NCBI GenBank assembly: GCA_041874725.1
Contig: CP097466.1
Span: 3,348,001-3,412,000 of the forward strand
From: Duganella sp. BuS-21
GTDB lineage: Bacteria; Pseudomonadota; Gammaproteobacteria; Burkholderiales; Burkholderiaceae_D
Length of the DNA: 64,000 nucleotides
Direction of reading: 5' to 3'
The notes beneath the pieces were generated by a model. It did not search any database, had not been told where the DNA came from, and saw only the letters and a list, made by a program, of their open reading frames with translations. This document shows positions 1 through 64,000 of the stretch, piece by piece (position 1 is the stretch's first letter; every line of letters starts with the position of its first letter). Made by a program: the position numbers and the translations under genes.

Positions 1-1034
1 TTAGCCAGTTGCTCGGGATTCAGATAGCCGATGGCGTGCGGTTGCGGCGCTTCGGCGTCGGCCACTTCATAGCAGTAGAAACGCTGCAGTTGCGGGTGCT
101 TTACGGCCAGCGCGTCGATGTGGTCGCGGAAGGCGTGGACACCGGCGTGGCGCGCGGCGTGAATGAAGTGCACCGGACGGTTGCTGGTCAGCGCCGCGGT
201 CAGCATGGCCAGCGTCGGTGTGATGCCCACGCCGCCGCTGATCAGCACCAACGGCTTGTCGCTGTCGGCCAGCACGAACTCGCCCGATGGCGGAAACAGC
301 TCGATGCTGTCGCCGACGTTGACGTGGTCGTGCAGGTAGTTCGACACCAGGCCGCCGGCTTCACGCTTCACGCTGATGCGGTAGCTGAGGCCATTGGCGG
401 CGGCCGACAGCGAGTATTGGCGGCGCTGCGGATTGCCGTTCACATCGACGTTGAGGCCGATGTATTGGCCAGGCTTGTGCGCCGCCACCGTGCCGCCGTC
501 GGCCGGCTCCAGCACGAACGAAGTGATCTCGTCGCTTTCCGGCGTCTTCAAGGTAACCTTGAATTCGCGGCCACCGCGCCAGCCGCCTTCGGCCTGCTCG
601 TTTTCCTGATAGATGTTTTCCTCTGCGCCGATCAGGATCTGCGCCAACTGGCCGTAGGCCGCACCCCAGGCTTCGATCACGGCGTCGGTAGCCACTTCCT
701 CGCCCAGCACTTCGCGGATCGCCTTCAGCAGCGCGCCGCCGACGATAGGGTAGTGCTCCGGCTGGATCTGCAGCGACACGTGCTTGTTGATAATGGTGTT
801 GACCAGCGGGCCAAGCTTCTCCAGCTTCTCGATATTCTTTGCATACATGAGCACCGCATTGGCCAAGGCGCGCTGCTGCGTGCCCTCGGTCTGGTTGGCC
901 TGGTTGAACAGCGGCTTCACTTCCGGATGGTCGCGGAACAGCGATTTGTAGAAATGGCGGGTCAGGGCTTCGCCGCCTTGTTCCAGAATCGGCACGGTGG
1001 CGGTGATGATGGCTTTGTGTTCGGTGCTCAGCAT
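1..1034 (-). CDS. hmpA: Flavohemoprotein (nitric oxide dioxygenase), C-terminus cut by window edge
   Basis: Cytoplasmic NO dioxygenase, which oxidises NO to nitrate with O2 and NAD(P)H. Reading from the ATG at 1034 gives about 344 residues of an expected ~400. The N-terminal globin carries Tyr29 (B10) and proximal His85 in INKHVSLQIQPEHY, the same numbering as E. coli Hmp. An FAD-binding segment (RRQYSLS, then a Gly-rich stretch) and the start of the NAD-binding part (LISGGVGITPTLAML) follow. The frame runs through base 1 without a stop, so roughly the last 55 residues lie outside. A candidate NsrR operator sits just upstream, which fits NO-responsive control. Identification is secure. Confidence 0.96.
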   Translation of the reverse strand, partial: MLSTEHKAIITATVPILEQGGEALTRHFYKSLFRDHPEVKPLFNQANQTEGTQQRALANAVLMYAKNIEKLEKLGPLVNTIINKHVSLQIQPEHYPIVGGALLKAIREVLGEEVATDAVIEAWGAAYGQLAQILIGAEENIYQENEQAEGGWRGGREFKVTLKTPESDEITSFVLEPADGGTVAAHKPGQYIGLNVDVNGNPQRRQYSLSAAANGLSYRISVKREAGGLVSNYLHDHVNVGDSIELFPPSGEFVLADSDKPLVLISGGVGITPTLAMLTAALTSNRPVHFIHAARHAGVHAFRDHIDALAVKHPQLQRFYCYEVADAEAPQPHAIGYLNPEQLA

Positions 1035-1067
1035 GATGGATCTCGGTTTCTATGAAGTTTCGACGTA

Positions 1068-1090
1068 AAGAAGTATATCATATGAATGTT
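1068..1090 (-). promoter_or_regulatory. Candidate NsrR operator upstream of hmpA
   Basis: Read on the minus strand, two 11-base arms, AACATTCATAT and ATATACTTCTT, flank one central base. This 11-1-11 dyad lies 33 bp upstream of the hmpA start. The known NsrR site of gammaproteobacteria is an 11-1-11 repeat of AANATGCATTT-like arms; I count 15 matches of 20 fixed positions. No nsrR gene is in the window. Assignment to NsrR is inference from motif and gene partner. Confidence 0.45.
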
Positions 1091-1101
1091 TAAACGTGCA
1101 C

Positions 1102-1133
1102 GAGGCGCCGCCAGAATTTTTTGACGGCGCCTC
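1102..1133 (-). terminator. Hairpin after the TonB-receptor gene
   Basis: GAGGCGCCG at 1102-1110 and CGGCGCCTC at 1125-1133 form a perfect 9-bp stem, starting 9 bp past the stop of the TonB-receptor gene. The loop holds the A/T run, and there is no T tract after the stem in either direction, so this is not a textbook intrinsic terminator. Confidence 0.4.
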
Positions 1134-1141
1134 CGATTAGC

Positions 1142-3403
1142 TTATAAATCGAATTTCAGTTCCGCGACGTAGGTGCGCTGCGGGTAGGGATGGAAGTTCC
1201 AGTATTGGTAGTTGTTCAGGTTATCGACGCCCAGCGCCATGCTCCATTGCTGGTTGAAGCGATAGCGCAGGCGCGCGTCGGCCGTGAAGTACTTGCTGGA
1301 GCCCTGATAGGCGAAGCCGTTGATGTCGGAATTATCCAGCGTCGTGAATTGCTTGCCGCTGTAGCGGGCCGCCAGCGTGACGGACAGCTGGTCGTTCACC
1401 GCATAACTGGCGACGCCGCTGGCACGCCACTCCGGTATGCGCGGCTGCCATTTGCCGACGCTGGCCGGAGCCTTGTCGTTACGGATGATCTTCGAGTCGG
1501 TCCACGTCACGCTGGAGCTCAGCTCCAGGCCGAACACCTTGGCCGCATAAGAGACTTCAAGGCCCTTGGTGCGGATCAGGTCCACGTTCTGGATATTGGT
1601 CACCATCGGCAGCACCAGCACATTGGTCTGCGAATATAGCGCGTCGCTGGTGCGCTCGCCGAAGACCGTCAGGCGCAGGTAGCCCCGTGCCAGTTTGCGT
1701 TCTCCGCTCAACTCCGTGGTCCACGATCTTTCCGGTTTGAGGTTCGGATCGTTGTTGGTCAACTGGCCGGAGGCGTTGACGCCGCCCTGATACAACTCGG
1801 ACACCGTCGGCATGCGCACGGCGCGGCCCAGCGACCCTTTCAACACCCAGTCCTCGCTGGCCTGATATGTCAGCGCCGCCTTCGGCGACACATAATTCTC
1901 GCTGCGTGCGGCGTGCGCCGCTCCCTTTGAAGCGGTGACCGTGTAGCCGTCGTGCGCGTGCCAATGCTCGAAGCGTGCGCCCAGCACGGTCTTCCATTGC
2001 GGCGCGAACTTCCATGTGTCTTGCGCATACAGGCTGTTGGTCTCGGTTCTGCCGGCGAAGCGCGAGGTCGGGTCGCCGACCGGCGCACCGTTGATCCAGT
2101 CACTGGTGGGCGTTTCGGCGCTGCGCAGCTTATAGGCCTCGCGCTGATAGCCGAATTCCGCCACGTGCGCAGCATCCGGCCGCCAGACACCTTTTGCGGC
2201 AAAGGTATTCCAGCCGGTGCCGCCCTGATTCACCAGGCGCCCCTTGCCGCCGTGGAGCGCCGCCGGCAGCGCGACGGTCGCGGCGCGCAGCTGGTCCTTG
2301 TCGTAGTCGTACACGCTGGCCGCCAGTTCCCAGTCGAAGCTGCCCTTGGTATTGGTCTTCAAGGTCAGGCCGTGCATGATGTGCTGCAGGTCTTCGTTCG
2401 ACAGATTGAAGTCGGTCTGGCCCAGCGTGTAACTGCGGCCATCGATGTTGATCGCGCCGCTGTAGACCGGCTGTCCGGCCGCATCACGCAGATAGGTGGC
2501 GGGACGGCCCTCGGACTCATTGCGCCACAGGCCGAACGTGTAGGTGGCGCGCATCGTCGGCGAAAAGTCATACGCCAGCTTGGCTTTGATCTGGTCCTGC
2601 ACCGTGTGGTACTGCGTGCCCGCGCCGAGCAGATACCAAGGGTTGTTGTTGCGATCCACGCCGGCCACCGCGCCGCTCACCGGCGTGCCGGCGTTGCCGG
2701 GGATGGCCGCGCTAAGCAAGCGGGCAGGGAAGGTCAGCGGCTGGCCTTCGCTGTCGGTGCGGCTCACATCCACAAACCAGGACCATGCACCATTTCGATC
2801 ACCAAGTGCGAAGCTGCCTTGCCGGCCTTCGTATTTGTCATCGGTGCGATACAGCTTGAAGGCTTGATGCGTGAGCGTCAGCTTGGCGTGCGCCTCGAAG
2901 CGCGTCGGCATGCGGGTGACGTAATCGACCACGGCGCCGACCGAGTTGCCGCCGTAGGCTGCGGAGAACGGCCCATACAGCACATCGACCCGGTCGATTT
3001 CTTCCGGCGAGACCATGCCCCAGCGCGGCGCGAACGTGGCGCCGTTGCCCAGGTAGTTGGATAGCAGGATGCCGTCGGCATAGACCATCGAGCGCGCGCT
3101 GTTGCCGGTGCCCGAGGCGCGGGTCGACAGCACGGCGTGGTTATAGTCGCCGATGTAGCGCTTGCGCACCAAGAGGCTGGGCAGGTATTTCAGCGCATCC
3201 TCGGCGTCGGTGGCGTTGATATCGCGCTCGATATCGGCCTTGGTGATGCCTTCGATGGTAGTGGGGATCTGCGTCGGCAGCGAAGTAGGGCGGTTGCCGG
3301 TGATGGTGACGGTGCCCAGTTGGTGCAACTGCGGGTCTTCGGCATGGGCCGAGGCAAAGGCGGCAAGCAGCGCCAATGCCAATGGGGACATGGAGGTTTT
3401 CAT
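1142..3403 (-). CDS. TonB-dependent outer-membrane receptor, possibly for copper or a metal chelate
   Basis: A 753-residue beta-barrel receptor. The chosen ATG (3403) gives a clean signal peptide ending ASAHA; a longer upstream frame exists but has no secretion signal. The plug domain follows (LGTVTITG; the RxxGxG-like segment VLSTRASGTGNSARSMVYADG; EEIDRVDVLYGPFSAAYGGNSVGAVVDYVTR with conserved VxYGPxSAxYG). The protein ends in a barrel strand, YVAELKFDL, with terminal aromatic/hydrophobic alternation. It lies 68 bp downstream of, and on the same strand as, a DUF2946 gene. DUF2946 proteins commonly accompany metal receptors, which suggests copper, but no substrate residues can be read from sequence. 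Confidence 0.9.
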   Translation of the reverse strand: MKTSMSPLALALLAAFASAHAEDPQLHQLGTVTITGNRPTSLPTQIPTTIEGITKADIERDINATDAEDALKYLPSLLVRKRYIGDYNHAVLSTRASGTGNSARSMVYADGILLSNYLGNGATFAPRWGMVSPEEIDRVDVLYGPFSAAYGGNSVGAVVDYVTRMPTRFEAHAKLTLTHQAFKLYRTDDKYEGRQGSFALGDRNGAWSWFVDVSRTDSEGQPLTFPARLLSAAIPGNAGTPVSGAVAGVDRNNNPWYLLGAGTQYHTVQDQIKAKLAYDFSPTMRATYTFGLWRNESEGRPATYLRDAAGQPVYSGAINIDGRSYTLGQTDFNLSNEDLQHIMHGLTLKTNTKGSFDWELAASVYDYDKDQLRAATVALPAALHGGKGRLVNQGGTGWNTFAAKGVWRPDAAHVAEFGYQREAYKLRSAETPTSDWINGAPVGDPTSRFAGRTETNSLYAQDTWKFAPQWKTVLGARFEHWHAHDGYTVTASKGAAHAARSENYVSPKAALTYQASEDWVLKGSLGRAVRMPTVSELYQGGVNASGQLTNNDPNLKPERSWTTELSGERKLARGYLRLTVFGERTSDALYSQTNVLVLPMVTNIQNVDLIRTKGLEVSYAAKVFGLELSSSVTWTDSKIIRNDKAPASVGKWQPRIPEWRASGVASYAVNDQLSVTLAARYSGKQFTTLDNSDINGFAYQGSSKYFTADARLRYRFNQQWSMALGVDNLNNYQYWNFHPYPQRTYVAELKFDL

Positions 3404-3471
3404 GGTGTTCCTGATGATGCGATAGATGGCCGCCGTCCCCGATACGGGAACAACGGATGAAGAGCCAACGA

Positions 3472-3831
3472 TCAGGAAATAGCGGGCGGCCCGCGCGGGC
3501 TGGCGGCGCGCCAGGTGTGCAGCGGCTGCGGCGCCGAGTAGAACCGGGGAGGATAGAAATCGTGGCCGCCTATGACGGCGAAACCGGCCAGCAGGTGCGG
3601 CGGCAGCGCCGGCGAACCGCCGTGGGTGGCGCAATACGGGCAATGCTCCATGCCGTGCATGATGCTGTCCGGCGTTTTCTTGGTGAAGCCGTCGGCCGTA
3701 CACATCTCCGTCAGCGCGGCGGGCGTGGACGCGGCCAGCGCGTGTGACACTGTCGGCGCCAGCGCGGCAAACAGGACGGCCAGCATGGCGATCCATAATT
3801 GCAGCGTTTGACGTCTGAGATTCTTAAGCAT
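3472..3831 (-). CDS. DUF2946 family protein with HCPYC motif
   Basis: A 119-residue exported or membrane-anchored protein. Residues 1-34 form a hydrophobic leader (LWIAMLAVLFAALAPTVSHALAA). The core has MHGMEHCPYCATHGG, the HxxHCPYCxxH signature of DUF2946, and the C-terminus is rich in proline and aromatic residues. The cysteine/histidine cluster could bind copper, though the family's function is not established. It is first in an apparent two-gene unit with the TonB receptor. Its start lies in the same short intergenic region as the divergent fecA-like gene, with a Fur-box-like site between them. Confidence 0.8.
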   Translation of the reverse strand: MLKNLRRQTLQLWIAMLAVLFAALAPTVSHALAASTPAALTEMCTADGFTKKTPDSIMHGMEHCPYCATHGGSPALPPHLLAGFAVIGGHDFYPPRFYSAPQPLHTWRAASPRGPPAIS

Positions 3832-3880
3832 TCAGCAATTATAAAGCACACATGGATTTCGGCGCCAGAGCGTAGAAATT

Positions 3881-3899
3881 GAGAATGAGAAGTGTTATC
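3881..3899. promoter_or_regulatory. Candidate Fur box between divergent receptor operons
   Basis: GAGAATGAGAAGTGTTATC matches 14 of 19 positions of the Fur consensus GATAATGATAATCATTATC. It lies 50 bp upstream of the DUF2946 start on one side and 35 bp upstream of the FecA-like start on the other, so iron-Fur could repress both units. The match is read from sequence; the regulation is inferred. Confidence 0.55.
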
Positions 3900-3933
3900 A
3901 TTCAGGTCGTTCCAAATAACAAGCTTTGTTCAT

Positions 3934-5985
3934 ATGTCTGAATGTAAACTCACCGCCCTGGCGACCGCCGTTGCCATGTTTGCAGCATCCGCCGCGCAGG
4001 CCCAAACCGACGATGCGCCGATGGAAACGATCCAGGTGTCCGGCAGCTGGCTGGGCTCCGGGCTGCAAAACAGCGTTAAGAATTTTGCTGGCGCACGCAC
4101 GGTGGTGGACCAGGAAGACATCGCCGAAAGCGGCGCAGCCAATATCGGCGACGTGCTGCGCCGGATTCCGGGCGTGCAATCGTCCGACAACTCGGGCACG
4201 GCCGGCAGCGCCATTTCGCTGAACATCGGCGTGCGCGGCCTGACCGGGCGCTATTCGCCGCGCTCGACCGTGCTGCTGGATGGCATTCCGCTGGCGGTGG
4301 CGCCTTACGGCCAGCCGCAGCTGTCGTTCGCGCCGGTCAGCCTGAACAACATCGACTCGATCGACGTGGTGCGCGGCGGCGGCGCGGTGCGCTACGGCCC
4401 GCAGAACGTCGGCGGCATCATCAACTTCCGCAGCCGCGCGATCCCGCAAGGCGAGGGCGTAAGCGGCGATGCGTCGGTGCGCTACAACGACTTCGGCGAG
4501 GGCGGCAGCAACCGCCAGTACAGTGCCTTCGTCGGCGGCACGGCAAGCAACGGCCTGGGCGTGGCGCTGATGTACTCGGGCATGAGGGGATCGGAATGGC
4601 GCGCCGGCAGCGATGAAAAGGTCAACGACGTGGCCGTGAAATTCCGCTATCCCTTGACAAGCGGCAGCGAGGTGTACGGCAAGGTCAGCTACTACGACGT
4701 CACATCGCGCACACCGGGCGGCCTGACGGTGGCGCAGTACAACGCCGAGCCGTATCAGAACACCCGTCCGAGCGACTTCTGGAGCGGCGAGCGCAAGGGC
4801 GTAGACCTCGGCTACCTGAACACCATCTCGGCCACGCAGGAATTCGAGATCAAGGCCTACTACAACGAGAGTTTCCGCCAGAGCGCGCTGATCAACGCCG
4901 CCAAGACCCAAGTCACCTGGCAGCCGCGCAACTACCGCGTCACCGGCATCGAACCGCGCTACACGCAGCGTTTCAGCGTGGGCGGGCTGACGCACGACGT
5001 CACGGCAGGCTACCGCTACCTGCGCGAGCGCGGTGACGACAACAGCTATCTCCAGACCGTGGCGAGCGGCGCCAATGGCGTCACCACCACCTTCATCAAC
5101 AGCACCGATGCGCACTCGGCCTACATCGACGACCGCATCGCGCTGGGTGCATGGCGCATCACGCCGGGTGTGCGCTACGAGAAAATTTCATCGACGCGCG
5201 CCGACCTCGCCGCCAAATCGCACTTTGAGACCGACAACAACAAGGCGCTGCCATCGCTGAACGTGGCCTACCTGGTGCATCCGGCGCTGACGGTGTTCGC
5301 CAACTACACCACTTCGTTCGGCTCGGTGCAGAACACGCAGCTGAACTCGCAAACGCCGGGCAATCCGCTCCAGCCGGAAGAGGCGAAAACGGCGGAACTG
5401 GGCGCGCGCTGGAAAACCGCCGCGGTCAGTGCGGAAGCGACGCTGTTCAAGCTCAAGTTCGACAACCAGATCGTGCAAGTGCCGGGCATCACGCCTGCGA
5501 CCTTCCGCAACATCGGTGCGACCAGCCACGAGGGCATCGAAACCGCCGCCGACTACGGCTTTGACGAAGCAAGCGCGCTGACAGGCCTGAACCTCTACGT
5601 CAACTACACCTACACCAAGGCGATCCAGGAGTCGGGCGCGACGGCGGGACGGGACGTGCCGTTCTACGCGCGCCACACCGACACCATCGGCGCGCGCTAC
5701 CGCGTGGGCGCGTGGACGGCCAATGTATCGGGCACGCACCAGACCAAACAGTATTCCGACACCGCCAACACCATAGCGGAAACGGCCAACGGCGGCGCCG
5801 GCGTGGTGCCCGGCTTCCGTGTCTGGAACGCGCAGCTCTCGTGGAAGCAGGCGGCCTACCACTTGGCGGCCGGCGTCAACAATATCGCGGACAAACGCTA
5901 CTACACCCGCAACGTTGACGGCAACGCCGGCCGCATGGCCGCCGCCCCCCGTACCGCCTACCTGCAACTCCGCGTCTCCTACTAA
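3934..5985 (+). CDS. fecA: FecA-like TonB-dependent ferric (di)citrate-type receptor
   Basis: A 683-residue outer-membrane receptor for a ferric chelate. An upstream GTG (3892) overlaps the Fur-box-like site, so the ATG at 3934 was chosen; it yields a signal peptide ending AAQAQ. The plug contains STVLLDGIPLAVAPYGQPQL and IDVVRGGGAVRYGPQNVGG, both very close to E. coli FecA. The barrel ends in YLQLRVSY. Unlike E. coli FecA (~774 residues), the plug begins right after the signal peptide, so the N-terminal signalling domain that talks to FecR is absent. No fecI/fecR is nearby either. Regulation is probably by Fur alone. Ferric citrate is the likely ligand by family; other hydroxycarboxylate siderophores are possible. 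Confidence 0.88.
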   Translation: MSECKLTALATAVAMFAASAAQAQTDDAPMETIQVSGSWLGSGLQNSVKNFAGARTVVDQEDIAESGAANIGDVLRRIPGVQSSDNSGTAGSAISLNIGVRGLTGRYSPRSTVLLDGIPLAVAPYGQPQLSFAPVSLNNIDSIDVVRGGGAVRYGPQNVGGIINFRSRAIPQGEGVSGDASVRYNDFGEGGSNRQYSAFVGGTASNGLGVALMYSGMRGSEWRAGSDEKVNDVAVKFRYPLTSGSEVYGKVSYYDVTSRTPGGLTVAQYNAEPYQNTRPSDFWSGERKGVDLGYLNTISATQEFEIKAYYNESFRQSALINAAKTQVTWQPRNYRVTGIEPRYTQRFSVGGLTHDVTAGYRYLRERGDDNSYLQTVASGANGVTTTFINSTDAHSAYIDDRIALGAWRITPGVRYEKISSTRADLAAKSHFETDNNKALPSLNVAYLVHPALTVFANYTTSFGSVQNTQLNSQTPGNPLQPEEAKTAELGARWKTAAVSAEATLFKLKFDNQIVQVPGITPATFRNIGATSHEGIETAADYGFDEASALTGLNLYVNYTYTKAIQESGATAGRDVPFYARHTDTIGARYRVGAWTANVSGTHQTKQYSDTANTIAETANGGAGVVPGFRVWNAQLSWKQAAYHLAAGVNNIADKRYYTRNVDGNAGRMAAAPRTAYLQLRVSY

Positions 5986-6070
5986 GGAGGGACGTAGGAC
6001 TAAGATGACATTTTGCAATGTTCGTAGCCTACATAGGACTACAAGGTGGTCCTATACCGCCTACCTGGCT

Positions 6071-6116
6071 GCCTCGTTATAGTGTCTACATCAACTAGAC
6101 AGACACTAACCGAGGC
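6071..6116 (+). promoter_or_regulatory. Leader hairpin masking the Crp/Fnr-gene Shine-Dalgarno
   Basis: TAGTGTCT (6080-6087) pairs perfectly with AGACACTA (6101-6108), and the outer arms GCCTCG (6071-6076) and CGAGGC (6111-6116) pair as well. The GAGG of the outer right arm is the only ribosome-binding site for the ATG at 6122. The RNA could therefore hide it (thermometer or translational switch), or the dyad could be a DNA operator. A second dyad, ATAGGAC / GTCCTAT at 6033-6055, lies just upstream. Confidence 0.5.
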
Positions 6117-6121
6117 AAACC

Positions 6122-6871
6122 ATGAACGCTATGAATATTTCCCCAGCCGCCACCCAGTCCATCAGCCTGATCGGCGCCCAGCAGAACGATTTGCTGCGTG
6201 CTCTCAACCGCGATGACCTGCTGGCCCTGTTCAGCAATCTGGATCTGGTGACCTTGCCGGAAGGGAAGCATCTGTTTGACTATGGTGACACTGTCGAGTA
6301 CACCTATTTCCCCACAAACGCCATCATCTCCCTTCAGTACGTGATGGAAGACGGCGCCACTACCGAGATCGCCGTTGTCGGTCGCGAAGGGGTGGTTGGC
6401 GTGGCCCTGCATCAAACCGAGCGCGCCAGCTACGCTGCCGTGGTGCAAACCGCCGGTTACGGCTATCGCCTGAAAACCTCGGTGCTGCGTGAAGTGTTCT
6501 ATACCGGCGGCCCGCTGGCTCAGCAACTGATGCGCTACACCAGCATGATGTTCGCCCAACTGGCGCAAAGCGTGGCCGGCAGCCGTCATACCAGCATCGA
6601 GCAGAAACTGTGCCGCTGGTTGCTGGAACGCTTGGACCGTTCCCTGTCCAACGAATTGAAAGTGACGCAGGAAATGATCGCCAATATGCTGGGCGTGCGA
6701 CGTGAAAGCATCACCGGCGCGGCCGGTAAGCTGTCTCAGGAAGGTTTGATTGCATATCGTCGCGGTTGCGTTACGGTGCTGGACCGCGATGGCATGGAAC
6801 GTCGCGCAGGCAGCTGCTACCAGGGCCGCGTCAACAATACGGCGCCGGCCCAGGTACGTTACGCAGCGTAA
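6122..6871 (+). CDS. Crp/Fnr family transcriptional regulator
   Basis: A 249-residue cytoplasmic regulator. Residues ~25-145 form a cyclic-nucleotide-binding-like beta-roll (LPEGKHLFDYGDTVEYTYFP; AVVGREGVVGVAL). The C-terminus is a Crp-type winged helix (QKLCRWLLERLDR; QEMIANMLGVRRESITGAAG; EGLIAYRRG). There is no N-terminal Fnr cysteine cluster, and the phosphate cassette is not that of cAMP-binding Crp, so the ligand is unknown. It belongs to the short Crp-like regulators with a hallmark FPTNAIISL segment common in Oxalobacteraceae. The start is fixed by a Shine-Dalgarno GAGG 6 nt upstream, which lies in a hairpin. Confidence 0.88.
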   Translation: MNAMNISPAATQSISLIGAQQNDLLRALNRDDLLALFSNLDLVTLPEGKHLFDYGDTVEYTYFPTNAIISLQYVMEDGATTEIAVVGREGVVGVALHQTERASYAAVVQTAGYGYRLKTSVLREVFYTGGPLAQQLMRYTSMMFAQLAQSVAGSRHTSIEQKLCRWLLERLDRSLSNELKVTQEMIANMLGVRRESITGAAGKLSQEGLIAYRRGCVTVLDRDGMERRAGSCYQGRVNNTAPAQVRYAA

Positions 6872-7099
6872 TTAATGCAGAACGCGGGAGGACGGCTGAA
6901 TCAGGAAGCCCCCAAACGCCGACGGCGCAGGATGGCGGGCAGCCAGGTCTTGATCGAGCTTGCGCTGGACCAGCTTGTGCCAGGCGCTGGCCCAGCGGGC
7001 CGCCAGTTCGGATTCTTCGGCCGAACGCGCATACAGCGTTCTTTCCACGGCGATTTTCTGACGTTGCAGGGCGTAGCTGGCGGATATCAAGGTAGTCAT
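6872..7099 (-). CDS. Small hypothetical protein
   Basis: A 75-residue reading frame starting at the ATG at 7099. It abuts the Crp/Fnr gene tail to tail. The sequence is charged and helical (QRQKIAVERTLYARSAEESE; WASAWHKLVQRKLDQDLAAR), with no signal peptide or membrane segment. The composition looks coding, but the ribosome-binding site is weak and I recognise no family. The frame could start further upstream at 7243, though that extension overlaps the likely promoter of the SulP gene. Confidence 0.4.
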   Translation of the reverse strand: MTTLISASYALQRQKIAVERTLYARSAEESELAARWASAWHKLVQRKLDQDLAARHPAPSAFGGFLIQPSSRVLH

Positions 7100-7268
7100 G
7101 GCGTAGTTTGACTGGATGGGTTGATCGATTAGGCAGTGCCATTGTGCCGCTAGACCCAGCTTCTGAATGTGCGCCAGTTCACCGATACCAACGAGAAATA
7201 GATCTCGGCCGTGTAAAATAGACGCGCTGTTGCGTTTTTGCACCGTTTCTTGCCGGACTTTTTCCTAC

Positions 7269-8714
7269 ATGTGGTCTTCCCAATTTTCTAAAAACGCATT
7301 GGCTGGCTTGACCACGTCGTTTGCGCTGGTCCCTGAATGCATCGCTTTTGCGTTGGTGGCGCACCTGAATCCGCTGACCGGCCTGTATGGTGCGTTTTTC
7401 ATCTGCACGCTGACCGCCATTGTTGGTGGCCGTCCCGGGATGATTTCCGGCGCCGCCGGGTCGATGGCGGTGGTGATCGTGGCGCTGGTGGCACAGCACG
7501 GCTTGCAGTATTTCCTGGCGACGGTGGTGCTCAGCGGGCTGATCATGCTGTTATTTGGCGTGTTGCGGCTCGGTAAACTGGTCAGCATGGTGCCGCATCC
7601 GGTGATGCTGGGCTTCGTCAACGGGCTGGCGATCGTGATCGCCTGGTCCCAACTTCAGCATTTCAAGCTGAATGGCGCCTGGCTGCAGGGTAGCGCGCTG
7701 GTCTGGATGTGCGGCCTGGTGCTGCTGACCATGGCCATCGTATATGTACTGCCGCGCCTGACCAAGGCGTTGCCGCCGGCGCTGGTGGCCATCGTCGGCG
7801 TCGGCCTGCTGTCGGAGGCGCTGCATCTGCCCGTGCACACGCTGGGCGATATGGCGCGCATCGCCGGCGGCCTGCCGGCGTTCGCCTTGCCGGAAGTGCC
7901 GATGACGCTGGAGACCTTGCACATCATCTTCCCCTACGCCGCGCTGATGGCGGTGGTCGGCCTGCTGGAAACGCTGCTGACCTTCAATCTCACCGATGAA
8001 ATCACCGAAACGCGCGGCGTGCCGAATCGTGAGTGTGTGGCGCTGGGCGTGGCCAACGTGACGTCGGGGCTGTTCGGCGGCATGGGCGGTTGTGCGATGA
8101 TCGGCCAGACCATGATCAACTTGAGTTCCGGCGGCCGCACGCGCGTCTCGGGCGCGGTCAGCGGGATAATGATATTACTGTTTATACTGTTTTTGTCGCC
8201 GCTGATCGAACGCATTCCGCTGGCGGCGCTGGTGGGTGTGATGTTCGTGGTGGCGCAGCAGACCTTTGCGTGGAGTTCCTTGCAGGTGCTGGGCAAGGTG
8301 CCGCGTCATGATGCCTTGCTGATCGTCGCCGTGACGGCGATTACGGTGGCGACTGACCTGGCGACGGCGGTGTTATGCGGCATCGTGATGGCGGCGCTGA
8401 GTTTCGCCTGGCGCCATGCGCGCGAGATCCGCGCGGATGTGGCGACGGTGGACGACGCCAAAATCTACACGACGCACGGTACGCTGTTCTTCGCTTCGAT
8501 CGCCCGCTTCAACGATTTGTTCGACCCGCTGGGCGACCCGCAGCAGGTGGTGCTCGATTGCCGCCACATGCGCCTGGCCGATCATTCCGCCGTGGTGGCG
8601 GTCGCCACGCTGAGCGAGCGCTACGTCAGGGCCGGCAAGGTGCTGCAAGTGCAGCACCTGTCCAAACGCTGCGCAACACTGTTGCAACGCTCGGGCGTGA
8701 TGGCTACGGTGTAA
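7269..8714 (+). CDS. SulP family anion transporter with C-terminal STAS domain
   Basis: A 481-residue inner-membrane permease. The ATG at 7269 was chosen because the upstream extension is unlike the family and the first transmembrane segment follows at once (LAGLTTSFALVPECIAFALV, with the SulP motif of VPE/IA type). About ten hydrophobic segments follow, including GLYGAFFICTLTAIVGGRPG and SGAAGSMAVV. NLTDEITETRG and GGMGGCAMIGQTMINLSSGG are SulP core sequences. The STAS domain lies from about residue 385 (VLDCRHMRLADHSAV). Substrates of this branch may be sulfate, bicarbonate or dicarboxylates; the sequence does not decide. The 3' end overlaps the convergent DUF29 gene by 11 bp. Confidence 0.9.
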   Translation: MWSSQFSKNALAGLTTSFALVPECIAFALVAHLNPLTGLYGAFFICTLTAIVGGRPGMISGAAGSMAVVIVALVAQHGLQYFLATVVLSGLIMLLFGVLRLGKLVSMVPHPVMLGFVNGLAIVIAWSQLQHFKLNGAWLQGSALVWMCGLVLLTMAIVYVLPRLTKALPPALVAIVGVGLLSEALHLPVHTLGDMARIAGGLPAFALPEVPMTLETLHIIFPYAALMAVVGLLETLLTFNLTDEITETRGVPNRECVALGVANVTSGLFGGMGGCAMIGQTMINLSSGGRTRVSGAVSGIMILLFILFLSPLIERIPLAALVGVMFVVAQQTFAWSSLQVLGKVPRHDALLIVAVTAITVATDLATAVLCGIVMAALSFAWRHAREIRADVATVDDAKIYTTHGTLFFASIARFNDLFDPLGDPQQVVLDCRHMRLADHSAVVAVATLSERYVRAGKVLQVQHLSKRCATLLQRSGVMATV

Positions 8715-9156
8715 AGTCCTGATCGAGTATCTGTTCGATGGAATAGGGCAGTTGCGCGGGCAGTACTTCCAGCGCCAGCCGCGTTTCCAGTGCAGCGCGG
8801 CGGCGTGCGGTCGGGTAGCAGTCGCGGGCGAATGGCAGTAATTGCGCTCGCATGCTGGGCGCGCTTGCCACCAGCAGCGAAATCCTGCGGCGCTGTTCTA
8901 TCAAGGTGGAGCGCCATTTATTCTGCGGATAGTTTTTCTGGTATTGGCATTTGAGCAGATGCATGATCAGCACCGTCAGCCGGCTGTCCAGTTCGTGTGC
9001 ATATTGCTTCTTCATGCCGTCGAGCTCCTCGACCAGATTCTCGATATCCAATTCCGAGAACCTTCTTTCCGATATCAGACGGACCTGCGCGTCTATCCAC
9101 AGGACCCAATCTTGGTCGTACTTTGAGGTGGCATGGGGCTGGGCCAGCGTGTGCAT
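8704..9156 (-). CDS. DUF29 family protein
   Basis: A 150-residue soluble, mostly helical protein with the DUF29 pattern: YDQDWVLWIDAQVRLIS near the N-terminus, then LDIENLVEELDGMKK and LLIMHLLKCQYQ-like helices. DUF29 proteins are widespread in bacteria without an assigned function. It ends inside the last codons of the convergent SulP gene. It is followed upstream by the catalase gene on the same strand with an 80-bp gap, so co-transcription with catalase is possible but unproven. Confidence 0.85.
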   Translation of the reverse strand: MHTLAQPHATSKYDQDWVLWIDAQVRLISERRFSELDIENLVEELDGMKKQYAHELDSRLTVLIMHLLKCQYQKNYPQNKWRSTLIEQRRRISLLVASAPSMRAQLLPFARDCYPTARRRAALETRLALEVLPAQLPYSIEQILDQDFTP

Positions 9157-9236
9157 GATGCGCCTCCAAAAGCTTGAGCGTAAACCGATCTTACGCCCGG
9201 CCTTTGAGGGAAATCAAGTGTGCCGGCCCACTGGTG

Positions 9237-10676
9237 TTATTGACCTTCCAGCGCAGCGATGGCGGCGGCCACGCCGGCGCCGTAGGCCGGATCGGCCTGG
9301 GTGCAGTTGTAGATGTGGCGTTCCTGCACCGGTTTCGATACGCCGTGGATGGCGCGCGCCGTGTTTTCGAACAGCAGCTGCTGCTTCTCCGCCGTCAACA
9401 GACGGAACAGATTGCCCGGCTGCGAGTAGTAGTCGGTGTCCACACGGTGGTTCCAATGATCGGCCGCGCCTTCCAGTGACAGCGGCGGTTCCTTGAACTG
9501 CGGGCTTTCCTGCCATTCGCCACGACTGTTCGGCTCATACGGCGTGCTGCCGCCTTCGTTCGGCAAAACGCGCATGGCGCCGTCGCGATGGTAGCTGTGG
9601 AACGGACACTTCGGCGCATTCACCGGAATCTGGTGATGGTTCACGCCCAGGCGGTAGCGCGCGGCATCGCCATACGAGAACAGCCGCGACTGCAGCATCT
9701 TGTCCGGCGAGAAGCTCACGCCCGGCACCACATTGGCCGGCGAGAAGGCCGATTGCTCCACTTCCGCGTGGTAGTTCTCCGCATTGCGGTTCAGCTCCAG
9801 GATGCCGACGTCGATCAGCGGATAATCCTTGTGCGGCCAGACCTTGGTCAGGTCGAACGGGTGGTACGGCACTTTAGACGCATCCGCTTCCGGCATGATC
9901 TGCACCGCCAGCTTCCAGCGCGGGAATTCATGGCGCTCGATGGCGTCGAACAGGTCGCGCTGCGAGCTTTCGCGATCAACGCCGACCAGCGCGGCCGCTT
10001 CGGCATCGCTCAGGTTGTCGATGCCTTGCTGGCTGACGAAGTGGAATTTCACCCAGAAGCGTTGATTGCCGGCGCTAATGAAGCTGTAGGTGTGGCTGCC
10101 GAAGCCATGCATGTGGCGGTAGCCCTTCGGAATGCCGCGATCGCTCATGACGATGGTGACCTGATGCAGCGCTTCCGGCAGCAGGGTCCAGAAGTCCCAG
10201 TTGTTCTCGGCATTGCGCAGGTTGGTCTTCGGATCGCGCTTGACCACGTGGTTCAGGTCCGGGAATTTCAGCGGATCGCGGAAGAAGAACACCGGCGTGT
10301 TATTGCCGACGATGTCCCAGTTGCCCTGCTCGGTGTAGAACTTGACGGCGAAGCCGCGAATATCGCGTTCGGCATCGGCCGCGCCACGTTCGCCGGCCAC
10401 CGTCGAGAAGCGCGCGAAGACCTCGGTTTTCTTGCCCACTTCCGAGAACAGCGCCGCGCGCGTGTACTGGCTGATGTCGTTGGTGACGGTGAAAGTGCCG
10501 TAGGCGCCAGAGCCCTTGGCGTGCATGCGGCGCTCGGGGATGACTTCGCGTGCGAAATGGGCCAGCTTTTCCAGGTGCCATACATCTTGCAGTAGCACCG
10601 GACCGCGTGGGCCGGCTGTTTGGGTATTTTGATTGTCGACGACCGGCGCGCCGGCGGCTGTAGTGAGATTTTTCAT
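9237..10676 (-). CDS. katA: Monofunctional heme catalase (small-subunit type)
   Basis: A 479-residue cytoplasmic catalase. The start at 10676 has a good Shine-Dalgarno (GAAGGAAG). Catalytic His52 lies in [12 protein letters not shown] and the catalytic Asn in NWDIVGNN. The heme-face motif is [14 protein letters not shown], and the proximal heme ligand is Tyr335 in [14 protein letters not shown]. Length matches the ~55-kDa small-subunit clade; the C-terminal flavodoxin-like domain of large catalases is absent. No oxyR gene is adjacent. The upstream region carries tandem repeats and a hairpin. The gene symbol is by family only. Confidence 0.95.
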
Positions 10677-10753
10677 GAAACTTCCTTCGCCTGATTGGGG
10701 ATAACGGAAACTTCCAGCATAACGACTACCACAACTTTTTACCGCTCTCAAAA

Positions 10754-10779
10754 GTGAGAGCCGAACGTGAGAGCCGAAC
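10754..10779. repeat. Tandem 13-bp direct repeat upstream of catalase
   Basis: GTGAGAGCCGAAC occurs twice head to tail (10754-10766, 10767-10779). The first copy also forms a small dyad with CTCTCA at 10745-10750. It sits 78-103 bp upstream of the catalase start, where an activator site would be expected, but it does not resemble an OxyR site that I can recognise. Confidence 0.6.
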
Positions 10780-10781
10780 GT

Positions 10782-10811
10782 AAAACGCCCGACTAGAAAG
10801 CCGGGCGTTTT
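10782..10811. terminator. Bidirectional-looking intrinsic terminator
   Basis: AAAACGCCCG (10782-10791) pairs with CGGGCGTTTT (10802-10811) around a 10-nt loop. The A and T runs flank both sides, so it can work in either direction. It most simply ends minus-strand transcription from the OmpA-like gene before the catalase gene. Confidence 0.65.
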
Positions 10812-10947
10812 ATCTTACATCAGTTTTTCAAGCAGAAATTATTGGTTCATCACGGATTTACCGGAATAGATTTGCCATGATGGGCTTGACGTTGCTTGTC
10901 GCTTTAAAAGCGCGCGGCACCAACCCAACCCGCACACCGCTGCGGCC

Positions 10948-10975
10948 AGGGTCAGACCCTGCAGGGTCTGACCCT
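10948..10975. repeat. 28-bp perfect palindrome with GGGTCAGACCC units
   Basis: The left half AGGGTCAGACCCTG and right half CAGGGTCTGACCCT are exact reverse complements. Each half itself contains the shorter GGGTCAGACCC dyad. It lies 21 bp past the stop of the OmpA-like gene. GGGTCAGACCC-type repeats are, to my knowledge, scattered through intergenic regions of Oxalobacteraceae. It may act as a transcript 3'-end stabiliser or be a mobile palindromic repeat; it has no T tract. Confidence 0.7.
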
Positions 10976-10996
10976 TTCGTTACGGGTAGAACCAAA

Positions 10997-11524
10997 TTAT
11001 TTGCTTGGATAAACGATGACGTCACGACGGTCGTTGGCGCGGGCTGCGTCGTCGGTACCGGTGGCTTTTTCTTTACCGAAGCTGACGGCTTCCAGCTGAC
11101 CTTCTTTCACGCCTTGTACTTTCAGGGCGGTGATCAGGGCTTGCGCGCGCTTCTGGCCCAGGGCCAGGTTGTACTCGGCGCCGCCGCGGTCATCGGTGTA
11201 GCCTTCGACTTTCACTGCCACGTTAGGGTTGGCGGCCAGGAACTTGGCGTGGTCGGCAACCAGGGTGTCGAATTCAGGCTTGACGGTGTACTTGTCGAAG
11301 TCGAAGAACACGGTGCGGTTCTTGTAGATCGAGCTGTTTGGATCCAGGTACGCTGGCAGTGGAGCAGCAACCGGTGCTGGTACTGGCGCGGCTATTGGCG
11401 CTGGCGCAGGTGCAGCAACTGGTGCCGGCGCCGGTGCTGGGGTTGGTGCAGGTGCTGGGGTCGAGCAGGCGCTCAGCAGAGCGATGGTGCAGGCTGCCAG
11501 CAGGATTTTGGTATTTGCTTTCAT
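10997..11524 (-). CDS. OmpA-family peptidoglycan-binding lipoprotein
   Basis: A 175-residue exported lipoprotein. Start at 11524 with GGGAG upstream. The signal peptide ends in the lipobox LLSAC (Cys20), followed by a ~35-residue linker of Ala-Pro repeats. The OmpA C-terminal domain then runs from RTVFFDFDKYTVKPEF to the end, with the peptidoglycan-binding pattern VEGYTDDRGGAEYNLALGQKRA and NDRRDVIV. It resembles Pal in layout but has no tol genes nearby. The long Pro-Ala linker presumably spans from the outer membrane to the cell wall. The gene is preceded by a TATAAT box and a long leader. Confidence 0.92.
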   Translation of the reverse strand: MKANTKILLAACTIALLSACSTPAPAPTPAPAPAPVAAPAPAPIAAPVPAPVAAPLPAYLDPNSSIYKNRTVFFDFDKYTVKPEFDTLVADHAKFLAANPNVAVKVEGYTDDRGGAEYNLALGQKRAQALITALKVQGVKEGQLEAVSFGKEKATGTDDAARANDRRDVIVYPSK

Positions 11525-11607
11525 CGTAAAACTCCCGAATTGGTTTTGTTTGTGGGACACATGAGGACACACGAGGGTGTGAGGCTGTACCTCCAGCCGC
11601 GAGCCGT

Positions 11608-11613
11608 ATTATA
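11608..11613 (-). promoter_or_regulatory. Candidate -10 box of the OmpA-like gene
   Basis: On the minus strand TATAAT lies 84 bp upstream of the start codon, preceded by an AT-rich tract (AATAATGCATT). No strong -35 is seen. A leader of about 75 nt would follow, as is usual for abundant outer-membrane proteins. Confidence 0.4.
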
Positions 11614-11657
11614 TAAGCGTTTCCCTAAGAAATATTGGTGCAATGCATTATTTCGCA

Positions 11658-13829
11658 TTATTTTTTTAACCAAGCGCCAAAAGGTTTCAAATCGGTATCA
11701 CTTTCGACATACCAGGCCCGCCGCGCGATGTCGAATTTGGCGCCGAGCGCCTTGACCTGGTCTTTTTCATGGAAGCTGGCGGTCAAATACAGGCGCGCAG
11801 CGGGCGCCGGCGCGGGTGCGGCCAGATTGCGCTCCAGGGCGGCCTCGGCCGCTGCTGAAGATTTAGGCAAGCGCATCTGCGCGATAAAGCTGCTGCGCTG
11901 GGCGGTGTCGTTGGGCGAGAGCAGGGTCAGGCGGGCGCGGGCGCGGGTGGCTGCCACGTAGAACAGGTTTTCCTCCTCACGCCTTGGCTGCGTGGGATGC
12001 GGAAACTCGCCGTCTTGCAGGAAAGGCAAGATGACATGGTCGAATTCCTTGCCCTTGGCGTTGGCCGCGCATTCGATCAGCACCGACTTGCGGTCGCGCT
12101 TGCGGCGGATGAAGGCCTCGCGCGCGTTCATCGCGCTCCAGAATTCCTGCAGGCTCTGGCCCGAGGCGGCCGCCGCTTCCAGCAGGCTGGCGATGGATTT
12201 GTTGATGACGCCGGCATCGTAGGCGCGCACGAAGATGCGGCGCGCAGTGGCGGCCAGCTGCACGCGCTCGCACAGTTCGGTCAGCACGGCGGCGGCCGGC
12301 GTTGCCGGGTCCACGGCGGATAGCCAGGCCAGGGCGGCGATCACGGCGTGCTTGGTGGCTTCGCTGGCGACCTCGCGGTAGCTCGGCTCGACGCCGTCGC
12401 GGCGCTCGTCTTCGATCATGAACAATTCGCCCAGCAGGTCCGGGCTTTTCATGATCTGCTGTTTGAAGTTGTCCATGCTGCGCGCCGAGAACTTCATTTC
12501 GCTGAAGGCCACCATGGCGTCGACGATGGCGCCGCGCACCTGTTCCGACTTGACGGCGCCGAAGTCGCGTAGCGCGATCGCCAGCAGGCCGCGCAGGAAC
12601 AGGATCTCGTCGCGCTGCAAATAGCCGGCCATGGGCGGTGTGCGGTAGTCGATGTCGGCTTCGACCAGGGCGTTTTCAATCGCCATCGACTGATGGCGGT
12701 CGCGGATCAGGATGGCGCAGCCGTCCAGGTCGTAGCCGTCGCGCTTCCAGTCGCGGATGGCGAACACCACGCGCTGCGCGCATTCGGCCGCGCTGTCGTA
12801 GTGGCCGTGCTGGATCTCGGTGCGCAGCGGCAGTTGTGAGGAAATCGTCTTTTGCTTGAACTCGGCCATGGCGCCGGCCAGGTGCGGGCCGTGGCGCCAG
12901 GTTTGCGTCAGCGGGTAGCGCTGCAGCTTGGGGAAGCGTTCGGCGAAGCGGCGCTGCAGGTATTCATCGCTGGCGCCCAGCTTGGCGTGGATTACCTGAT
13001 CCTTGTCGCCGGCGCCGACGAAGTAGCATTGCGGCCGGTCGATCAGGGCCTCGAGGATGCGGAACGCCGCTTCATTCAAGTCGTGCAACTCGTCGCACAG
13101 CACCAGGCGATAGTCGGGAAACTGTTCGGCCAGCCGGCCGCCGCCGTGCAGGTTGCAGGCCAGGTCATAGGTGGCGTCGAAAGGGCCGCGAAATACCGCG
13201 CCGGCGCCGCCGTCGAGGCGCAGCCGTTCGTATTCCAGCGTGGTCAGGTAGTCGGTCAGCGGCACGCCCAGTACTTCGGCCGCTTCCTCCGGCGCCATGA
13301 ACTCGACGTCGCTGTCGAGCGCCATGGTGGCTTTCAGGCCCAGTTGCACTTCCAGGAATTGGCTCAGCGCCAGGCTGTGGGTGTGTAGTTCGAGTCCGTC
13401 CACGTGGCCGGCGTAGCGCTCGGCGGTGCGATCCATGGCTTGCAGCGCGTAGCCTTTCAGCGCGCGCAGGTCGCGGCACTGGCGCACGTCGTCGCCGTCC
13501 ACCAGGTCCATCATCCAGGCGGCGAAGTCCTCGAAGCTCAGTACCGCCAGGCGTTCTATCAGCGTCGACGGCACGCCCACTTCCGCCAGGCGGCGGCGCA
13601 GCACGTCGCGCGCCTCGGGCGTGAAGGTCAGGGCCAAAATCTGTTCCGGCGGCAGCTTGCGCGCCAGCGCCTCGGCTATGCGCAGGGCCAGCGTGGTGGT
13701 CTTGGCGGCGCCGGCGTTGGCGTCGATCAGGACGACCTTGTTCTGCGCCAGCTGGATGGCCGTCTGTTCGGCGGTCGGGATCAGGCCTTGCGGTGTGAAG
13801 CGTGGGGAGTTCGGATTGGGCTGGTTCAT
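11658..13829 (-). CDS. UvrD/Rep-like SF1 helicase fused to a C-terminal DUF5710 domain
   Basis: A 723-residue DNA helicase. Motif I is ANAGAAKTTT (residues ~38-47; Ala replaces the usual second Gly before the Lys), motif Ia is ALTFTPEARDVL, motif II is LVLCDELHDLN, motif III is FVGAGDKDQVIHAKLGA, motif IV is LTQTWRHG, motif V is ANAKGKEFDHVILP and motif VI is YVAATRARARL. The last ~45 residues (RLYLTASFHEKDQVKALGAK, then FDIARRAWYV) match DUF5710, a small domain otherwise seen on plasmid primases and TraC-like proteins. Lengths of the 1B/2B insertions are shorter than in UvrD. It starts 3 bp after the stop of a LacI-type regulator, so the two are probably co-transcribed. Role in repair or mobile-element replication is unknown. 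Confidence 0.88.
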   Translation of the reverse strand: MNQPNPNSPRFTPQGLIPTAEQTAIQLAQNKVVLIDANAGAAKTTTLALRIAEALARKLPPEQILALTFTPEARDVLRRRLAEVGVPSTLIERLAVLSFEDFAAWMMDLVDGDDVRQCRDLRALKGYALQAMDRTAERYAGHVDGLELHTHSLALSQFLEVQLGLKATMALDSDVEFMAPEEAAEVLGVPLTDYLTTLEYERLRLDGGAGAVFRGPFDATYDLACNLHGGGRLAEQFPDYRLVLCDELHDLNEAAFRILEALIDRPQCYFVGAGDKDQVIHAKLGASDEYLQRRFAERFPKLQRYPLTQTWRHGPHLAGAMAEFKQKTISSQLPLRTEIQHGHYDSAAECAQRVVFAIRDWKRDGYDLDGCAILIRDRHQSMAIENALVEADIDYRTPPMAGYLQRDEILFLRGLLAIALRDFGAVKSEQVRGAIVDAMVAFSEMKFSARSMDNFKQQIMKSPDLLGELFMIEDERRDGVEPSYREVASEATKHAVIAALAWLSAVDPATPAAAVLTELCERVQLAATARRIFVRAYDAGVINKSIASLLEAAAASGQSLQEFWSAMNAREAFIRRKRDRKSVLIECAANAKGKEFDHVILPFLQDGEFPHPTQPRREEENLFYVAATRARARLTLLSPNDTAQRSSFIAQMRLPKSSAAAEAALERNLAAPAPAPAARLYLTASFHEKDQVKALGAKFDIARRAWYVESDTDLKPFGAWLKK

Positions 13830-13832
13830 CCG

Positions 13833-14957
13833 CTACATTATAGCGACCGGCAGCGACAAGTCGGTAGCTGGGCGGGCAGGCGAAGCGCCGACCGGCGTCA
13901 GGCGCGCGGTGGCGCCTTCGATGAACTGGGCGCTGAATACCCGTCTTTCAGTCTCGGTGTCATGCTGGGCAATGCGGGCGCACAGCAGGTCGGCCGCCGC
14001 CGCCGCCATCTTCGGCATCGGCTGGCGCAGGGTGGTGAGATTGTAGCTGATCCAGTTGGACGGCTCCACCGCATCGAAACCGGCCACCGACAGCTGGCCC
14101 GGCACATCGATGCCGAGCTCGTGACGGGCGTAGTCGAGGCAGCCGATGGCCATGACGTCGCTGCCGCAGATGATGGCGTCCGGCACGCCGCCCAGCTGGG
14201 CGATGATGGCTTTCAGGCCGAGTGCGCCGCTACGGTAATCGTATTGTCCCGGCACCACAATAGGCGCCGGCAAGCCCAGTTCGGCGATGCGCTCGCAGGC
14301 GCCGCGCCGGCGTTCGCTGGCGACGCTGGAATCCATATTGCCGCCGATGATGCCGAACTGGCGATGGCCGGCCGCCGCCAGGCGCGAGGCCAGCATGCGG
14401 CCGGCGTCCAGGTGGTCGCAGGAGACGGTGTTGACGGCGTGGTCGCGCAGGATGCGGTTGAACAACACCAGCGGCACGCGCCGGCGGTCGAATTCGGCGA
14501 TATGTTCGGGCGACAGGCGGGCGGCGGCGATCACGCCGTCGACCTGGTATTGCCAGACGTCGGCCAGCGCGCTGTCGACGTCGGCCTCGCGCGCCAGGGT
14601 GAATAGCAGCACGCGCTTGCCGCGCGCCGTCATCTGCTGGCTCAACTCGGCCAGCATCTCGGGATAGTACAGATAGTCCTGGTTGGTGATAATCAGCGCC
14701 ACCATATTGGAGCGGCGCGTAATCAGGCTGCGGGCGGCGGCATTGGGGATGTAGTCGAGCAGGGTGGCGGCTTGCATCACGCGCGCATAGGTGGTCTTGG
14801 AAACGCTGGCGCCGGGCTTGAAGCAGCGCGACACGGCCGATTGCGAGACGCCGGCCACCAGCGCCACGTCGTAGGAGGTGACGCGCCGGTTCTCGCTGGC
14901 GATCACGGCCTTCATCTCGGTCGCGCAGTGCTCAACTGTCAGCTTGGATTTGCTCAT
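13833..14957 (-). CDS. LacI family transcriptional regulator
   Basis: A 374-residue repressor-type regulator. The ATG at 14957 was chosen; an upstream ATG adds only 11 residues. The HTH is VTSYDVALVAGVSQSAVSRC followed by a hinge-like RVMQAATLLDYIPNAAARSL. The periplasmic-binding-protein-like ligand domain follows (MVALIITNQDYLYYPEML; VPLVLFNR; GIIGGNMDSSVASERRRG; DAIICGSDVMAIGCLDYA; VAGFDAVEPSNW). LacI members usually sit beside sugar genes, but here the only co-directional neighbour is a helicase gene 3 bp downstream. The effector cannot be told. A small dyad, ATTTCT / AGAAAT at 15047-15062, lies in the divergent gap towards yegD. Confidence 0.92.
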   Translation of the reverse strand: MSKSKLTVEHCATEMKAVIASENRRVTSYDVALVAGVSQSAVSRCFKPGASVSKTTYARVMQAATLLDYIPNAAARSLITRRSNMVALIITNQDYLYYPEMLAELSQQMTARGKRVLLFTLAREADVDSALADVWQYQVDGVIAAARLSPEHIAEFDRRRVPLVLFNRILRDHAVNTVSCDHLDAGRMLASRLAAAGHRQFGIIGGNMDSSVASERRRGACERIAELGLPAPIVVPGQYDYRSGALGLKAIIAQLGGVPDAIICGSDVMAIGCLDYARHELGIDVPGQLSVAGFDAVEPSNWISYNLTTLRQPMPKMAAAAADLLCARIAQHDTETERRVFSAQFIEGATARLTPVGASPARPATDLSLPVAIM

Positions 14958-15164
14958 CGTCTCTATCGGCGCACAGCCGGCGGCTGGCATTCTTATCAGG
15001 TAATCTAGAATAATTTAAAAACTTACCCCTTGGCAACAAGTATCGCATTTCTGCAAAGAAATATCCTCCAGCTTGTGGCTATGTTGCAATTTTCCCTGCG
15101 ATGCGGCTTTTTCTGATAGCATGTCGCCCCTTTAGCTGAACTGAAGTGAAGAGGAAGGGGCGAT

Positions 15165-16415
15165 ATGGCCATTGCTTGCGGCGTTGATTTTGGCACGTCC
15201 AATTCCACCGTTGGCTGGGTACGTCCCGGCCATCCGGTGATGCTGGGACTGGAGGACGGCAAGACCACCTTGCCGTCGGTAATCTTCTTCAATGCGGATG
15301 ACGACGAGGTCACCTACGGCCGCGCCGCGCTGGGCGAGTACCTGGCCGGCTACGAGGGGCGCCTGATGCGTTCCATGAAGAGCTTGCTGGGCACCAGCCT
15401 GATCGACGGCCAGACCGAGGTCGGCGGCCGCGCGCTGCCGTTCCGTATGCTGCTGGGCCAGTACATCGGCGAGCTCAAGCGCCGCGCCGAGCGTGCCGCC
15501 GGTCGCGAGTTCAGTTCGGCCGTGTTCGGCCGTCCGGTGCATTTCATCGACGACAGCAAGGACAACGACCAACTGGCCGAGGATACGCTGGCCGAAGTGG
15601 CGCGTTCGGTCGGCTTCAAGGACATCGCCTTCCAGTTCGAGCCGATCGCCGCCGCCTTCGATTACGAGTCGCAGATCGACCGCGAAGAGCTGGTGTTGAT
15701 CGCCGACATCGGCGGCGGTACCTCCGACTTCTCGCTGGTGCGGCTGTCGCCCGAACGCGCCAAAAAGGCCGAACGGCGCGACGACATCCTGGCCAACGGC
15801 GGCGTCCACATTGGCGGCACCGACTTCGATAAATACTTGAGCCTGTCGTCCATCATGCCGCTGCTGGGCTACGGCAGCCGCCTGCGCAACAACAGCGAAG
15901 TGCCGTCCAGCTACTTCTTCAACCTGGCCACCTGGCACACCATCAACCAGGTCTACACCAAGAAAATGTGGACCCAGCTGTCCGACCTGCTGCGCGATTC
16001 TGCCGAACAGGAAAAGCTGGGCCGCCTGCAGCGCCTGATCGACGAGCGCGCCGGCCACTGGCTGGCGATGAAGGCGGAAGAGGGCAAGATCGCGCTGTCG
16101 GCCGACCCGCGCGTGCAACTGGACCTGGACCGGCTGGCGCCGCCGGTGGTGCTCGATCTGAACCGCGACCAGTTTGACGGCGCCATCGATCACCTGGTGG
16201 GCTCGGTGGAAACCACCGTCACCGATCTGCTGCGCGACGCCGGCGTGCAAGCGTCCGACGTCGACACGGTGTTCTTCACCGGCGGCTCCAGCGGCGTGCT
16301 CAAGCTGCGCGAGCGCATCGGCGCGCTGGTGCCGGCCGCGCGCAAGGTCGAAGGCGACCTGTTTGGCAGCATCGGCGCCGGCCTGGCGCTCGATGCGGTA
16401 CGCAAGTTCGGCTAA
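15165..16415 (+). CDS. yegD: YegD-like Hsp70 family protein
   Basis: A 416-residue cytoplasmic ATPase of the actin/Hsp70 fold. Phosphate-1 loop VDFGTSNSTVGW is at residues 7-18, the connect/phosphate-2 loop is IADIGGGTSDFSLV, and the adenosine motif is VFFTGGSSGVLKLRE. GRPVHF is also conserved. It ends after the nucleotide-binding domain, with no room for a DnaK-type substrate-binding domain, as in E. coli YegD. Shine-Dalgarno GAGGAAGGGG precedes the ATG. The client or partner is unknown; a DEDDh exonuclease gene follows after 28 bp on the same strand, suggesting an operon. Confidence 0.9.
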   Translation: MAIACGVDFGTSNSTVGWVRPGHPVMLGLEDGKTTLPSVIFFNADDDEVTYGRAALGEYLAGYEGRLMRSMKSLLGTSLIDGQTEVGGRALPFRMLLGQYIGELKRRAERAAGREFSSAVFGRPVHFIDDSKDNDQLAEDTLAEVARSVGFKDIAFQFEPIAAAFDYESQIDREELVLIADIGGGTSDFSLVRLSPERAKKAERRDDILANGGVHIGGTDFDKYLSLSSIMPLLGYGSRLRNNSEVPSSYFFNLATWHTINQVYTKKMWTQLSDLLRDSAEQEKLGRLQRLIDERAGHWLAMKAEEGKIALSADPRVQLDLDRLAPPVVLDLNRDQFDGAIDHLVGSVETTVTDLLRDAGVQASDVDTVFFTGGSSGVLKLRERIGALVPAARKVEGDLFGSIGAGLALDAVRKFG

Positions 16416-16443
16416 CTTCGGCTCAATTCGGATCAAGGACACC

Positions 16444-17064
16444 ATGCTCGACCAACCCATCGTCATGCTTGACTTCGAGACCACCGGCCTGTCGCCCGCC
16501 ATGGGCGACCGCATCACCGAGGTGGCGGCGCTGCGCATCGTCGGCGGCGAGGTGGTCGAGCGCTACGTCTCGCTGGTCAATTGCGGCGTGCGCATTCCTT
16601 CCTTCATCACCGGCCTGACCGGCATCACGCAAGCCATGGTGGACCGCGCGCCGCCGGCGCGGGAGGTGGTGCCGCAACTGCTGGACTTCATCGGCAGCGA
16701 CGCGCTGTCGGCCCACAACGCCAGCTTCGACGATAAATTCCTGCGCGCCGAGGCGGCCCAGCTCGACCTGACGCCGCGCCACGCCTCGCTGGTGTGCTCG
16801 CTCAAGCTGTCGCGTCGCGTATTCCCCACACTGGGCAGCTACAAGCTGGGCCAGTTGTCGAGCGCGCTCGGCATCCAGTTCCGCAGCGCCGCCCACCGGG
16901 CCGAGGCCGACGCCGAAGTGGCCGCGCAACTGCTGATCCATATCGGCCGCCACCTGCGCGCCAGTTACGGCATCGCCCAGGTCGATACCGATTTGCTGGT
17001 GGCCGTCAACAAGTTGGCCGCCGCCAAAGTCCCGCAGTTCCTGCAAAAGCGTTCAGGACAATAA
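16444..17064 (+). CDS. DEDDh 3'-5' exonuclease (DNA pol III epsilon-like)
   Basis: A 206-residue cytoplasmic nuclease with all three exonuclease motifs: Exo I DFETTG (residues 9-14), Exo II AHNASFDDKFL, and Exo III AHRAEADAE, with the catalytic His and Asp in HxxxxD spacing. Length and sequence fit stand-alone epsilon-like exonucleases rather than DnaQ itself: there is no clamp-binding or theta-binding extension, and rnhA is not adjacent. The start at 16444 follows a GGATCAAGGACACC leader. It lies 28 bp after yegD and probably shares its transcript. A role in DNA repair or RNA processing is possible. Confidence 0.88.
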   Translation: MLDQPIVMLDFETTGLSPAMGDRITEVAALRIVGGEVVERYVSLVNCGVRIPSFITGLTGITQAMVDRAPPAREVVPQLLDFIGSDALSAHNASFDDKFLRAEAAQLDLTPRHASLVCSLKLSRRVFPTLGSYKLGQLSSALGIQFRSAAHRAEADAEVAAQLLIHIGRHLRASYGIAQVDTDLLVAVNKLAAAKVPQFLQKRSGQ

Positions 17065-17169
17065 ACAAGAGCAGTTCATCACGGGCGCGTTTGAGCGCGC
17101 GCAAATCCCGCCGGGATCTGCGTTTTACACTTTCATCAAGATTGTTAAACATTTGATCAGAGGTGTGCC

Positions 17170-18264
17170 GTGAAAAAACACTGCGCGGCCCAGGCGGGGC
17201 TAGCTACTTACCGCTGGTTTCTGGCGGCCGCCGAGCGCGGCGACGCCTACGCGCAATTCAATCTGGGCCGCATGTACAAGAGCGGCGACGATGGCGTGGC
17301 GCGCGATGAACGGCAAGCCTACCGCTGGATGAACAAAGCGGCCCAGCAAGGCCTGGCCTATGCGCAAAACCAGCTCGGCGTGATGTTTTACTACGGGCGC
17401 GGCATCGAGGCCGACGACGATATGGCGCTCTACTGGTTCCGCTGCGCTGCGCGTCAGGGCGAAGCCTCGGGCCAGCAGAATCTTGGCCAAATGTACCGTC
17501 AGGGGCGCGGTGTCGCGCCCAACGATGAAATCGCCCACGCCTGGTTCTGCCGCGCCGCCGATCAGGGCCTGGCCAGCGCGCAGACCCTGTTGGGTGTCGC
17601 TTACGCGGAAGGCCGTGGCGTGCTGCGCAGCTATGCCATGGCGCGCGCCTGGTATCGCAAGGCCGCGCTGCAAAACGACGCCCATGCGCAGTTGCGGCTC
17701 GGCCTGATGTACAAGCACGGCCGCGGCGTGGCGCGCGACGAGGCGCAGGCGGTGGCCTGGTTCCGCCAGGCCGCCGGGCAGGATGTCGCGGTGGCCCAGC
17801 GGCTGGTCGGCGTCGCCTACGCCGAAGGCCTGGGCGTGAAGGCCGACCCGCAGCGCGCCGTGGCATGGCTGCTGCGCGCGGCCGAGCAGGACGATGTCGA
17901 CGCCCAATTCAACCTGGCGCTGGTGCTGTCGCACGGCAAGGGCGTGGAGCGCGATGAGGACGTGGCGCTGGTCTGGTACCGGCGCGCGGCCGAGGCCGGC
18001 CATGCGCTGGCCCAGTACAAGCTCGGCGGCATGTATGCGCGCGGACGCGGCGTCGAACGCGACGACCGCCTGGCGCTGGAATGGTACCGGCTGGCGGCCG
18101 AGCAGGGCACGGCCGGCGCCCAGTTCAATCTGGCGCTGATGTACGCCAACGGCCTGGGCGTGGAGCGCGACCAGGCGCAGGCGCTGCACTGGTACCGCAA
18201 GGCCGCCGAACAGGGCCACCCGCTGGCCCGCTACAATCTGGGCATGGCCGGTCAGCAGGATTGA
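17170..18264 (+). CDS. Sel1-repeat (TPR-like) protein without signal peptide
   Basis: A 364-residue protein made almost wholly of 36-residue Sel1 repeats, nine full copies and a shortened tenth, each of the form AxxWYRxAAxQGxAxAQxxLGxMYxxGRGV. The GTG at 17170 (MKKHCAAQ) is the only start that keeps repeat 1 whole; a weak AGAGGTG precedes it. The N-terminus has no hydrophobic leader, so the product is predicted cytoplasmic, while many Sel1 proteins are exported. Repeats form a curved solenoid for protein binding; the partner is unknown. It is not clearly co-transcribed with the exonuclease (105-bp gap). Its stop lies 7 bp from the convergent EAL gene. Confidence 0.9.
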   Translation: MKKHCAAQAGLATYRWFLAAAERGDAYAQFNLGRMYKSGDDGVARDERQAYRWMNKAAQQGLAYAQNQLGVMFYYGRGIEADDDMALYWFRCAARQGEASGQQNLGQMYRQGRGVAPNDEIAHAWFCRAADQGLASAQTLLGVAYAEGRGVLRSYAMARAWYRKAALQNDAHAQLRLGLMYKHGRGVARDEAQAVAWFRQAAGQDVAVAQRLVGVAYAEGLGVKADPQRAVAWLLRAAEQDDVDAQFNLALVLSHGKGVERDEDVALVWYRRAAEAGHALAQYKLGGMYARGRGVERDDRLALEWYRLAAEQGTAGAQFNLALMYANGLGVERDQAQALHWYRKAAEQGHPLARYNLGMAGQQD

Positions 18265-18271
18265 GGCGCGT

Positions 18272-20104
18272 TCAGTGGCCCGGCGGCTGGCGGCGATCCA
18301 GGAACAGGCTGTTGCCGTGGATTTTTTTGGCTTGCTTCTTCGATTCCGCCGCCGCCGTGGCGATCTGGTGATGGCTGTGATACTGGTGCGGTTCGACGCG
18401 GATCGCGCCCACCGACAAACTCATCACGGAATAAAACACTTTCCGGCCCTGGCGGTCCTCGCTCAGGTAGCCGCCGCGCTCGCGGTCCTCGGTGCTGTAG
18501 AAGTCCGTCACGTGGCGGCCGAACGCTGCCAGCACCTGCTGGCAGCGCTGCTCCCAGTCCTCGCTCTGGAACAGCACCATGAAATCGTCGCCGCCGATGT
18601 GGCCGACAAAATCGCGGTCCGGGTCGCAATGGCTGGCCAGCAGATTGCCGGTCAGCTGGATCACGTCGTCGCCGCGCCGGTAGCCGTAGGCATCGTTGAA
18701 CGGCTTGAAATGGTCGAGATCGAAATAGCAGACCCAGAACCGCGTGCCGCTCTCCAGCAGGCGGTCGATGTGCTCGGTGATCGGTACATTGCCCGGCAAC
18801 TGGGTGAGCGGATTGGCGTAGCGCGCGGCCTTGATCTGCAGCTGCGTGATTTCCCGCATCAGGTCGTGACCGGTGCCCATGCCGGCGTAACGGCCCTGGT
18901 CGGTGATGATGAAACCGTTGAACAGGTGATGAGCGGCGGCCTGCGCCATGCGGAAGCTCAGCTCCTGCAAGCTGGTGGCGCGGTCGGCGATCAGCGGATT
19001 GGCGTCCATGAACTGGCGGCAGGACTTTTTGCCATACAGTTCGCGCTCGTAGGGCCGGGCGAAATGTTCGATCATCACGAAGCGGCTGATCAGGCCCAGC
19101 GGCACGCCGTCGTCTACCACCGGAATGATCATCAGCTCCGGCGCGTGCTGGAAAATCGCATACACCTCGTTGTTGTTCATGCTGGACGGCACCGCCGGCA
19201 CCGGGTGCAGCAGCTTGGCAATGGTGGCGCGCTGGTCGATGCCGCGCTGCGGATACACGGCCACGCCGTTGCGCGCCAGCGTCTTCACCACGTCGGCCGG
19301 CGCCGTGCGCGCCGGAGTCGGGTGCGGACGGCCCAGGTGGTAGCCCTGGCCGTAGGCCACGCCGACGTCACGCAGCACCAATAGTTCGGCCTGGGTTTCG
19401 ATGCCTTCGGCGATCACGCGGGTGTTGGACTTTTCAGCGATTTCCTGGATCGAGCGCACGAATTGCAGCTTCACCGGATCGTGGTTGATGCCCTGGATGA
19501 AGTGCATGTCGATCTTGACGAATTCCGGCCGCAGCTCGGACCACAGGCGCAGGCTGGAAAAGCCTTCGCCGAGGTCGTCGATGGCGATCTGGAAGCCCAT
19601 CTGGCGATAGTGCAGCACCGCTTCGCGCATCAGGGCGTAGTCGTAGGTGGGCTGGTTTTCGGTCAGTTCGATGATCACCCGCTCCGGGTTGATGCCGAGC
19701 TGACGAATGACTTCCAGCGTTTCGCCATGGCGCGCGTCGCGTTGCAGCAGCGACTCCGGGCTGACGTTGAGGAACAGCTTGCCCGGCAGGCCCAGCTCGG
19801 CAAAGCGCTCCAGCACCACCTTGCGACACAGGTGTTCGACCTCGACCGTCAGGTCGTTGCTGCGCGCCGTCTTGAACAAGTTCATGGGCGCATGCAAGGG
19901 ACTGTCGGATGGACCGCGTATCAAGCCCTCGTAGGCGATGATTTCACCCGTTTGCATGTGTACAATGGGCTGAAACAGCGCACTGAGCTGTCGGCGCGCC
20001 AGGATGTCGAGCAGATGCGCGCGCAAGATGGCCTCTTCATCCTCTTCCCGAGGTTGCAGATAAGTGATGGTGGCGCCGGCGGCCGGCTTGAGTACTGAAT
20101 TCAC
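18272..20104 (-). CDS. EAL-CBS-GGDEF cyclic-di-GMP protein
   Basis: A 610-residue cytoplasmic protein in the order EAL (residues ~20-270), paired CBS-like region (~290-420) and GGDEF (~430-600). EAL residues: YEGLIRG (EGL instead of EAL), NVSPESLL, IELTENQ, DDLGEGFSSL, KIDMHFI, AEGIET. The Glu/Asp metal ligands look kept, so phosphodiesterase activity is plausible. The cyclase signature is GGDDF in HIGGDDFMVLF, a variant of GGDEF that may be active or only bind GTP. The GTG at 20104 was chosen; the next in-frame ATG (20242) lies on the start codon of the divergent cupredoxin gene and would put AT-rich promoter-like DNA inside the coding region. Exact start is uncertain. Confidence 0.88.
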   Translation of the reverse strand: MNSVLKPAAGATITYLQPREEDEEAILRAHLLDILARRQLSALFQPIVHMQTGEIIAYEGLIRGPSDSPLHAPMNLFKTARSNDLTVEVEHLCRKVVLERFAELGLPGKLFLNVSPESLLQRDARHGETLEVIRQLGINPERVIIELTENQPTYDYALMREAVLHYRQMGFQIAIDDLGEGFSSLRLWSELRPEFVKIDMHFIQGINHDPVKLQFVRSIQEIAEKSNTRVIAEGIETQAELLVLRDVGVAYGQGYHLGRPHPTPARTAPADVVKTLARNGVAVYPQRGIDQRATIAKLLHPVPAVPSSMNNNEVYAIFQHAPELMIIPVVDDGVPLGLISRFVMIEHFARPYERELYGKKSCRQFMDANPLIADRATSLQELSFRMAQAAAHHLFNGFIITDQGRYAGMGTGHDLMREITQLQIKAARYANPLTQLPGNVPITEHIDRLLESGTRFWVCYFDLDHFKPFNDAYGYRRGDDVIQLTGNLLASHCDPDRDFVGHIGGDDFMVLFQSEDWEQRCQQVLAAFGRHVTDFYSTEDRERGGYLSEDRQGRKVFYSVMSLSVGAIRVEPHQYHSHHQIATAAAESKKQAKKIHGNSLFLDRRQPPGH

Positions 20105-20240
20105 GATGAATCGCTTGCCAAAGTTGCGTTTAACTGTGCGATCATAAAGTTCATTTGTGACGGCGTGATGAATTGCGGAAACATTTTTTCCATGACAGGT
20201 ATTACAATACAGCGTCACCCCAACTGAGAACAGGATACCC

Positions 20241-20885
20241 ATGCACCGTTCCGTCCGCCGTTCCGTCCGCCGTTCCGTCTTTGCCTGCGGCTCCTTGTTG
20301 AGCGCGGCCGCCGGCGCCACCGGCATCGCGGTGCAGGTGCAGGACGCCAGCGGCAAGGTGCTGCCCGACACCGTGATTTACGTCGAGTCGGAAGGCGCGA
20401 CGCCGGCCGCCAAGTCGCTGCCCGGCGCCCAGATCGAGCAGAAGGGCCTGAAATTCATGCCGCTGGTGACCGTGGTGCAGGTCGGCGCCACCATCAATTT
20501 CCCCAACAACGACAAGGTGCGCCACCACATCTATTCGTTTTCGCCGGCCCACAAGTTCGACCAGAAGCTGTATTCCGGCCAGGCCGCCTCGCCGCAGGTG
20601 TTCGACAAGGCCGGCACCGTCGTGCTCGGCTGCAACATCCATGACAAGATGATCGCCTACGTCAAGATCGTCGACACGCCGTACTTCGCCAAGACCGACG
20701 GTTCCGGCGCCGCCCGCATCGAGCTGCCGGCCGGCGGCAAATACGTGGTCAAGGCCTGGCACTACAACACGGTGGGCGGCGCCACCCCGGAGCAGACGCT
20801 GACGGTGAAGGCCGGGAACGACCTGGCCACCGCGATTTTCAAGTTGCCCATGAAGCCGGTGGTGGTGGACGATGCCGCGCTTTGA
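20241..20885 (+). CDS. Exported cupredoxin-like protein (methylamine-utilisation-type)
   Basis: A 214-residue protein. Basic N-terminus of RSV repeats, then a hydrophobic signal segment (FACGSLLSAAAGATG) and a plastocyanin-like fold. Copper ligands of type I are visible: His in VRHHIYSF, and Cys, His and Met in LGCNIHDKMIAYV. A C-terminal beta domain follows (PYFAKTDGSGAARIELPAGG). Proteins of this type are often labelled methylamine utilisation protein, but no mau genes are present. Its last 14 bp overlap the following GGDEF-EAL gene, which implies translational coupling and a linked function. Codons 3-13 come from a 12-bp tandem repeat. Confidence 0.85.
   Translation: MHRSVRRSVRRSVFACGSLLSAAAGATGIAVQVQDASGKVLPDTVIYVESEGATPAAKSLPGAQIEQKGLKFMPLVTVVQVGATINFPNNDKVRHHIYSFSPAHKFDQKLYSGQAASPQVFDKAGTVVLGCNIHDKMIAYVKIVDTPYFAKTDGSGAARIELPAGGKYVVKAWHYNTVGGATPEQTLTVKAGNDLATAIFKLPMKPVVVDDAAL
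20247..20279 (+). repeat. 12-bp tandem repeat in the cupredoxin signal region
   Basis: The unit CGTTCCGTCCGC is present 2.75 times (20247-20258, 20259-20270, 20271-20279) and encodes repeated Arg-Ser-Val-Arg. Because the unit is a multiple of three, copy-number change would alter the positive n-region length without shifting frame. Confidence 0.75.
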
Positions 20886-23325
20886 CCGCGATCAGCTGAA
20901 AAAGCAATTCAGCTTTCGCAGCCTCGAAAGCCGGATCGTTACGCTGTTCCTGGTGCTGATCGTGGCGGTGCAGGTGGTGGGCCTGGTGGTGATCCAGCGC
21001 GGCATCGAAAACAATGCGCGCGCGGCCATCAGCGCGGAACTGAACAACGGCACCAAGGTGTTCCGCCGCCTGCTGGAACAGAATGCGCAAAGCCTGCGTT
21101 TCGGCGCGCGGCTGCTGGCGCGCGACACGGCCTTCGTGGCGGCCATCGGCAACAACGACGAAAGCGACCGCGCCACCATCGAATCGGCGCTGGCCAACAG
21201 CGGGCGCCGCATCAAGGCCTCGCTGTCGATGCTGATCGGCGACGACCGCAGCATCAGCGCCACCACCAATCCCGCGCAGTCGAAGGGGCTGGAGAAAATG
21301 GCGCTGTCGATGCTGGACACGGCCGAAGCGGCCGACGGCGCCATCGGCATCGCCATCGTCGACGACCGGCCGTTCCAGATCGTCGCCATGCCGGTCAAGG
21401 CGCCGATCACCATCGGCTGGATCGTCATGACCTTCCCGATCGATCGCCAGCTGGCCAACGAGATGCGCGAAGTCAGTTCGCTGCAAACCTCGGTGCTGAC
21501 GCGCGATCAACAGGGCAGGTGGCTGCCGGTCGGCTCGACCTTTGTCGGGCCGTCGGCCCAGACCGTGGTCGACCAGCTGCAGGCCTTGCCGCAGGCGCCC
21601 ACCGGCCCGTTCGACATGCTCGTGGAAACCGCCCAGTACAGCGCGCGCCTGATGACCATCGGCGAGGACGGCGGCCAGACCGCCAGCGTGCTGCTGGCGC
21701 GCTCGTTCGACGAGGCCACGGCCGACTACCGCCGCCTGGAGCAGTGGCTGATCGGCCTGACCCTGGGCGGCATCTTCGCTTCGGCGCTGGCCATCGTGTT
21801 CACTGCCAAGCGCATCGCCCAGCCGATCAGCCAATTGGTGGTCACGGCCAAGCGGCTGGAGGAGGGCGACTACAAGGTCGTTATCGACAGCCGGCGCGAA
21901 GACGAAATCGGCCAGCTGGCGCACGCCTTCGATGCCATGCGCGAAGGTATCGCCAAGCGCGAACAGGAAATCCGCCGCCTGGCGTATTGGGACACGCTGA
22001 CCAACCTGCCGAACCGCGCGCAGTTCGTGCTGCTGCTGAACGATGCCCTGCACGAGGCGCGCCGGCGCGAAGAGGCGCTGTTCGTGCTGATGATGGACCT
22101 GGACCGCTTCAAGCACGTCAACGATGTCATGGGCCACAGCTTCGGCGATGCATTGCTGCGGCAGGTGGCCGGCCGTCTGCAACTGCTGCTGGCCAACCGC
22201 CGGCAATCGTCGGCGCAGGTGGCGCGCCTGGGCGGCGACGAATTCGCCGTGCTGCTGCCGGCCACGAATATCGATGCGGCGCAGCTGATGGCGGCCGACA
22301 TCCTGCAGGCGCTGGAGACGCCGCTGTCGCTGGAAGACCAGATGGTCGATATCGGCGCGGGCCTGGGCATCGCCGGCTATCCCGAACACGCCGACGACGG
22401 CGAAACGCTATTGAGCATGGCCGAAGTGGCGATGTACGCGGCCAAGCAGCGCAACGACGGCGCCGTGGTGTACGACGCGGTGATGGACAAGTCCAGCGCC
22501 AAGAGCCTGTCGCTGCTGACGGAGCTGCGCAACGCCATCGAGCGCGACGAGTTCCGCCTGCACGTGCAGCCCAAGATTTCGCTGCAGACCGGACGCGTGG
22601 TCGGCATGGAGTCGCTGGTGCGCTGGGCGCATCCGGAGCGCGGCAACGTCTTCCCCGACGAGTTCATTCCGTTCGCCGAGCAGACCGGCTTTATCCGCAT
22701 CCTGACGCGCTGGGTGATGGAGAAGTCGGCCGAGTTGTGCCGCGAACTGGCCAGCAAGGGCCATCATTTGAAGGTGTCGGTCAACCTGTCCACGCGCGAC
22801 CTGCTGGACCAGGATCTGCCGGCCAAGTTCGCCGACCTGCTGGCGCGCCACAAGCTGACGCCCGGCTCGTTCTGCCTGGAGATCACCGAAAGCGCCATCA
22901 TGGACGATCCTGTGCGCGCGCAGAACACGCTGGAGCGCCTCAGCGCCATGGGCCTGGATTTGTCGATCGACGATTTCGGCACCGGCTATTCGTCGCTGGC
23001 CTACCTCAAGCGCCTGCCGGTGAATGAACTGAAGATCGACAAGTCCTTCGTGCTGAATATGGAGAAGGACGAAGGCGACACCAAGATCGTGCGCTCGACC
23101 ATCGACCTTGGCCACAACATGGGCTTGCGCGTGGTGGCCGAAGGGATCGAGAGCGAAGCCGTATGGCGATTGCTGGCGGAGTTGGGCTGCGACCAGGGCC
23201 AGGGCTACTTCATGAGCCGTCCGATACCGGGCGACCAGTTGATCCCGTGGCTGGAGAAGTGGCGCGCGCCGATCGCCATCGGCGCACAGGCCGATGCGGC
23301 CGTGGACGTGAGCTACGCCAAATAA
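20872..23325 (+). CDS. Membrane GGDEF-EAL protein with periplasmic sensor and HAMP
   Basis: An 817-residue inner-membrane protein. TM1 is at residues ~22-44 (IVTLFLVLIVAVQVVGLVVI), followed by a periplasmic sensor domain to ~285 resembling a double Cache fold (RLLARDTAFVAAI; QIVAMPVKAPITIGWIVM). TM2 is at ~288-312, then HAMP (RIAQPISQLVVTAKRLEEGD), GGDEF with intact RLGGDEFAVLL, and EAL with MESLVRW (ESL variant), NLSTRDL, LEITESA, DDFGTGYSSL, KIDKSFV and AEGIES. Both enzymatic halves look active. The start overlaps the exported cupredoxin gene by 14 bp, so the cupredoxin may be its periplasmic partner, a copper or redox input; this is inference. Confidence 0.93.
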   Translation: MPRFDRDQLKKQFSFRSLESRIVTLFLVLIVAVQVVGLVVIQRGIENNARAAISAELNNGTKVFRRLLEQNAQSLRFGARLLARDTAFVAAIGNNDESDRATIESALANSGRRIKASLSMLIGDDRSISATTNPAQSKGLEKMALSMLDTAEAADGAIGIAIVDDRPFQIVAMPVKAPITIGWIVMTFPIDRQLANEMREVSSLQTSVLTRDQQGRWLPVGSTFVGPSAQTVVDQLQALPQAPTGPFDMLVETAQYSARLMTIGEDGGQTASVLLARSFDEATADYRRLEQWLIGLTLGGIFASALAIVFTAKRIAQPISQLVVTAKRLEEGDYKVVIDSRREDEIGQLAHAFDAMREGIAKREQEIRRLAYWDTLTNLPNRAQFVLLLNDALHEARRREEALFVLMMDLDRFKHVNDVMGHSFGDALLRQVAGRLQLLLANRRQSSAQVARLGGDEFAVLLPATNIDAAQLMAADILQALETPLSLEDQMVDIGAGLGIAGYPEHADDGETLLSMAEVAMYAAKQRNDGAVVYDAVMDKSSAKSLSLLTELRNAIERDEFRLHVQPKISLQTGRVVGMESLVRWAHPERGNVFPDEFIPFAEQTGFIRILTRWVMEKSAELCRELASKGHHLKVSVNLSTRDLLDQDLPAKFADLLARHKLTPGSFCLEITESAIMDDPVRAQNTLERLSAMGLDLSIDDFGTGYSSLAYLKRLPVNELKIDKSFVLNMEKDEGDTKIVRSTIDLGHNMGLRVVAEGIESEAVWRLLAELGCDQGQGYFMSRPIPGDQLIPWLEKWRAPIAIGAQADAAVDVSYAK

Positions 23326-23420
23326 AAATCGCCTTTGATTTTCAGCTAACGTGTCTTATTTGTCATGCTTCACGTTATGATCTGTCTTCCTGATGAACCT
23401 TACACGGATACGGATCACCT

Positions 23421-25595
23421 ATGCAACGACACGCACTTCTGGCTTCCCTCATCTTCGCGCAATCCGCCGCGCTCGCGCAAAGCGCGCCAAACTGCCCGGC
23501 GCCGGGCGCACCCATGAACTACCCGGTCACGCGCACGGTGGACCAGCAGGACAACTACCACGGCACCGTCGTCGCCGATCCGTATCGCTGGCTGGAGGAC
23601 GCCAACAGCGCCGAGACCAAGCAGTGGGTGGAGGAGCAGAATGAGCTCACGCAAGGCTACCTGTCGCAGATCCCGGGCCGCGAAGCGATCAAGTCGCGCC
23701 TGACCAAGCTGTGGAACTTCGAGCGCTTCAGCGTGCCGTTCAAGGAAGGCGGCCGCTATTTCTACAGCCGCAACGACGGCCTGCAGAACCAAGCGGTCTT
23801 GTACACCATGAAGACGCTGGCCGACGTGCCGCGTCTGCTGCTCGATCCCAACACCCTGGCCGCCGACGGCACGGTGGCGCTGGCCGGAATGGCGGTCAGC
23901 CCGAACGGCAAGTTCCTGGCCTACAGCACTGCCGCCTCGGGCTCGGATTGGAACGAGATCAAGGTGCGCGACATCGACAGCGGCAAGGACGTCGAGGATC
24001 ATATCAAGTGGGTCAAGTTCTCGCGCACCGCGTGGCTGCACGACGGCTCCGGTTTCTTCTACAGCCGCTACGACGCGCCGCAGGAAGCCACCAAGCTGGC
24101 CGACGTCAACTATTTCCAGAAGCTGTACTTCCACAAACTTGGGACGCCACAAAGCGCGGACGTGCTGGTGTACGACCGTCCTGACCACAAGGACTGGGGC
24201 TTCAGCGCCGAGGTCACGCAGGATGGCCGTTTTCTGGTCATCAACGCCTCGCAAGGGACGGAGAACAAGAACCGCGTGTTCTACAAGGAGCTGGGCAAGA
24301 AGGATGCGAAAGTGGTCGGCCTGCTGGAAGACTTCGACGCCGCCTATGATTTCATCGGCAACGACGGCCCGGTCTTCCTGTTCCGCACCGAGCGCAATGC
24401 GCCGCGCGGACGCATCGTCAGCATCGACACCCGCAAGCCCGGTGTGCTGAACTGGAAGCAGATCGTCCCGGAAAGCAGCAGCACCATGGTCTCGGCGTCG
24501 CTGGTGAACAACCAGCTGATCGTCGACTACCTGAGCGATGCGCACAGCCTGGTCAAAGTGTACGATTTGAAGGGCAAGGCCCTGCACGACATCGAACTGC
24601 CAGGCTTGGGCACGGCCAGTGGCTTCAGCGGCAAGCGCGCCGATACCGAAACCTTCTACGCCTACACCAGCTTCACCAGCCCGACCATCATCTACCGCCA
24701 CGACCTGAAGGCCAACAAGAGCAGCGTGTACCGCCAGCCGAAAGTGGACTTCGATCCGTCGGCGTTTGAAACGCGCCAGGAATTCTTCACCTCGCGCGAC
24801 GGCACCAAGGTGCCGATGTTCATCGTCTCGAAGAAGGGCCTGAAGCTCGATGGCAGCAACCCGACCTACCTGTACGGCTATGGCGGTTTCAACGTCTCGC
24901 TGACGCCGGCCTTCTCGGTGGCCAACCTGGCGTGGCTGGAAATGGGCGGCGTGTACGTCATGGCCAACCTGCGCGGCGGCGGTGAGTACGGCGAATCGTG
25001 GCACGCGGCCGGCACCAAGCTGCAGAAGCAGAACGTGTTCGACGACTTTATCGGCGCCGCCGAATGGCTGGTGGCGCACAAGGTAACGTCGCCTGCCAAG
25101 CTGGCCATCGGCGGCGGCAGCAACGGCGGCCTGCTGGTCGGCGCCGCCATGACGCAGCGCCCGGACCTGTTCGCGGCGGCGATTCCGCAAGTGGGCGTGA
25201 TGGATATGCTGCGCTTCCATAAATTCACCATCGGCTGGGCATGGACGTCGGACTACGGTTCGTCCGACAACGCCGACGAGTTCAAGGCGCTGGTCAAATA
25301 CTCGCCGCTGCACAACCTGAAGAAGGGCGCCTGCTACCCGGCCACCATGATCACCACCGCCGATCACGATGATCGCGTGGTGCCGGCGCACAGCTTCAAG
25401 TTCGCCGCCACCGCGCAGGCCGACCAGGCCCAGGGCGGCGCGCCTATCCTGATCCGCATCGACAGCAAGGCCGGCCACGGCGCCGGCAAGCCGACCACCA
25501 AGCAGATCGAGGAAGTGGCCGACCGCTGGGGCTTCCTGAGCCGCGCGCTGCAAATGGACGGCGGCGACGCCGCCAAAGCGGCAGGCCAGCCATGA
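23421..25595 (+). CDS. Exported prolyl oligopeptidase (S9A)
   Basis: A 724-residue serine peptidase that cuts after proline in short peptides. The signal peptide ends ALAQS. The N-terminal segment ADPYRWLEDANSAETKQWVE is the typical POP opening, followed by a seven-bladed propeller and the C-terminal alpha/beta hydrolase. Nucleophile Ser567 lies in GGGSNGGLLVG, the acid is in TADHDDRVVPAHS, and the His is in KAGHGAGKPT. An oxyanion-side motif, NLRGGGEYGESWH, is also intact. The signal peptide predicts a periplasmic or secreted enzyme. It overlaps the next gene by 4 bp (ATGA), so the two are translationally coupled. Confidence 0.95.
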   Translation: MQRHALLASLIFAQSAALAQSAPNCPAPGAPMNYPVTRTVDQQDNYHGTVVADPYRWLEDANSAETKQWVEEQNELTQGYLSQIPGREAIKSRLTKLWNFERFSVPFKEGGRYFYSRNDGLQNQAVLYTMKTLADVPRLLLDPNTLAADGTVALAGMAVSPNGKFLAYSTAASGSDWNEIKVRDIDSGKDVEDHIKWVKFSRTAWLHDGSGFFYSRYDAPQEATKLADVNYFQKLYFHKLGTPQSADVLVYDRPDHKDWGFSAEVTQDGRFLVINASQGTENKNRVFYKELGKKDAKVVGLLEDFDAAYDFIGNDGPVFLFRTERNAPRGRIVSIDTRKPGVLNWKQIVPESSSTMVSASLVNNQLIVDYLSDAHSLVKVYDLKGKALHDIELPGLGTASGFSGKRADTETFYAYTSFTSPTIIYRHDLKANKSSVYRQPKVDFDPSAFETRQEFFTSRDGTKVPMFIVSKKGLKLDGSNPTYLYGYGGFNVSLTPAFSVANLAWLEMGGVYVMANLRGGGEYGESWHAAGTKLQKQNVFDDFIGAAEWLVAHKVTSPAKLAIGGGSNGGLLVGAAMTQRPDLFAAAIPQVGVMDMLRFHKFTIGWAWTSDYGSSDNADEFKALVKYSPLHNLKKGACYPATMITTADHDDRVVPAHSFKFAATAQADQAQGGAPILIRIDSKAGHGAGKPTTKQIEEVADRWGFLSRALQMDGGDAAKAAGQP

Positions 25596-28099
25596 TGAGC
25601 GCGCCGACCGCTGCACCGCTGCTGCTCGCACTTTTGATGTCCGGCGCCGCACCGGTGGCGCTGGCCGCCGGCGCGGATCAGCCAACGCCGGCCGCGCCCA
25701 TGCCGCCCATCAAGCAGATCGCCGACGCCACGCGCGGCCTGCAAGCGCAGCCGGGCTTTATCGACGTCTGGCGCGACACGGACAATGGCAGGGTGCTGCT
25801 GGCGGTCGGCGCGCTGGATCAAGCGTTCCTGTTGGTGAGTTCCTTGCCGTATGCGCTGGGTTCCAACGACGTCGGCCTGGACCGCGCGCAGTCCGGCGAA
25901 ATGCGCATGGTCCATTTTGAAAAACACGGCAACAAGCTGTTCCTGGTGCAGGAGAACACCAACTACGTCGCCAACTCCGCCGACCGCGATGAGCGTGCGG
26001 CCGTGCGCGAGTCGTTCGCCAATTCGGTGCTGTGGTCGGGCGAGGTCATCGCCGGCGACAAGGAGCGCCATCTGGTGGACTTCTCCAGCTTCCTGCTGGC
26101 CGACCGCCACGGCATCGCCGCGCGGCTGGCCGGCGCCAAGCAAGGGCAGTATGCCGTCGATCCATCGCGCAGCGCGGTGCTGGCGGCCGAAGCCAAGGCC
26201 TTCCCTGACAATGTGGAACTGGAAGCACTGCTGACCTTCGCCGGTCCGGGGCAGGCGGAATACGTGCGCCAGGTCGGCGCCGATCCAGCCAGCCTGTCGA
26301 TGCGCCAACGTATCAGCATGGTGCGCCTGCCGGCCTTCGACGCCGCCAGCGGCTGGCAGCCGCGCGCCTATCATCCGTACTCCGGCGGCTTCGACACCAG
26401 CTACTACGACTTCGCCACGCCGCTCGCCAGCAGCATCGACGTGCACAGTCAGGTGCGCCACAAGCTGGAAAAAACCGATCCCGACGCCGCCGTCAGCACG
26501 GTGAAGAAGCCGATCGTCTACTACGTCGACCGGGGCGCACCGGAGCCGGTGCGCTCGGCGCTGATCCAGGGCGCCTCGTGGTGGGCCAGCGCCTTCGAAA
26601 AGGCCGGCTACAAGGACGCCTACCGCGTCGAGCTGCTGCCGGAAGGCGTGGATGCGCTGGACATCCGCTACAACGTCATTAGCTGGGTGCATCGCGCCAC
26701 GCGCGGCTGGTCCTACGGGAATGCGTTGAGCGATCCGCGCACCGGCCAGATCCTGCGCGGCGCCGTCACGCTCGGTTCGCAGCGCGTGCGTCAGGACATC
26801 CTGATCGCCGAAGCGCTGCTCGCTCCCTACGGCAAAGCCGGCGGCGCCGACAAGCATAAGTTGGCGGAGCAAATGGCGCTGGCGCGCCTGCGCCAGCTGT
26901 CCGCGCACGAAGTCGGCCACACGCTGGGCTTCGCGCATAACTTCGCCGCCAGCCGCTTCGGCTCGGGCAATGGCTCGGTGATGGATTATCCGCATCCCAT
27001 CCTCAAGCTGAATGCGCAGGGCGAGGTAGACCTGAACAATGCCTACGGCGTTGGCGTCGGCCCGTGGGACGACTACATCGTCAACTATATTTACGGCGAT
27101 TTCGGCGGCGGCGCGCAGGAGCAGGCCGCGCTGGCCAAGCTGCGCGGCGAGGCGCGTGCGGCCGGCATGCTGTATTCCAGCGACCAGGACGACCGCACGT
27201 CAGGCGCCAGCCATCCCGATGGCCTGCTGTGGGACTTCGGTCCGGATACGCTGAAGACCTGGGACCAGCTGGGCGCGGTGCGCCAGCGCGCGCTGCAAAC
27301 CTTCTCGGTCGACGTGCTGCCGGATGCGCGCCAGATCGGCGAACTGGAAGCGCGCCTGGTGCCGGTCTACCTGCTGCAGCGCTATCAGGGCGAAGCGGTG
27401 GCGCGTCTGATCGGCGGCGGCGACTTCGATTACACCAGCGCCGGCGACGTCAAGGCCGGCATCGCCAAGGCCGGCGTCAAAGCCACGCCGGCCGAGGTGC
27501 AGCGCCAGGCCCTGAATCGCCTGACCGACAGCCTGCGCGCTGAATACCTGGCCTTGCCGGCCAACGTGCTCGATATCCTGACGCCGCCGTCGTCCGGTTA
27601 TGGCCGCAGCCGCGAATACTTCGACACGCGCATGGAATCGGTGTTCGACGCCTTCTCGATCGCCGAGGCGGGCGCCGCGCAAACCGCCGGCTTCCTGCTG
27701 GACGCCACCCGCATCAACCGCCTGGCGTGGCAGCATGCACGCGACGCCAGACAACCGGGTGTGCAGGAAGCGCTGACGCAGCTGCTGCAGAAAACCTGGA
27801 AGCGCGAAGCCGTGCCGGCCTCGGTGATCGGCGGCGAGGCGGTGCAGCTGGCCGCCAACTGGGTGGTGGCCGACAGCCTGCTCAACCTGCTGGACGGCGG
27901 CAAGCTGCATCCGCAGGTGGCGGCGGAAGTGCGCCAGTCTGCGCGCGCGCTGGCGCAGTGGCTGCAAAAGAATCCGGGCAAGGGGGTGACCGCCGACAGC
28001 CGCAGGCAAGCGGCCGAGTTGATCGCTGCCTACCTGGCCGATCCGCGCAGCGTCAAGTTGCGTGCCGCAGCTCCGGTGCCGCCCGGCGCACCAATCTAG
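25592..28099 (+). CDS. Exported zinc-dependent metalloprotease (DUF5117/DUF4953 type)
   Basis: An 835-residue protein with a signal peptide ending ALAAG. The N-terminal half matches the DUF5117 pattern (GFIDVWRDTDNGRVLLAV; LDRAQSGEMRMVHFEKHGNK). The catalytic domain holds HEVGHTLGFAH at residues 439-449, a metzincin-like zinc site with three His and a Glu, followed by NFAAS and the turn GSVMDYPHP, which includes a Met. A helical C-terminal region follows. Substrates are unknown. Coupled by ATGA overlap to the prolyl oligopeptidase, it probably works with it on extracytoplasmic protein or peptide breakdown. An inverted repeat straddles its stop codon and belongs to the regulatory region of the next gene. 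Confidence 0.9.
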   Translation: MMSAPTAAPLLLALLMSGAAPVALAAGADQPTPAAPMPPIKQIADATRGLQAQPGFIDVWRDTDNGRVLLAVGALDQAFLLVSSLPYALGSNDVGLDRAQSGEMRMVHFEKHGNKLFLVQENTNYVANSADRDERAAVRESFANSVLWSGEVIAGDKERHLVDFSSFLLADRHGIAARLAGAKQGQYAVDPSRSAVLAAEAKAFPDNVELEALLTFAGPGQAEYVRQVGADPASLSMRQRISMVRLPAFDAASGWQPRAYHPYSGGFDTSYYDFATPLASSIDVHSQVRHKLEKTDPDAAVSTVKKPIVYYVDRGAPEPVRSALIQGASWWASAFEKAGYKDAYRVELLPEGVDALDIRYNVISWVHRATRGWSYGNALSDPRTGQILRGAVTLGSQRVRQDILIAEALLAPYGKAGGADKHKLAEQMALARLRQLSAHEVGHTLGFAHNFAASRFGSGNGSVMDYPHPILKLNAQGEVDLNNAYGVGVGPWDDYIVNYIYGDFGGGAQEQAALAKLRGEARAAGMLYSSDQDDRTSGASHPDGLLWDFGPDTLKTWDQLGAVRQRALQTFSVDVLPDARQIGELEARLVPVYLLQRYQGEAVARLIGGGDFDYTSAGDVKAGIAKAGVKATPAEVQRQALNRLTDSLRAEYLALPANVLDILTPPSSGYGRSREYFDTRMESVFDAFSIAEAGAAQTAGFLLDATRINRLAWQHARDARQPGVQEALTQLLQKTWKREAVPASVIGGEAVQLAANWVVADSLLNLLDGGKLHPQVAAEVRQSARALAQWLQKNPGKGVTADSRRQAAELIAAYLADPRSVKLRAAAPVPPGAPI

Positions 28100-28188
28100 C
28101 GCCTCAAATTGGTGCGTCTGCGGCGAAGGCCGTCGGATGCACCAACATGAAACTACATTAAAATCAGCAACTTAAGATTTTGCACCAA
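28087..28188 (+). promoter_or_regulatory. GCACCAA half-site cluster, candidate NtrC enhancer
   Basis: CGCACCAAT (28087-28095) and ATTGGTGCG (28108-28116) form a perfect 9-bp inverted repeat. TGCACCAA recurs at 28138-28145 and 28181-28188. TGCACCA is the half-site of the known NtrC binding sequence, and the cluster lies just upstream of a sigma-54 promoter. Direct recognition by NtrC is inferred. Confidence 0.5.
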
Positions 28189-28190
28189 AT

Positions 28191-28206
28191 TGGAACGGAA
28201 ATTGCT
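28191..28206 (+). promoter_or_regulatory. Sigma-54 promoter of the ammonium-transporter gene
   Basis: TGGAACGGAAATTGCT has the invariant GG (28192-28193) and GC (28204-28205) exactly 10 nt apart. It differs from the consensus TGGCACG-N4-TTGCT at one position. It lies 50 bp upstream of the start codon, which fits nitrogen-limitation control. Confidence 0.8.
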
Positions 28207-28256
28207 TTCTATGTTAGTTCTTTATTTGATGTGCTTTATTTTGGGGAGTGATTTTG

Positions 28257-29459
28257 ATGTCTGGACACAAAGACGGCGCGGATGCCCTGTTCATCCTGCT
28301 CGGCGCCATCATGATTTTGGCTATGCATGCGGGTTTTGCTTTTCTAGAATTGGGCACGGTACGTAAAAAGAACCAGGTCAACGCGCTGGTGAAGATTCTG
28401 GTCGATTTTGCTGTGTCCACTATTGCCTATTTCTTCGTCGGCTACAGCATCGCCTACGGCATCAATTTCTTCTCCTCGGCCGAGGTGCTGGCCGCCAAAA
28501 ACGGCTATGAGCTGGTCAAGTTCTTCTTCCTGCTGACCTTTGCGGCCGCCATCCCGGCCATCATCTCGGGCGGCATCGCCGAGCGGGCGCGCTTCCATCC
28601 GCAGACCGTGGCCACCGCCTTGCTGGTCGGCCTGGTCTATCCCTTCTTTGAGGGCATCGTCTGGAACAACCGTTTCGGCGTGCAGGATTGGCTGGTGCAA
28701 GCCTTCGGCGCCGGCTTCCACGACTTTGCCGGTTCGGTGGTGGTGCATGCGGTAGGCGGCTGGATCGCGCTGCCGGCGGTGTTGCTGCTGGGCGCGCGGC
28801 GCGGCCGCTACATGAAGAACGGCGCCATCGCCGCCCATCCGCCATCGTCGATTCCGTTCCTGGCGCTGGGCGCCTGGATCCTGACGGTGGGCTGGTTCGG
28901 CTTCAATGTCATGAGTGCCCAGGCGCTGGACAAGATGAACGGCCTGGTGGCGGTCAATTCGCTGATGGCGATGGTGGGCGGCACGCTGGTCGCGCTGATG
29001 CTGGGCAAAAATGATCCCGGCTTCGCCTACAACGGCCCGCTGGCCGGCCTGGTGGCGGTGTGCGCCGGCTCGGACCTGATGCATCCGCTGGGCGCGTTGG
29101 TGACGGGCGGCCTGGCCGGCGCCATCTTCGTTTGGATGTTCACCCTGGCGCAAAATAAATGGAAAATCGACGACGTGCTGGGCGTCTGGCCGCTGCACGG
29201 CCTGTGCGGGGCCTGGGGCGGGATCGCCGCCGGCATCTTCGGCCACAAGGAGTTGGGCGGCGTGGGTGGCGTTTCCCTATGGTCGCAACTAGCGGGCACC
29301 GCCATGGGCGTGGCGGTCGCGCTGATCGGCGGCTATGCCGTTTACGGCCTGCTGAAGGCCACCATGGGCCTACGCCTCGACCCGGAGGAAGAGTTCCAGG
29401 GCGCCGACCTGTCGATCCACCGTATCAGCTCGACACCGGAACGGGAGGCAAACTGGTAG
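28257..29459 (+). CDS. amtB: Ammonium transporter (Amt family)
   Basis: A 400-residue inner-membrane channel with about eleven transmembrane segments. The ATG at 28257 has GGGGAG 8 nt upstream, whereas a GTG at 28248 overlaps that Shine-Dalgarno. Twin pore histidines are His164 (VVVHAVGG) and His314 (WPLHGLCGAWGG). Other family marks are AFLELGTVRKKNQVN, GGIAERARF and FEGIVWNNRFG. There is no signal peptide, as in some proteobacterial Amt proteins. No glnK precedes it, unlike the usual glnK-amtB order. The sigma-54 promoter and NtrC-like sites upstream indicate induction by nitrogen limitation. Confidence 0.95.
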   Translation: MSGHKDGADALFILLGAIMILAMHAGFAFLELGTVRKKNQVNALVKILVDFAVSTIAYFFVGYSIAYGINFFSSAEVLAAKNGYELVKFFFLLTFAAAIPAIISGGIAERARFHPQTVATALLVGLVYPFFEGIVWNNRFGVQDWLVQAFGAGFHDFAGSVVVHAVGGWIALPAVLLLGARRGRYMKNGAIAAHPPSSIPFLALGAWILTVGWFGFNVMSAQALDKMNGLVAVNSLMAMVGGTLVALMLGKNDPGFAYNGPLAGLVAVCAGSDLMHPLGALVTGGLAGAIFVWMFTLAQNKWKIDDVLGVWPLHGLCGAWGGIAAGIFGHKELGGVGGVSLWSQLAGTAMGVAVALIGGYAVYGLLKATMGLRLDPEEEFQGADLSIHRISSTPEREANW

Positions 29460-29597
29460 TGCAGCGATAGCCATAGGGGGAATGTTTTTTTGATACGTTC
29501 AATAAATTCAATTGACGTTCGGGCAATCATAATTCAGAATCAAGCGGCAAAAGAATATAGAGAAAAATGTTTTGATATTTTAAGATCGGCCCTACAG

Positions 29598-31034
29598 ATG
29601 AAACGATTCCCCAAACTACTGATCGCCGCGCTCGTAGCAGCTGCCTGTGTTCCATCGGCGCAAGCCGTGAATATGGTGGAAATTAGCGGCGCGCATACTA
29701 CCTTCTACTATGATGCCGATTTTTGGGGCTTGAATACGGCTAGCGTCGTCGGCGACAAAATCAGCTTCACCACGCCTGCCTATTTCAATCAGCACGCCGT
29801 TGGGCATGGCGTCAACGGTACAGGCAGTGATCGGTATACCAACCGATCCGCCTCGGCTGTGGTGGCAGTTGCGCACGCTGGCTATCAGCTGAGCGGTGGT
29901 GTCGACTATGACATCACCACTACTTACGCGCAGGCAACCACAGGTGCGTGGGCTAACTATGTCAACTCCAACGGCGTGGAAGCAGGTAGCTGGTCGGGTA
30001 ATAGCTTTGTCTCGGCCCAGCAAGTCGGCGACTTCACTATCTCGTACGGACGCAGCGCCAGCGAGAGCGGCACGGGTAGCGGATCCAACCTGACTATCGG
30101 CACGTCGGGCGGCGTCAGCGGCAGCTATCAGGCGGTGGCATTGAACAGCTATTTGTTCCTGATCGCCGAGCAGAAAGGTGCAGGATTCTCCGATGCTGGC
30201 TTGTCCAACGCGAGCTATGCGTTTAACGTGTCTGCCGTGCCGGAACCGGCCACTTATCTGATGATGTTGGGCGGCTTTGCCGCCTTGGGCCTGGCGGGGC
30301 GCAGGCGCCGCAAGCTGGTCGGCGGCACGCTGCTCGCCGCGGCCAGCCTGGCTGGCACTGCGCAGGCCGCGAACTACGTCGAGGTGACCGGTGCGCACGT
30401 GAGTTTTTTCTATGATGCGGATTATTGGGGCCTGGGCGCAGCGACTGTGGTTGGTGACAAGATCAGCTTTGATACCTCGTCATTTGCGACGCTGAACGCC
30501 ACTGGCAACACCCCGACCGAGAAAAACGACGCTATTTATTCCGACGTGGGTACTGCCGCCGTAGTGGCGGTGGCGCGAAACGGCTACAGCCTGACTGGCG
30601 TGATCGGGTTTAAGCCTGAGCTGAGCTACTCCCTGTCTGGCAACGGCGGTAACGTTACGCTGAGCGGTGGCGAGCAAATTGTCACCGGTGAGTTTGCCAA
30701 CGGCGCGTTCAGCCTGGATGGCGATGTCGGTTATGCTTCCTACAGTGTGTCCAAGGACTCCAATGGCTCGCCAAGTTCGGGCTTGACCAATCTGGATACG
30801 CAGATCGGCCAGTTGTACACTGGCTCGTCGTTGTTTGGCACATTGGCCCTAACGAGCCGTCCGTATCTGTCCGCCACGCAAATTGGGCTAGGCACGACGA
30901 TCACCAGCGTCAGCTACTCATACGATTTTGCTGTGACTGCGGTGCCGGAGCCGGCGACCTACGGCATGTTGCTGGCGGGTCTGGGCGCGCTGGCCCTGGC
31001 GGCTCGCCGCAAGGCCGGCAAGGATCTGGCCTGA
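29598..31034 (+). CDS. Tandem (fused) PEP-CTERM surface protein, two complete sorting modules in one frame
   Basis: A 478-residue protein. Order: signal peptide 1 (residues 1-23, ending SAQA), domain 1 (24-213), PEP-CTERM signal 1 (VPEPATYLMMLGG from 214, then RRRR), internal signal-peptide-like helix (about 240-257, LVGGTLLAAASLAGTAQA), domain 2 (258-448), PEP-CTERM signal 2 (VPEPATYGMLLAG from 449, then ARRK). Domains 1 and 2 are homologous: both open with a VEI/VEVxGAH, YYDAD/FYDAD, WGL, VVGDKISF series. The start at 29598 was chosen for its signal peptide; the upstream in-frame extension is AT-rich. PEP-CTERM proteins are sorted by exosortase; no exosortase gene is in the window. The domain itself matches no family I recognise. 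Confidence 0.88.
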   Translation: MKRFPKLLIAALVAAACVPSAQAVNMVEISGAHTTFYYDADFWGLNTASVVGDKISFTTPAYFNQHAVGHGVNGTGSDRYTNRSASAVVAVAHAGYQLSGGVDYDITTTYAQATTGAWANYVNSNGVEAGSWSGNSFVSAQQVGDFTISYGRSASESGTGSGSNLTIGTSGGVSGSYQAVALNSYLFLIAEQKGAGFSDAGLSNASYAFNVSAVPEPATYLMMLGGFAALGLAGRRRRKLVGGTLLAAASLAGTAQAANYVEVTGAHVSFFYDADYWGLGAATVVGDKISFDTSSFATLNATGNTPTEKNDAIYSDVGTAAVVAVARNGYSLTGVIGFKPELSYSLSGNGGNVTLSGGEQIVTGEFANGAFSLDGDVGYASYSVSKDSNGSPSSGLTNLDTQIGQLYTGSSLFGTLALTSRPYLSATQIGLGTTITSVSYSYDFAVTAVPEPATYGMLLAGLGALALAARRKAGKDLA

Positions 31035-31067
31035 TCCTCGCCTGGCAGGCTGGCCGCCGTCCAGCGG

Positions 31068-31643
31068 TCAGCGATGTATCACCACCAGCACGGCTTTCGC
31101 TTCTGTTTTGCCAACGTTGCGTATGATGTGTTGCTGGTCCCCCGGGTAGCGCGCCGTGCTACCCAGTTTGACCTTCTTCTTGCTGGTTCCCACTTCCACC
31201 TCCACCGAGCCGTGCAACAGCGTCAGGTGCTCCTGCGCACCAGGATCGTGGCCCTGCGAGGCCAGTTCGCCGCCTGGTGACAGCGTCAATTCATACCACT
31301 CATATTTGCTGGCCAGCTCCAGCGGCCCGAGGATGCGCAGCACATAGCCCGCGTGCAGGCCGGGCAGGGTGGGGATTTCGTGCGCCTCGATCACCCGGAT
31401 GGTCTCGGTCTGGCGCTCGCCGGTCGCCAGCAATTCGCCGATCTGCACGCCCAGCGCGTTGGCTAAACGCCACGTGATGGCGATGGTCGGATTGGCCTTT
31501 TCACGCTCGATTTGCGATAGCATGGACTTGGAAACGCCGGCGATGCGCGACAAATCCTCCAGAGTCAGGCCGCGGGCCAGGCGCAGTCGCTGCAGCGCGG
31601 CGCCGACTTCCGGGGGGGCATTGTTGGGTACAGGTGTTTTCAT
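31068..31643 (-). CDS. XRE-cupin transcriptional regulator of the threonine-degradation operon
   Basis: A 191-residue regulator. Residues ~13-68 are an XRE helix-turn-helix (LRLARGLTLEDLSRIAGVSK; LSQIEREKANPTIAITWRLA). The C-terminal half is a cupin (ELTLSPGGELASQGHDPGAQ; EHLTLLHGSVEVEVG; ARYPGDQQHIIRN). The start at 31643 excludes an AT-rich extension that covers the operator. It is divergent from kbl with 113 bp between starts. Regulators of this build commonly control the adjacent metabolic operon and sense an amino acid or related small molecule through the cupin. Threonine, glycine or serine is a reasonable guess here, not shown. Confidence 0.9.
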   Translation of the reverse strand: MKTPVPNNAPPEVGAALQRLRLARGLTLEDLSRIAGVSKSMLSQIEREKANPTIAITWRLANALGVQIGELLATGERQTETIRVIEAHEIPTLPGLHAGYVLRILGPLELASKYEWYELTLSPGGELASQGHDPGAQEHLTLLHGSVEVEVGTSKKKVKLGSTARYPGDQQHIIRNVGKTEAKAVLVVIHR

Positions 31644-31679
31644 TGTTTGGGTTGCGGAGTTCACTGGATCGCTATAAAA

Positions 31680-31713
31680 TTCAATATATCGAATTAAAAT
31701 TCGACATAACGAA
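31680..31713. promoter_or_regulatory. Two-site operator between XRE-cupin gene and kbl
   Basis: TTCAATATATCGAA (31680-31693) and TTCGACATAACGAA (31700-31713) are two 14-bp dyads of form TTCR-N6-CGAA. Their centres are exactly 20 bp apart, two helical turns, which would place two repressor dimers on one DNA face. They lie in the divergent promoter region, 44 bp upstream of kbl. Confidence 0.65.
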
Positions 31714-31756
31714 TTTCGCATAAGGTGGCGGAATCGTATCACATACAAGGACCATC

Positions 31757-32959
31757 ATGAGCAATCAACAACAAACCTTCTACAGCGGCCTCCGGCAAAA
31801 CCTGGATCAACTGCGTGAACAGGGCCTGTACAAGCCTGAGCGCGTACTGGCGTCCCGTCAGGGCGCGGAAGTGGTGAGCGAAGATGGTCGAATGTTGATT
31901 AATATGTGCGCCAACAATTACCTGGGCCTGTCGGGCGAGGAGTGGGTGGCGCAGGCCGCGATCGAAGCCACCGAAAAATATGGTTACGGCCTGTCGTCGG
32001 TGCGCTTCATCTGCGGCACCCAGACCGTGCATAAGCAGTTGGAGCAGGCGATCTCCAGGTTCCTCGGCACCGAAGACACCATCCTGTACGCGGCCGCCTT
32101 CGACGCCAACGGCGGCGTGTTCGAACCGCTGTTCGACGAGAACGACGCCATCATCTCCGATGCGCTGAACCATGCGTCCATCATCGATGGCATCCGCCTG
32201 TGCAAGGCCGCGCGCTTCCGCTACGCCCACAATGACATGGCCGACCTGGAACAGCAACTGCAGGCTGCCGCCGACAAGCGCCACAAGATCATCGTCACCG
32301 ACGGCGTGTTCTCGATGGATGGCACCATCGCCCAGTTGGACCAGATCGTCGAACTGGCCGAGAAATACGGCGCGCTGGTGATGATCGACGAATGCCACGC
32401 CTCCGGCTTCATGGGCAAGACCGGCCGCGGCACGCACGAGCACCACAACGTGGTCGGCAAGATCGACATCATCACCGGCACCCTGGGCAAGGCCCTGGGC
32501 GGCGCCATGGGCGGCTTCACCTCCGGCCGCAAGGAAGTGATCGAGATGCTGCGCCAGAAATCGCGTCCTTATTTGTTCTCCAACACGCTGGCGCCATCGA
32601 TCGCCGGTGCCTCGCTGGCGGTGCTGCAGCAGCTGTCGCTGTCGACCGAGTTGCGCGACCGCCTGCATGAAAACACCGCCTTCTTCCGCAAGGAGATCGA
32701 GCGTATCGGCTTCACCATCAAGCCGGGTACGCACCCTGTTGTTCCTGTCATGTTGTTCGATGCGCCGGTGGCGCAGAAGTTCGCCGCCCGCATGTATGAG
32801 CTGGGCGTGCTGCTCAGCGGCTTCTTCTACCCGGTGGTGCCGATGGGCCAGGCGCGCGTGCGCGTCCAGCTGTCCGCCGCACACACCCGCGCGCAGCTGG
32901 AGACCGTGCTCAAGGCATTCGAACAAGCCGGCCGCGAACTCGGCCTGCTGAAGCACTAA
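31757..32959 (+). CDS. kbl: Glycine C-acetyltransferase (2-amino-3-ketobutyrate CoA ligase)
   Basis: A 400-residue cytoplasmic PLP enzyme that splits 2-amino-3-oxobutanoate with CoA into glycine and acetyl-CoA. The alpha-oxoamine synthase family is plain: NNYLGLSG, GLSSVRFICGTQTVHKQLE, DALNHASIIDGIR, MIDECHASGFMGKTGRGTHE, and the PLP lysine Lys245 in GTLGKALGGAMGG (Lys244 in E. coli). It is first in an operon with an SDR-type threonine dehydrogenase and serine dehydratase. Control is probably by the divergent XRE-cupin regulator. Confidence 0.97.
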   Translation: MSNQQQTFYSGLRQNLDQLREQGLYKPERVLASRQGAEVVSEDGRMLINMCANNYLGLSGEEWVAQAAIEATEKYGYGLSSVRFICGTQTVHKQLEQAISRFLGTEDTILYAAAFDANGGVFEPLFDENDAIISDALNHASIIDGIRLCKAARFRYAHNDMADLEQQLQAAADKRHKIIVTDGVFSMDGTIAQLDQIVELAEKYGALVMIDECHASGFMGKTGRGTHEHHNVVGKIDIITGTLGKALGGAMGGFTSGRKEVIEMLRQKSRPYLFSNTLAPSIAGASLAVLQQLSLSTELRDRLHENTAFFRKEIERIGFTIKPGTHPVVPVMLFDAPVAQKFAARMYELGVLLSGFFYPVVPMGQARVRVQLSAAHTRAQLETVLKAFEQAGRELGLLKH

Positions 32960-32986
32960 AACATGAAAATCGTCAGGAACAAGCAA

Positions 32987-33955
32987 ATGGAACAACAAAA
33001 AATTCTGGTCATCGGCGCCAACGGCCAAATCGGCAGCGAACTGGTGGAAGCATTGGCCGCGCAGCACGGTGCGCAAAACGTCATCGCCAGCGATGTCAGC
33101 CCGACCAACTTGTATAACGCCGCCCGCTACACCACGCTCAATGTGCTCGACAAGCAGGCCTTGTCCACGCTGGTGACCGACGAAGGCATCACCCAGGTCT
33201 ACCAGCTGGCGGCCATGTTGTCGGCCACCGGTGAAGCGGCGCCGCTGAAGGCCTGGAGCCTGAACATGGACGGCCTGCTGAATATCCTGGAAGTGGCGCG
33301 CGAGCGCGGCGTCATCGGCAAGCCGCTGAAAGTGTTCTGGCCTTCGTCGATCGCCGCCTTCGGCCCGAACACGCCGGCGGTCGATACGCCGCAGCTGACG
33401 GTGATGGATCCGACCACCATTTACGGCATCAGCAAGCTGGCCGGCGAGCGCCTGTGCGAATACTACTTCCTGAAGTACGGCGTCGACGTGCGTTCGATCC
33501 GCTACCCAGGCATCATCAGCTTCAAGTCGCCTCCGGGCGGCGGCACCACCGACTATGCGATCGCCATCTTCCACTCGGCGCTGCGCGGCGAGCGCTATGA
33601 ATGCTTCCTCGGCCCGAACACCACGCTGCCGATGATCTACATGCCCGACGCCATCCGCGCCACCATCGAACTGATGGATGCGCCGGCGGAGCTGGTCAAA
33701 GTGCGTTCCTCGTACAACGTGGCCGGCGTCTCCTTCAATCCGGAGCAACTGGCGGCGGCCATCGCCTCCAAGCTGCCGGACTTCAGGATCGCCTACAAGC
33801 CGGATAGCCGCCAGGCCATCGCCGACACCTGGCCGCAAAGCCTGGACGACAGCACCGCAAGCGCAGACTGGGGCTGGCAAGCCCGCATCGGCGTCGATGA
33901 AATGGTCACCGACATGCTGGCCAACGTCGATGTCAGCCTGGGCAAGGCCGCCTGA
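32987..33955 (+). CDS. tdh: L-threonine 3-dehydrogenase, short-chain (SDR/epimerase) type
   Basis: A 322-residue NAD-dependent enzyme that oxidises threonine to 2-amino-3-oxobutanoate, the substrate of Kbl. The ATG at 32987 is preferred over 32963 because AGGA sits at the right distance before it. The Rossmann motif is VIGANGQIGS, the catalytic Ser is in WPSSIAAFG, and YGISKLAGE supplies Tyr and Lys. The GIISFKSPPGGGTTDYA segment is typical of the extended-SDR threonine dehydrogenases of Cupriavidus and Flavobacterium type, unrelated to the zinc-type E. coli Tdh. It shares one base with the sdaA start (TGATG), indicating coupling. Confidence 0.9.
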   Translation: MEQQKILVIGANGQIGSELVEALAAQHGAQNVIASDVSPTNLYNAARYTTLNVLDKQALSTLVTDEGITQVYQLAAMLSATGEAAPLKAWSLNMDGLLNILEVARERGVIGKPLKVFWPSSIAAFGPNTPAVDTPQLTVMDPTTIYGISKLAGERLCEYYFLKYGVDVRSIRYPGIISFKSPPGGGTTDYAIAIFHSALRGERYECFLGPNTTLPMIYMPDAIRATIELMDAPAELVKVRSSYNVAGVSFNPEQLAAAIASKLPDFRIAYKPDSRQAIADTWPQSLDDSTASADWGWQARIGVDEMVTDMLANVDVSLGKAA

Positions 33956-35328
33956 TGGACATGAGCGTCTTCGATCTGTTCAAGATCGGCATCGGCCCAT
34001 CGAGCTCGCATACCGTGGGCCCGATGGTGGCGGCACGCCGCTTCCTGCTCGATAACGCGCCGCTGGACGACGTCGCCGAAGTCAAGGCCGAGCTTTACGG
34101 CTCGCTGGCCCTGACCGGCATCGGCCACGCTACCGACAAGGCGGTGCTGCTTGGCCTGATGGGCGAAACCCCGCAGGACGTGGTGCCAACCAGCGTCGAT
34201 ACGCAACTGGCCGAGGCGGAAGCGGCCGGCCAACTCAAGCTGCTGGGCGCACGCGCCGTGCCGTTCAAGCGCGGCACGCATCTGGTGTTCCACATGGCCG
34301 AATCGCTGCCCGAGCACCCGAATGGCATGCGCTTCACGTTGACCCGCAAGGATGGCTCCAGCGTGAGCAAGGTGTACTATTCGGTGGGCGGTGGCTTCAT
34401 CCGCGAAGAGGGCGAGGCGCCGGTTGCCGCCGCCGATGTCGTGCTTGTACCTTACCCGTTCGGCACCATGGACGAACTGCTGGCGCACGGCGTGCGCAGC
34501 GGGATGACCATCCCGCAGATGCTGCGCGCCAACGAGTGCGTCCGCATCAGCGACGACGCGCTCAATGCAGGCCTGGATAAAATCTGGAACGTCATGCGCG
34601 ACTGCATCGCGCACGGTCTCGAGACGCCGGGCCAACTGCCGGGCGGCTTGAACGTCAAGCGCCGCGCCGCCGGCTTGTGGTCGCAGGCCAGCACACCGCA
34701 GGTCAACAGCCTGCCGCACGACGCCATGCACCAGGTCAGCCTGTACGCGATGGCGGTCAACGAGGAAAATGCCGCCGGCGGCCGCGTGGTCACCGCGCCG
34801 ACCAACGGCGCGGCCGGCATCATCCCGGCGGTGTTGCGCTACTACGCGGAAGACTGCAAGCCGAGCGACCCGGTCACCGGCGTGTACGACTTTATGCTGA
34901 CCGCTGCGGCCATCGGCATGCTGTGCAAGCGTAACGCCTCGATCTCCGGTGCGGAAATCGGCTGTCAGGGCGAGGTGGGTGTGGCGTGCGCCATGGCCGC
35001 CGCCGGTCTGGTGGCGGCGCTGGGCGGCAGCAATGGCCAGATCGAGAACGCCGCCGAAATCGGCATCGAACACCATCTGGGCATGACTTGCGATCCTATC
35101 GGCGGCTTGGTGCAGATTCCTTGCATCGAGCGTAACGGCATGGGTGCGGTGAAGGCCATCACGGCCGCCTCGCTGGCGCTAAAGGGCGATGGCACGCACT
35201 TCGTCAGCCTCGACGAAGTGATCGAAACCATGCGCCAGACCGGCGCCGACATGCAGGCCAAGTACAAGGAAACTTCCCTCGGCGGCCTGGCGATACACGT
35301 CATCACCGTCAATCACGCTGCTTGCTGA
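33955..35328 (+). CDS. sdaA: L-serine dehydratase (iron-sulfur type)
   Basis: A 457-residue cytoplasmic enzyme converting L-serine to pyruvate and ammonia, with both subunit domains in one chain. The N-terminal beta domain begins [20 protein letters not shown]. The alpha domain carries the [4Fe-4S] cysteines in [15 protein letters not shown] and MTCDPIGG, plus [15 protein letters not shown]. Last gene of the threonine operon: glycine from Kbl can feed serine via GlyA, and SdaA then yields pyruvate. Its 3' end overlaps the convergent GGDEF-EAL gene by 20 bp. Confidence 0.96.
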
Positions 35329-37894
35329 GTAGCGTTTCAAATTCCGGCGCGGGCAGGGGCTTGCTGAAATGGTAGCCCTGCATTTCATCGCATAGCTGCT
35401 CGCGCAGGAAGTCCAGCTGTTCCACCGTCTCCACGCCTTCCGCAATCGTCGTCAGCCCCAGACTGCGCGCCATGTTGATGATGGCGCTGACGATGGCCTT
35501 GTCCTCGGCGTCGGTGCTGATGTCGCGCACGAAGGACTGGTCGATCTTTAGCTTGTAGACCTTGAACTTCTTCAGGTGGCTGAGCGACGAGAAGCCGGTG
35601 CCGAAATCGTCGATCGACATGCTGATGCCACGGTCGTGCAGATGGTTCATGGTGGCGATGGCTCCCTGCGGATCCTGCACCGCTACACCTTCGGTCAATT
35701 CCAGCTCCAGATACTCGGGGGGCAGGCTCTCCTCGTACAGGATCTGCGCTACTTTCGCTGGCAGGTCGGCGGCGCGGAACTGCGCGGCCGAGAGATTCAC
35801 CGCCATCACCAGCGGTGGCAGGCCCGCTTCCAGCCATAGGCGCGCCTGGCGCACCGCCTCGCGCAGCACCCAGTCGCCGATCGGGATAATCAGGCCGCTT
35901 TCCTCGGCGGCGGGAATGAACTCGGCGGGCGATACCACCCCCAGTTCCGGCGTGTGCCAGCGCAGCAGCGCTTCGGCGCCGATGATGCGTCCCGTCTTCA
36001 GCGATACCTGCGGCTGGTAGACCACGTGCATCTGTTCGCGCTCCAGCGCGTAGCGCAGCGCGTTCACCAGTTGCAGGTGACGCTCGGCGTGCTGCTGCAT
36101 GGCGGCGGTGAAGAAGCGGAAGTCGTGGCGTCCGGCGCGCTTGACCTGGTACATGGCAGCGTCGGCGCGCTGCAGCAAGGTCTCGACATCCTGGCCGTCG
36201 TCTGGATACACGGCGATGCCGATCGACGCCGAAACGCGCAGCTCGTGCTTGCCGACGCTGTAGGAATGGCCGGTCAGGTCGAGCACCTTGCGCGCCACGT
36301 CGCTCGCTTCGCTGCTGCCCAGGTTGCGCAGCACGAAAATGAATTCGTCGCCGCCCAGGCGGGCCACCATGTCGCCGTCGCGCAGGCAGCCGGTCAGGCG
36401 CAGCGCCAGTTCGGACAGCAGGGCGTCGCCCACCGTATGGCCCAGCGAATCGTTGATGTCCTTGAAGTGGTCGAGGTCCAGCATCATCACCGTGGCCGGC
36501 GTGCGGCTGATGCGCGCCTGCTCCAGCATGTGGCGCGCTCGCTCGTGCAGCTGCGAGCGGTTCGGCAGGCCGGTCAACACGTCGTAGTGCGCCAGGTAGT
36601 GCACGCGCTGGTCGGTCTGCTGGCGCATCGCCTCGCGCTCGAAGTTCTTCAGCGCGAATTCGATATCGAGCGTCATTTCCAGCAGCAGCTCGCGCACATC
36701 GTGGTCGAAGGCGTCGACGGCGCTGGAATAGGGCGCGAAGAAGCCGATGATGTCGCCGTTGCGGCGCAGCGGTATCGCAGCCGACGAGGCCCAGCCATGG
36801 CGCGCGCCGTGCACGTGCCAGTGCAGCGTCTCCGGCGCGTGCTGGTAGTCCTGACACCAGTAGGGCTGGCCGCTGCGGTAGGATAGGCCGATCGGCCCGC
36901 GCCCCTGCGGCGCCGAAGCGTCCAGCGAGACTTCGAGTTGGTCCAGATATTCAATGCCGCCGCCGTGCGCGGCGGCCACCTTGATGCGGCCGTTGTCGGG
37001 GTCAATCAGTCCTATCCACGCCATCTGCATGCCGCCGTAGCTCACCACGTCGCGGCAGATGCGCTCGAACAGTTCGGCCTCGGTATGGCTGTGAACAATC
37101 GCCTGGTTGCATTGGCTGAGCGCCGAATACAGGCGGCTCACGCGCTGCGTGCGCTCCATCGCCTGGTTGCGCTCCGCGTCCAGGCGGCGCTTGCCGCGCC
37201 AGACCATCAGCACCAGCACCAGGGCGCTGAGCATGAAGGCGACGCGTGCGAGAATCGCGTCGAGCGCCGTGTCCTTCACCAGCATCCGCGTGCGCAGGTC
37301 CATGCTGTCGTTGACCTGGCCGATCGGGCGCATGATGTCGGCCTTGGCGCTGTGGTAGGCGTCGTCGTACAGCATGGCGGTGGCGCGCGCCGGGTCGCCG
37401 CCGGCGGCGCGCAGGTCCATGGCGGCGATATCGACGCTGGCCAGCTTGTCCGATTCCTGCTTGGCGGCGGCCAGCAGCGCCAGTTCCTCTGGCGTCAGCT
37501 GCGCCTCGCGCAGCAGCTGCAGCAGCGGCACGGTCGCCTGGCCGGCGCGCGGCCGCTGATCGCTGGCCGGCACCAGATCCCAATAGACGTTCTCATACCT
37601 CTGCGGGCGCGGCGCCCGGCCGTCGCGGATCGCGCGGATTTCCTCGTAGTGCTTGCGGTATTGCGGCTCGCCGGTGGCCACATAGGTGCGCGCCATGCGG
37701 CTCAGGTCATCGGATGACTGGCGCAGTTCATCCACCAGATTGTGCGAGGTGTAGCGCAGCGCATTGGCATGGTCGATGCGCTTTTCGGTCCAGACGTAGA
37801 CCATGAACGCCACCGTGACCAGTAGCATGGTGCCGAAACAGGCCCACAGAAAGCTGTCATATTTGGGTTGCGGAAGGAGGACGTGCGGCTTCAT
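35309..37894 (-). CDS. Membrane GGDEF-EAL protein with periplasmic sensor and GAF domain
   Basis: An 861-residue inner-membrane c-di-GMP protein. TM1 (~16-36, LWACFGTMLLVTVAFMVYVW) is followed by a helical periplasmic domain (to ~210; SSDDLSRMARTYVATGEPQY), TM2 (VAFMLSALVLVLMVW), a coiled segment and GAF (~255-400; MQMAWIGLIDPDNGRIKVAA). GGDEF is intact (RLGGDEFIFVL), and EAL has GAEALLRW, NLSAAQF, LELTEGV, DDFGTGFSSL, KIDQSFV and AEGVET. Both enzymatic halves look functional. It differs in sensor architecture from the other two c-di-GMP proteins in the window. Convergent with sdaA, and divergent from thrC across 182 bp. Confidence 0.94.
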   Translation of the reverse strand: MKPHVLLPQPKYDSFLWACFGTMLLVTVAFMVYVWTEKRIDHANALRYTSHNLVDELRQSSDDLSRMARTYVATGEPQYRKHYEEIRAIRDGRAPRPQRYENVYWDLVPASDQRPRAGQATVPLLQLLREAQLTPEELALLAAAKQESDKLASVDIAAMDLRAAGGDPARATAMLYDDAYHSAKADIMRPIGQVNDSMDLRTRMLVKDTALDAILARVAFMLSALVLVLMVWRGKRRLDAERNQAMERTQRVSRLYSALSQCNQAIVHSHTEAELFERICRDVVSYGGMQMAWIGLIDPDNGRIKVAAAHGGGIEYLDQLEVSLDASAPQGRGPIGLSYRSGQPYWCQDYQHAPETLHWHVHGARHGWASSAAIPLRRNGDIIGFFAPYSSAVDAFDHDVRELLLEMTLDIEFALKNFEREAMRQQTDQRVHYLAHYDVLTGLPNRSQLHERARHMLEQARISRTPATVMMLDLDHFKDINDSLGHTVGDALLSELALRLTGCLRDGDMVARLGGDEFIFVLRNLGSSEASDVARKVLDLTGHSYSVGKHELRVSASIGIAVYPDDGQDVETLLQRADAAMYQVKRAGRHDFRFFTAAMQQHAERHLQLVNALRYALEREQMHVVYQPQVSLKTGRIIGAEALLRWHTPELGVVSPAEFIPAAEESGLIIPIGDWVLREAVRQARLWLEAGLPPLVMAVNLSAAQFRAADLPAKVAQILYEESLPPEYLELELTEGVAVQDPQGAIATMNHLHDRGISMSIDDFGTGFSSLSHLKKFKVYKLKIDQSFVRDISTDAEDKAIVSAIINMARSLGLTTIAEGVETVEQLDFLREQLCDEMQGYHFSKPLPAPEFETLLSKQRD

Positions 37895-37987
37895 TATGGT
37901 GTACGACGAGGGATAAGTGCGCCATTATATATGGCTGGGGGCGTGCGCCAGCCAGCAATAGCGGGGCCGGCGATGACCATAAAACAA

Positions 37988-38024
37988 CGTGAATTTCACG
38001 GGAAACCGTGAGGCGCACTATAAT
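37988..38024 (+). promoter_or_regulatory. Candidate thrC promoter with overlapping palindromes
   Basis: TATAAT (38019-38024) lies 18 bp after TTCACG (37995-38000). The -35 side is embedded in the palindrome CGTGAATTTCACG (37988-38000), and CACGG-GAAA-CCGTG (37997-38010) forms a second dyad in the spacer. The arrangement suggests an operator over the promoter; the regulator is unknown. Confidence 0.45.
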
Positions 38025-38076
38025 ACTCGCTCGCCTTTGTACCGTTCTGCAGCTCAACCGGAATTCTTTCTCATTT

Positions 38077-39555
38077 ATGCAATACGTGTCTACCCGCGCC
38101 GCGTCGTCGGCTGCCGCTTCGTCCTCCCAACAATTTTCCGATATTCTGCTGGGCGGCCTTGCCGCTGACGGCGGTCTGTTCCTGCCGGCTGAATACCCGC
38201 AGGTGAGCGGCGCGGAGCTGGACGCATGGCGCCAGCTGTCCTATGCCGACCTGGCGTTCGAGATCCTGAAGAAGTTCGCCACCGACATTCCGCAAGCCGA
38301 CCTGCGCGCGCTGACCGCCAAGACCTACACCAAGGAAGTCTACAAAAACGTCCGCCAGGGTGAGAAAGCCAGCCAGATCACGCCGCTGCGCGTGCTGGAA
38401 GAGCACGACAACGGCGCCAAGCTGGTGCTGCAAGCGCTGTCCAACGGCCCGACGCTGGCGTTCAAGGACATGGCCATGCAATTGCTGGGCAACCTGTTCG
38501 AATACGCGCTGGCCAAGCAGAACGCGGAACTGAACATCTTCGGCGCCACCTCGGGCGACACCGGCAGCGCCGCCGAATACGCGATGCGCGGCAAGCAGGG
38601 CATCCGGGTCTTCATGCTGTCGCCGCACAAAAAAATGAGCGCCTTCCAGACCGCCCAGATGTTCAGCCTTCAGGATCCCAACATCTACAACATCGCCATC
38701 GAAGGCGTGTTCGACGACGCTCAGGACATGGTCAAAGCCGTGTCCAACGACCTCGAATTCAAGGCCCGCCACAAGATCGGCACCGTCAATTCGATCAACT
38801 GGGCGCGCGTGGTGGCCCAGGTGGTGTACTACTTCCGTGGCTACCTGTCGGCCACCACCTCGAATGACCAGAAAGTGTCGTTCACGGTCCCGTCGGGGAA
38901 CTTCGGCAATATCTGCGCCGGCCACATCGCCCGCATGATGGGCCTGCCGATCGACAAGCTGGTGGCCGCCACCAACGAAAACGACGTGCTCGATGAATTC
39001 TTCCGCACCGGCGTGTACCGCGTGCGCAAGTCGGCCGAGACCTATCACACCAGCAGCCCGTCGATGGACATTTCGAAAGCCTCCAACTTCGAGCGCTTCA
39101 TCTACGACCTGGTGGGCCGCGACAGCGACCGCACCCGCGCGCTGTTCCAGAAAGTCGACACCCACGGCGGCTTCGACCTGTCAGGCAAACCTGGCAGCGA
39201 CGGCGACGAATTCAAGCTGGTGGCCAACTACGGCTTCAAGTCGGGCAAGTCGACCCACGACGACCGCGTCAACACCATCCGCGACGTGGCCGACGATTAC
39301 GACATCGTGATCGATACCCACACCGCCGACGGCATCAAGGTGGCGAAAGAGAATCTGGAACCGGGCGTGACGATGATCGTGCTGGAAACCGCGCTGGCGG
39401 CCAAGTTCAACGAAACCATACTGGAAGCGCTGGGCATGGACGCTGAACGTCCGCAAGGCTTCGAGAACATCGAAGAGCTGCAGCAGAAGTTCGTCGTCAT
39501 GAAGCCCGATGTCGACGCCATGAAGGTGTACATCGCCGCCAACACGGGGCTGTAA
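38077..39555 (+). CDS. thrC: Threonine synthase
   Basis: A 492-residue cytoplasmic PLP enzyme forming threonine from O-phosphohomoserine. The start at 38077 (MQYVSTRAASS) matches the usual N-terminus. The PLP lysine is Lys130 in TLAFKDMAMQLLG; FGATSGDTGSAAEYAMRGK and TVPSGNFGNICAGHIA bind the cofactor phosphate. Length fits the long (type 2) form of proteobacteria. The usual upstream partner hom is not here; a GGDEF-EAL gene lies divergently instead. moeA begins 2 bp after its stop, so the two are surely co-transcribed. Confidence 0.97.
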   Translation: MQYVSTRAASSAAASSSQQFSDILLGGLAADGGLFLPAEYPQVSGAELDAWRQLSYADLAFEILKKFATDIPQADLRALTAKTYTKEVYKNVRQGEKASQITPLRVLEEHDNGAKLVLQALSNGPTLAFKDMAMQLLGNLFEYALAKQNAELNIFGATSGDTGSAAEYAMRGKQGIRVFMLSPHKKMSAFQTAQMFSLQDPNIYNIAIEGVFDDAQDMVKAVSNDLEFKARHKIGTVNSINWARVVAQVVYYFRGYLSATTSNDQKVSFTVPSGNFGNICAGHIARMMGLPIDKLVAATNENDVLDEFFRTGVYRVRKSAETYHTSSPSMDISKASNFERFIYDLVGRDSDRTRALFQKVDTHGGFDLSGKPGSDGDEFKLVANYGFKSGKSTHDDRVNTIRDVADDYDIVIDTHTADGIKVAKENLEPGVTMIVLETALAAKFNETILEALGMDAERPQGFENIEELQQKFVVMKPDVDAMKVYIAANTGL

Positions 39556-39557
39556 TC

Positions 39558-40754
39558 ATGTTGGCCGTCCGCGAAGCGCTCGACCTGATGCTGGCCGCTG
39601 CGCGGCCGGTGGCGCACACCGAAGTGATACCGACGCTGTCGGCCAACGGCCGCGTGCTGGCGTCCGCGCAGGTGTCGGGCATGAACGTGCCCGGCGCCGA
39701 CAATACGCAAATGGACGGTTATGCGGTGCGCGCCGCCGATTGCGTCGGCGGCCACGCCGTGCTGGCGGTATCGCAGCGTATTCCGGCCGGCCATGTCGGC
39801 CAGCCTTTGCAGCCGGGGACTGCGGCGCGTATTTTTACGGGCGCCATGATTCCCGAAGGTGCGGACGCCGTCGTCATGCAGGAGCAATGCACCTTGGCGG
39901 ACGACCAGGTCACCATCAACCATGCGCCCAAGTCGGGCGAGTGGATCCGCCGCGCCGGCGAGGACATCACCTGCGGTAGCGTGATCCTGCCGGCGGGCGC
40001 GCGCTTGCGCAGCCAGGAGCTGGGCCTGGCCGCGTCGGTCGGCCTGGCCGAACTGCCGGTCCGTCGCAAGCTGCGCGTGGCCGTGTTCTTTACCGGCGAC
40101 GAACTGACCATGCCGGGCGAGCCGTTGGCGCCGGGCGCCATCTACAACTCCAACCGTTTTACGCTGCGCGCGCTGCTGGAGAACCTGGGCTGCGAGATCA
40201 GTGATTTCGGCATCGTACCGGATACGCTGGAGGCCACGCGTTCGGTGCTGCGCGAGTCGGCTCAAGGCCATGACCTGATCATCACTTCCGGCGGCGTGTC
40301 GGTCGGTGAAGAGGATCACATCAAGCCGGCGGTGGAAGCGGAGGGCAAGTTGAATATGTGGCAGATCGCCGTCAAGCCCGGCAAGCCGCTGGCCTTCGGC
40401 GAAGTGCAGGACGCTTTTTTTGTCGGTCTGCCGGGCAATCCGGTGTCGAGCTTCGTCACCTTCCTGATGTTCGTGCGCCCCTTCATCCTGCGCCTGCAGG
40501 GCGTGGAAGGCCCGATCGCGCCGCGCGGCTACGCCATGCGCGCCGATTTCAACTGGCCGAAAGCCGACAAGCGCAATGAGTTCCTGCGCGCCCGCATCAA
40601 CCAGGCCGGCGGCGTGGAACTGTTCCGCAACCAGAGTTCCGGCGTGCTGACGTCGACCGTGTGGGGCGACGGCGTGATCGACCATCCGCCCGGCACCACC
40701 ATCGCTTCCGGCGACATGGTGCGCTTTATCCCGTTCAACGAGTTACTTTACTGA
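39558..40754 (+). CDS. moeA: Molybdopterin molybdenumtransferase MoeA
   Basis: A 398-residue cytoplasmic enzyme that inserts molybdate into adenylated molybdopterin. MoeA marks are visible: MNVPGADNTQMDGYAVRA, ARIFTGAMIPEGADAVVMQE, VAVFFTGDEL, IYNSNRFTLRALLENLGCEI, DLIITSGGVSVGEEDHIK and VGLPGNPVSSFVTF. Domains III and IV run to the end. The moaD start overlaps its stop (TGATG-type overlap), placing both in the thrC transcript. Confidence 0.96.
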   Translation: MLAVREALDLMLAAARPVAHTEVIPTLSANGRVLASAQVSGMNVPGADNTQMDGYAVRAADCVGGHAVLAVSQRIPAGHVGQPLQPGTAARIFTGAMIPEGADAVVMQEQCTLADDQVTINHAPKSGEWIRRAGEDITCGSVILPAGARLRSQELGLAASVGLAELPVRRKLRVAVFFTGDELTMPGEPLAPGAIYNSNRFTLRALLENLGCEISDFGIVPDTLEATRSVLRESAQGHDLIITSGGVSVGEEDHIKPAVEAEGKLNMWQIAVKPGKPLAFGEVQDAFFVGLPGNPVSSFVTFLMFVRPFILRLQGVEGPIAPRGYAMRADFNWPKADKRNEFLRARINQAGGVELFRNQSSGVLTSTVWGDGVIDHPPGTTIASGDMVRFIPFNELLY

Positions 40755-41008
40755 TGACGATTACCGTTAAATTTTTCGCCAGCGTGCGCGAAGCGGTGGG
40801 CGCTTCGTCGGAGTCGCTGGCATTGCCGGACGGCGTGGCCACGGTGGGTGCGCTGCGCGAACATCTGGCCGCGCGCGGCAATGCGTGGCGCGAAGCGCTG
40901 GGCAATCCAGCCTTGCGCATGGCGTACAATCAGGTGATGTGCGGCGCCGATACGGCACTGGCGGACGGCGCCGAGGTGGCGTTTTTCCCGCCGGTGACCG
41001 GCGGCTAG
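40754..41008 (+). CDS. moaD: Molybdopterin synthase sulfur-carrier subunit MoaD
   Basis: An 84-residue ubiquitin-fold protein ending in the Gly-Gly tail (FFPPVTGG) that is thiocarboxylated to deliver sulfur to precursor Z. It opens with ITVKFFASVREAVG, as is usual. Coupled to moeA by a one-base overlap. The partner subunit gene moaE, which normally follows, is absent. Instead a convergent small membrane-protein gene overlaps the moaD stop by 4 bp. Confidence 0.95.
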   Translation: MTITVKFFASVREAVGASSESLALPDGVATVGALREHLAARGNAWREALGNPALRMAYNQVMCGADTALADGAEVAFFPPVTGG

Positions 41009-41247
41009 GTGGACTTCTTGTCCTTGGCCTTGCTGGTAACGTCGTCGCAAACGCGGCAATCCAGGGCGGCACGGTAGCGGCGCCAAGCCGTGAAGTTGAA
41101 GATGGCGGCCGCGAACAGCGCCCATGCCAAAGCGCTCAGATAATCCACCGGCGCGGTGGAGCCTTTGAACCATTCCACGGCGGCGAGGATAGCGAACAGC
41201 GGCACGGCTGCCTGCAGGTAGCGCTTAATCCAGAACATTGCACCCAT
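41005..41247 (-). CDS. Small two-helix membrane protein
   Basis: An 80-residue protein with two hydrophobic helices (YLQAAVPLFAILAAVEWF; YLSALAWALFAAAIFNFTAW) and a polar tail bearing a CxxC pair (LDCRVCDDV) and many lysines. The ATG at 41247 has GGGAGA just upstream; a longer start at 41277 overlaps the divergent flavoprotein gene. No family recognised. The CxxC at the membrane edge could bind metal or take part in thiol chemistry. Confidence 0.65.
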   Translation of the reverse strand: MGAMFWIKRYLQAAVPLFAILAAVEWFKGSTAPVDYLSALAWALFAAAIFNFTAWRRYRAALDCRVCDDVTSKAKDKKST

Positions 41248-41279
41248 CGTCTCTCCCTTGTTTTTAATATGGACCAATC

Positions 41280-42539
41280 ATGCAGTCTAGTTTGACACCT
41301 TTTCGCGTCGCCGTCATCGGCGGCGGGCCCGCTGGTTTGATGGCCGCGCAGGATCTGGCGCAGGCGGGCGTGCAGGTGGACCTGTATGACGCCATGGCCT
41401 CGGTCGGCCGCAAGTTCCTGCTGGCCGGCCGCAGCGGCATGAATATCACCCACGCCGAGGCTTACGAGGATTTCGTCGGCCGCTACGGCGACAGCGCCGC
41501 ACCCTTGCGGCCCATGCTGGACGCGTTCGGCCCGCAGGCCGTGCGCGACTGGGTGCATGGACTGGGCCTGGCGACTTTCGTCGGCACCTCGGGCCGCGTT
41601 TTTCCGACCGATATGAAGGCGGCGCCGCTGCTGCGCGCCTGGGTGCATCGTCTGCGCGAAAGCGGCGTGCGCTTCCACACGCGGCACCGCTGGCTGGGCT
41701 GGCAGGGCGACGAATTACTTTTCAGCGCAGCTGGCGAGGATGACAAGCCGGCCACACGCCTGGTGCAGGCCGACGCCGTGATCCTGGCGCTGGGCGGCGC
41801 CAGCTGGGCGCGTCTTGGTTCGGACGGCGCCTGGATGCCGCTGCTGGCGGCGCGCGGCGTCGAGGTGGCGCCACTGGTGCCGGCCAACTGCGGCTTCGAT
41901 ATCGACTGGAGCGAGCATTTCAGCAGCCGCCACGCCGGCGAGCCTTTGATGACGGTGGCCGTGATCGCGCGCGATGCGCAGGGCCGGGAGATGCGCAAGC
42001 AGGGCCAGTTCGTGGTGACGCAGGGCGGCATCGAGGGCAGCCTGATTTACGCCTTGTCGGCGCCGTTGCGCGACCAGATCGCGGCCGAAGGCCACACCAC
42101 CATCTGGCTCGACCTGCTGCCCGACCTGACGGCCGAACGCGTGGCCGATGAAGTGAGCCGGCCGCGCGGCGCGCGTTCGCTGTCCAGCCATCTGCAAAGC
42201 CGCTTGGGCATCAAGGGTGTGAAGGCGGGGCTGCTGCGCGAGTGTCTGAGCAAGCAGCAGTTTGCCGACCAGGCGCAACTGGCGCAGGCCATCAAGCGCC
42301 TGCCGCTGCGCCTGCAGCGCGCGCGGCCCATAGACGAGGCGATCAGCAGCGCCGGCGGTGTGCGTTGGGAGGCGTTGAAGGGAACGATGCTGAAGGCCGC
42401 GCCGGGTGTGTTCGTGGCGGGCGAGATGGTCGATTGGGAAGCGCCGACCGGCGGCTACCTGCTGACCGCCTGCTTCGCCGGCGGCGTGGCTGCCGCCCGC
42501 GATGTGCTGGCGTGGCGCGCCGGACTCACTCCCAGGTAA
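41280..42539 (+). CDS. NAD(P)/FAD-dependent flavoprotein (HI0933/TIGR03862 family)
   Basis: A 419-residue cytoplasmic flavoprotein. The N-terminal dinucleotide fold VAVIGGGPAGLMAAQDLAQA is followed by VGRKFLLAGRSGMNITHAE, the signature of the HI0933-like/BaiN family, then FVGTSGRVFPTDMKAAPLL and a C-terminal FAD-closing VFVAGEMVDWEAPTGGYLL. The TIGR03862 branch is common in proteobacteria and has no settled substrate. Its 3' end overlaps the convergent DUF2807 gene by 14 bp. Confidence 0.88.
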   Translation: MQSSLTPFRVAVIGGGPAGLMAAQDLAQAGVQVDLYDAMASVGRKFLLAGRSGMNITHAEAYEDFVGRYGDSAAPLRPMLDAFGPQAVRDWVHGLGLATFVGTSGRVFPTDMKAAPLLRAWVHRLRESGVRFHTRHRWLGWQGDELLFSAAGEDDKPATRLVQADAVILALGGASWARLGSDGAWMPLLAARGVEVAPLVPANCGFDIDWSEHFSSRHAGEPLMTVAVIARDAQGREMRKQGQFVVTQGGIEGSLIYALSAPLRDQIAAEGHTTIWLDLLPDLTAERVADEVSRPRGARSLSSHLQSRLGIKGVKAGLLRECLSKQQFADQAQLAQAIKRLPLRLQRARPIDEAISSAGGVRWEALKGTMLKAAPGVFVAGEMVDWEAPTGGYLLTACFAGGVAAARDVLAWRAGLTPR

Positions 42540-43338
42540 CTTCGCCGGAACCGGTGCGCTGGACGTTGCGCTGGTCAGGGTTGCCCAGCACGCGGATATC
42601 GCCGCTGCCGCGCAGGGTCAGATCGGCCGACTGCTTGGCGAAGACATGGGTGGTGCCCGAGCCCTTGAGGTTGACGGTGACCTGGTCCGACGCCAGGTGG
42701 CGCGCATTCAGGTCGCCCGAGCCGGTCAGGTCGGCGGTCAGCGTCTTGCAGCTGCCGGAGGCGCTGATCTGGCCCGAACCGACCATTTCCAGTGCCACGA
42801 TTTCGCTGCTGCCGGTGTTCAGATTCAGGTTGCCGCTGCCGTGCGCGCCGGCGTTCAGCTCGCGATAGCGGCCGTTGAAGTTGACATTGCCCGAGCCATG
42901 CAATTGTAGCTCCAGCTTTTCACCATTGAAGCCCGACACCTTGGTGTCGCCGCTGGTGTGCACCGTCAGCTCTTCCAGCGACGGCAGCACCAGCTCCACC
43001 TGCAGGCGATGGCGCGGATTGAGCAACATGCCTTTGGTGCCGATGTGCAGCTCGCGGCCATCCTGGATGGTTTCGATATTGGCCAGCGAGCGCTGCTCGC
43101 CGCGCACCTTGAGCGCGGCGGTCTGGCCCTGGGTCAGTATCAGGTCGATCGGGCCGTTCAGTTCCACCACGGTGGCCATGGCGTCGATCTTGCGGGTCTC
43201 GGTACCCAGCGAGCGGCCGGCCACGCTGGTCGGGCTGCTGCTGCCGTAGGCCTTGAGCATGCTGTAGGTCACGCCGATCAGCACGAACGACAGCAGCAGC
43301 AGGCCGGCTCCAATTTTCAACAATGCGCGCATCATCAT
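42526..43338 (-). CDS. DUF2807 (GIN domain) auto-adhesin-like protein
   Basis: A 270-residue exported or membrane-anchored protein: N-terminal hydrophobic helix (LLKIGAGLLLLSFVLIGVTY), then a right-handed beta-helix-like domain with repeated short SGSGD/GSGN turns (HTSGDTKVSG, LHGSGNVN, AHGSGNLN, MVGSGQIS, LTGSGDLN, LKGSGTTH, LRGSGDIR). DUF2807 proteins are thought to be envelope structural or adhesion proteins. It follows the DUF1700 gene by 13 bp on the same strand, a recurring pairing that suggests joint function. Confidence 0.88.
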   Translation of the reverse strand: MMMRALLKIGAGLLLLSFVLIGVTYSMLKAYGSSSPTSVAGRSLGTETRKIDAMATVVELNGPIDLILTQGQTAALKVRGEQRSLANIETIQDGRELHIGTKGMLLNPRHRLQVELVLPSLEELTVHTSGDTKVSGFNGEKLELQLHGSGNVNFNGRYRELNAGAHGSGNLNLNTGSSEIVALEMVGSGQISASGSCKTLTADLTGSGDLNARHLASDQVTVNLKGSGTTHVFAKQSADLTLRGSGDIRVLGNPDQRNVQRTGSGEVTWE

Positions 43339-43351
43339 GTCCTCAAACTTT

Positions 43352-44146
43352 CTAGCGTCCGCGCAGCAGCGAGGCGTTCATCGCGGCGTAGCGTTTCAGG
43401 CCGATCACGGTGTAGCGGGTCAGCACCACGCTGATCAGGCACAGGCCGATGCCGCCCAAAATCAGCCCCAGCCCGATCAGGGACTGGGTGGTGCGCGCGC
43501 CGCTATCGAAATCGGTGGTGATGTGAACGTCGCCGGCCGCCACGGCTTCGGCGCGGTTGAGCAGCTTGCCGCTGCGGCTCAGGCCTTCTTCGTCGGCCGG
43601 GCGCACTTCGGCAGCGTCCTGGTTGACCTGCACGCCCATGTTGTTGATCGAGACGCGCCAGCCCTGGGCTTCTTCCTCGTCTTCGGCCGAGGCGAAATGG
43701 GCGTCGGTGAATTCCATGATGTGGCGCAGCGGGCCTTCCAGCGCCAGTTCGTTCTGGCCCGACAGACCGCTGGCCGTCAGCGCCACGCCGCCGATGTAGA
43801 AGGCGAACGCCGACAGGTAGACCGCGCCCAGCAGGCTGGCGTAGACCATGGCCGGAATCACCATGAACAGGTTGAAGATCGCCAGGCCGATGAAGGACAC
43901 CATCACCCGCGCCAGGTTGAACGGGGTTTTCTTTTGCTCGAAGGCGTTCAGGTGGGCGTTGGCGCGCAGCGTCATGGCGATTTTGCGCGGCTCGTCGAGT
44001 TCCTTGTAGACCTCGGCCTCGCTGCGGCCGGCCACCAGGCCGTCGATATAGCGCTGCTCGTAGTAGGCCAGGGTCTTGGCCACCGTTTCCGGTGGCAGAC
44101 CTTGCATTGCCTGCTTGAGCGCGTCGAGATATTCCTGCTTCGTCAT
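43352..44146 (-). CDS. DUF1700 (HAAS) domain membrane protein
   Basis: A 264-residue inner-membrane protein. N-terminal helical HAAS/DUF1700 domain (MTKQEYLDALKQAMQGLPPE; YYEQRYIDGLVAGRSEAEVY), which in other bacteria senses or anchors signalling, then two or three transmembrane segments (VMVSFIGLAIFNLFMVIPAM; LLGAVYLSAFAFYIGGVALT), a ~90-residue extracytoplasmic region and a last helix (LIGLGLILGGIGLCLISVVL). DUF1700 genes are usually preceded by a PadR regulator; none is seen here. Probably an operon with the DUF2807 gene. Confidence 0.85.
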   Translation of the reverse strand: MTKQEYLDALKQAMQGLPPETVAKTLAYYEQRYIDGLVAGRSEAEVYKELDEPRKIAMTLRANAHLNAFEQKKTPFNLARVMVSFIGLAIFNLFMVIPAMVYASLLGAVYLSAFAFYIGGVALTASGLSGQNELALEGPLRHIMEFTDAHFASAEDEEEAQGWRVSINNMGVQVNQDAAEVRPADEEGLSRSGKLLNRAEAVAAGDVHITTDFDSGARTTQSLIGLGLILGGIGLCLISVVLTRYTVIGLKRYAAMNASLLRGR

Positions 44147-44285
44147 GATGTCAGTCTTCCAATATTTCTTCTAGTCCAAGGCAATATAAGCCTTTGCCGA
44201 TGTTGCGACTGTACGCACGCGCTTGTCCAGCCGCCATGGGCATGTGACGGGCTGCATAAATCGCGGAACAGGCGACCAAAAAGCG

Positions 44286-45713
44286 CTACTGGGCGGCGCT
44301 CCTTGTCAACAGGGCGGCGGCGGCGATGCCGCTGCGGACGGCCGATTCCAGCGTCGCGGGGTAGTCGCCGGTGGTGTAGTCGCCGGCCAGGAACAGTCCG
44401 GGCAGGGGCGTGGCATTGCCCGGCCGCACCAATCCGGGCACGCTGGCGTAGGTGGCGCGTTTCTCGGTGATGACCTTGAACCACGTCGGGCGGCCCAGTT
44501 CCGGACGCTGGAAGTCCACCGCCAGCTGCACCGCCACGGCTTCGGCCAGCAACTCCTGCGGCTGGGCCGAGGCCGGGCCGGAGGCGCTGATGACCACCGC
44601 CAGCAGGCCGGCCTGGCGCGCGTCGAGCTGGCTGCGGTCGAATACGAACTGGCCGTAGTGATGGTTGAACGGATCGTCGAGCAGGGCGTAGAACGGCAGG
44701 TCGAGCCGGGTGGCGGCGTCGTATTGCAGGTAGACGGTGGTGATGGCTTCCGGCTCGAAGGCGGTCAACTGGCCGCACAGGGCGGCGGTGTCGCAGTCGG
44801 GAATGTCGTGCAGCAGGGTGGCGGCCTGGCTGGCGCCGGTGGCCAGCACCACGCCGCCGAAATACGTGCTCCAGGTACCGCCGACCGCTGCGCCGCTGAT
44901 GTCCAGCTGCCACAGCCGGCCTTCGATCGAGCGCAGCGCATCGACCTTGGCGCCGCCGCGCGCGTTACCGCCATGCGCTTCCACATAGCGCGCCGCCGCT
45001 TCCGGGAACAGCGCGCTGAGGTCGGCGCGCGGCAGCAGCATGTCGGAAGCGCGGCGTGTGGCGCCCAGGCTGTCGCGCAGCACGTTGAGGAAGACCTGGG
45101 CCGAGGCGCGCTCCGGCGGCGTGTTCAGGGCGGCCAGGCAGAGCGGACGCCACATCAGCTGGATCAGGCGCGGCGTCTGGTCGAAGCGTGCCAGCAGTTC
45201 GCCGACGGTGCAGTCGTTCTGCAGGCGCCAGCCCATCCAGCGCGCGGCGGTGGAAAAGCGGGCGAGGCTGAGCTTGTCTTCGCGGTTCAGGCCCTTGGCC
45301 CGCAGCAAGGCGGCGGCCAGGTGCAGCGGCGCCGGCAGCGGTAGCGCGGGCGCGGCGAAGTCCATGCCGCCGGTGCCCGGCGGGTAGCGCATTTGCAGCG
45401 GCAGCGTCAGGATCGCCTGTTGGGTGTCGACGCCGGTCAGTTTCATCAGGCGCAGGGTTTCGCGGTAGGCGCCCAGCAAGATGTGCTGGCCGTTGTCGAG
45501 CTGCTTGCGGTCGGTTTCAACGCGGCGCGCGCGGCCGCCCAGGGTGCGGCCGGCTTCCAGCAGGGTGACCTTGTAGCCGGCGCGCGCCAGTTCGACGGCG
45601 GCGGCGCAGCCGGCCCAGCCGGCGCCGACCACCGCGATCGAGCGCGCCACCAGGCCGGTGTCGGCGTGGCCGCGCTTGTCCGCCGGCGTGCCGGCAAGGT
45701 CCGGGTCAGCCAC
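44286..45713 (-). CDS. hpnE: Hydroxysqualene dehydroxylase HpnE
   Basis: A 475-residue FAD enzyme, the last step in making squalene from farnesyl diphosphate by the HpnCDE route. The N-terminal FAD fold is AVVGAGWAGCAAAVELARAG, then LLEAGRTLGGRARR; QLDNGQHILLGAYRETL is typical of HpnE, and LFLAGDYTTGDYPATLESA closes the FAD site. The first ~25 residues are poorly conserved and overlap the end of hpnD by 8 bp; a GTG 22 codons in is an alternative start. Squalene feeds hopanoid or carotenoid synthesis, but no cyclase gene is in the window. Confidence 0.95.
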   Translation of the reverse strand: MADPDLAGTPADKRGHADTGLVARSIAVVGAGWAGCAAAVELARAGYKVTLLEAGRTLGGRARRVETDRKQLDNGQHILLGAYRETLRLMKLTGVDTQQAILTLPLQMRYPPGTGGMDFAAPALPLPAPLHLAAALLRAKGLNREDKLSLARFSTAARWMGWRLQNDCTVGELLARFDQTPRLIQLMWRPLCLAALNTPPERASAQVFLNVLRDSLGATRRASDMLLPRADLSALFPEAAARYVEAHGGNARGGAKVDALRSIEGRLWQLDISGAAVGGTWSTYFGGVVLATGASQAATLLHDIPDCDTAALCGQLTAFEPEAITTVYLQYDAATRLDLPFYALLDDPFNHHYGQFVFDRSQLDARQAGLLAVVISASGPASAQPQELLAEAVAVQLAVDFQRPELGRPTWFKVITEKRATYASVPGLVRPGNATPLPGLFLAGDYTTGDYPATLESAVRSGIAAAALLTRSAAQ

Positions 45714-46539
45714 GGATATAGGTCTTCCACGCCAGCCAGAGCTTGCGGATGGGCGTGAGCGAGATACGGTGTTCCAGCACGTGGTAACCGTCGGCTTCCA
45801 CTTCGGTCAGCAAGGTGCGATAGATGGCCGCCATCATCAAGCCGGGACGCTGGGCGCGGCGGTCTTCCTTGGGCAGCAGGGCGTAGGCTTCGTCGTAGGC
45901 GCTTTGGGCACGGGCGATCTGGAACGCCATGAGTTTTTCGAACTTCTCGCTGTGCTTGACGTTGAGGATCTCGGCGGCGGTGACGTTGAACTGTTGCAGT
46001 TCGTTGATCGGCAGGTAGATGCGGCCTTTGCGCGCGTCTTCGCCGACGTCGCGGATGATGTTGGTCAGCTGGAAGGCGTGGCCGAGCTTTTCCGCGAACT
46101 GCAGGGTTTGCGGATTGGTCACGCCGAAGATGCTGGCCGACAGGATGCCGACCACGCTGGCCACATGCCAGCAGTACTTGCTGAGGGCGGCGTAGTCGAG
46201 GTAGCGGGTCTGGTTGAGGTCCATCTCCATGCCGTCGATGATGGCTTGCAGATGTTCTTCCTTCAGGTTGTAGGCCTGCAGATGCGGCTGCAGCGCCTGC
46301 GTCACCGGATGAGTCTGCTGGCCGGCGTACATCGTGTTGATTTCCTTGCGCCACCAGGACAGCTTGATGCGGGCGATCGATTCATCCGTGCATTCGTCGA
46401 CCGTGTCGTCCACTTCGCGGCAAAAGGCGTACAGGGCAGTGATGGCGCGGCGACGCTCCGGCGGCAGGAACAGGAAGCTGTAGTAGAAACTGGAGCCGCT
46501 TTGCGCGGTCTTTTGCTGGCAGTAGTCGTCGGGGGACAT
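45706..46539 (-). CDS. hpnD: Presqualene diphosphate synthase HpnD
   Basis: A 277-residue enzyme condensing two farnesyl diphosphates to presqualene diphosphate. Aspartate-rich motifs are REVDDTVDECTDE and LTNIIRDVGEDARKGRIYLP; SFYYSFLFLPPERRRAI is the expected opening. Overlaps hpnE by 8 bp downstream, so the pair is coupled. Upstream, where hpnC would normally join, an ~800-bp stretch intervenes holding an opposing lipoprotein gene and a broken frame; hpnD may therefore need its own promoter. Confidence 0.96.
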   Translation of the reverse strand: MSPDDYCQQKTAQSGSSFYYSFLFLPPERRRAITALYAFCREVDDTVDECTDESIARIKLSWWRKEINTMYAGQQTHPVTQALQPHLQAYNLKEEHLQAIIDGMEMDLNQTRYLDYAALSKYCWHVASVVGILSASIFGVTNPQTLQFAEKLGHAFQLTNIIRDVGEDARKGRIYLPINELQQFNVTAAEILNVKHSEKFEKLMAFQIARAQSAYDEAYALLPKEDRRAQRPGLMMAAIYRTLLTEVEADGYHVLEHRISLTPIRKLWLAWKTYIRG

Positions 46540-46659
46540 GGATAAAAAAGCAATGATCGGATCGAAGCCGCTATTCTATAGGAAGGGCGAAGGACGTGGT
46601 CTGCAACTTAAACGCATTTGGGGATACAATATGTTACCTTTTCAGGAGATCGTCCCCGT

Positions 46660-47067
46660 ATGAAGTCGCAGATCGTCGCCGCCTTGATCGTCATTCCAGC
46701 CTTGGCTGGGTGTGAGGGCGCGTCTGTGGAAAAGTCGGCGCCGATGAAATCGGCCACGTATTACACCCAGAATTTGCCTGAGGCGCATGAAGTCGCCAAG
46801 CGCTGCAAGGCGCTCGGTGCGCAGAAGCAGCGCTCGCTGAGCGCGGGCGATTACCAGGAGTGGCAGATTTCCAACGAGGGCGTGAATTGCCAGACGGCGC
46901 TGTCGGTGTCGGAAGCGGCTTCGCTGCGCGAGTTCGTGTTGAAACAATCCAAGCCGCAATCCCCGGTCGCTGCGCCGAAAGCCGCCGCACCATCCTCAGC
47001 CGTGCCGGCTTCCCAGGAGCGCACGGAACAAAAAGTCATTTCCTCCCAGACGCTCGCTCCTGTTTAA
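46660..47067 (+). CDS. EexN-like lipoprotein
   Basis: A 135-residue lipoprotein: signal peptide with lipobox LAGC (Cys18; IVIPALAGCEGAS), then YYTQNLPEAHEVAKRCKALG and NEGVNCQTALSVSEAASL. The two further cysteines and the NC-x-x-A ending resemble EexN/TrbK-type entry-exclusion lipoproteins of conjugative elements, which are however shorter; the C-terminal Ala/Pro tail is extra. Shine-Dalgarno AGGAG precedes the ATG at 46660, and TACAAT at 46625-46630 is a possible -10. It runs against the hpn genes between hpnD and hpnC. Family assignment is by pattern only. Confidence 0.6.
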   Translation: MKSQIVAALIVIPALAGCEGASVEKSAPMKSATYYTQNLPEAHEVAKRCKALGAQKQRSLSAGDYQEWQISNEGVNCQTALSVSEAASLREFVLKQSKPQSPVAAPKAAAPSSAVPASQERTEQKVISSQTLAPV

Positions 47068-47320
47068 GGCCGTCGAGCTGGGCTCGGGTTTCCCTCAGCA
47101 GGGCAGTTTTTTCCTGAGTGGCTTTCTTTGATTCTTCAATCAGTTGCCGGCTGTCCGCATTGATTTTATTGGTTTCCTCGGCCTGTTTCCTGATATCGCT
47201 TTCCCATTGACCGGTTTGTTCTTCTCGCAGCAGTTTCGCGTCGATCTCTGCGCGGGAAATATCGGCCGTGGCGGCGCTCCGGGATACAGGTTTCCCAGTA
47301 TGGACCTGGTATCGGCGTCG
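47036..47320 (-). pseudogene. Start-less coiled-coil reading frame
   Basis: A 94-codon open frame, stop to stop, with a strongly coding-like, lysine/glutamate-rich coiled-coil translation (for example AEIDAKLLREEQTGQWESDI; NKINADSRQLIEESKKATQE; TALLRETRAQLDGLKQE). It contains no ATG or GTG codon, so it cannot be an intact gene as it stands. It begins 14 bp past the hpnC stop, is on the same strand, and its end overlaps the EexN-like gene by 32 bp. Most simply it is the 3' remnant of a gene that lost its 5' part, or a frame joined by frameshift to the out-of-frame TTG just upstream. No family recognised. Confidence 0.4.
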
Positions 47321-47334
47321 TCAATTGATGGCGC

Positions 47335-48177
47335 TCAAGCGGTGCGTGGCACGGCTTTCAGTTGCTTTTTCATGCGCACGGCGGCCCAGAAAATGGCCAG
47401 CCAGTCGCGCCTGGTCAGTTTGGGGCGGTGCAGGAAAACGTCGTATTCGGCCGCTTCGATGGCATCCAGGATGCGCAGGCCGCCTTGCACCACCAACCGC
47501 AGTTCGAAGCCGATGCGGCCCGGCAGGCGCAGGGCCAGCGGCGCACCGCTCAGCATCAGCTGACGGGCGCGTTCCACCTCGAAGCGCATCAATGAGCGCC
47601 AGCGCGGCCGCGCACTCGCGTGGTCCAGCGCCGCCGGCGAAATCGCGTAGCGGTTCAAATCTTCCAGCGGAATGTAGACGCGCTCCTTGTGCTGGTCGAT
47701 CGCCACGTCCTGCAGGAAGTTGATCAACTGCAGCGCGGTGCAGATGGCGTCCGAGTCGCGCACATTGTCTTCGTCCGCCGCGCCGTACAGGTGCAACATC
47801 ATGAAGCCCACCGGATTGGCCGAGCGCGCGCAATAGTCGAGCAGCGCCTCGTAGGTCTGGTAGCGCGACACCGTCACATCCTGCTTGAAGGCCGACAGCA
47901 GCTCATACAGCGGCTTGAGCGGCATCTGATACTCGCGCACCACTTGCGCCAGCCGTTCGAACATCGGCTGGTGATCGGTCGCGCCCTGTTCAATGCGGTC
48001 CAGCGCGGCCTGGTAGGCGTTCAGCGCGGCCAGTCGCTCTTCCGGCGTCGCGTTCCCCTCATCGGCCAGATCGTCGGCACTGCGGGCAAAGGCGTAGATG
48101 GCTTCCACTGCCGGACGCAAACGGCTCGGCAGCAAAATGGAGGCAACAGGGAAGTTTTCGTAGTGATCGACCGGCAT
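47335..48177 (-). CDS. hpnC: Squalene synthase HpnC
   Basis: A 280-residue trans-isoprenyl diphosphate synthase-like enzyme converting presqualene diphosphate to hydroxysqualene. Motifs: YAFARSADDLADEG and INFLQDVAIDQHKERVYIP. It opens MPVDHYENFPVASILLPSRL, typical for HpnC. Same strand as hpnD and hpnE but separated from hpnD by 795 bp that carry unrelated sequence. Divergent from the RND efflux operon. Confidence 0.95.
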   Translation of the reverse strand: MPVDHYENFPVASILLPSRLRPAVEAIYAFARSADDLADEGNATPEERLAALNAYQAALDRIEQGATDHQPMFERLAQVVREYQMPLKPLYELLSAFKQDVTVSRYQTYEALLDYCARSANPVGFMMLHLYGAADEDNVRDSDAICTALQLINFLQDVAIDQHKERVYIPLEDLNRYAISPAALDHASARPRWRSLMRFEVERARQLMLSGAPLALRLPGRIGFELRLVVQGGLRILDAIEAAEYDVFLHRPKLTRRDWLAIFWAAVRMKKQLKAVPRTA

Positions 48178-48265
48178 AAACGGGCAGTACGGCAGGGGCC
48201 GGATTGTATAAGGGTTTCCAGCACGTAATAGTAGAGGGAACTTGAAATAAGAGCAAGGCTAAGTT

Positions 48266-48310
48266 AATGACGTTCAGGTCATTTGCAAAAATCATTGTTG
48301 AGCTTATAAT
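48266..48310 (+). promoter_or_regulatory. Promoter and operator-like dyad of the RND operon
   Basis: TATAAT (48305-48310) lies 16 bp after TTGCAA (48283-48288). The dyad AATGAC-N6-GTCATT (48266-48283) touches the -35, and a partial copy, CTGTCAGTCATT, lies near 48322-48333, close to the start of transcription. TetR-type repressors commonly use such sites at RND operons; no tetR gene is adjacent. Confidence 0.5.
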
Positions 48311-48348
48311 CAATAAATAACCTGTCAGTCATTTAAAAGGAAGCTGTC

Positions 48349-49437
48349 GTGTCTACTCTCAAGAATGTGCTGGTCGCCGCCGCGGCGCTGGCCCTGCTGG
48401 GCGCTTGTTCCAAACAGGCCGAGAAAACCGAGGATATCCGGCCGGTGCGCGCCATGTCGCTGGTCAGCAGCGATATCGATGTAAATGCCGAGTTTTCCGG
48501 CGAAGTGCGGGCCCGCGTGGAGTCGCGCCTCGGCTTCCGGGTCGGCGGCAAGATTGTCAGCCGCAAGGTCGATGCCGGCACGCTGGTCAAAAAAGGCCAG
48601 GTGCTGATGCAGCTCGATCCGCAGGATTTGCAGCTGTCGCAAGCCCAGGCGCTGGCCAATCTGCGCGCAGCCGAAACCAATCGCGACCTGGCCAAGGCCG
48701 ACTTGAAGCGCTATCAGGAGCTGGTCAGCAAGAGCTTCGTCAGCCAGTCGGTGCTCGATACCAAGGAATCCACCTTCAAAGCCGCGCAGGCCAACGTGGA
48801 TGCCGCGCAGGCGGGCTACCGTGGCCAGTCCAACCAGGCCGGCTACGCCTCGCTGGTGTCGGACGTCGATGGCGTGGTGACGGCGGTCGATGCCGAGGTG
48901 GGGCAGGTGGTCACGCCGGGCACGCCGGTGGTGCGCGTGGCCAAGTCGGGTGAGAAGGAAATCGTCATCGGCATCCCGGAAGACAAGGTCGATACGCTGC
49001 GCCGCATCGCGGACGTGCACGTGCGTCTGTGGGCCGATCCGAAGAACGTGGCGGTCGGCAAGATCCGCGAAATTTCGCCGGTGGCCGATCCGTCCACCCG
49101 TACCTACACGGTCAAGGTGGTGATTCCCGATACGCTGGCGGAAGCCAAGCTGGGCATGACGGCGGTGGTGCAGTTCGCCTCCAAGACGGCGACGCCGCAG
49201 ATCAAGGTGCCGCTGACCGCGCTGTTTTATGAGAAAGCCGCGACCTCGGTGTGGGTGGTGGAAAACGGCGCCGTCAAGCTGGTGCCGGTCACCATCGGCG
49301 GCGTGGCCGGCAACGAGATCGTGCTGGTCAGCGGCGTGAAGCCGGGCCAGACCGTGGTCACGGCGGGCGTCAATCTGCTCAAGCCGGGTCAGAAGGTCAA
49401 GATTCTTGGCAACGACCTGCCGAAGGCCGCTAAATGA
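48349..49437 (+). CDS. RND efflux periplasmic adaptor lipoprotein (MFP)
   Basis: A 362-residue membrane-fusion protein. GTG start with AAGGAAGC upstream. Lipobox LLGAC (Cys20). Barrel-sandwich half ARVESRLGFRVGGKIVSRKV, a short coiled hairpin (QLSQAQALANLRAAETNRDL; LVSKSFVSQSVLDTKESTFK), second half lipoyl (DVDGVVTAVDAEVGQVVTPG), beta-barrel and membrane-proximal domain (VPLTALFYEKAATSVWVV). It links the inner-membrane pump to an outer-membrane channel, whose gene is not here. Overlaps the pump gene by 4 bp. Confidence 0.95.
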   Translation: MSTLKNVLVAAAALALLGACSKQAEKTEDIRPVRAMSLVSSDIDVNAEFSGEVRARVESRLGFRVGGKIVSRKVDAGTLVKKGQVLMQLDPQDLQLSQAQALANLRAAETNRDLAKADLKRYQELVSKSFVSQSVLDTKESTFKAAQANVDAAQAGYRGQSNQAGYASLVSDVDGVVTAVDAEVGQVVTPGTPVVRVAKSGEKEIVIGIPEDKVDTLRRIADVHVRLWADPKNVAVGKIREISPVADPSTRTYTVKVVIPDTLAEAKLGMTAVVQFASKTATPQIKVPLTALFYEKAATSVWVVENGAVKLVPVTIGGVAGNEIVLVSGVKPGQTVVTAGVNLLKPGQKVKILGNDLPKAAK

Positions 49438-52400
49438 AGCAAGGATTCAACCTCTCACGCTGGGCGCTGGAACACATTCCACTGACCCGCTACCTGATCG
49501 CGGTGCTGCTCATCGGCGGCGCGCTCAGCTATTCAAACCTGGGCCAGGACGAAGATCCACCGTTCACCTTCCGTGCGATGGTGGTGCGGGCCAACTGGCC
49601 GGGCGCGACCTCGCTGCAAATGGCCGAACAGGTCACCGACAAGCTGGAGAAAAAGCTCCAGGAAACGCCCGACATCGACGAGATCTCCAGCTATTCCAAG
49701 CCGGGCGAGACGACCATCATCCTCAAGCTGCGCGAATCGGCGGCACCCAAGGAAGTGGCGCAATCCTGGTACCAGGTGCGCAAGAAGATCGGCGACATCC
49801 GTGGCAGCTTGCCGCCTGGCGTGCAAGGGCCGTTTTTCAACGACGAGTTCGGCGATACCTTCGGTTCTATCTTCGCGCTGTCCGGCGACGGCTTCACCTA
49901 TGCCGAGATGAAGGACTACGCCGACTTCGTGCGCCAGCAACTGCTGGGCGTGCCGCTGGTGTCCAAGGTCGAGCTGTTTGGCGTGCAGGACGAGAAGATC
50001 AACATCGAGTTCTCGCACAAGAAATTCGCCCAGCTGGGCGTGCCGTTCGAGGCCATCGTCAACCAGATCGCGACCCAGAACTCGGTCGAGGCCACCGGCG
50101 TGCTGGTCACGCCGACCGATAACCTGCAGGTGCGGGTCACCGGCGCCCTGAAGACCGTCAAGGATCTGGAAGAATTGGAGCTGCGCGCCAACGGCACTAC
50201 TTTCCGCCTCGGCGACTTCGCCACCATCAAGCGCGAATACCAGGACCCGCCGGGCAATAAGATGCGCTTCAACGGCAAGGAAGTGATCGGCCTGGGCGTG
50301 TCGATGGAGAAGGGCGGCAACATCATCCAGCTTGGCAAGCACATGGAAAAGACGGTGCGCGACATGAAGGCCAAGCTGCCGGTCGGCATCGAGCTGGAGC
50401 GCGTGTCGGACCAGCCGGAAGCGGTGAAAGCCTCGGTGGGCGAATTCGTACACACGCTGATCGAGGCCGTGCTGATCGTGCTGGCCGTCAGCTTTGTGGC
50501 GCTCGGCCTGCACACCAAGCCCAGGCTGCGGCTGGATGTGCGTCCGGGCCTGGTGGTGGCGCTGAGCATCCCGCTGGTGCTGTCGGTCACCTTCCTGTTC
50601 ATGCGCATGCTGAACATCGACTTGCACAAGATCTCGCTGGGCGCGCTGATTATCGCCCTGGGTCTGCTGGTCGACGACGCCATCATCGCCGTGGAAATGA
50701 TGGTGCGCAAAATGGAGGAGGGCATGTCGCGCTTCGACGCCGCCACCTATGCCTATACATCCACTGCGATTCCGATGTTGACGGGAACGCTGATTACCGT
50801 GGCGGGCTTCCTGCCGATCGGCCTGGCCAAGTCGACGGCGGGCGAGTACACCTTCTCGCTGTTTTCGGTGAACGCGCTGGCGCTGGTGATTTCGTGGGTG
50901 GTGGCGGTGACGTTTACGCCGTATCTTGGTTACGTGCTGCTCAAGGTCAAGCCGCACGGCGAGGGCGGCGGCGAGCACGAATTGTTCGATACGCCGGGCT
51001 TCCGCAAATTCCGCGCGCTGGTCAACTGGTGCGTCGAATACCGCTGGATCACCATCGTCGCTACCTTGGTGGTGTTTGCGCTGGGCGTGTACGGCTTCAA
51101 GTTCATCGAAAAGCAGTTCTTCCCGGATTCCAGCCGACCCGAGCTGATGGTCGAGCTGTGGACGCCCGAAGGCACCACCTTCGCCGCCAACGAGGCGCAG
51201 GTGAAGAAGTTCGAAGCCTTCATCCGCAAGCAGGACGGCGTGGTCAGCGTGACCAGCTACGTCGGCACCGGTTCGCCGCGCTTCTACCTGCCGCTGGACC
51301 AGATTTTCCCGCAGACCAACGTGTCGCAGATCGTGGTGCTACCGAAAGACCTGGAAGCGCGGTCGGCCTTGCGCGACAAGATCGTCGACGTCTTCAAGCA
51401 TGACTTCCCGGAAGTGCGCGGCCGCGTCAAGCTGCTGCCGAACGGGCCGCCGGTGCCGTATCCGGTGCAGTTCCGTGTCACCGGCACCGAGGTGGACAAG
51501 GTGCGGGCGATTGCCGACCAGGTCAAGGACATCATGCGCGCCAACCCGAACACGCTGGGTGTCAACGATAACTGGAACGAATCGATCAAGGTGCTGCGCC
51601 TGGACCTGGACCAGGACAAGATGCGCGCCCTGGGCGTGACGTCGCAAACGGTGATGCGCGCGGCCAACACCATCCTGTCCGGCACCACCATCGGCCAGTT
51701 CCGCGAGGGCATCAAGCTGATCGACATCCAGATCCGCCAGCCGATCGAGGAGCGCGCCACCATCTCGGTGCTGAACGACACGAATATTCCGACCGCCAGC
51801 GGCAAGTCGGTGCCGATCAGCCAACTGGCGCGCGCGCATTTCGTCTGGGAGCCGGGCGTGGTGTGGCGCGAGGGGCGCGACTGGGCCATCACCGTGCAAT
51901 CGGATGTGGCCGACAACATCCAGGGCCCGACCGTCTCCGGCCAGATCGAGCCGCAACTGCAAGCGCTGCGCGCTGCGCTGCCGGCCGGCTACGCCATCAC
52001 CGTGAAGGGGGCGGCGTCGGACAGCGGCGCGGCGGAAGCCTCGATCGCGGCCAATCTGCCGCTGGCGATTTTCCTGATCTTCACGTTGCTGATGCTGCAA
52101 TTGCATAGCTTCTCGCGTTCGCTGCTGGTATTCCTGACCGGGCCGCTGGGCGTGGCGGGGGCGGCGATGGCGCTGCTGTTGTTGGGGCGTCCGCTGGGCT
52201 TTGTCGCCAACCTCGGCATCATCGCGCTGTTCGGCATGATCATCCGCAACTCGGTGATCCTGGTCGACCAGATCGAGCAGGACATCAAGGCCGGTCACGA
52301 TCCCTGGACCGCGATCGTCGAATCGGCGGTGCGCCGCTGCCGTCCGATCATCCTGACGGCCGCCGCCGCCGCGCTGGCGATGATTCCTTTGTCGCGCTCG

Positions 52401-52523
52401 GTGTTCTGGGGACCGATGGCGGTCGCCATCATGGGCGGCCTGATTCTGGCCACGGCGCTCACGCTATTGTTCCTGCCGGCGCTGTATGCGGCCTGGTTTA
52501 GAGTGAAAAAGCCGATAAAATAG
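49434..52523 (+). CDS. RND efflux pump, AcrB/CusA-like inner-membrane transporter
   Basis: A 1029-residue proton-driven exporter. TM1 near LTRYLIAVLLIGGALSYSNL; then large periplasmic loops; TM4 holds the proton-relay pair Asp414-Asp415 in GLLVDDAIIAVEMM. The second half repeats the fold (VYGFKFIEKQFFPDSSRPEL; ILVDQIEQDIKAGHDPW). It belongs to the branch annotated simply as efflux RND transporter permease, close to the multidrug rather than the heavy-metal class: no Met-rich metal site is seen. No outer-membrane factor follows, so it probably borrows a TolC-like channel. ATGA overlap with the adaptor. Confidence 0.95.
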   Translation: MKQGFNLSRWALEHIPLTRYLIAVLLIGGALSYSNLGQDEDPPFTFRAMVVRANWPGATSLQMAEQVTDKLEKKLQETPDIDEISSYSKPGETTIILKLRESAAPKEVAQSWYQVRKKIGDIRGSLPPGVQGPFFNDEFGDTFGSIFALSGDGFTYAEMKDYADFVRQQLLGVPLVSKVELFGVQDEKINIEFSHKKFAQLGVPFEAIVNQIATQNSVEATGVLVTPTDNLQVRVTGALKTVKDLEELELRANGTTFRLGDFATIKREYQDPPGNKMRFNGKEVIGLGVSMEKGGNIIQLGKHMEKTVRDMKAKLPVGIELERVSDQPEAVKASVGEFVHTLIEAVLIVLAVSFVALGLHTKPRLRLDVRPGLVVALSIPLVLSVTFLFMRMLNIDLHKISLGALIIALGLLVDDAIIAVEMMVRKMEEGMSRFDAATYAYTSTAIPMLTGTLITVAGFLPIGLAKSTAGEYTFSLFSVNALALVISWVVAVTFTPYLGYVLLKVKPHGEGGGEHELFDTPGFRKFRALVNWCVEYRWITIVATLVVFALGVYGFKFIEKQFFPDSSRPELMVELWTPEGTTFAANEAQVKKFEAFIRKQDGVVSVTSYVGTGSPRFYLPLDQIFPQTNVSQIVVLPKDLEARSALRDKIVDVFKHDFPEVRGRVKLLPNGPPVPYPVQFRVTGTEVDKVRAIADQVKDIMRANPNTLGVNDNWNESIKVLRLDLDQDKMRALGVTSQTVMRAANTILSGTTIGQFREGIKLIDIQIRQPIEERATISVLNDTNIPTASGKSVPISQLARAHFVWEPGVVWREGRDWAITVQSDVADNIQGPTVSGQIEPQLQALRAALPAGYAITVKGAASDSGAAEASIAANLPLAIFLIFTLLMLQLHSFSRSLLVFLTGPLGVAGAAMALLLLGRPLGFVANLGIIALFGMIIRNSVILVDQIEQDIKAGHDPWTAIVESAVRRCRPIILTAAAAALAMIPLSRSVFWGPMAVAIMGGLILATALTLLFLPALYAAWFRVKKPIK

Positions 52524-52644
52524 GCAAAAAGTTGCAAAAAACAGCGGAATGTTGGCGGCATAGTAAAAATCGTCACATTTCGCTGAAAAACCCGTTAGAA
52601 TACTGCGTTGAAGTTGAAAGCTCCTGCGTAAAAAGAGCGGGAAT

Positions 52645-52680
52645 AGGGCGACCGTTTTCACTTACGGGTCGCCCTTTGCT
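52645..52680 (+). terminator. Intrinsic-type hairpin before tRNA-Leu
   Basis: AGGGCGACC (52645-52653) pairs with GGTCGCCCT (52667-52675), followed by TTGCTTTT. It lies 120 bp after the RND pump stop and 17 bp before tRNA-Leu. Probably ends the efflux transcript; a TAGAAT box at 52596-52601 between pump and hairpin may instead start a short separate RNA. Confidence 0.55.
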
Positions 52681-52696
52681 TTTGTGCAAACAAGCC

Positions 52697-52783
52697 GCGA
52701 GGATGGCGAAATTGGTAGACGCACCAGGTTTAGGTCCTGACGCCAGCAATGGTGTGGGGGTTCGAGTCCCCCTCCTCGCACCA
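52697..52783 (+). tRNA. tRNA-Leu (anticodon UAG)
   Basis: An 87-nt class II tRNA. The acceptor arm GCGAGGA pairs with the 3' TCCTCGC, and CCA is encoded. D arm GGCGAAATTGGTAGACGC; anticodon loop TTTAGGT gives UAG; a long variable arm is followed by GGGGTTCGAGTCCCC as T arm. Reads CUN (CUA/CUG) codons. Confidence 0.97.
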
Positions 52784-52815
52784 ACTGTATTTCTTATTTT
52801 TTGGACGATTTTTAC

Positions 52816-54156
52816 ATGGCAACTGCAGTCGAAACCTTGGGCAAACTCGAACGTCGTATCACGATCTCCTTCCCGCTGACCGAAGTCCGCGCCGAAGTTG
52901 AGAAGCGCCTGAAAGTGCAAGCCAAAACGGCTAAGGCACCAGGCTTCCGTCCGGGTAAAGTTCCTCTGAAAATGGTCGCAGCACAATACGGTTATCAGAT
53001 CGAGACCGAAGTGCTGAACGATAAAGTTGGCCGCGCTTTCAACGACGCCGCAAACGAAGCCCAACTGCGCGTAGCGGGCTACCCGAACATCGAACCGAAG
53101 CAGGAATCGCCAGCCGGCGTCCTGGCCTTCGATGCGACCTTCGAAATCTACCCGGAAGTCGTCATCGGCGACCTGACCACGGTGGAAATCGAAACCGTCA
53201 AAGCCGACGTCAGCGATGCTGAAATCGACAAGACCATCGATATCCTGCGCAAGCAGCGCGTGCACTTCCACACCAAGGGTGAGGCCGGTGAGCACGGCGA
53301 CGGCGGCGAGCCAGTGGCCGCCAACGGCGACCGCGTGACCGTCGACTTCGTCGGCTCGATCGACGGCGTTGAATTCCCAGGTGGCAAGGCTGAAGGCTAC
53401 GCCTTCGTGCTGGGCGAAGGCCGCATGCTGCCGGAATTCGAAGCCGCGACCGTCGGCCTGAAAGTCGGCGAAGCCAAGACCTTCCCACTGGCCTTCCCAG
53501 AGGACTACCATGGTAAAGACGTGGCCGGCAAAACCGCCTCGTTCACCATCACCCTGCAAAAGCTGGAGTGGGCGCACCTGCCGGAAGTTGATGCTGAATT
53601 CGCCAAATCGCTGGGCGTGGCCGATGGCGACGTGGCTAAAATGCGCGACGACATCAAAGTCAACCTGGAACGTGAAGTTGCCGGCCGCGTGAAAGCACGC
53701 AACAAAGAAGCCGTGATGGACACCCTGGTCAAGACCGCCACCCTGGACGTGCCGAAGTCGCTGGTTGCACAAGACACCGAGCGCCTGGCGGAAATGACCC
53801 GTCAGGACATGGCGCAGCGCGGCATGAACGTCAAGGACGTGCCATTCCCACCAGAACTGTTCGCAGAAAAAGCCGAGCGTCGCGTACGCCTGGGCCTGAT
53901 CCTGTCGCAACTGGTTGGCGAAAACAACCTGCAAGCCCAGCCTGAACAAGTCAAAGCCCAGATCGAAGACTTCGCCCAAAGCTACGAAGATCCACGTGAA
54001 GTGCTGAAGTACTACTACAGCGACCGTCGTCGTCTGGCGGAAGTCGAAGCCCTTGTATTGGAAGAAAACGTCGTCAACTACGTCCTGGGCCTGTCGAAGA
54101 CGTCGTCCAAGGCCATCGCCTTTGACGAACTGATGGGAAGCAACGCACAAGCGTAA
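52816..54156 (+). CDS. tig: Trigger factor
   Basis: A 446-residue ribosome-bound chaperone and prolyl isomerase. N-terminal ribosome-binding domain with the signature [11 protein letters not shown] (GFRxGK(x)P loop), FKBP-type isomerase domain (~160-245; [20 protein letters not shown]), and a C-terminal helical chaperone domain. The ATG at 52816 was taken; an in-frame TTG 15 bp upstream is unlikely. First gene of the tig-clpP-clpX-lon order. A repeat element separates it from clpP. Confidence 0.97.
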
Positions 54157-54188
54157 TTCAGTTGGGTTAGAATAAAGACAGCTCCATG

Positions 54189-54262
54189 CCGTCGTTCCCG
54201 CGCAAGCGGGAACCTATAGAACGCAAGCGCAGCATGGATTCCCGCCTGCGCGGGAATGACGG
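54189..54262. repeat. Dispersed inverted-repeat element (dRS3-like) between tig and clpP
   Basis: Two ~26-bp arms in inverted orientation: the first opens CCGTCGTTCCCGCGCAAGCG (54189-54214), and the second, GGATTCCCGCCTGCGCGGGA onward (54236-54262), is its near reverse complement. Each arm has its own dyad (TTCCCGC / GCGGGAA). Such TTCCCGCGCAGGCGGGAA repeats are scattered in betaproteobacteria, best known as dRS3 in Neisseria, and yield false N-termini rich in Arg when translated. Confidence 0.8.
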
Positions 54263-54305
54263 AGTGGGATTGTTTCTGAACCTGGCTGCTTCACAAGGAA
54301 ATAGA

Positions 54306-54932
54306 ATGACTGGTATGAACCGAAATCCGGCGCTGGACACCGAAATGCTCGGCCTGGTGCCGATGGTGGTGGAACAAAGCGGTCGCGGCGAGCGCTCTTA
54401 CGACATCTACTCGCGTCTGCTGAAGGAACGTATTATCTTCATGGTCGGTCCGGTCAACGACCAGATGGCCAATCTGGTGGTCGCCCAGCTGCTGTTCCTG
54501 GAAAGCGAAAATCCAGACAAGGACATCTCGTTGTACATCAATTCGCCTGGCGGTTCGGTTTCGGCCGGCCTGGCGATCTACGACACCATGCAGTTCATCA
54601 AGCCAGACGTGTCGACGCTGTGCACCGGCATCGCCGCCTCCATGGGCGCGTTCCTGCTGGCCGCCGGCGCCAAGGGCAAGCGTTTCTCGCTGCCGAACTC
54701 GCGCATCATGATACACCAGCCGTCGGGCGGCTCGCAGGGCATGGCTTCGGACATCGAAATCCAGGCCAAGGAAATCCTGTATCTGCGCCATCGCCTGAAC
54801 TCGATCATGGCCGAGCGCAGCGGTCAAACCGTCGAGCAGATCGCCAAGGACACCGACCGCGATCGCTTCATGTCGGCGGAAGAAGCGGTAGAGTACGGCC
54901 TGATCGACAAAATGTTGACCAACCGGGCTTGA
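54306..54932 (+). CDS. clpP: ATP-dependent Clp protease proteolytic subunit
   Basis: A 208-residue serine protease that forms the double-heptamer chamber served by ClpX. Catalytic Ser112 is in [14 protein letters not shown] and His137 in IMIHQPSGG; the Asp is in [10 protein letters not shown], near residue 187. The ATG at 54306 has AAGGAA upstream and gives the standard N-terminus ([20 protein letters not shown]). A longer in-frame start at 54186 only adds translated repeat element and is rejected. clpX follows after a hairpin. Confidence 0.98.
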
Positions 54933-54958
54933 TGCTTCCCTCGCGGCATTGTTAGAAA

Positions 54959-54997
54959 AAACGCTCGGGCGATTAATCGTTCGGGCGTTTCGTTTTT
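54959..54997 (+). terminator. Hairpin between clpP and clpX
   Basis: AAACGCTCGGGCGA (54959-54972) and TCGTTCGGGCGTTT (54977-54990) pair over 14 bp, with three G-U pairs, around a UUAA loop, followed by CGTTTTT. It should end or attenuate transcription from clpP, so clpX may have its own promoter in the 92 bp left. Confidence 0.75.
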
Positions 54998-55082
54998 ATT
55001 TCGGGTAGCATGTCACTGTAGGCCGGGTTTCCGGACCGCATTGCACTGATTACTTGCTTCCTGTAACCAAAGAAAACTGCCC

Positions 55083-56351
55083 ATGTCAGACAAAAAATCC
55101 TCCAGCGGCGAAAAACTTCTGTACTGCTCGTTCTGCGGCAAAAGCCAGCACGAGGTGAAGAAACTCATCGCCGGCCCATCGGTCTTCATCTGCGATGAGT
55201 GCATTGACTTGTGCAATGACATCATCCGCGACGAAACCTCGGCCATCGAGTCGGTGACGGGCGCCAAGTCGGATCTGCCGACCCCGCACGAAATCAAGGA
55301 CTTGCTGGACCAGTACGTCATCGGCCAGCAAACCGCCAAGCGCATCCTGTCGGTGGCCGTGTACAACCACTACAAGCGCCTCAAGCATCTGGGCAAGAAG
55401 GACGAAGTCGAACTGGCCAAGTCCAACATCCTGCTGGTCGGTCCTACCGGCTCCGGCAAGACCCTGTTGGCGCAGACCCTGGCGCGCATGCTGAACGTGC
55501 CGTTCGTGATCGCCGATGCCACCACCCTGACCGAAGCCGGTTACGTCGGTGAGGACGTAGAGAATATCATTCAGAAACTGTTGCAAAGCTGCAACTACGA
55601 CGTCGAAAAGGCGCAGCGCGGCATCGTCTACATCGACGAGATCGACAAGATCTCGCGCAAGTCGGACAATCCGTCGATCACGCGCGACGTCTCCGGCGAG
55701 GGCGTGCAGCAGGCGCTGTTGAAACTGATCGAGGGCACCATGGCCTCGGTGCCGCCACAGGGCGGCCGCAAGCATCCTAACCAGGACTTCGTGCAGATCG
55801 ACACCACCAACATCATGTTCATTTGCGGCGGCGCCTTCGACGGCCTGGCCAAGGTGATTGAGAACCGTTCAGAGAAATCCGGCATCGGTTTCGGCGCTTC
55901 GGTGAAGAGCAAGTCGGAACGCGCGGTCAGCGACGTGCTGCAGGAAGCGGAACCGGAAGATCTGATCAAGTTCGGCCTGATCCCTGAGCTGGTGGGCCGT
56001 CTGCCGGTGGTGGCCACCTTGGCCGAGCTGACCGAGGAAGCCCTGATCCAGATCCTGGTCGAGCCGAAGAACGCCTTGGTCAAGCAATACGCCAAGCTGC
56101 TGGAAATGGAAGGCGCGGAATTGGAAATCCGTCCGGCCGGCCTGCATGCGATCGCCAAGAAAGCATTGGCGCGCAAGACCGGCGCGCGCGGCCTGCGTTC
56201 AATTCTCGAACACGCGCTGCTCGATACCATGTATGAGCTGCCAAATGAAACCAATGTTACTAAAGTGGTTATTGATGAGAATACCATCACCAGTGGCGCT
56301 AAACCATTATTGATTTATCAGGAACAGCCAAAAGCCTCTGGTGAGAATTAA
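55083..56351 (+). CDS. clpX: ATP-dependent Clp protease ATP-binding subunit ClpX
   Basis: A 422-residue AAA+ unfoldase. The zinc-binding domain has Cys15, Cys18, Cys37 and Cys40. Walker A GPTGSGKT, Walker B VYIDEIDK, and the pore loop GYVGEDVE are present, as are the ClpP-docking IGF-type loop near KSGIGFGA and the sensor-2 arginine region [14 protein letters not shown]. Standard length and order after clpP. Confidence 0.98.
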
Positions 56352-56453
56352 ATAACTTGTGCACACTTGCTCCGCGCGACAGCAAAATTCATTTCGCATC
56401 CGTGGGGCAAGGCGGTACAATCAAAACCAATAAAAGAATCAGGCTTCATTCGG

Positions 56454-56491
56454 AAAGCCACTCGTGACTCCCAGTCGCGCGTGGCTTTTTT
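56454..56491 (+). terminator. Intrinsic terminator after clpX
   Basis: AAAGCCAC (56454-56461) pairs with GTGGCTTT (56481-56488), with a further inner stem CGTGACT / AGTCGCG. The T run spans 56486-56491. It separates clpX from lon. Confidence 0.85.
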
Positions 56492-56567
56492 ATTTGATTT
56501 TTTTAGAGTGGACTCGCTTCTTCAGAAAACATTCTTTTATATGAGGAATTATTTCTTGTAGGTCGGT

Positions 56568-56596
56568 CTTGTGATTTGGCAAATCAGCGCCCACAT
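56568..56596 (+). promoter_or_regulatory. Weak heat-shock-type promoter candidate before lon
   Basis: CTTGTG (56568-56573) and CCCACAT (56590-56596) are 16 bp apart, a loose match to the sigma-32 pattern CTTGAA / CCCCAT. The palindrome TGATTTGGCAAATCA (56572-56586) overlaps the spacer. The start codon lies 30 bp downstream. lon is a known sigma-32 target in many proteobacteria. Confidence 0.3.
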
Positions 56597-56625
56597 CATA
56601 ATCACGCTTTCACATAAGGTACGCC

Positions 56626-59037
56626 ATGACAACTTCCAAATTAACTGAGCAAACTCAACTGCCGTTATTGCCACTGCGGGACGTCGTCGTATTTCCGCAT
56701 ATGGTGATACCGCTGTTCGTAGGGCGCCCAAAATCGATCAAGGCGCTGGAAGCCGCTATGGAGCAGGGCAAGAGCATCATGCTTGCCGCGCAAAAAGCCG
56801 CTGCCAAGGACGAACCTTCTGCTTCCGATATCTACGAGATCGGCTGCGTAGCCAATATTCTGCAAATGCTGAAACTGCCCGACGGTACCGTGAAGGTGCT
56901 GGTTGAAGGCGCCCAGCGTGCGCGCATCAATAAAATCACCGATGCGCCGACGCACTTCGTGGCCGATCTGACGCCGCTCGATTCCGAGCTGGGCGACGAT
57001 TCGGAAATCGAAGCCATGCGCCGCGCCATCGTTCAGCAGTTCGACCAGTACGTCAAACTGAACAAGAAAATCCCGCCCGAGATCCTGGCTTCGCTGTCGG
57101 GCATCGACGACGCCGGCCGCCTGGCCGATACCGTGGCCGCGCACCTGCCGCTGAAGCTGGAGCAGAAACAGGTGATCCTGGAGATCTTCAGCGTCGCCAA
57201 GCGCCTGGAACACCTGCTGGGCCAGCTGGAAGGCGAACTGGACATCCTGCAAGTGGAAAAGCGCATCCGTGGCCGCGTCAAGCGCCAGATGGAAAAGTCG
57301 CAGCGCGAGTACTATCTTAACGAACAGGTCAAGGCCATCCAGAAAGAACTGGGCGAGGGCGAAGACGGCGCCGACCTGGACGAGCTGGAGAAAAAGGTGG
57401 CCCTGGCCAAGATGCCGAAAGAGGCATTGGACAAGGCCACCGCCGAGCTGAAAAAGCTGAAGCTGATGTCGCCGATGTCGGCCGAAGCCACCGTGGTGCG
57501 CAACTACATCGACACCTTGGTCAGCCTGCCTTGGAAGAAAAAATCCAAGGTCAATAACGATCTGACCAATGCTGAAAAAGTGCTGGAAGGCGACCACTAT
57601 GGCCTGGATAAGGTCAAAGAACGCATCCTGGAATACCTCGCAGTGCAACAACGCGTCGACAAGCTGAAAGCGCCGATCTTGTGCTTCGTCGGTCCTCCAG
57701 GCGTGGGTAAAACCTCGCTGGGCCAGTCGATCGCCCGTGCCACCAACCGCAAGTTCGTGCGCATGGCGCTCGGCGGCGTGCGTGACGAAGCCGAGATCCG
57801 TGGTCACCGCCGTACCTACATCGGCTCGATGCCGGGCAAGGTGCTGCAATCGCTGGCGAAAGTCGGCGTGCGCAACCCGCTGTTCCTGCTCGACGAGATC
57901 GACAAGATGGGGGCGGACTTCCGCGGCGATCCGTCGTCGGCCCTGCTGGAGGTGCTGGATCCTGAACAGAACCACACCTTCTCGGACCACTACATCGAAG
58001 TCGATTTCGACCTGTCGGATGTGATGTTCGTGGCGACCTCGAACTCGTACAACATCCCGCCGGCGCTGCTCGACCGCATGGAAGTGATCCGCCTGTCGGG
58101 TTACACCGAGGACGAGAAGACCAGCATCGCCCAGCGCTACCTGCTGCCGAAGCAGATCAAGAACAACGGCCTCAAAGAGGACGAGATCTCGGTCAGCGAA
58201 GCGACGGTACGCGACATCGTGCGCTACTACACCCGTGAAGCCGGCGTGCGCTCGCTGGAACGCGAAGTGTCGAAGATCTGCCGCAAGGTGGTCAAGATGC
58301 TGCTGCTGAAGAAGTCGGACAAAAAAGTCATCATCACGCCGAAAAACCTCGACAAGTTCCTGGGCGTGCGTCGCTACGACTTCGGCGTAGCCGAGAAAGA
58401 GAACCAGATCGGCCAGGTGGTCGGCCTGGCATGGACCGAAGTGGGCGGCGATCTGCTGACCATCGAAGCAGTGCAAATGCCGGGCAAGGGCGGGGTGATC
58501 CGTACCGGCACCCTGGGTGACGTGATGAAAGAGTCGATCGAAGCAGCCCGCACCGTGGTGCGCAGCCGCGCCAATCGCCTCGGCATCAAGAACGAAGTGT
58601 TCGAGAAGAGCGACATCCACATCCACGTGCCGGAAGGTGCGACGCCGAAGGATGGTCCATCCGCCGGTGCCGCCATGACGGTGGCGATGGTGTCGGTGTT
58701 CACCGGCATCCCGGTGCGCGCCGACGTGGCGATGACGGGCGAGATCACGCTGCGCGGCGAAGTATTGCCGATCGGCGGCTTGAAGGAAAAACTGCTGGCG
58801 GCCCAGCGCGGTGGCATCAAGACCGTGCTGATTCCTGAGCAGAACGTCAAGGATCTGGCCGACATTCCGGACAATGTCAAAAACAAACTGGAGATCGTAC
58901 CGGTGCGTTGGATCGACAAAGTGCTGGAAATCGCGCTGGAACGTCAGCCCGAACCACTGGTGGAAACTGCTCCGGTGGAGGCCGTCGCGGCCGCCGCCGC
59001 CAAGACCGATGGCCCGGGCGAAGTGGTAAAACACTAA
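56626..59037 (+). CDS. lon: ATP-dependent Lon protease
   Basis: An 803-residue AAA+ serine protease that degrades misfolded and regulatory proteins. N-terminal substrate domain ([20 protein letters not shown]), Walker A GPPGVGKT, Walker B FLLDEIDK, and the proteolytic Ser679 ([10 protein letters not shown]) and Lys722 (IGGLKEKLL), both with E. coli numbering. The C-terminal tail ([19 protein letters not shown]) is an alanine-rich extension past the catalytic fold. Followed by a strong terminator and hupB. Confidence 0.98.
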
Positions 59038-59058
59038 CTTTTTAGTGGCAAGTAGTTT

Positions 59059-59092
59059 AAAACAGGCGCTTATATAGCGCCTGTTTTGTTAT
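59059..59092 (+). terminator. Intrinsic terminator after lon
   Basis: AAAACAGGCGCT (59059-59070) and AGCGCCTGTTTT (59076-59087) form a perfect 12-bp stem with a TATAT loop, then a T-rich tail. hupB must be transcribed from its own promoter. Confidence 0.9.
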
Positions 59093-59221
59093 TTTTAGCT
59101 ATTTTTCTATTGTGCAGCCTTGACACCAAGGTGGGCTGGCTTGTTTAATACGGCCTGAAATTTTTCTGTTTCCGTGTTTTAAGCGGAAACAACGATATAA
59201 CCTATGTGACAGGGAATTGCT

Positions 59222-59494
59222 TTGAATAAGACTGAATTGATCGACCATATCGCCACCACCGCTGATATTTCGAAAGCGGCTGCTGCCCGTGCGCTGGACG
59301 CGGTAATCGACGGCGTCACCACCACCCTGCAGAAAAACGACAGCGTGACCCTGGTCGGCTTTGGCACCTTCACCGTGAGCGAACGCGCTGCCCGTACCGG
59401 CCGCAATCCGCGCACCAAAGAAGAGATCGTTATCGAAGCAGCCAAGGTTCCTAAATTTAAAGCTGGTAAAGCTTTGAAAGATGCTGTAAACTAA
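59222..59494 (+). CDS. hupB: HU-beta DNA-binding protein
   Basis: A 90-residue nucleoid protein. TTG start codon ([11 protein letters not shown]), with AGGGA upstream; no ATG gives the full family length. The DNA-intercalating arm [12 protein letters not shown] is intact, and the core ([30 protein letters not shown]) matches HU-beta. Standard position downstream of lon. Confidence 0.97.
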
Positions 59495-59543
59495 CGGACT
59501 TCGGTGAGCAGCACAGCTAATTGCGCTGCTCATTGTGGCAAAC

Positions 59544-59619
59544 GGGCGGTTAGCTCAGTTGGTAGAGCGGAGCCCTTACAAGGCTTAGGTCGGGAGTTCG
59601 AGCCTCTCACCGCCCACCA
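59544..59619 (+). tRNA. tRNA-Val (anticodon UAC)
   Basis: A 76-nt tRNA with encoded CCA. Acceptor GGGCGGT / ACCGCCC; D arm TAGCTCAGTTGGTAGAGC; anticodon loop CTTACAA gives UAC; the T arm contains GTTCGAGCC. First of three tRNA genes between hupB and ppiD. Confidence 0.97.
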
Positions 59620-59688
59620 AGATGTTTGAAAAAACATGTTTGCCAAGCAGTAAGTTTTAAAGTAAAATGTAACACCTTGTATTTTGCT

Positions 59689-59765
59689 GGAGCGGTAGTT
59701 CAGTTGGTTAGAATACCGGCCTGTCACGCCGGGGGTCGCGGGTTCGAGTCCCGTCCGCTCCGCCA
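59689..59765 (+). tRNA. tRNA-Asp (anticodon GUC), copy 1
   Basis: A 77-nt tRNA with encoded CCA. Acceptor GGAGCGG / CCGCTCC; anticodon loop CTGTCAC gives GUC; T arm GCGGGTTCGAGTCCCGT. Identical in sequence to copy 2 downstream. Confidence 0.97.
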
Positions 59766-59803
59766 ACAAAATACAAACCACGCAGTAGCAGTAATACCGT
59801 TTA

Positions 59804-59880
59804 GGAGCGGTAGTTCAGTTGGTTAGAATACCGGCCTGTCACGCCGGGGGTCGCGGGTTCGAGTCCCGTCCGCTCCGCCA
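59804..59880 (+). tRNA. tRNA-Asp (anticodon GUC), copy 2
   Basis: A 77-nt exact copy of the preceding tRNA-Asp, with 38 bp between the genes. Followed at once by a strong terminator, so tRNA-Val and both tRNA-Asp probably share a transcript. Confidence 0.97.
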
Positions 59881-59885
59881 GAATA

Positions 59886-59922
59886 AAAAACCCCGCAGCT
59901 TGTATAAAGCTGCGGGGTTTTT
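59886..59922 (+). terminator. Intrinsic terminator of the tRNA operon
   Basis: AAAAACCCCGCAGCTT (59886-59901) and AAGCTGCGGGGTTTTT (59907-59922) form a perfect 16-bp stem around GTATA; the flanking A and T runs make it usable in both directions. Confidence 0.95.
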
Positions 59923-60074
59923 CGTTTCTATCCCTCGATATTCAAAAATATATCGCCTACGGCAACATTTATTGGCAACGCTGTTCCTCAAGGAAAAATC
60001 AATCGCGGTAGGCAATGAACGCTGCTAAGATGTCAATTCAGTTGTTCCTAGGTAAATAAAAACAAGGGGATATC

Positions 60075-60659
60075 ATGTTTGTCAAACAAATCGCCATCGC
60101 CGCAACGATCCTGTGTGCTGCGTCGGCGCAAGCCGCCACCGTATTCTCGGATAATTTCGACAGCGACGTGCTGGTGCTTAATTCCACCAGTTTCCTGGGC
60201 GGCTGGACGGTTTCCGCCGGCACGGTCGACACCATCGGTCCCGGCCTGTACGACGTCTTCCCAGGCAACGGCCACTATATCGACCTCGACGGCTCTACCG
60301 GCAGCGCCGGCTTGTTCAGCAAGAGCCTGAGCGCCGTCGCCGGCACCACCTACACCGTCAGCTTCGACCTGGCCGGCAACCATCGCGGCTACGGCAACGA
60401 CACGGTAGCGGTCAACTTCGGCAGTGCCAGCGGCAGCTACGTCCTGTCCAGCAGCGACGCCTTCGCCACCCAGACGCTGACCTTCACCGCGCTTGGCAGC
60501 GGCCTTGTCAGCCTGAGCTTCCAGAACGGCGGCGGCGACAACGTCGGCGCCTTGCTGGACAATGTCGCCATCGCGGCGGTGCCTGAACCGTCGACCTACG
60601 CCATGCTGCTGGGCGGCCTGGGCCTGCTGGGCGTGGCTGCGCGCCGCCGCCAAGGGTAA
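60075..60659 (+). CDS. PEP-CTERM sorting-domain protein
   Basis: A 194-residue secreted protein: signal peptide ending SAQAA, a ~150-residue beta-rich body (FSDNFDSDVLVLNSTSFLGG; YTVSFDLAGNHRGYGNDTV; LLDNVAIAAV) of the carbohydrate-binding-like jelly-roll kind seen in PEP-CTERM families, and the C-terminal VPEPSTYAMLLGGLGLLGVA then ARRR. AAGGGGA precedes the ATG. Presumably exosortase-processed and surface-linked; exosortase lies elsewhere. A single sorting module, unlike the tandem protein at 29598. Confidence 0.92.
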   Translation: MFVKQIAIAATILCAASAQAATVFSDNFDSDVLVLNSTSFLGGWTVSAGTVDTIGPGLYDVFPGNGHYIDLDGSTGSAGLFSKSLSAVAGTTYTVSFDLAGNHRGYGNDTVAVNFGSASGSYVLSSSDAFATQTLTFTALGSGLVSLSFQNGGGDNVGALLDNVAIAAVPEPSTYAMLLGGLGLLGVAARRRQG

Positions 60660-60736
60660 TATCCGGCGTGGCTGTTTTGCCAAGGATGGCCCTTGCTATA
60701 GAGGGGTGCGCACTGTAAAATCCGGCAACCGGAATT

Positions 60737-60760
60737 GGCGAACGCGAGTTCGCCTTTTTT
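60737..60760 (+). terminator. Intrinsic terminator after the PEP-CTERM gene
   Basis: GGCGAAC (60737-60743) and GTTCGCC (60748-60754) around a GCGA tetraloop, then six T residues. Leaves 36 bp before the ppiD start. Confidence 0.85.
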
Positions 60761-60796
60761 GTATGTGCAAGCCCCATCAATCCGAATTGGCAGACC

Positions 60797-62707
60797 ATGT
60801 TTGAATTTATTCGTACCCACCAACGCTTGATGCAGATTTTCCTGGCCATCATCATCGTGCCATCGTTTGCATTTGTCGGTATCGGCAGTTACAAGAGCTT
60901 CGGCGACGACGCCGGTACCATCGCCAAGATCGACGGCAAGCCGCTGACCCAGCTGGAATTCGACAACGCCGTCCGTAATCAGCTCGACACCTATCGCCAG
61001 CGCCTGGGCGCGCAGTTCGACCAGAAGATGTTCGACACGCCCGAGTTCAAGCAAAATGTGCTGGACCAGCTGATCGCCCAGCGCGCGATCGCCGCCGAGG
61101 TCGTTCACGCCAACCTGAGCGTCTCCGATGCCCAGCTGCAGAAGGTCATCGTCGACCAGTTCGGCGGCCCGGCCGGTTTCAATATGGACACCTACAAGCA
61201 GGCGCTGGCCGCCCAGGGCATGCGTCCGACCGACTACGACGCCCGCATGCGCCGTGAACTGGTGCTGCAACAACTGGCCACCGCCGTCGAAGGCACCGGC
61301 TTCGCGCCGCGCACCGTCGCCAAGACGCTGTCGGACATCGCCGCGCAGGAACGCGAAGTGCAGGAGCTGCTGCTGCCGGTCAGCGAGTTCGTGCCGCAGG
61401 TCAAAGTCAGCGATGCGATGGTCCTGGCCTTCTACGACAAGAACGCCAAGTTCTTCGAAGTGCCTGAGCAGGCCAAGATCGAATACGTGGTCTTCAACGC
61501 CGACGTGGTGGCCAGCCAGGTCAGCGTGACCGACGCCGAAGTGTCGGACTACTACACCAAGAATTCGGCCCAGTTCACCACCCCGGAAAGCCGTCGCGCC
61601 AGCCACGTGCTGATCACCGTGAAAAAAGGCGCGAGCTCGGCCGAGACCGCCGCCGCCAAAGCCAAGGCCGACGCCATCGTCGCCGAGCTGCGCAAGGCGC
61701 CTGCCGATTTCGCCAAGCTCGCCAAGGCCAAGTCGGAAGATCCGGGTTCGGCCGAGCAGGGCGGCGATCTGGGCGTGATCGAAAAAGGCACGCTGGTTGC
61801 GCCGGTGGAAAACGCCATCGCCAAGCTCAAGCAGGGCGAGATCAGCGATCCTGTGCAGTCGGAATTCGGTTTCCACGTGCTGACCGTGACCGAACTCAAG
61901 CCAGCCGTGGTCAAGCCGCTGGAACTGGCGAAAGCCGACGTTGCCGACCTGCTGAAAAAGCAGAAAGCCTCGAAGAAGTATGCGGAGATGGCCGAAGCCT
62001 TCACCAACACCGTCTACGAGCAGGCTGACAGCCTGAAGCCGGTGGCCGACAAGCTGGGCCTGAAGATTGAGACCGCCGCCGGCGTATCGCGCAATCCGTC
62101 GCCGATGGCTGCGGCTGCGCCCTACAACAACGCCAAGTTCCTGGCCGCGCTGTTCTCCAACGAATCGCTGAGCAACAAGCGCAACACCGAAGCGGTGGAA
62201 ACCGCGCCGAGCACCCTGGTGGCCGGCCGCATCGTCGAGTTCAAGCCTGCCAACAAGCGTCCGCTGGCTGAAGTCGATGCGCAGATCCGTCAGCGCGTGA
62301 CCATCGAAGAAGCGGCCAAGCTGGCCGCCAAGGCCGGTGAAGAGAAGCTGGTCGCGTTCAAGAAATCGGGCGAAGCAACGGGCTTCGGCGCCGCCAAGCT
62401 GGTGTCGCGTGCCAAGGTTGAAGGCATCAACGGCCTGGCCATGCAGTCGATCATGAAGGCCGACGTCAGCAAGCTGCCGGCCTATGTCGGTGTCGATGTG
62501 CCGGGCATGGGTTACGGCCTGTACCGCATCGGCAAAGTGCAGCAGCCAGCCCAGCTGGATGAAGCGCAGCGCAAGCAGGAAGCCGAGCAAATCGGCACCA
62601 TCGTGGCGCAGCAGGAGATGGCTCAGTACCTTGAGCTGCTCAAGCAAAAAGCCAAGGTGAAAATCCTGAAGCCGATTACCACGGCAACCGTGACTGAAGT
62701 GAAATAA
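60797..62707 (+). CDS. ppiD: Peptidyl-prolyl isomerase/periplasmic chaperone PpiD
   Basis: A 636-residue inner-membrane-anchored chaperone at the Sec exit. Single N-terminal TM (RLMQIFLAIIIVPSFAFVGI), SurA-like N-domain (KQNVLDQLIAQRAIAAEVVH), one parvulin domain (~265-365: ASHVLITVKKG; LAKAKSEDPGSAEQGGDLGV; QSEFGFHVLTVTE), and a C-terminal helical chaperone part. Position after hupB and tRNA genes is conserved. A terminator overlaps its stop. Confidence 0.96.
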   Translation: MFEFIRTHQRLMQIFLAIIIVPSFAFVGIGSYKSFGDDAGTIAKIDGKPLTQLEFDNAVRNQLDTYRQRLGAQFDQKMFDTPEFKQNVLDQLIAQRAIAAEVVHANLSVSDAQLQKVIVDQFGGPAGFNMDTYKQALAAQGMRPTDYDARMRRELVLQQLATAVEGTGFAPRTVAKTLSDIAAQEREVQELLLPVSEFVPQVKVSDAMVLAFYDKNAKFFEVPEQAKIEYVVFNADVVASQVSVTDAEVSDYYTKNSAQFTTPESRRASHVLITVKKGASSAETAAAKAKADAIVAELRKAPADFAKLAKAKSEDPGSAEQGGDLGVIEKGTLVAPVENAIAKLKQGEISDPVQSEFGFHVLTVTELKPAVVKPLELAKADVADLLKKQKASKKYAEMAEAFTNTVYEQADSLKPVADKLGLKIETAAGVSRNPSPMAAAAPYNNAKFLAALFSNESLSNKRNTEAVETAPSTLVAGRIVEFKPANKRPLAEVDAQIRQRVTIEEAAKLAAKAGEEKLVAFKKSGEATGFGAAKLVSRAKVEGINGLAMQSIMKADVSKLPAYVGVDVPGMGYGLYRIGKVQQPAQLDEAQRKQEAEQIGTIVAQQEMAQYLELLKQKAKVKILKPITTATVTEVK

Positions 62708-62739
62708 AAAAAGGCCGCTCAAATTGAGCGGCCTTTTTT
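62707..62739. terminator. Shared bidirectional terminator, ppiD and mnmH
   Basis: AAAAAAGGCCGCTC (62707-62720) pairs with GAGCGGCCTTTTTT (62726-62739). The convergent mnmH stop codon (62738-62740) lies inside its edge, so one hairpin ends both transcripts. Confidence 0.92.
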
Positions 62740-63793
62740 ACATGGCGAGCAATTGTCGCGCGGCGGCCGCGAAGGCCTCGGCGCCGATATCGTCCAGATG
62801 CAGCGGCAGCGCCTGGCCGTAGCGGACGAAGTTGCGGTCGATCGAGCGCAGGTAGGCGGGATCGTAGTGCTGGGCCAGCAGTTCGTCGACCAGCTCGGGC
62901 ATGCGGCCGGCTTGCGACATGGCCTGCCAGTGCGCGATCTTCTCCTTGCCGTGCAGCTGGGTCAGATGCTCAAGCTGCGTATTCAGCGACGCCGGGCTGA
63001 CCAGGAAATGCTGGTAGTCCTCCATTAGCAGCCGCACGCGGTCCTGGCGCGACAAGGTGAGCGCGATGCAGTCCGCGCCGCGCATGGTTGCCATCAGCGC
63101 CGCCGGCACGCGGACGTTGCCGACCTTTTTGCTTTCCGCTTCCACAAATACCGGCCGCGCCGGATCGAAGCGGCGCAGCACCTCCCACACGCGGGTCTCA
63201 AAGGCCTTCTGGCTCGGCTGCGGCTGGCTGGGCAGGTGGCCCAGCACCGAGCCGCGATGCGCGGCCAGCAGCTCCAGATCCAGCACTTGCGCGCCTTGCG
63301 CGGCCAGCACCTCCAGCAGGCGGCTCTTGCCGCTGCCGGTGGTGCCGCACACCACTTTAAAATTCAGTTGCGGCGCATCTTCCAACGCCGTGTTGACCTG
63401 CTGGCGGAAAGCCTTGTAGCCGCCGTCCAGCTGCGCCACCGGCCAGCCGATCTTGGCCAGGATATGCGCCATCGACCCGCTGCGATTGCCGCCGCGCCAG
63501 CAGTAGACCAGCGGGCGCCACTCGCGCGGCTGGTCGATCCACAGCGTTTCAATGTACTGCGCTATATTGCGGGCGACCAGCGCCGCGCCGAGCTTTTTGG
63601 CCTCGAACGAGCCGATTTGCTTGTACATGGTGCCGACGCGGATGCGCTGCTCGTCGTCCAGCACCGGCGCGTTGATGGCGCCGGGCAGGTGGTCGAGCGC
63701 GAACTCGCCCGGACTGCGGGCGTCGATGATGGCGTCGAAGCTATCGAGTTGGGCGAGCACCTGGTCGATGCTGAGTATTTCAGGGTACTTCAT
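62738..63793 (-). CDS. mnmH: tRNA 2-selenouridine synthase
   Basis: A 351-residue enzyme (also selU, ybbB) that replaces sulfur by selenium in 2-thiouridine at the tRNA wobble base, via a geranylated intermediate. The N-terminal rhodanese domain has catalytic Cys98 (VYCWRGGNRSGS), and the C-terminal P-loop domain has Walker A GTTGSGKS at residues 150-157. It needs selenophosphate from SelD, which is not in the window. Its ATG overlaps the stop of the upstream esterase gene (ATGA). Confidence 0.95.
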   Translation of the reverse strand: MKYPEILSIDQVLAQLDSFDAIIDARSPGEFALDHLPGAINAPVLDDEQRIRVGTMYKQIGSFEAKKLGAALVARNIAQYIETLWIDQPREWRPLVYCWRGGNRSGSMAHILAKIGWPVAQLDGGYKAFRQQVNTALEDAPQLNFKVVCGTTGSGKSRLLEVLAAQGAQVLDLELLAAHRGSVLGHLPSQPQPSQKAFETRVWEVLRRFDPARPVFVEAESKKVGNVRVPAALMATMRGADCIALTLSRQDRVRLLMEDYQHFLVSPASLNTQLEHLTQLHGKEKIAHWQAMSQAGRMPELVDELLAQHYDPAYLRSIDRNFVRYGQALPLHLDDIGAEAFAAAARQLLAM

Positions 63794-64000
63794 TTGGCCT
63801 TGATGGTTTTCTGCAGGGTGGGCCAGATATTGGCAAGAATAATGGCATGGGCCTCGGCCAGCGGATGCAGGCGGTCGGGCTGGAACAGCTGCGGCTGGTC
63901 GGCCACGCCGTCCAGCATAAAGGGCACCAGCGGCGCCTTGATGTCCTTGCTCAGCGTGCCGTACATGGCGAAGAACTTGTCGGCGTAGTCGCGGCCGTAG
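63790..64000 (-). CDS. tesA: SGNH/GDSL esterase (TesA-like), C-terminal fragment cut by window edge
   Basis: The last 69 residues of a protein running in from beyond the window. The segment LVPFMLDGVADQPQLFQ followed by PDRLHPLAEAHAIILANIWP carries the DxxH block V (Asp and His of the catalytic triad) typical of TesA/arylesterase-type SGNH hydrolases. Nucleophile and signal peptide lie outside. Overlaps mnmH by an ATGA junction, so the two share a transcript. Confidence 0.85.
   Translation of the reverse strand, partial: YGRDYADKFFAMYGTLSKDIKAPLVPFMLDGVADQPQLFQPDRLHPLAEAHAIILANIWPTLQKTIKAK

Follow-up and report, generated by a model that had tools for sequence, protein, structure and literature searches.

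The cytochrome b/c1 precursor (fbcH) of Bradyrhizobium japonicum holds two exported parts in one chain with a leader between them, and is cut at this internal signal sequence. It is not known to bear an exosortase signal, and its parts are unrelated proteins and not a tandem duplicate. Proteins of the PEP-CTERM/exosortase (EpsH) system (PF07589, TIGR02595) are made with a signal peptide and a sorting signal composed of a PEP motif, a TM helix and a basic tail. Haft et al. (2006, PMC1569441) describe this signal as terminal, with a median of three residues between the match and the end of the protein; the few signals lying far from the end were suggested to be perhaps non-functional, on the grounds that they vary more. 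Passages of that paper and of PMC12188702 that mention multiple PEP-CTERM signals mean several proteins or regions per genome, not two signals per chain. The literature searched, which covered few subscription papers, contained no description of two PEP-CTERM signals in one chain and no text pairing PEP-CTERM with a polyprotein.

We analysed a stretch of 64,000 nucleotides (the window) from Duganella sp. BuS-21, whose genome of 6.49 Mb is a single contig. A 478 aa frame, open from ATG 29598 to the stop at 31034 with no internal stop, encodes in this order a putative N-terminal signal peptide, a domain of the beta-sandwich type, a full PEP-CTERM signal, the block RRRRK, a leader, a homologous domain and a second PEP-CTERM signal (Table 1). 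ATG 29598 was taken as the start in preference to TTG 29490, an alternative start of the same ORF, because relatives align to the former. The reading frame confirmed the uninterrupted arrangement of two leaders and two PEP-CTERM signals that an earlier note on this DNA had claimed, and both VPEPATY motifs, placed there at residues 214 and 449, were found in the translation and in the alignment. With the EpsH system the protein has in common a putative signal peptide, a PEP motif followed by a TM helix and a basic tail, and the presence of XrtB and EpsI; it differs in having two signals per chain, the first followed by 239 residues and a second leader. Like fbcH, it has in one frame an internal leader-like stretch between two parts, whose export and separation we infer.

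Table 1. Positions of the fused gene, its parts and its surroundings in the window
Feature	Position	Strand	Basis
Fused double PEP-CTERM preprotein gene	29598..31034	+	478 aa and stop; open frame; 11 full-length and 1 partial database proteins of the same architecture
N-terminal signal peptide, residues 1-23 (...SAQA/V)	29598..29666	+	Inspection; alignment with relatives
Mature domain 1, residues 24-213, beta-rich	29667..30236	+	Whole-protein model, mean pLDDT 68.4; profile matches
First, internal PEP-CTERM, residues 214-239 (VPEPATY, hydrophobic stretch, RRRRK)	30237..30314	+	PF07589 32.1 bits, signal alone (cut-off 20.7); TIGR02595 27.5 bits, above cut-off
RRRRK block, residues 235-239	30300..30314	+	RRR[RK][KR] in 13/13; tail of signal 1, proposed n-region of leader 2
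Internal signal-peptide-like leader, residues 240-257	30315..30368	+	18 aa, uncharged, ends AQA in 13/13; predicted signal peptidase I cut after 257
Mature domain 2, residues 258-448, beta-sandwich	30369..30941	+	AlphaFold2 model, mean pLDDT 91.2
Second, C-terminal PEP-CTERM and tail, residues 449-478 (signal 449-472, then six residues)	30942..31031	+	PF07589 37.2 bits, signal alone (cut-off 20.7)
Ammonium transporter amt, left slot border	28248..29459	+	PF00909; syntenic in relatives
HTH-cupin (XRE-type) regulator, right slot border	31068..31748	-	PF01381 and PF07883; match in 73/74 genus-group genomes, own included
kbl-like aminotransferase	from 31757		Next after XRE-type regulator
Promoter-like TTGACG-N17-CAGAAT	29512..29540	+	Consensus scan

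The promoter-like pattern TTGAC[GT]-N17-CAGAAT was also read by eye upstream of the fused gene of Duganella sp. SG902 (in locus L030 of that genome, G050). A count of the pattern, one found against 0.01 expected, is no independent test, because the pattern was drawn up after the site had been seen. Beyond the kbl-like gene come what we take, from sequence type, to be epimerase-like and sda-like genes.

The homology of the second domain to the first, also asserted in the note, was borne out by 34% identity between them (alignment A2) and by phmmer, with which each half found the other (domain E-values 6.9e-34 and 1.3e-33). The best NCBIfam match of the whole protein was the FxDxF family PEP-CTERM model NF038126 (75.2 bits, cut-off 50). 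The single halves scored less, with 42.3 bits for domain 1 plus its signal, below the cut-off, and 50.0 for domain 2 plus its signal, at the cut-off; their best stretches, 162-237 and 173-233 of 239, lay in the C-terminal part. The elongated beta-sandwich of Bd1399 and DUF4360-like proteins has two conserved disulfides, according to PMC10792529. The mature domains of the fused protein differ in having no cysteine, the sole one among the 478 residues being residue 17 in the signal peptide.

Both PEP-CTERM signals, each with a PEP motif, a TM helix and a basic cluster, scored above the cut-offs of PF07589/TIGR02595. TIGR02595 matched 47 times in the whole genome, with a median of 2 residues after the match; in 46 cases 0-9 residues followed. 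The second signal of the fused protein, with 6 residues after the match, stands at the extreme C-terminus in the usual way. The first is the sole exception among the 47, and we call it an internal PEP-CTERM-like signal because 239 residues come after it. Since all other matches in the genome end 0-9 residues from a stop, the internal position of this one is not due to chance. Elsewhere in the same genome (G000:C1:1440873-1441842) two PEP-CTERM signals lie at a distance of about 0.9 kb, both ending 3-5 residues before a stop; they may belong to a further tandem pair of genes for surface proteins.

The RRRRK block (235-239) runs directly into the leader LVGGTLLAAASLAGTAQA (240-257). Signal peptidase cut sites follow the AXA rule, and this leader was judged by its composition and its AXA end, the N-terminal signal peptide by inspection. 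The leader resembles a signal peptide lacking only its Met, and domain 2 could also be made alone by internal translation initiation, with the fusion only partly a polyprotein. We consider this very improbable. Residues 231-262 contain no in-frame ATG, GTG or TTG in either the window's own genome (G000) or Duganella sp. SG902 (G050), only CTG, and the 13 aligned rows have L, V or F at position 240. An ATG is in frame at residue 222 in both genomes, and M222 is found in 13/13 rows, but this methionine is part of the PEP-CTERM signal, and signal 2 has its counterpart in the invariant M457. A missing Shine-Dalgarno sequence counts as weak evidence here, because the fused gene itself also starts without any Shine-Dalgarno match of three or more bases.

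Proteins with two PEP-CTERM signals, the first of them internal, were looked for in the protein database, and apart from the window's own protein 12 others were found, 11 full-length and a fragment (P0013, on a contig of 1254 bases). They were 56-63% identical to the window protein in the alignment, and came from Duganella sp. SG902 (P0007) and from contigs of lgn, jgi and ena sources. A repeat search that used the alignment as query gave no additional double protein; each database search scored 7995 candidates. The junction was present in 13/13 rows as VPEPA[TS]Y, a hydrophobic stretch, RRR[RK][KR], an 18-residue uncharged leader and AQA. The N-terminal signal peptide was whole in 11/13 rows, P0011 beginning at residue 8 and P0013 being without an N-terminus. 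When domain 2 alone was the query, so that unfused proteins were admitted, P0013 was followed only by proteins that matched most of the domain at 42% identity or less. Among the 7995 candidates scored there was thus no close unfused orthologue of domain 2; domain 2 was the single domain used in this way, and the 13 rows themselves come from a fused query under a length limit, in which unfused close relatives could be under-represented.

The same junction in 12 other database proteins at 56-63% identity argues against a mistake in sequencing or assembly by which the stop and start between two tandem genes were lost. Unfused tandem copies do exist in the same slot of relatives, but other assemblies read through at this level of identity, and we rejected the idea as hardly credible. 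A stop or frameshift hidden at the junction, which the earlier note had named as the result that would overturn it, is likewise made very unlikely by the 12 proteins that read through. Two of the double PEP-CTERM proteins, P0003 and P0010, are named 'pyridoxine 5'-phosphate synthase PdxJ' by a source. This name looks like a misannotation, because PF07589 is the sole family listed for either.

Conservation along the chain was compared by the mean identity between pairs of the 12 full-length rows. VPEPATY reached 0.976, the 14 residues after it (the first TM stretch) 0.697, RRRRK 0.933, the internal leader 0.731 with 1.0 for its AQA, the N-terminal signal peptide 0.73, domain 1 0.685 and domain 2 0.616. 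The stretch from VPEPATY to AQA was more conserved than either domain (0.818 and 0.731 vs 0.685 and 0.616), with the leader and the first TM stretch, taken by themselves, barely above domain 1. The codons of G000 and G050, the two of the 13 sequences in which the junction was readable as DNA, gave a pN of 0.056 for the leader, 0.138 for the first PEP-CTERM and 0.278 and 0.321 for the domains. The corresponding pS values were 0.389, 0.529, 0.641 and 0.746, and pN/pS was 0.14 for the leader, a rough figure because the leader has only 18 synonymous sites, 0.26 for the first PEP-CTERM and 0.43 for each domain. Non-synonymous change in the leader was therefore about one fifth of that in the domains, or about one third after scaling by synonymous change. 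These comparisons support protein-level constraint on both the internal leader and the first PEP-CTERM. The fused frame, too, is supported as real and conserved.

The conservation bears directly on the idea that the fusion left the first PEP-CTERM and the leader behind as relics, the product being in effect one two-domain PEP-CTERM protein. Atypically placed PEP-CTERM signals were indeed suggested to be perhaps non-functional in PMC1569441, but relics should drift, and the VPEPATY-AQA stretch is instead more conserved than the domains in both identity and codons. The argument from variability made in that paper does not apply to the fused protein, because its internal signal shows good conservation. 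All 13 rows retain the stretch, in a set whose fused query favours intact ones. We therefore hold the relic idea to be quite improbable.

A single PF09721 exosortase, XrtB (355.1 bits, cut-off 275), was found in the genome, with a type B EpsI beside it, so that a cognate exosortase is at hand. Among several explanations the most likely is a polyprotein, and we regard it as probable that in-frame fusion of two tandem PEP-CTERM preprotein genes gave a product that is cut into two surface proteins. On this model, the N-terminal signal peptide would start Sec export and domain 1 would reach the periplasm. The first PEP-CTERM helix (about 217-234) would run from out to in and stop at a cytoplasmic RRRRK, and helix 240-257 would pass back from in to out, acting as a second signal peptide whose n-region is RRRRK. 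Domain 2 would then be freed by a cut of signal peptidase I after AQA-257, exosortase B would act at both PEP sites, and the outcome would be two surface proteins in fixed ratio. Membrane topology, all cleavages, surface location and ratio are predictions made from the amino acid sequence; the positive-inside rule is applied to PEP-CTERM in the same way in PMC1569441.

The two hydrophobic stretches flanking a short basic loop could also form a helical hairpin (about 217-257) stable without cleavage, in which case the internal leader would stay uncut, the hairpin would tie a single two-domain protein to the inner membrane, and only the C-terminal signal would be acted on by exosortase. A mere anchor should need neither an AQA that is invariant in 13/13 rows nor a near-invariant VPEPATY, and we consider the uncut form unlikely. 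In the polyprotein model, we hold it as likely as not that one basic block of a conserved bacterial surface polyprotein has two roles, forming the cytoplasmic tail of one exosortase signal and at the same time the n-region of the signal peptide that follows. If this is true, exosortase could use a signal that does not stand at the chain's original C-terminus, and a single chain would supply two surface proteins in fixed ratio. The conserved internal PEP-CTERM and conserved leader offer a natural test of whether exosortase needs a chain-end signal.

The fused form is rare. In the genus group as drawn, 74 genomes with our own included, at least 14 had a family match at E 1e-20 or better (at most 21 candidates scored per genome). 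A 74-residue junction query gave at least 29 matches in at least 19/74 genomes at E 1e-9 (at most 78 candidates), and among those scored only two, in our own genome and in Duganella sp. SG902, covered the whole query without a stop. The same two genomes were the only ones among 392, a sample of a larger family, to match a 52-residue query at E 1e-11 among the candidates scored (at most 17 per genome; at most 4 in another family-sample search). One locus set took in 80 of 130 loci. The fused form thus stands at 2/74 in the genus group and 2/392 in the family sample.

The fused gene sits between amt and the XRE-cupin regulator, and the flank of this regulator was examined by script in all 73 genomes that have it (10 regions already fetched and 63 flanks, two of these shorter than 5 kb: L187, 2400 bases, and L204, 4128 bases). 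Family members lay between amt and the regulator in 8/73 genomes, two of them with a fused gene: our own genome has the fused gene and Duganella sp. SG902 the fused gene and a single one. The six others carry single or tandem homologues, with three singles in G066, two each in G039 and G054, and one each in G065, G035 and G063. In 23/73 genomes (21 plus G002 and G026) amt and the regulator were under 300 bases apart and the gap contained no family member; 7 genomes had other spacing and 35 had no amt in the flank. These slot genes of Duganella and near relatives, which we call YDADFWG-type from the alignment, have the same domain family, slot and signals as the fused gene and differ from it in being separate genes, one G066 pair overlapping by the stop/start ATGA at L031:8615-8618. 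This overlap is a state next to fusion, and it suggests translational coupling among YDADFWG-type PEP-CTERM genes. Single, tandem, overlapping and fused states in one slot of one genus group may mark a route from tandem surface-protein genes to a bacterial polyprotein.

When the mature domains were placed in a tree, the 12 domain 1 rows and the 13 domain 2 rows were each set off by a branch (100/99 and 100/96), and both sets joined in one starred group (99/89). A second tree with more singles, into which 7 of the 12 full-length doubles were taken, agreed (100/99, 98/92, 96/89); both trees have a weak backbone and long branches. Because domains 1 and 2 each form one supported side and group together, the sequences fit one tandem duplication and then one fusion, before the fused lineages split. 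The double protein itself is thus confirmed, and its origin by fusion of a tandem duplicate, which the earlier note had proposed as the simplest, is well supported by sequence comparison: single-copy and tandem homologues occupy the same slot in relatives, and the alignment of both domains with single-copy homologues gave trees that fit duplication followed by fusion.

PEP-CTERM gene content is variable in the amt-XRE interval (29460-31067 in the window; L030-L033, L035, L036 and L038). In G002 and G026 amt abuts the regulator, and one family member is found on the far side of amt (L039:6819-7583 and L040:6413-7177). Neighbouring unfused pairs of the same family were also seen at L043:6811-8367 (G050) and L034:7158-8750 (G052), with neither amt nor the regulator in the stretch read.
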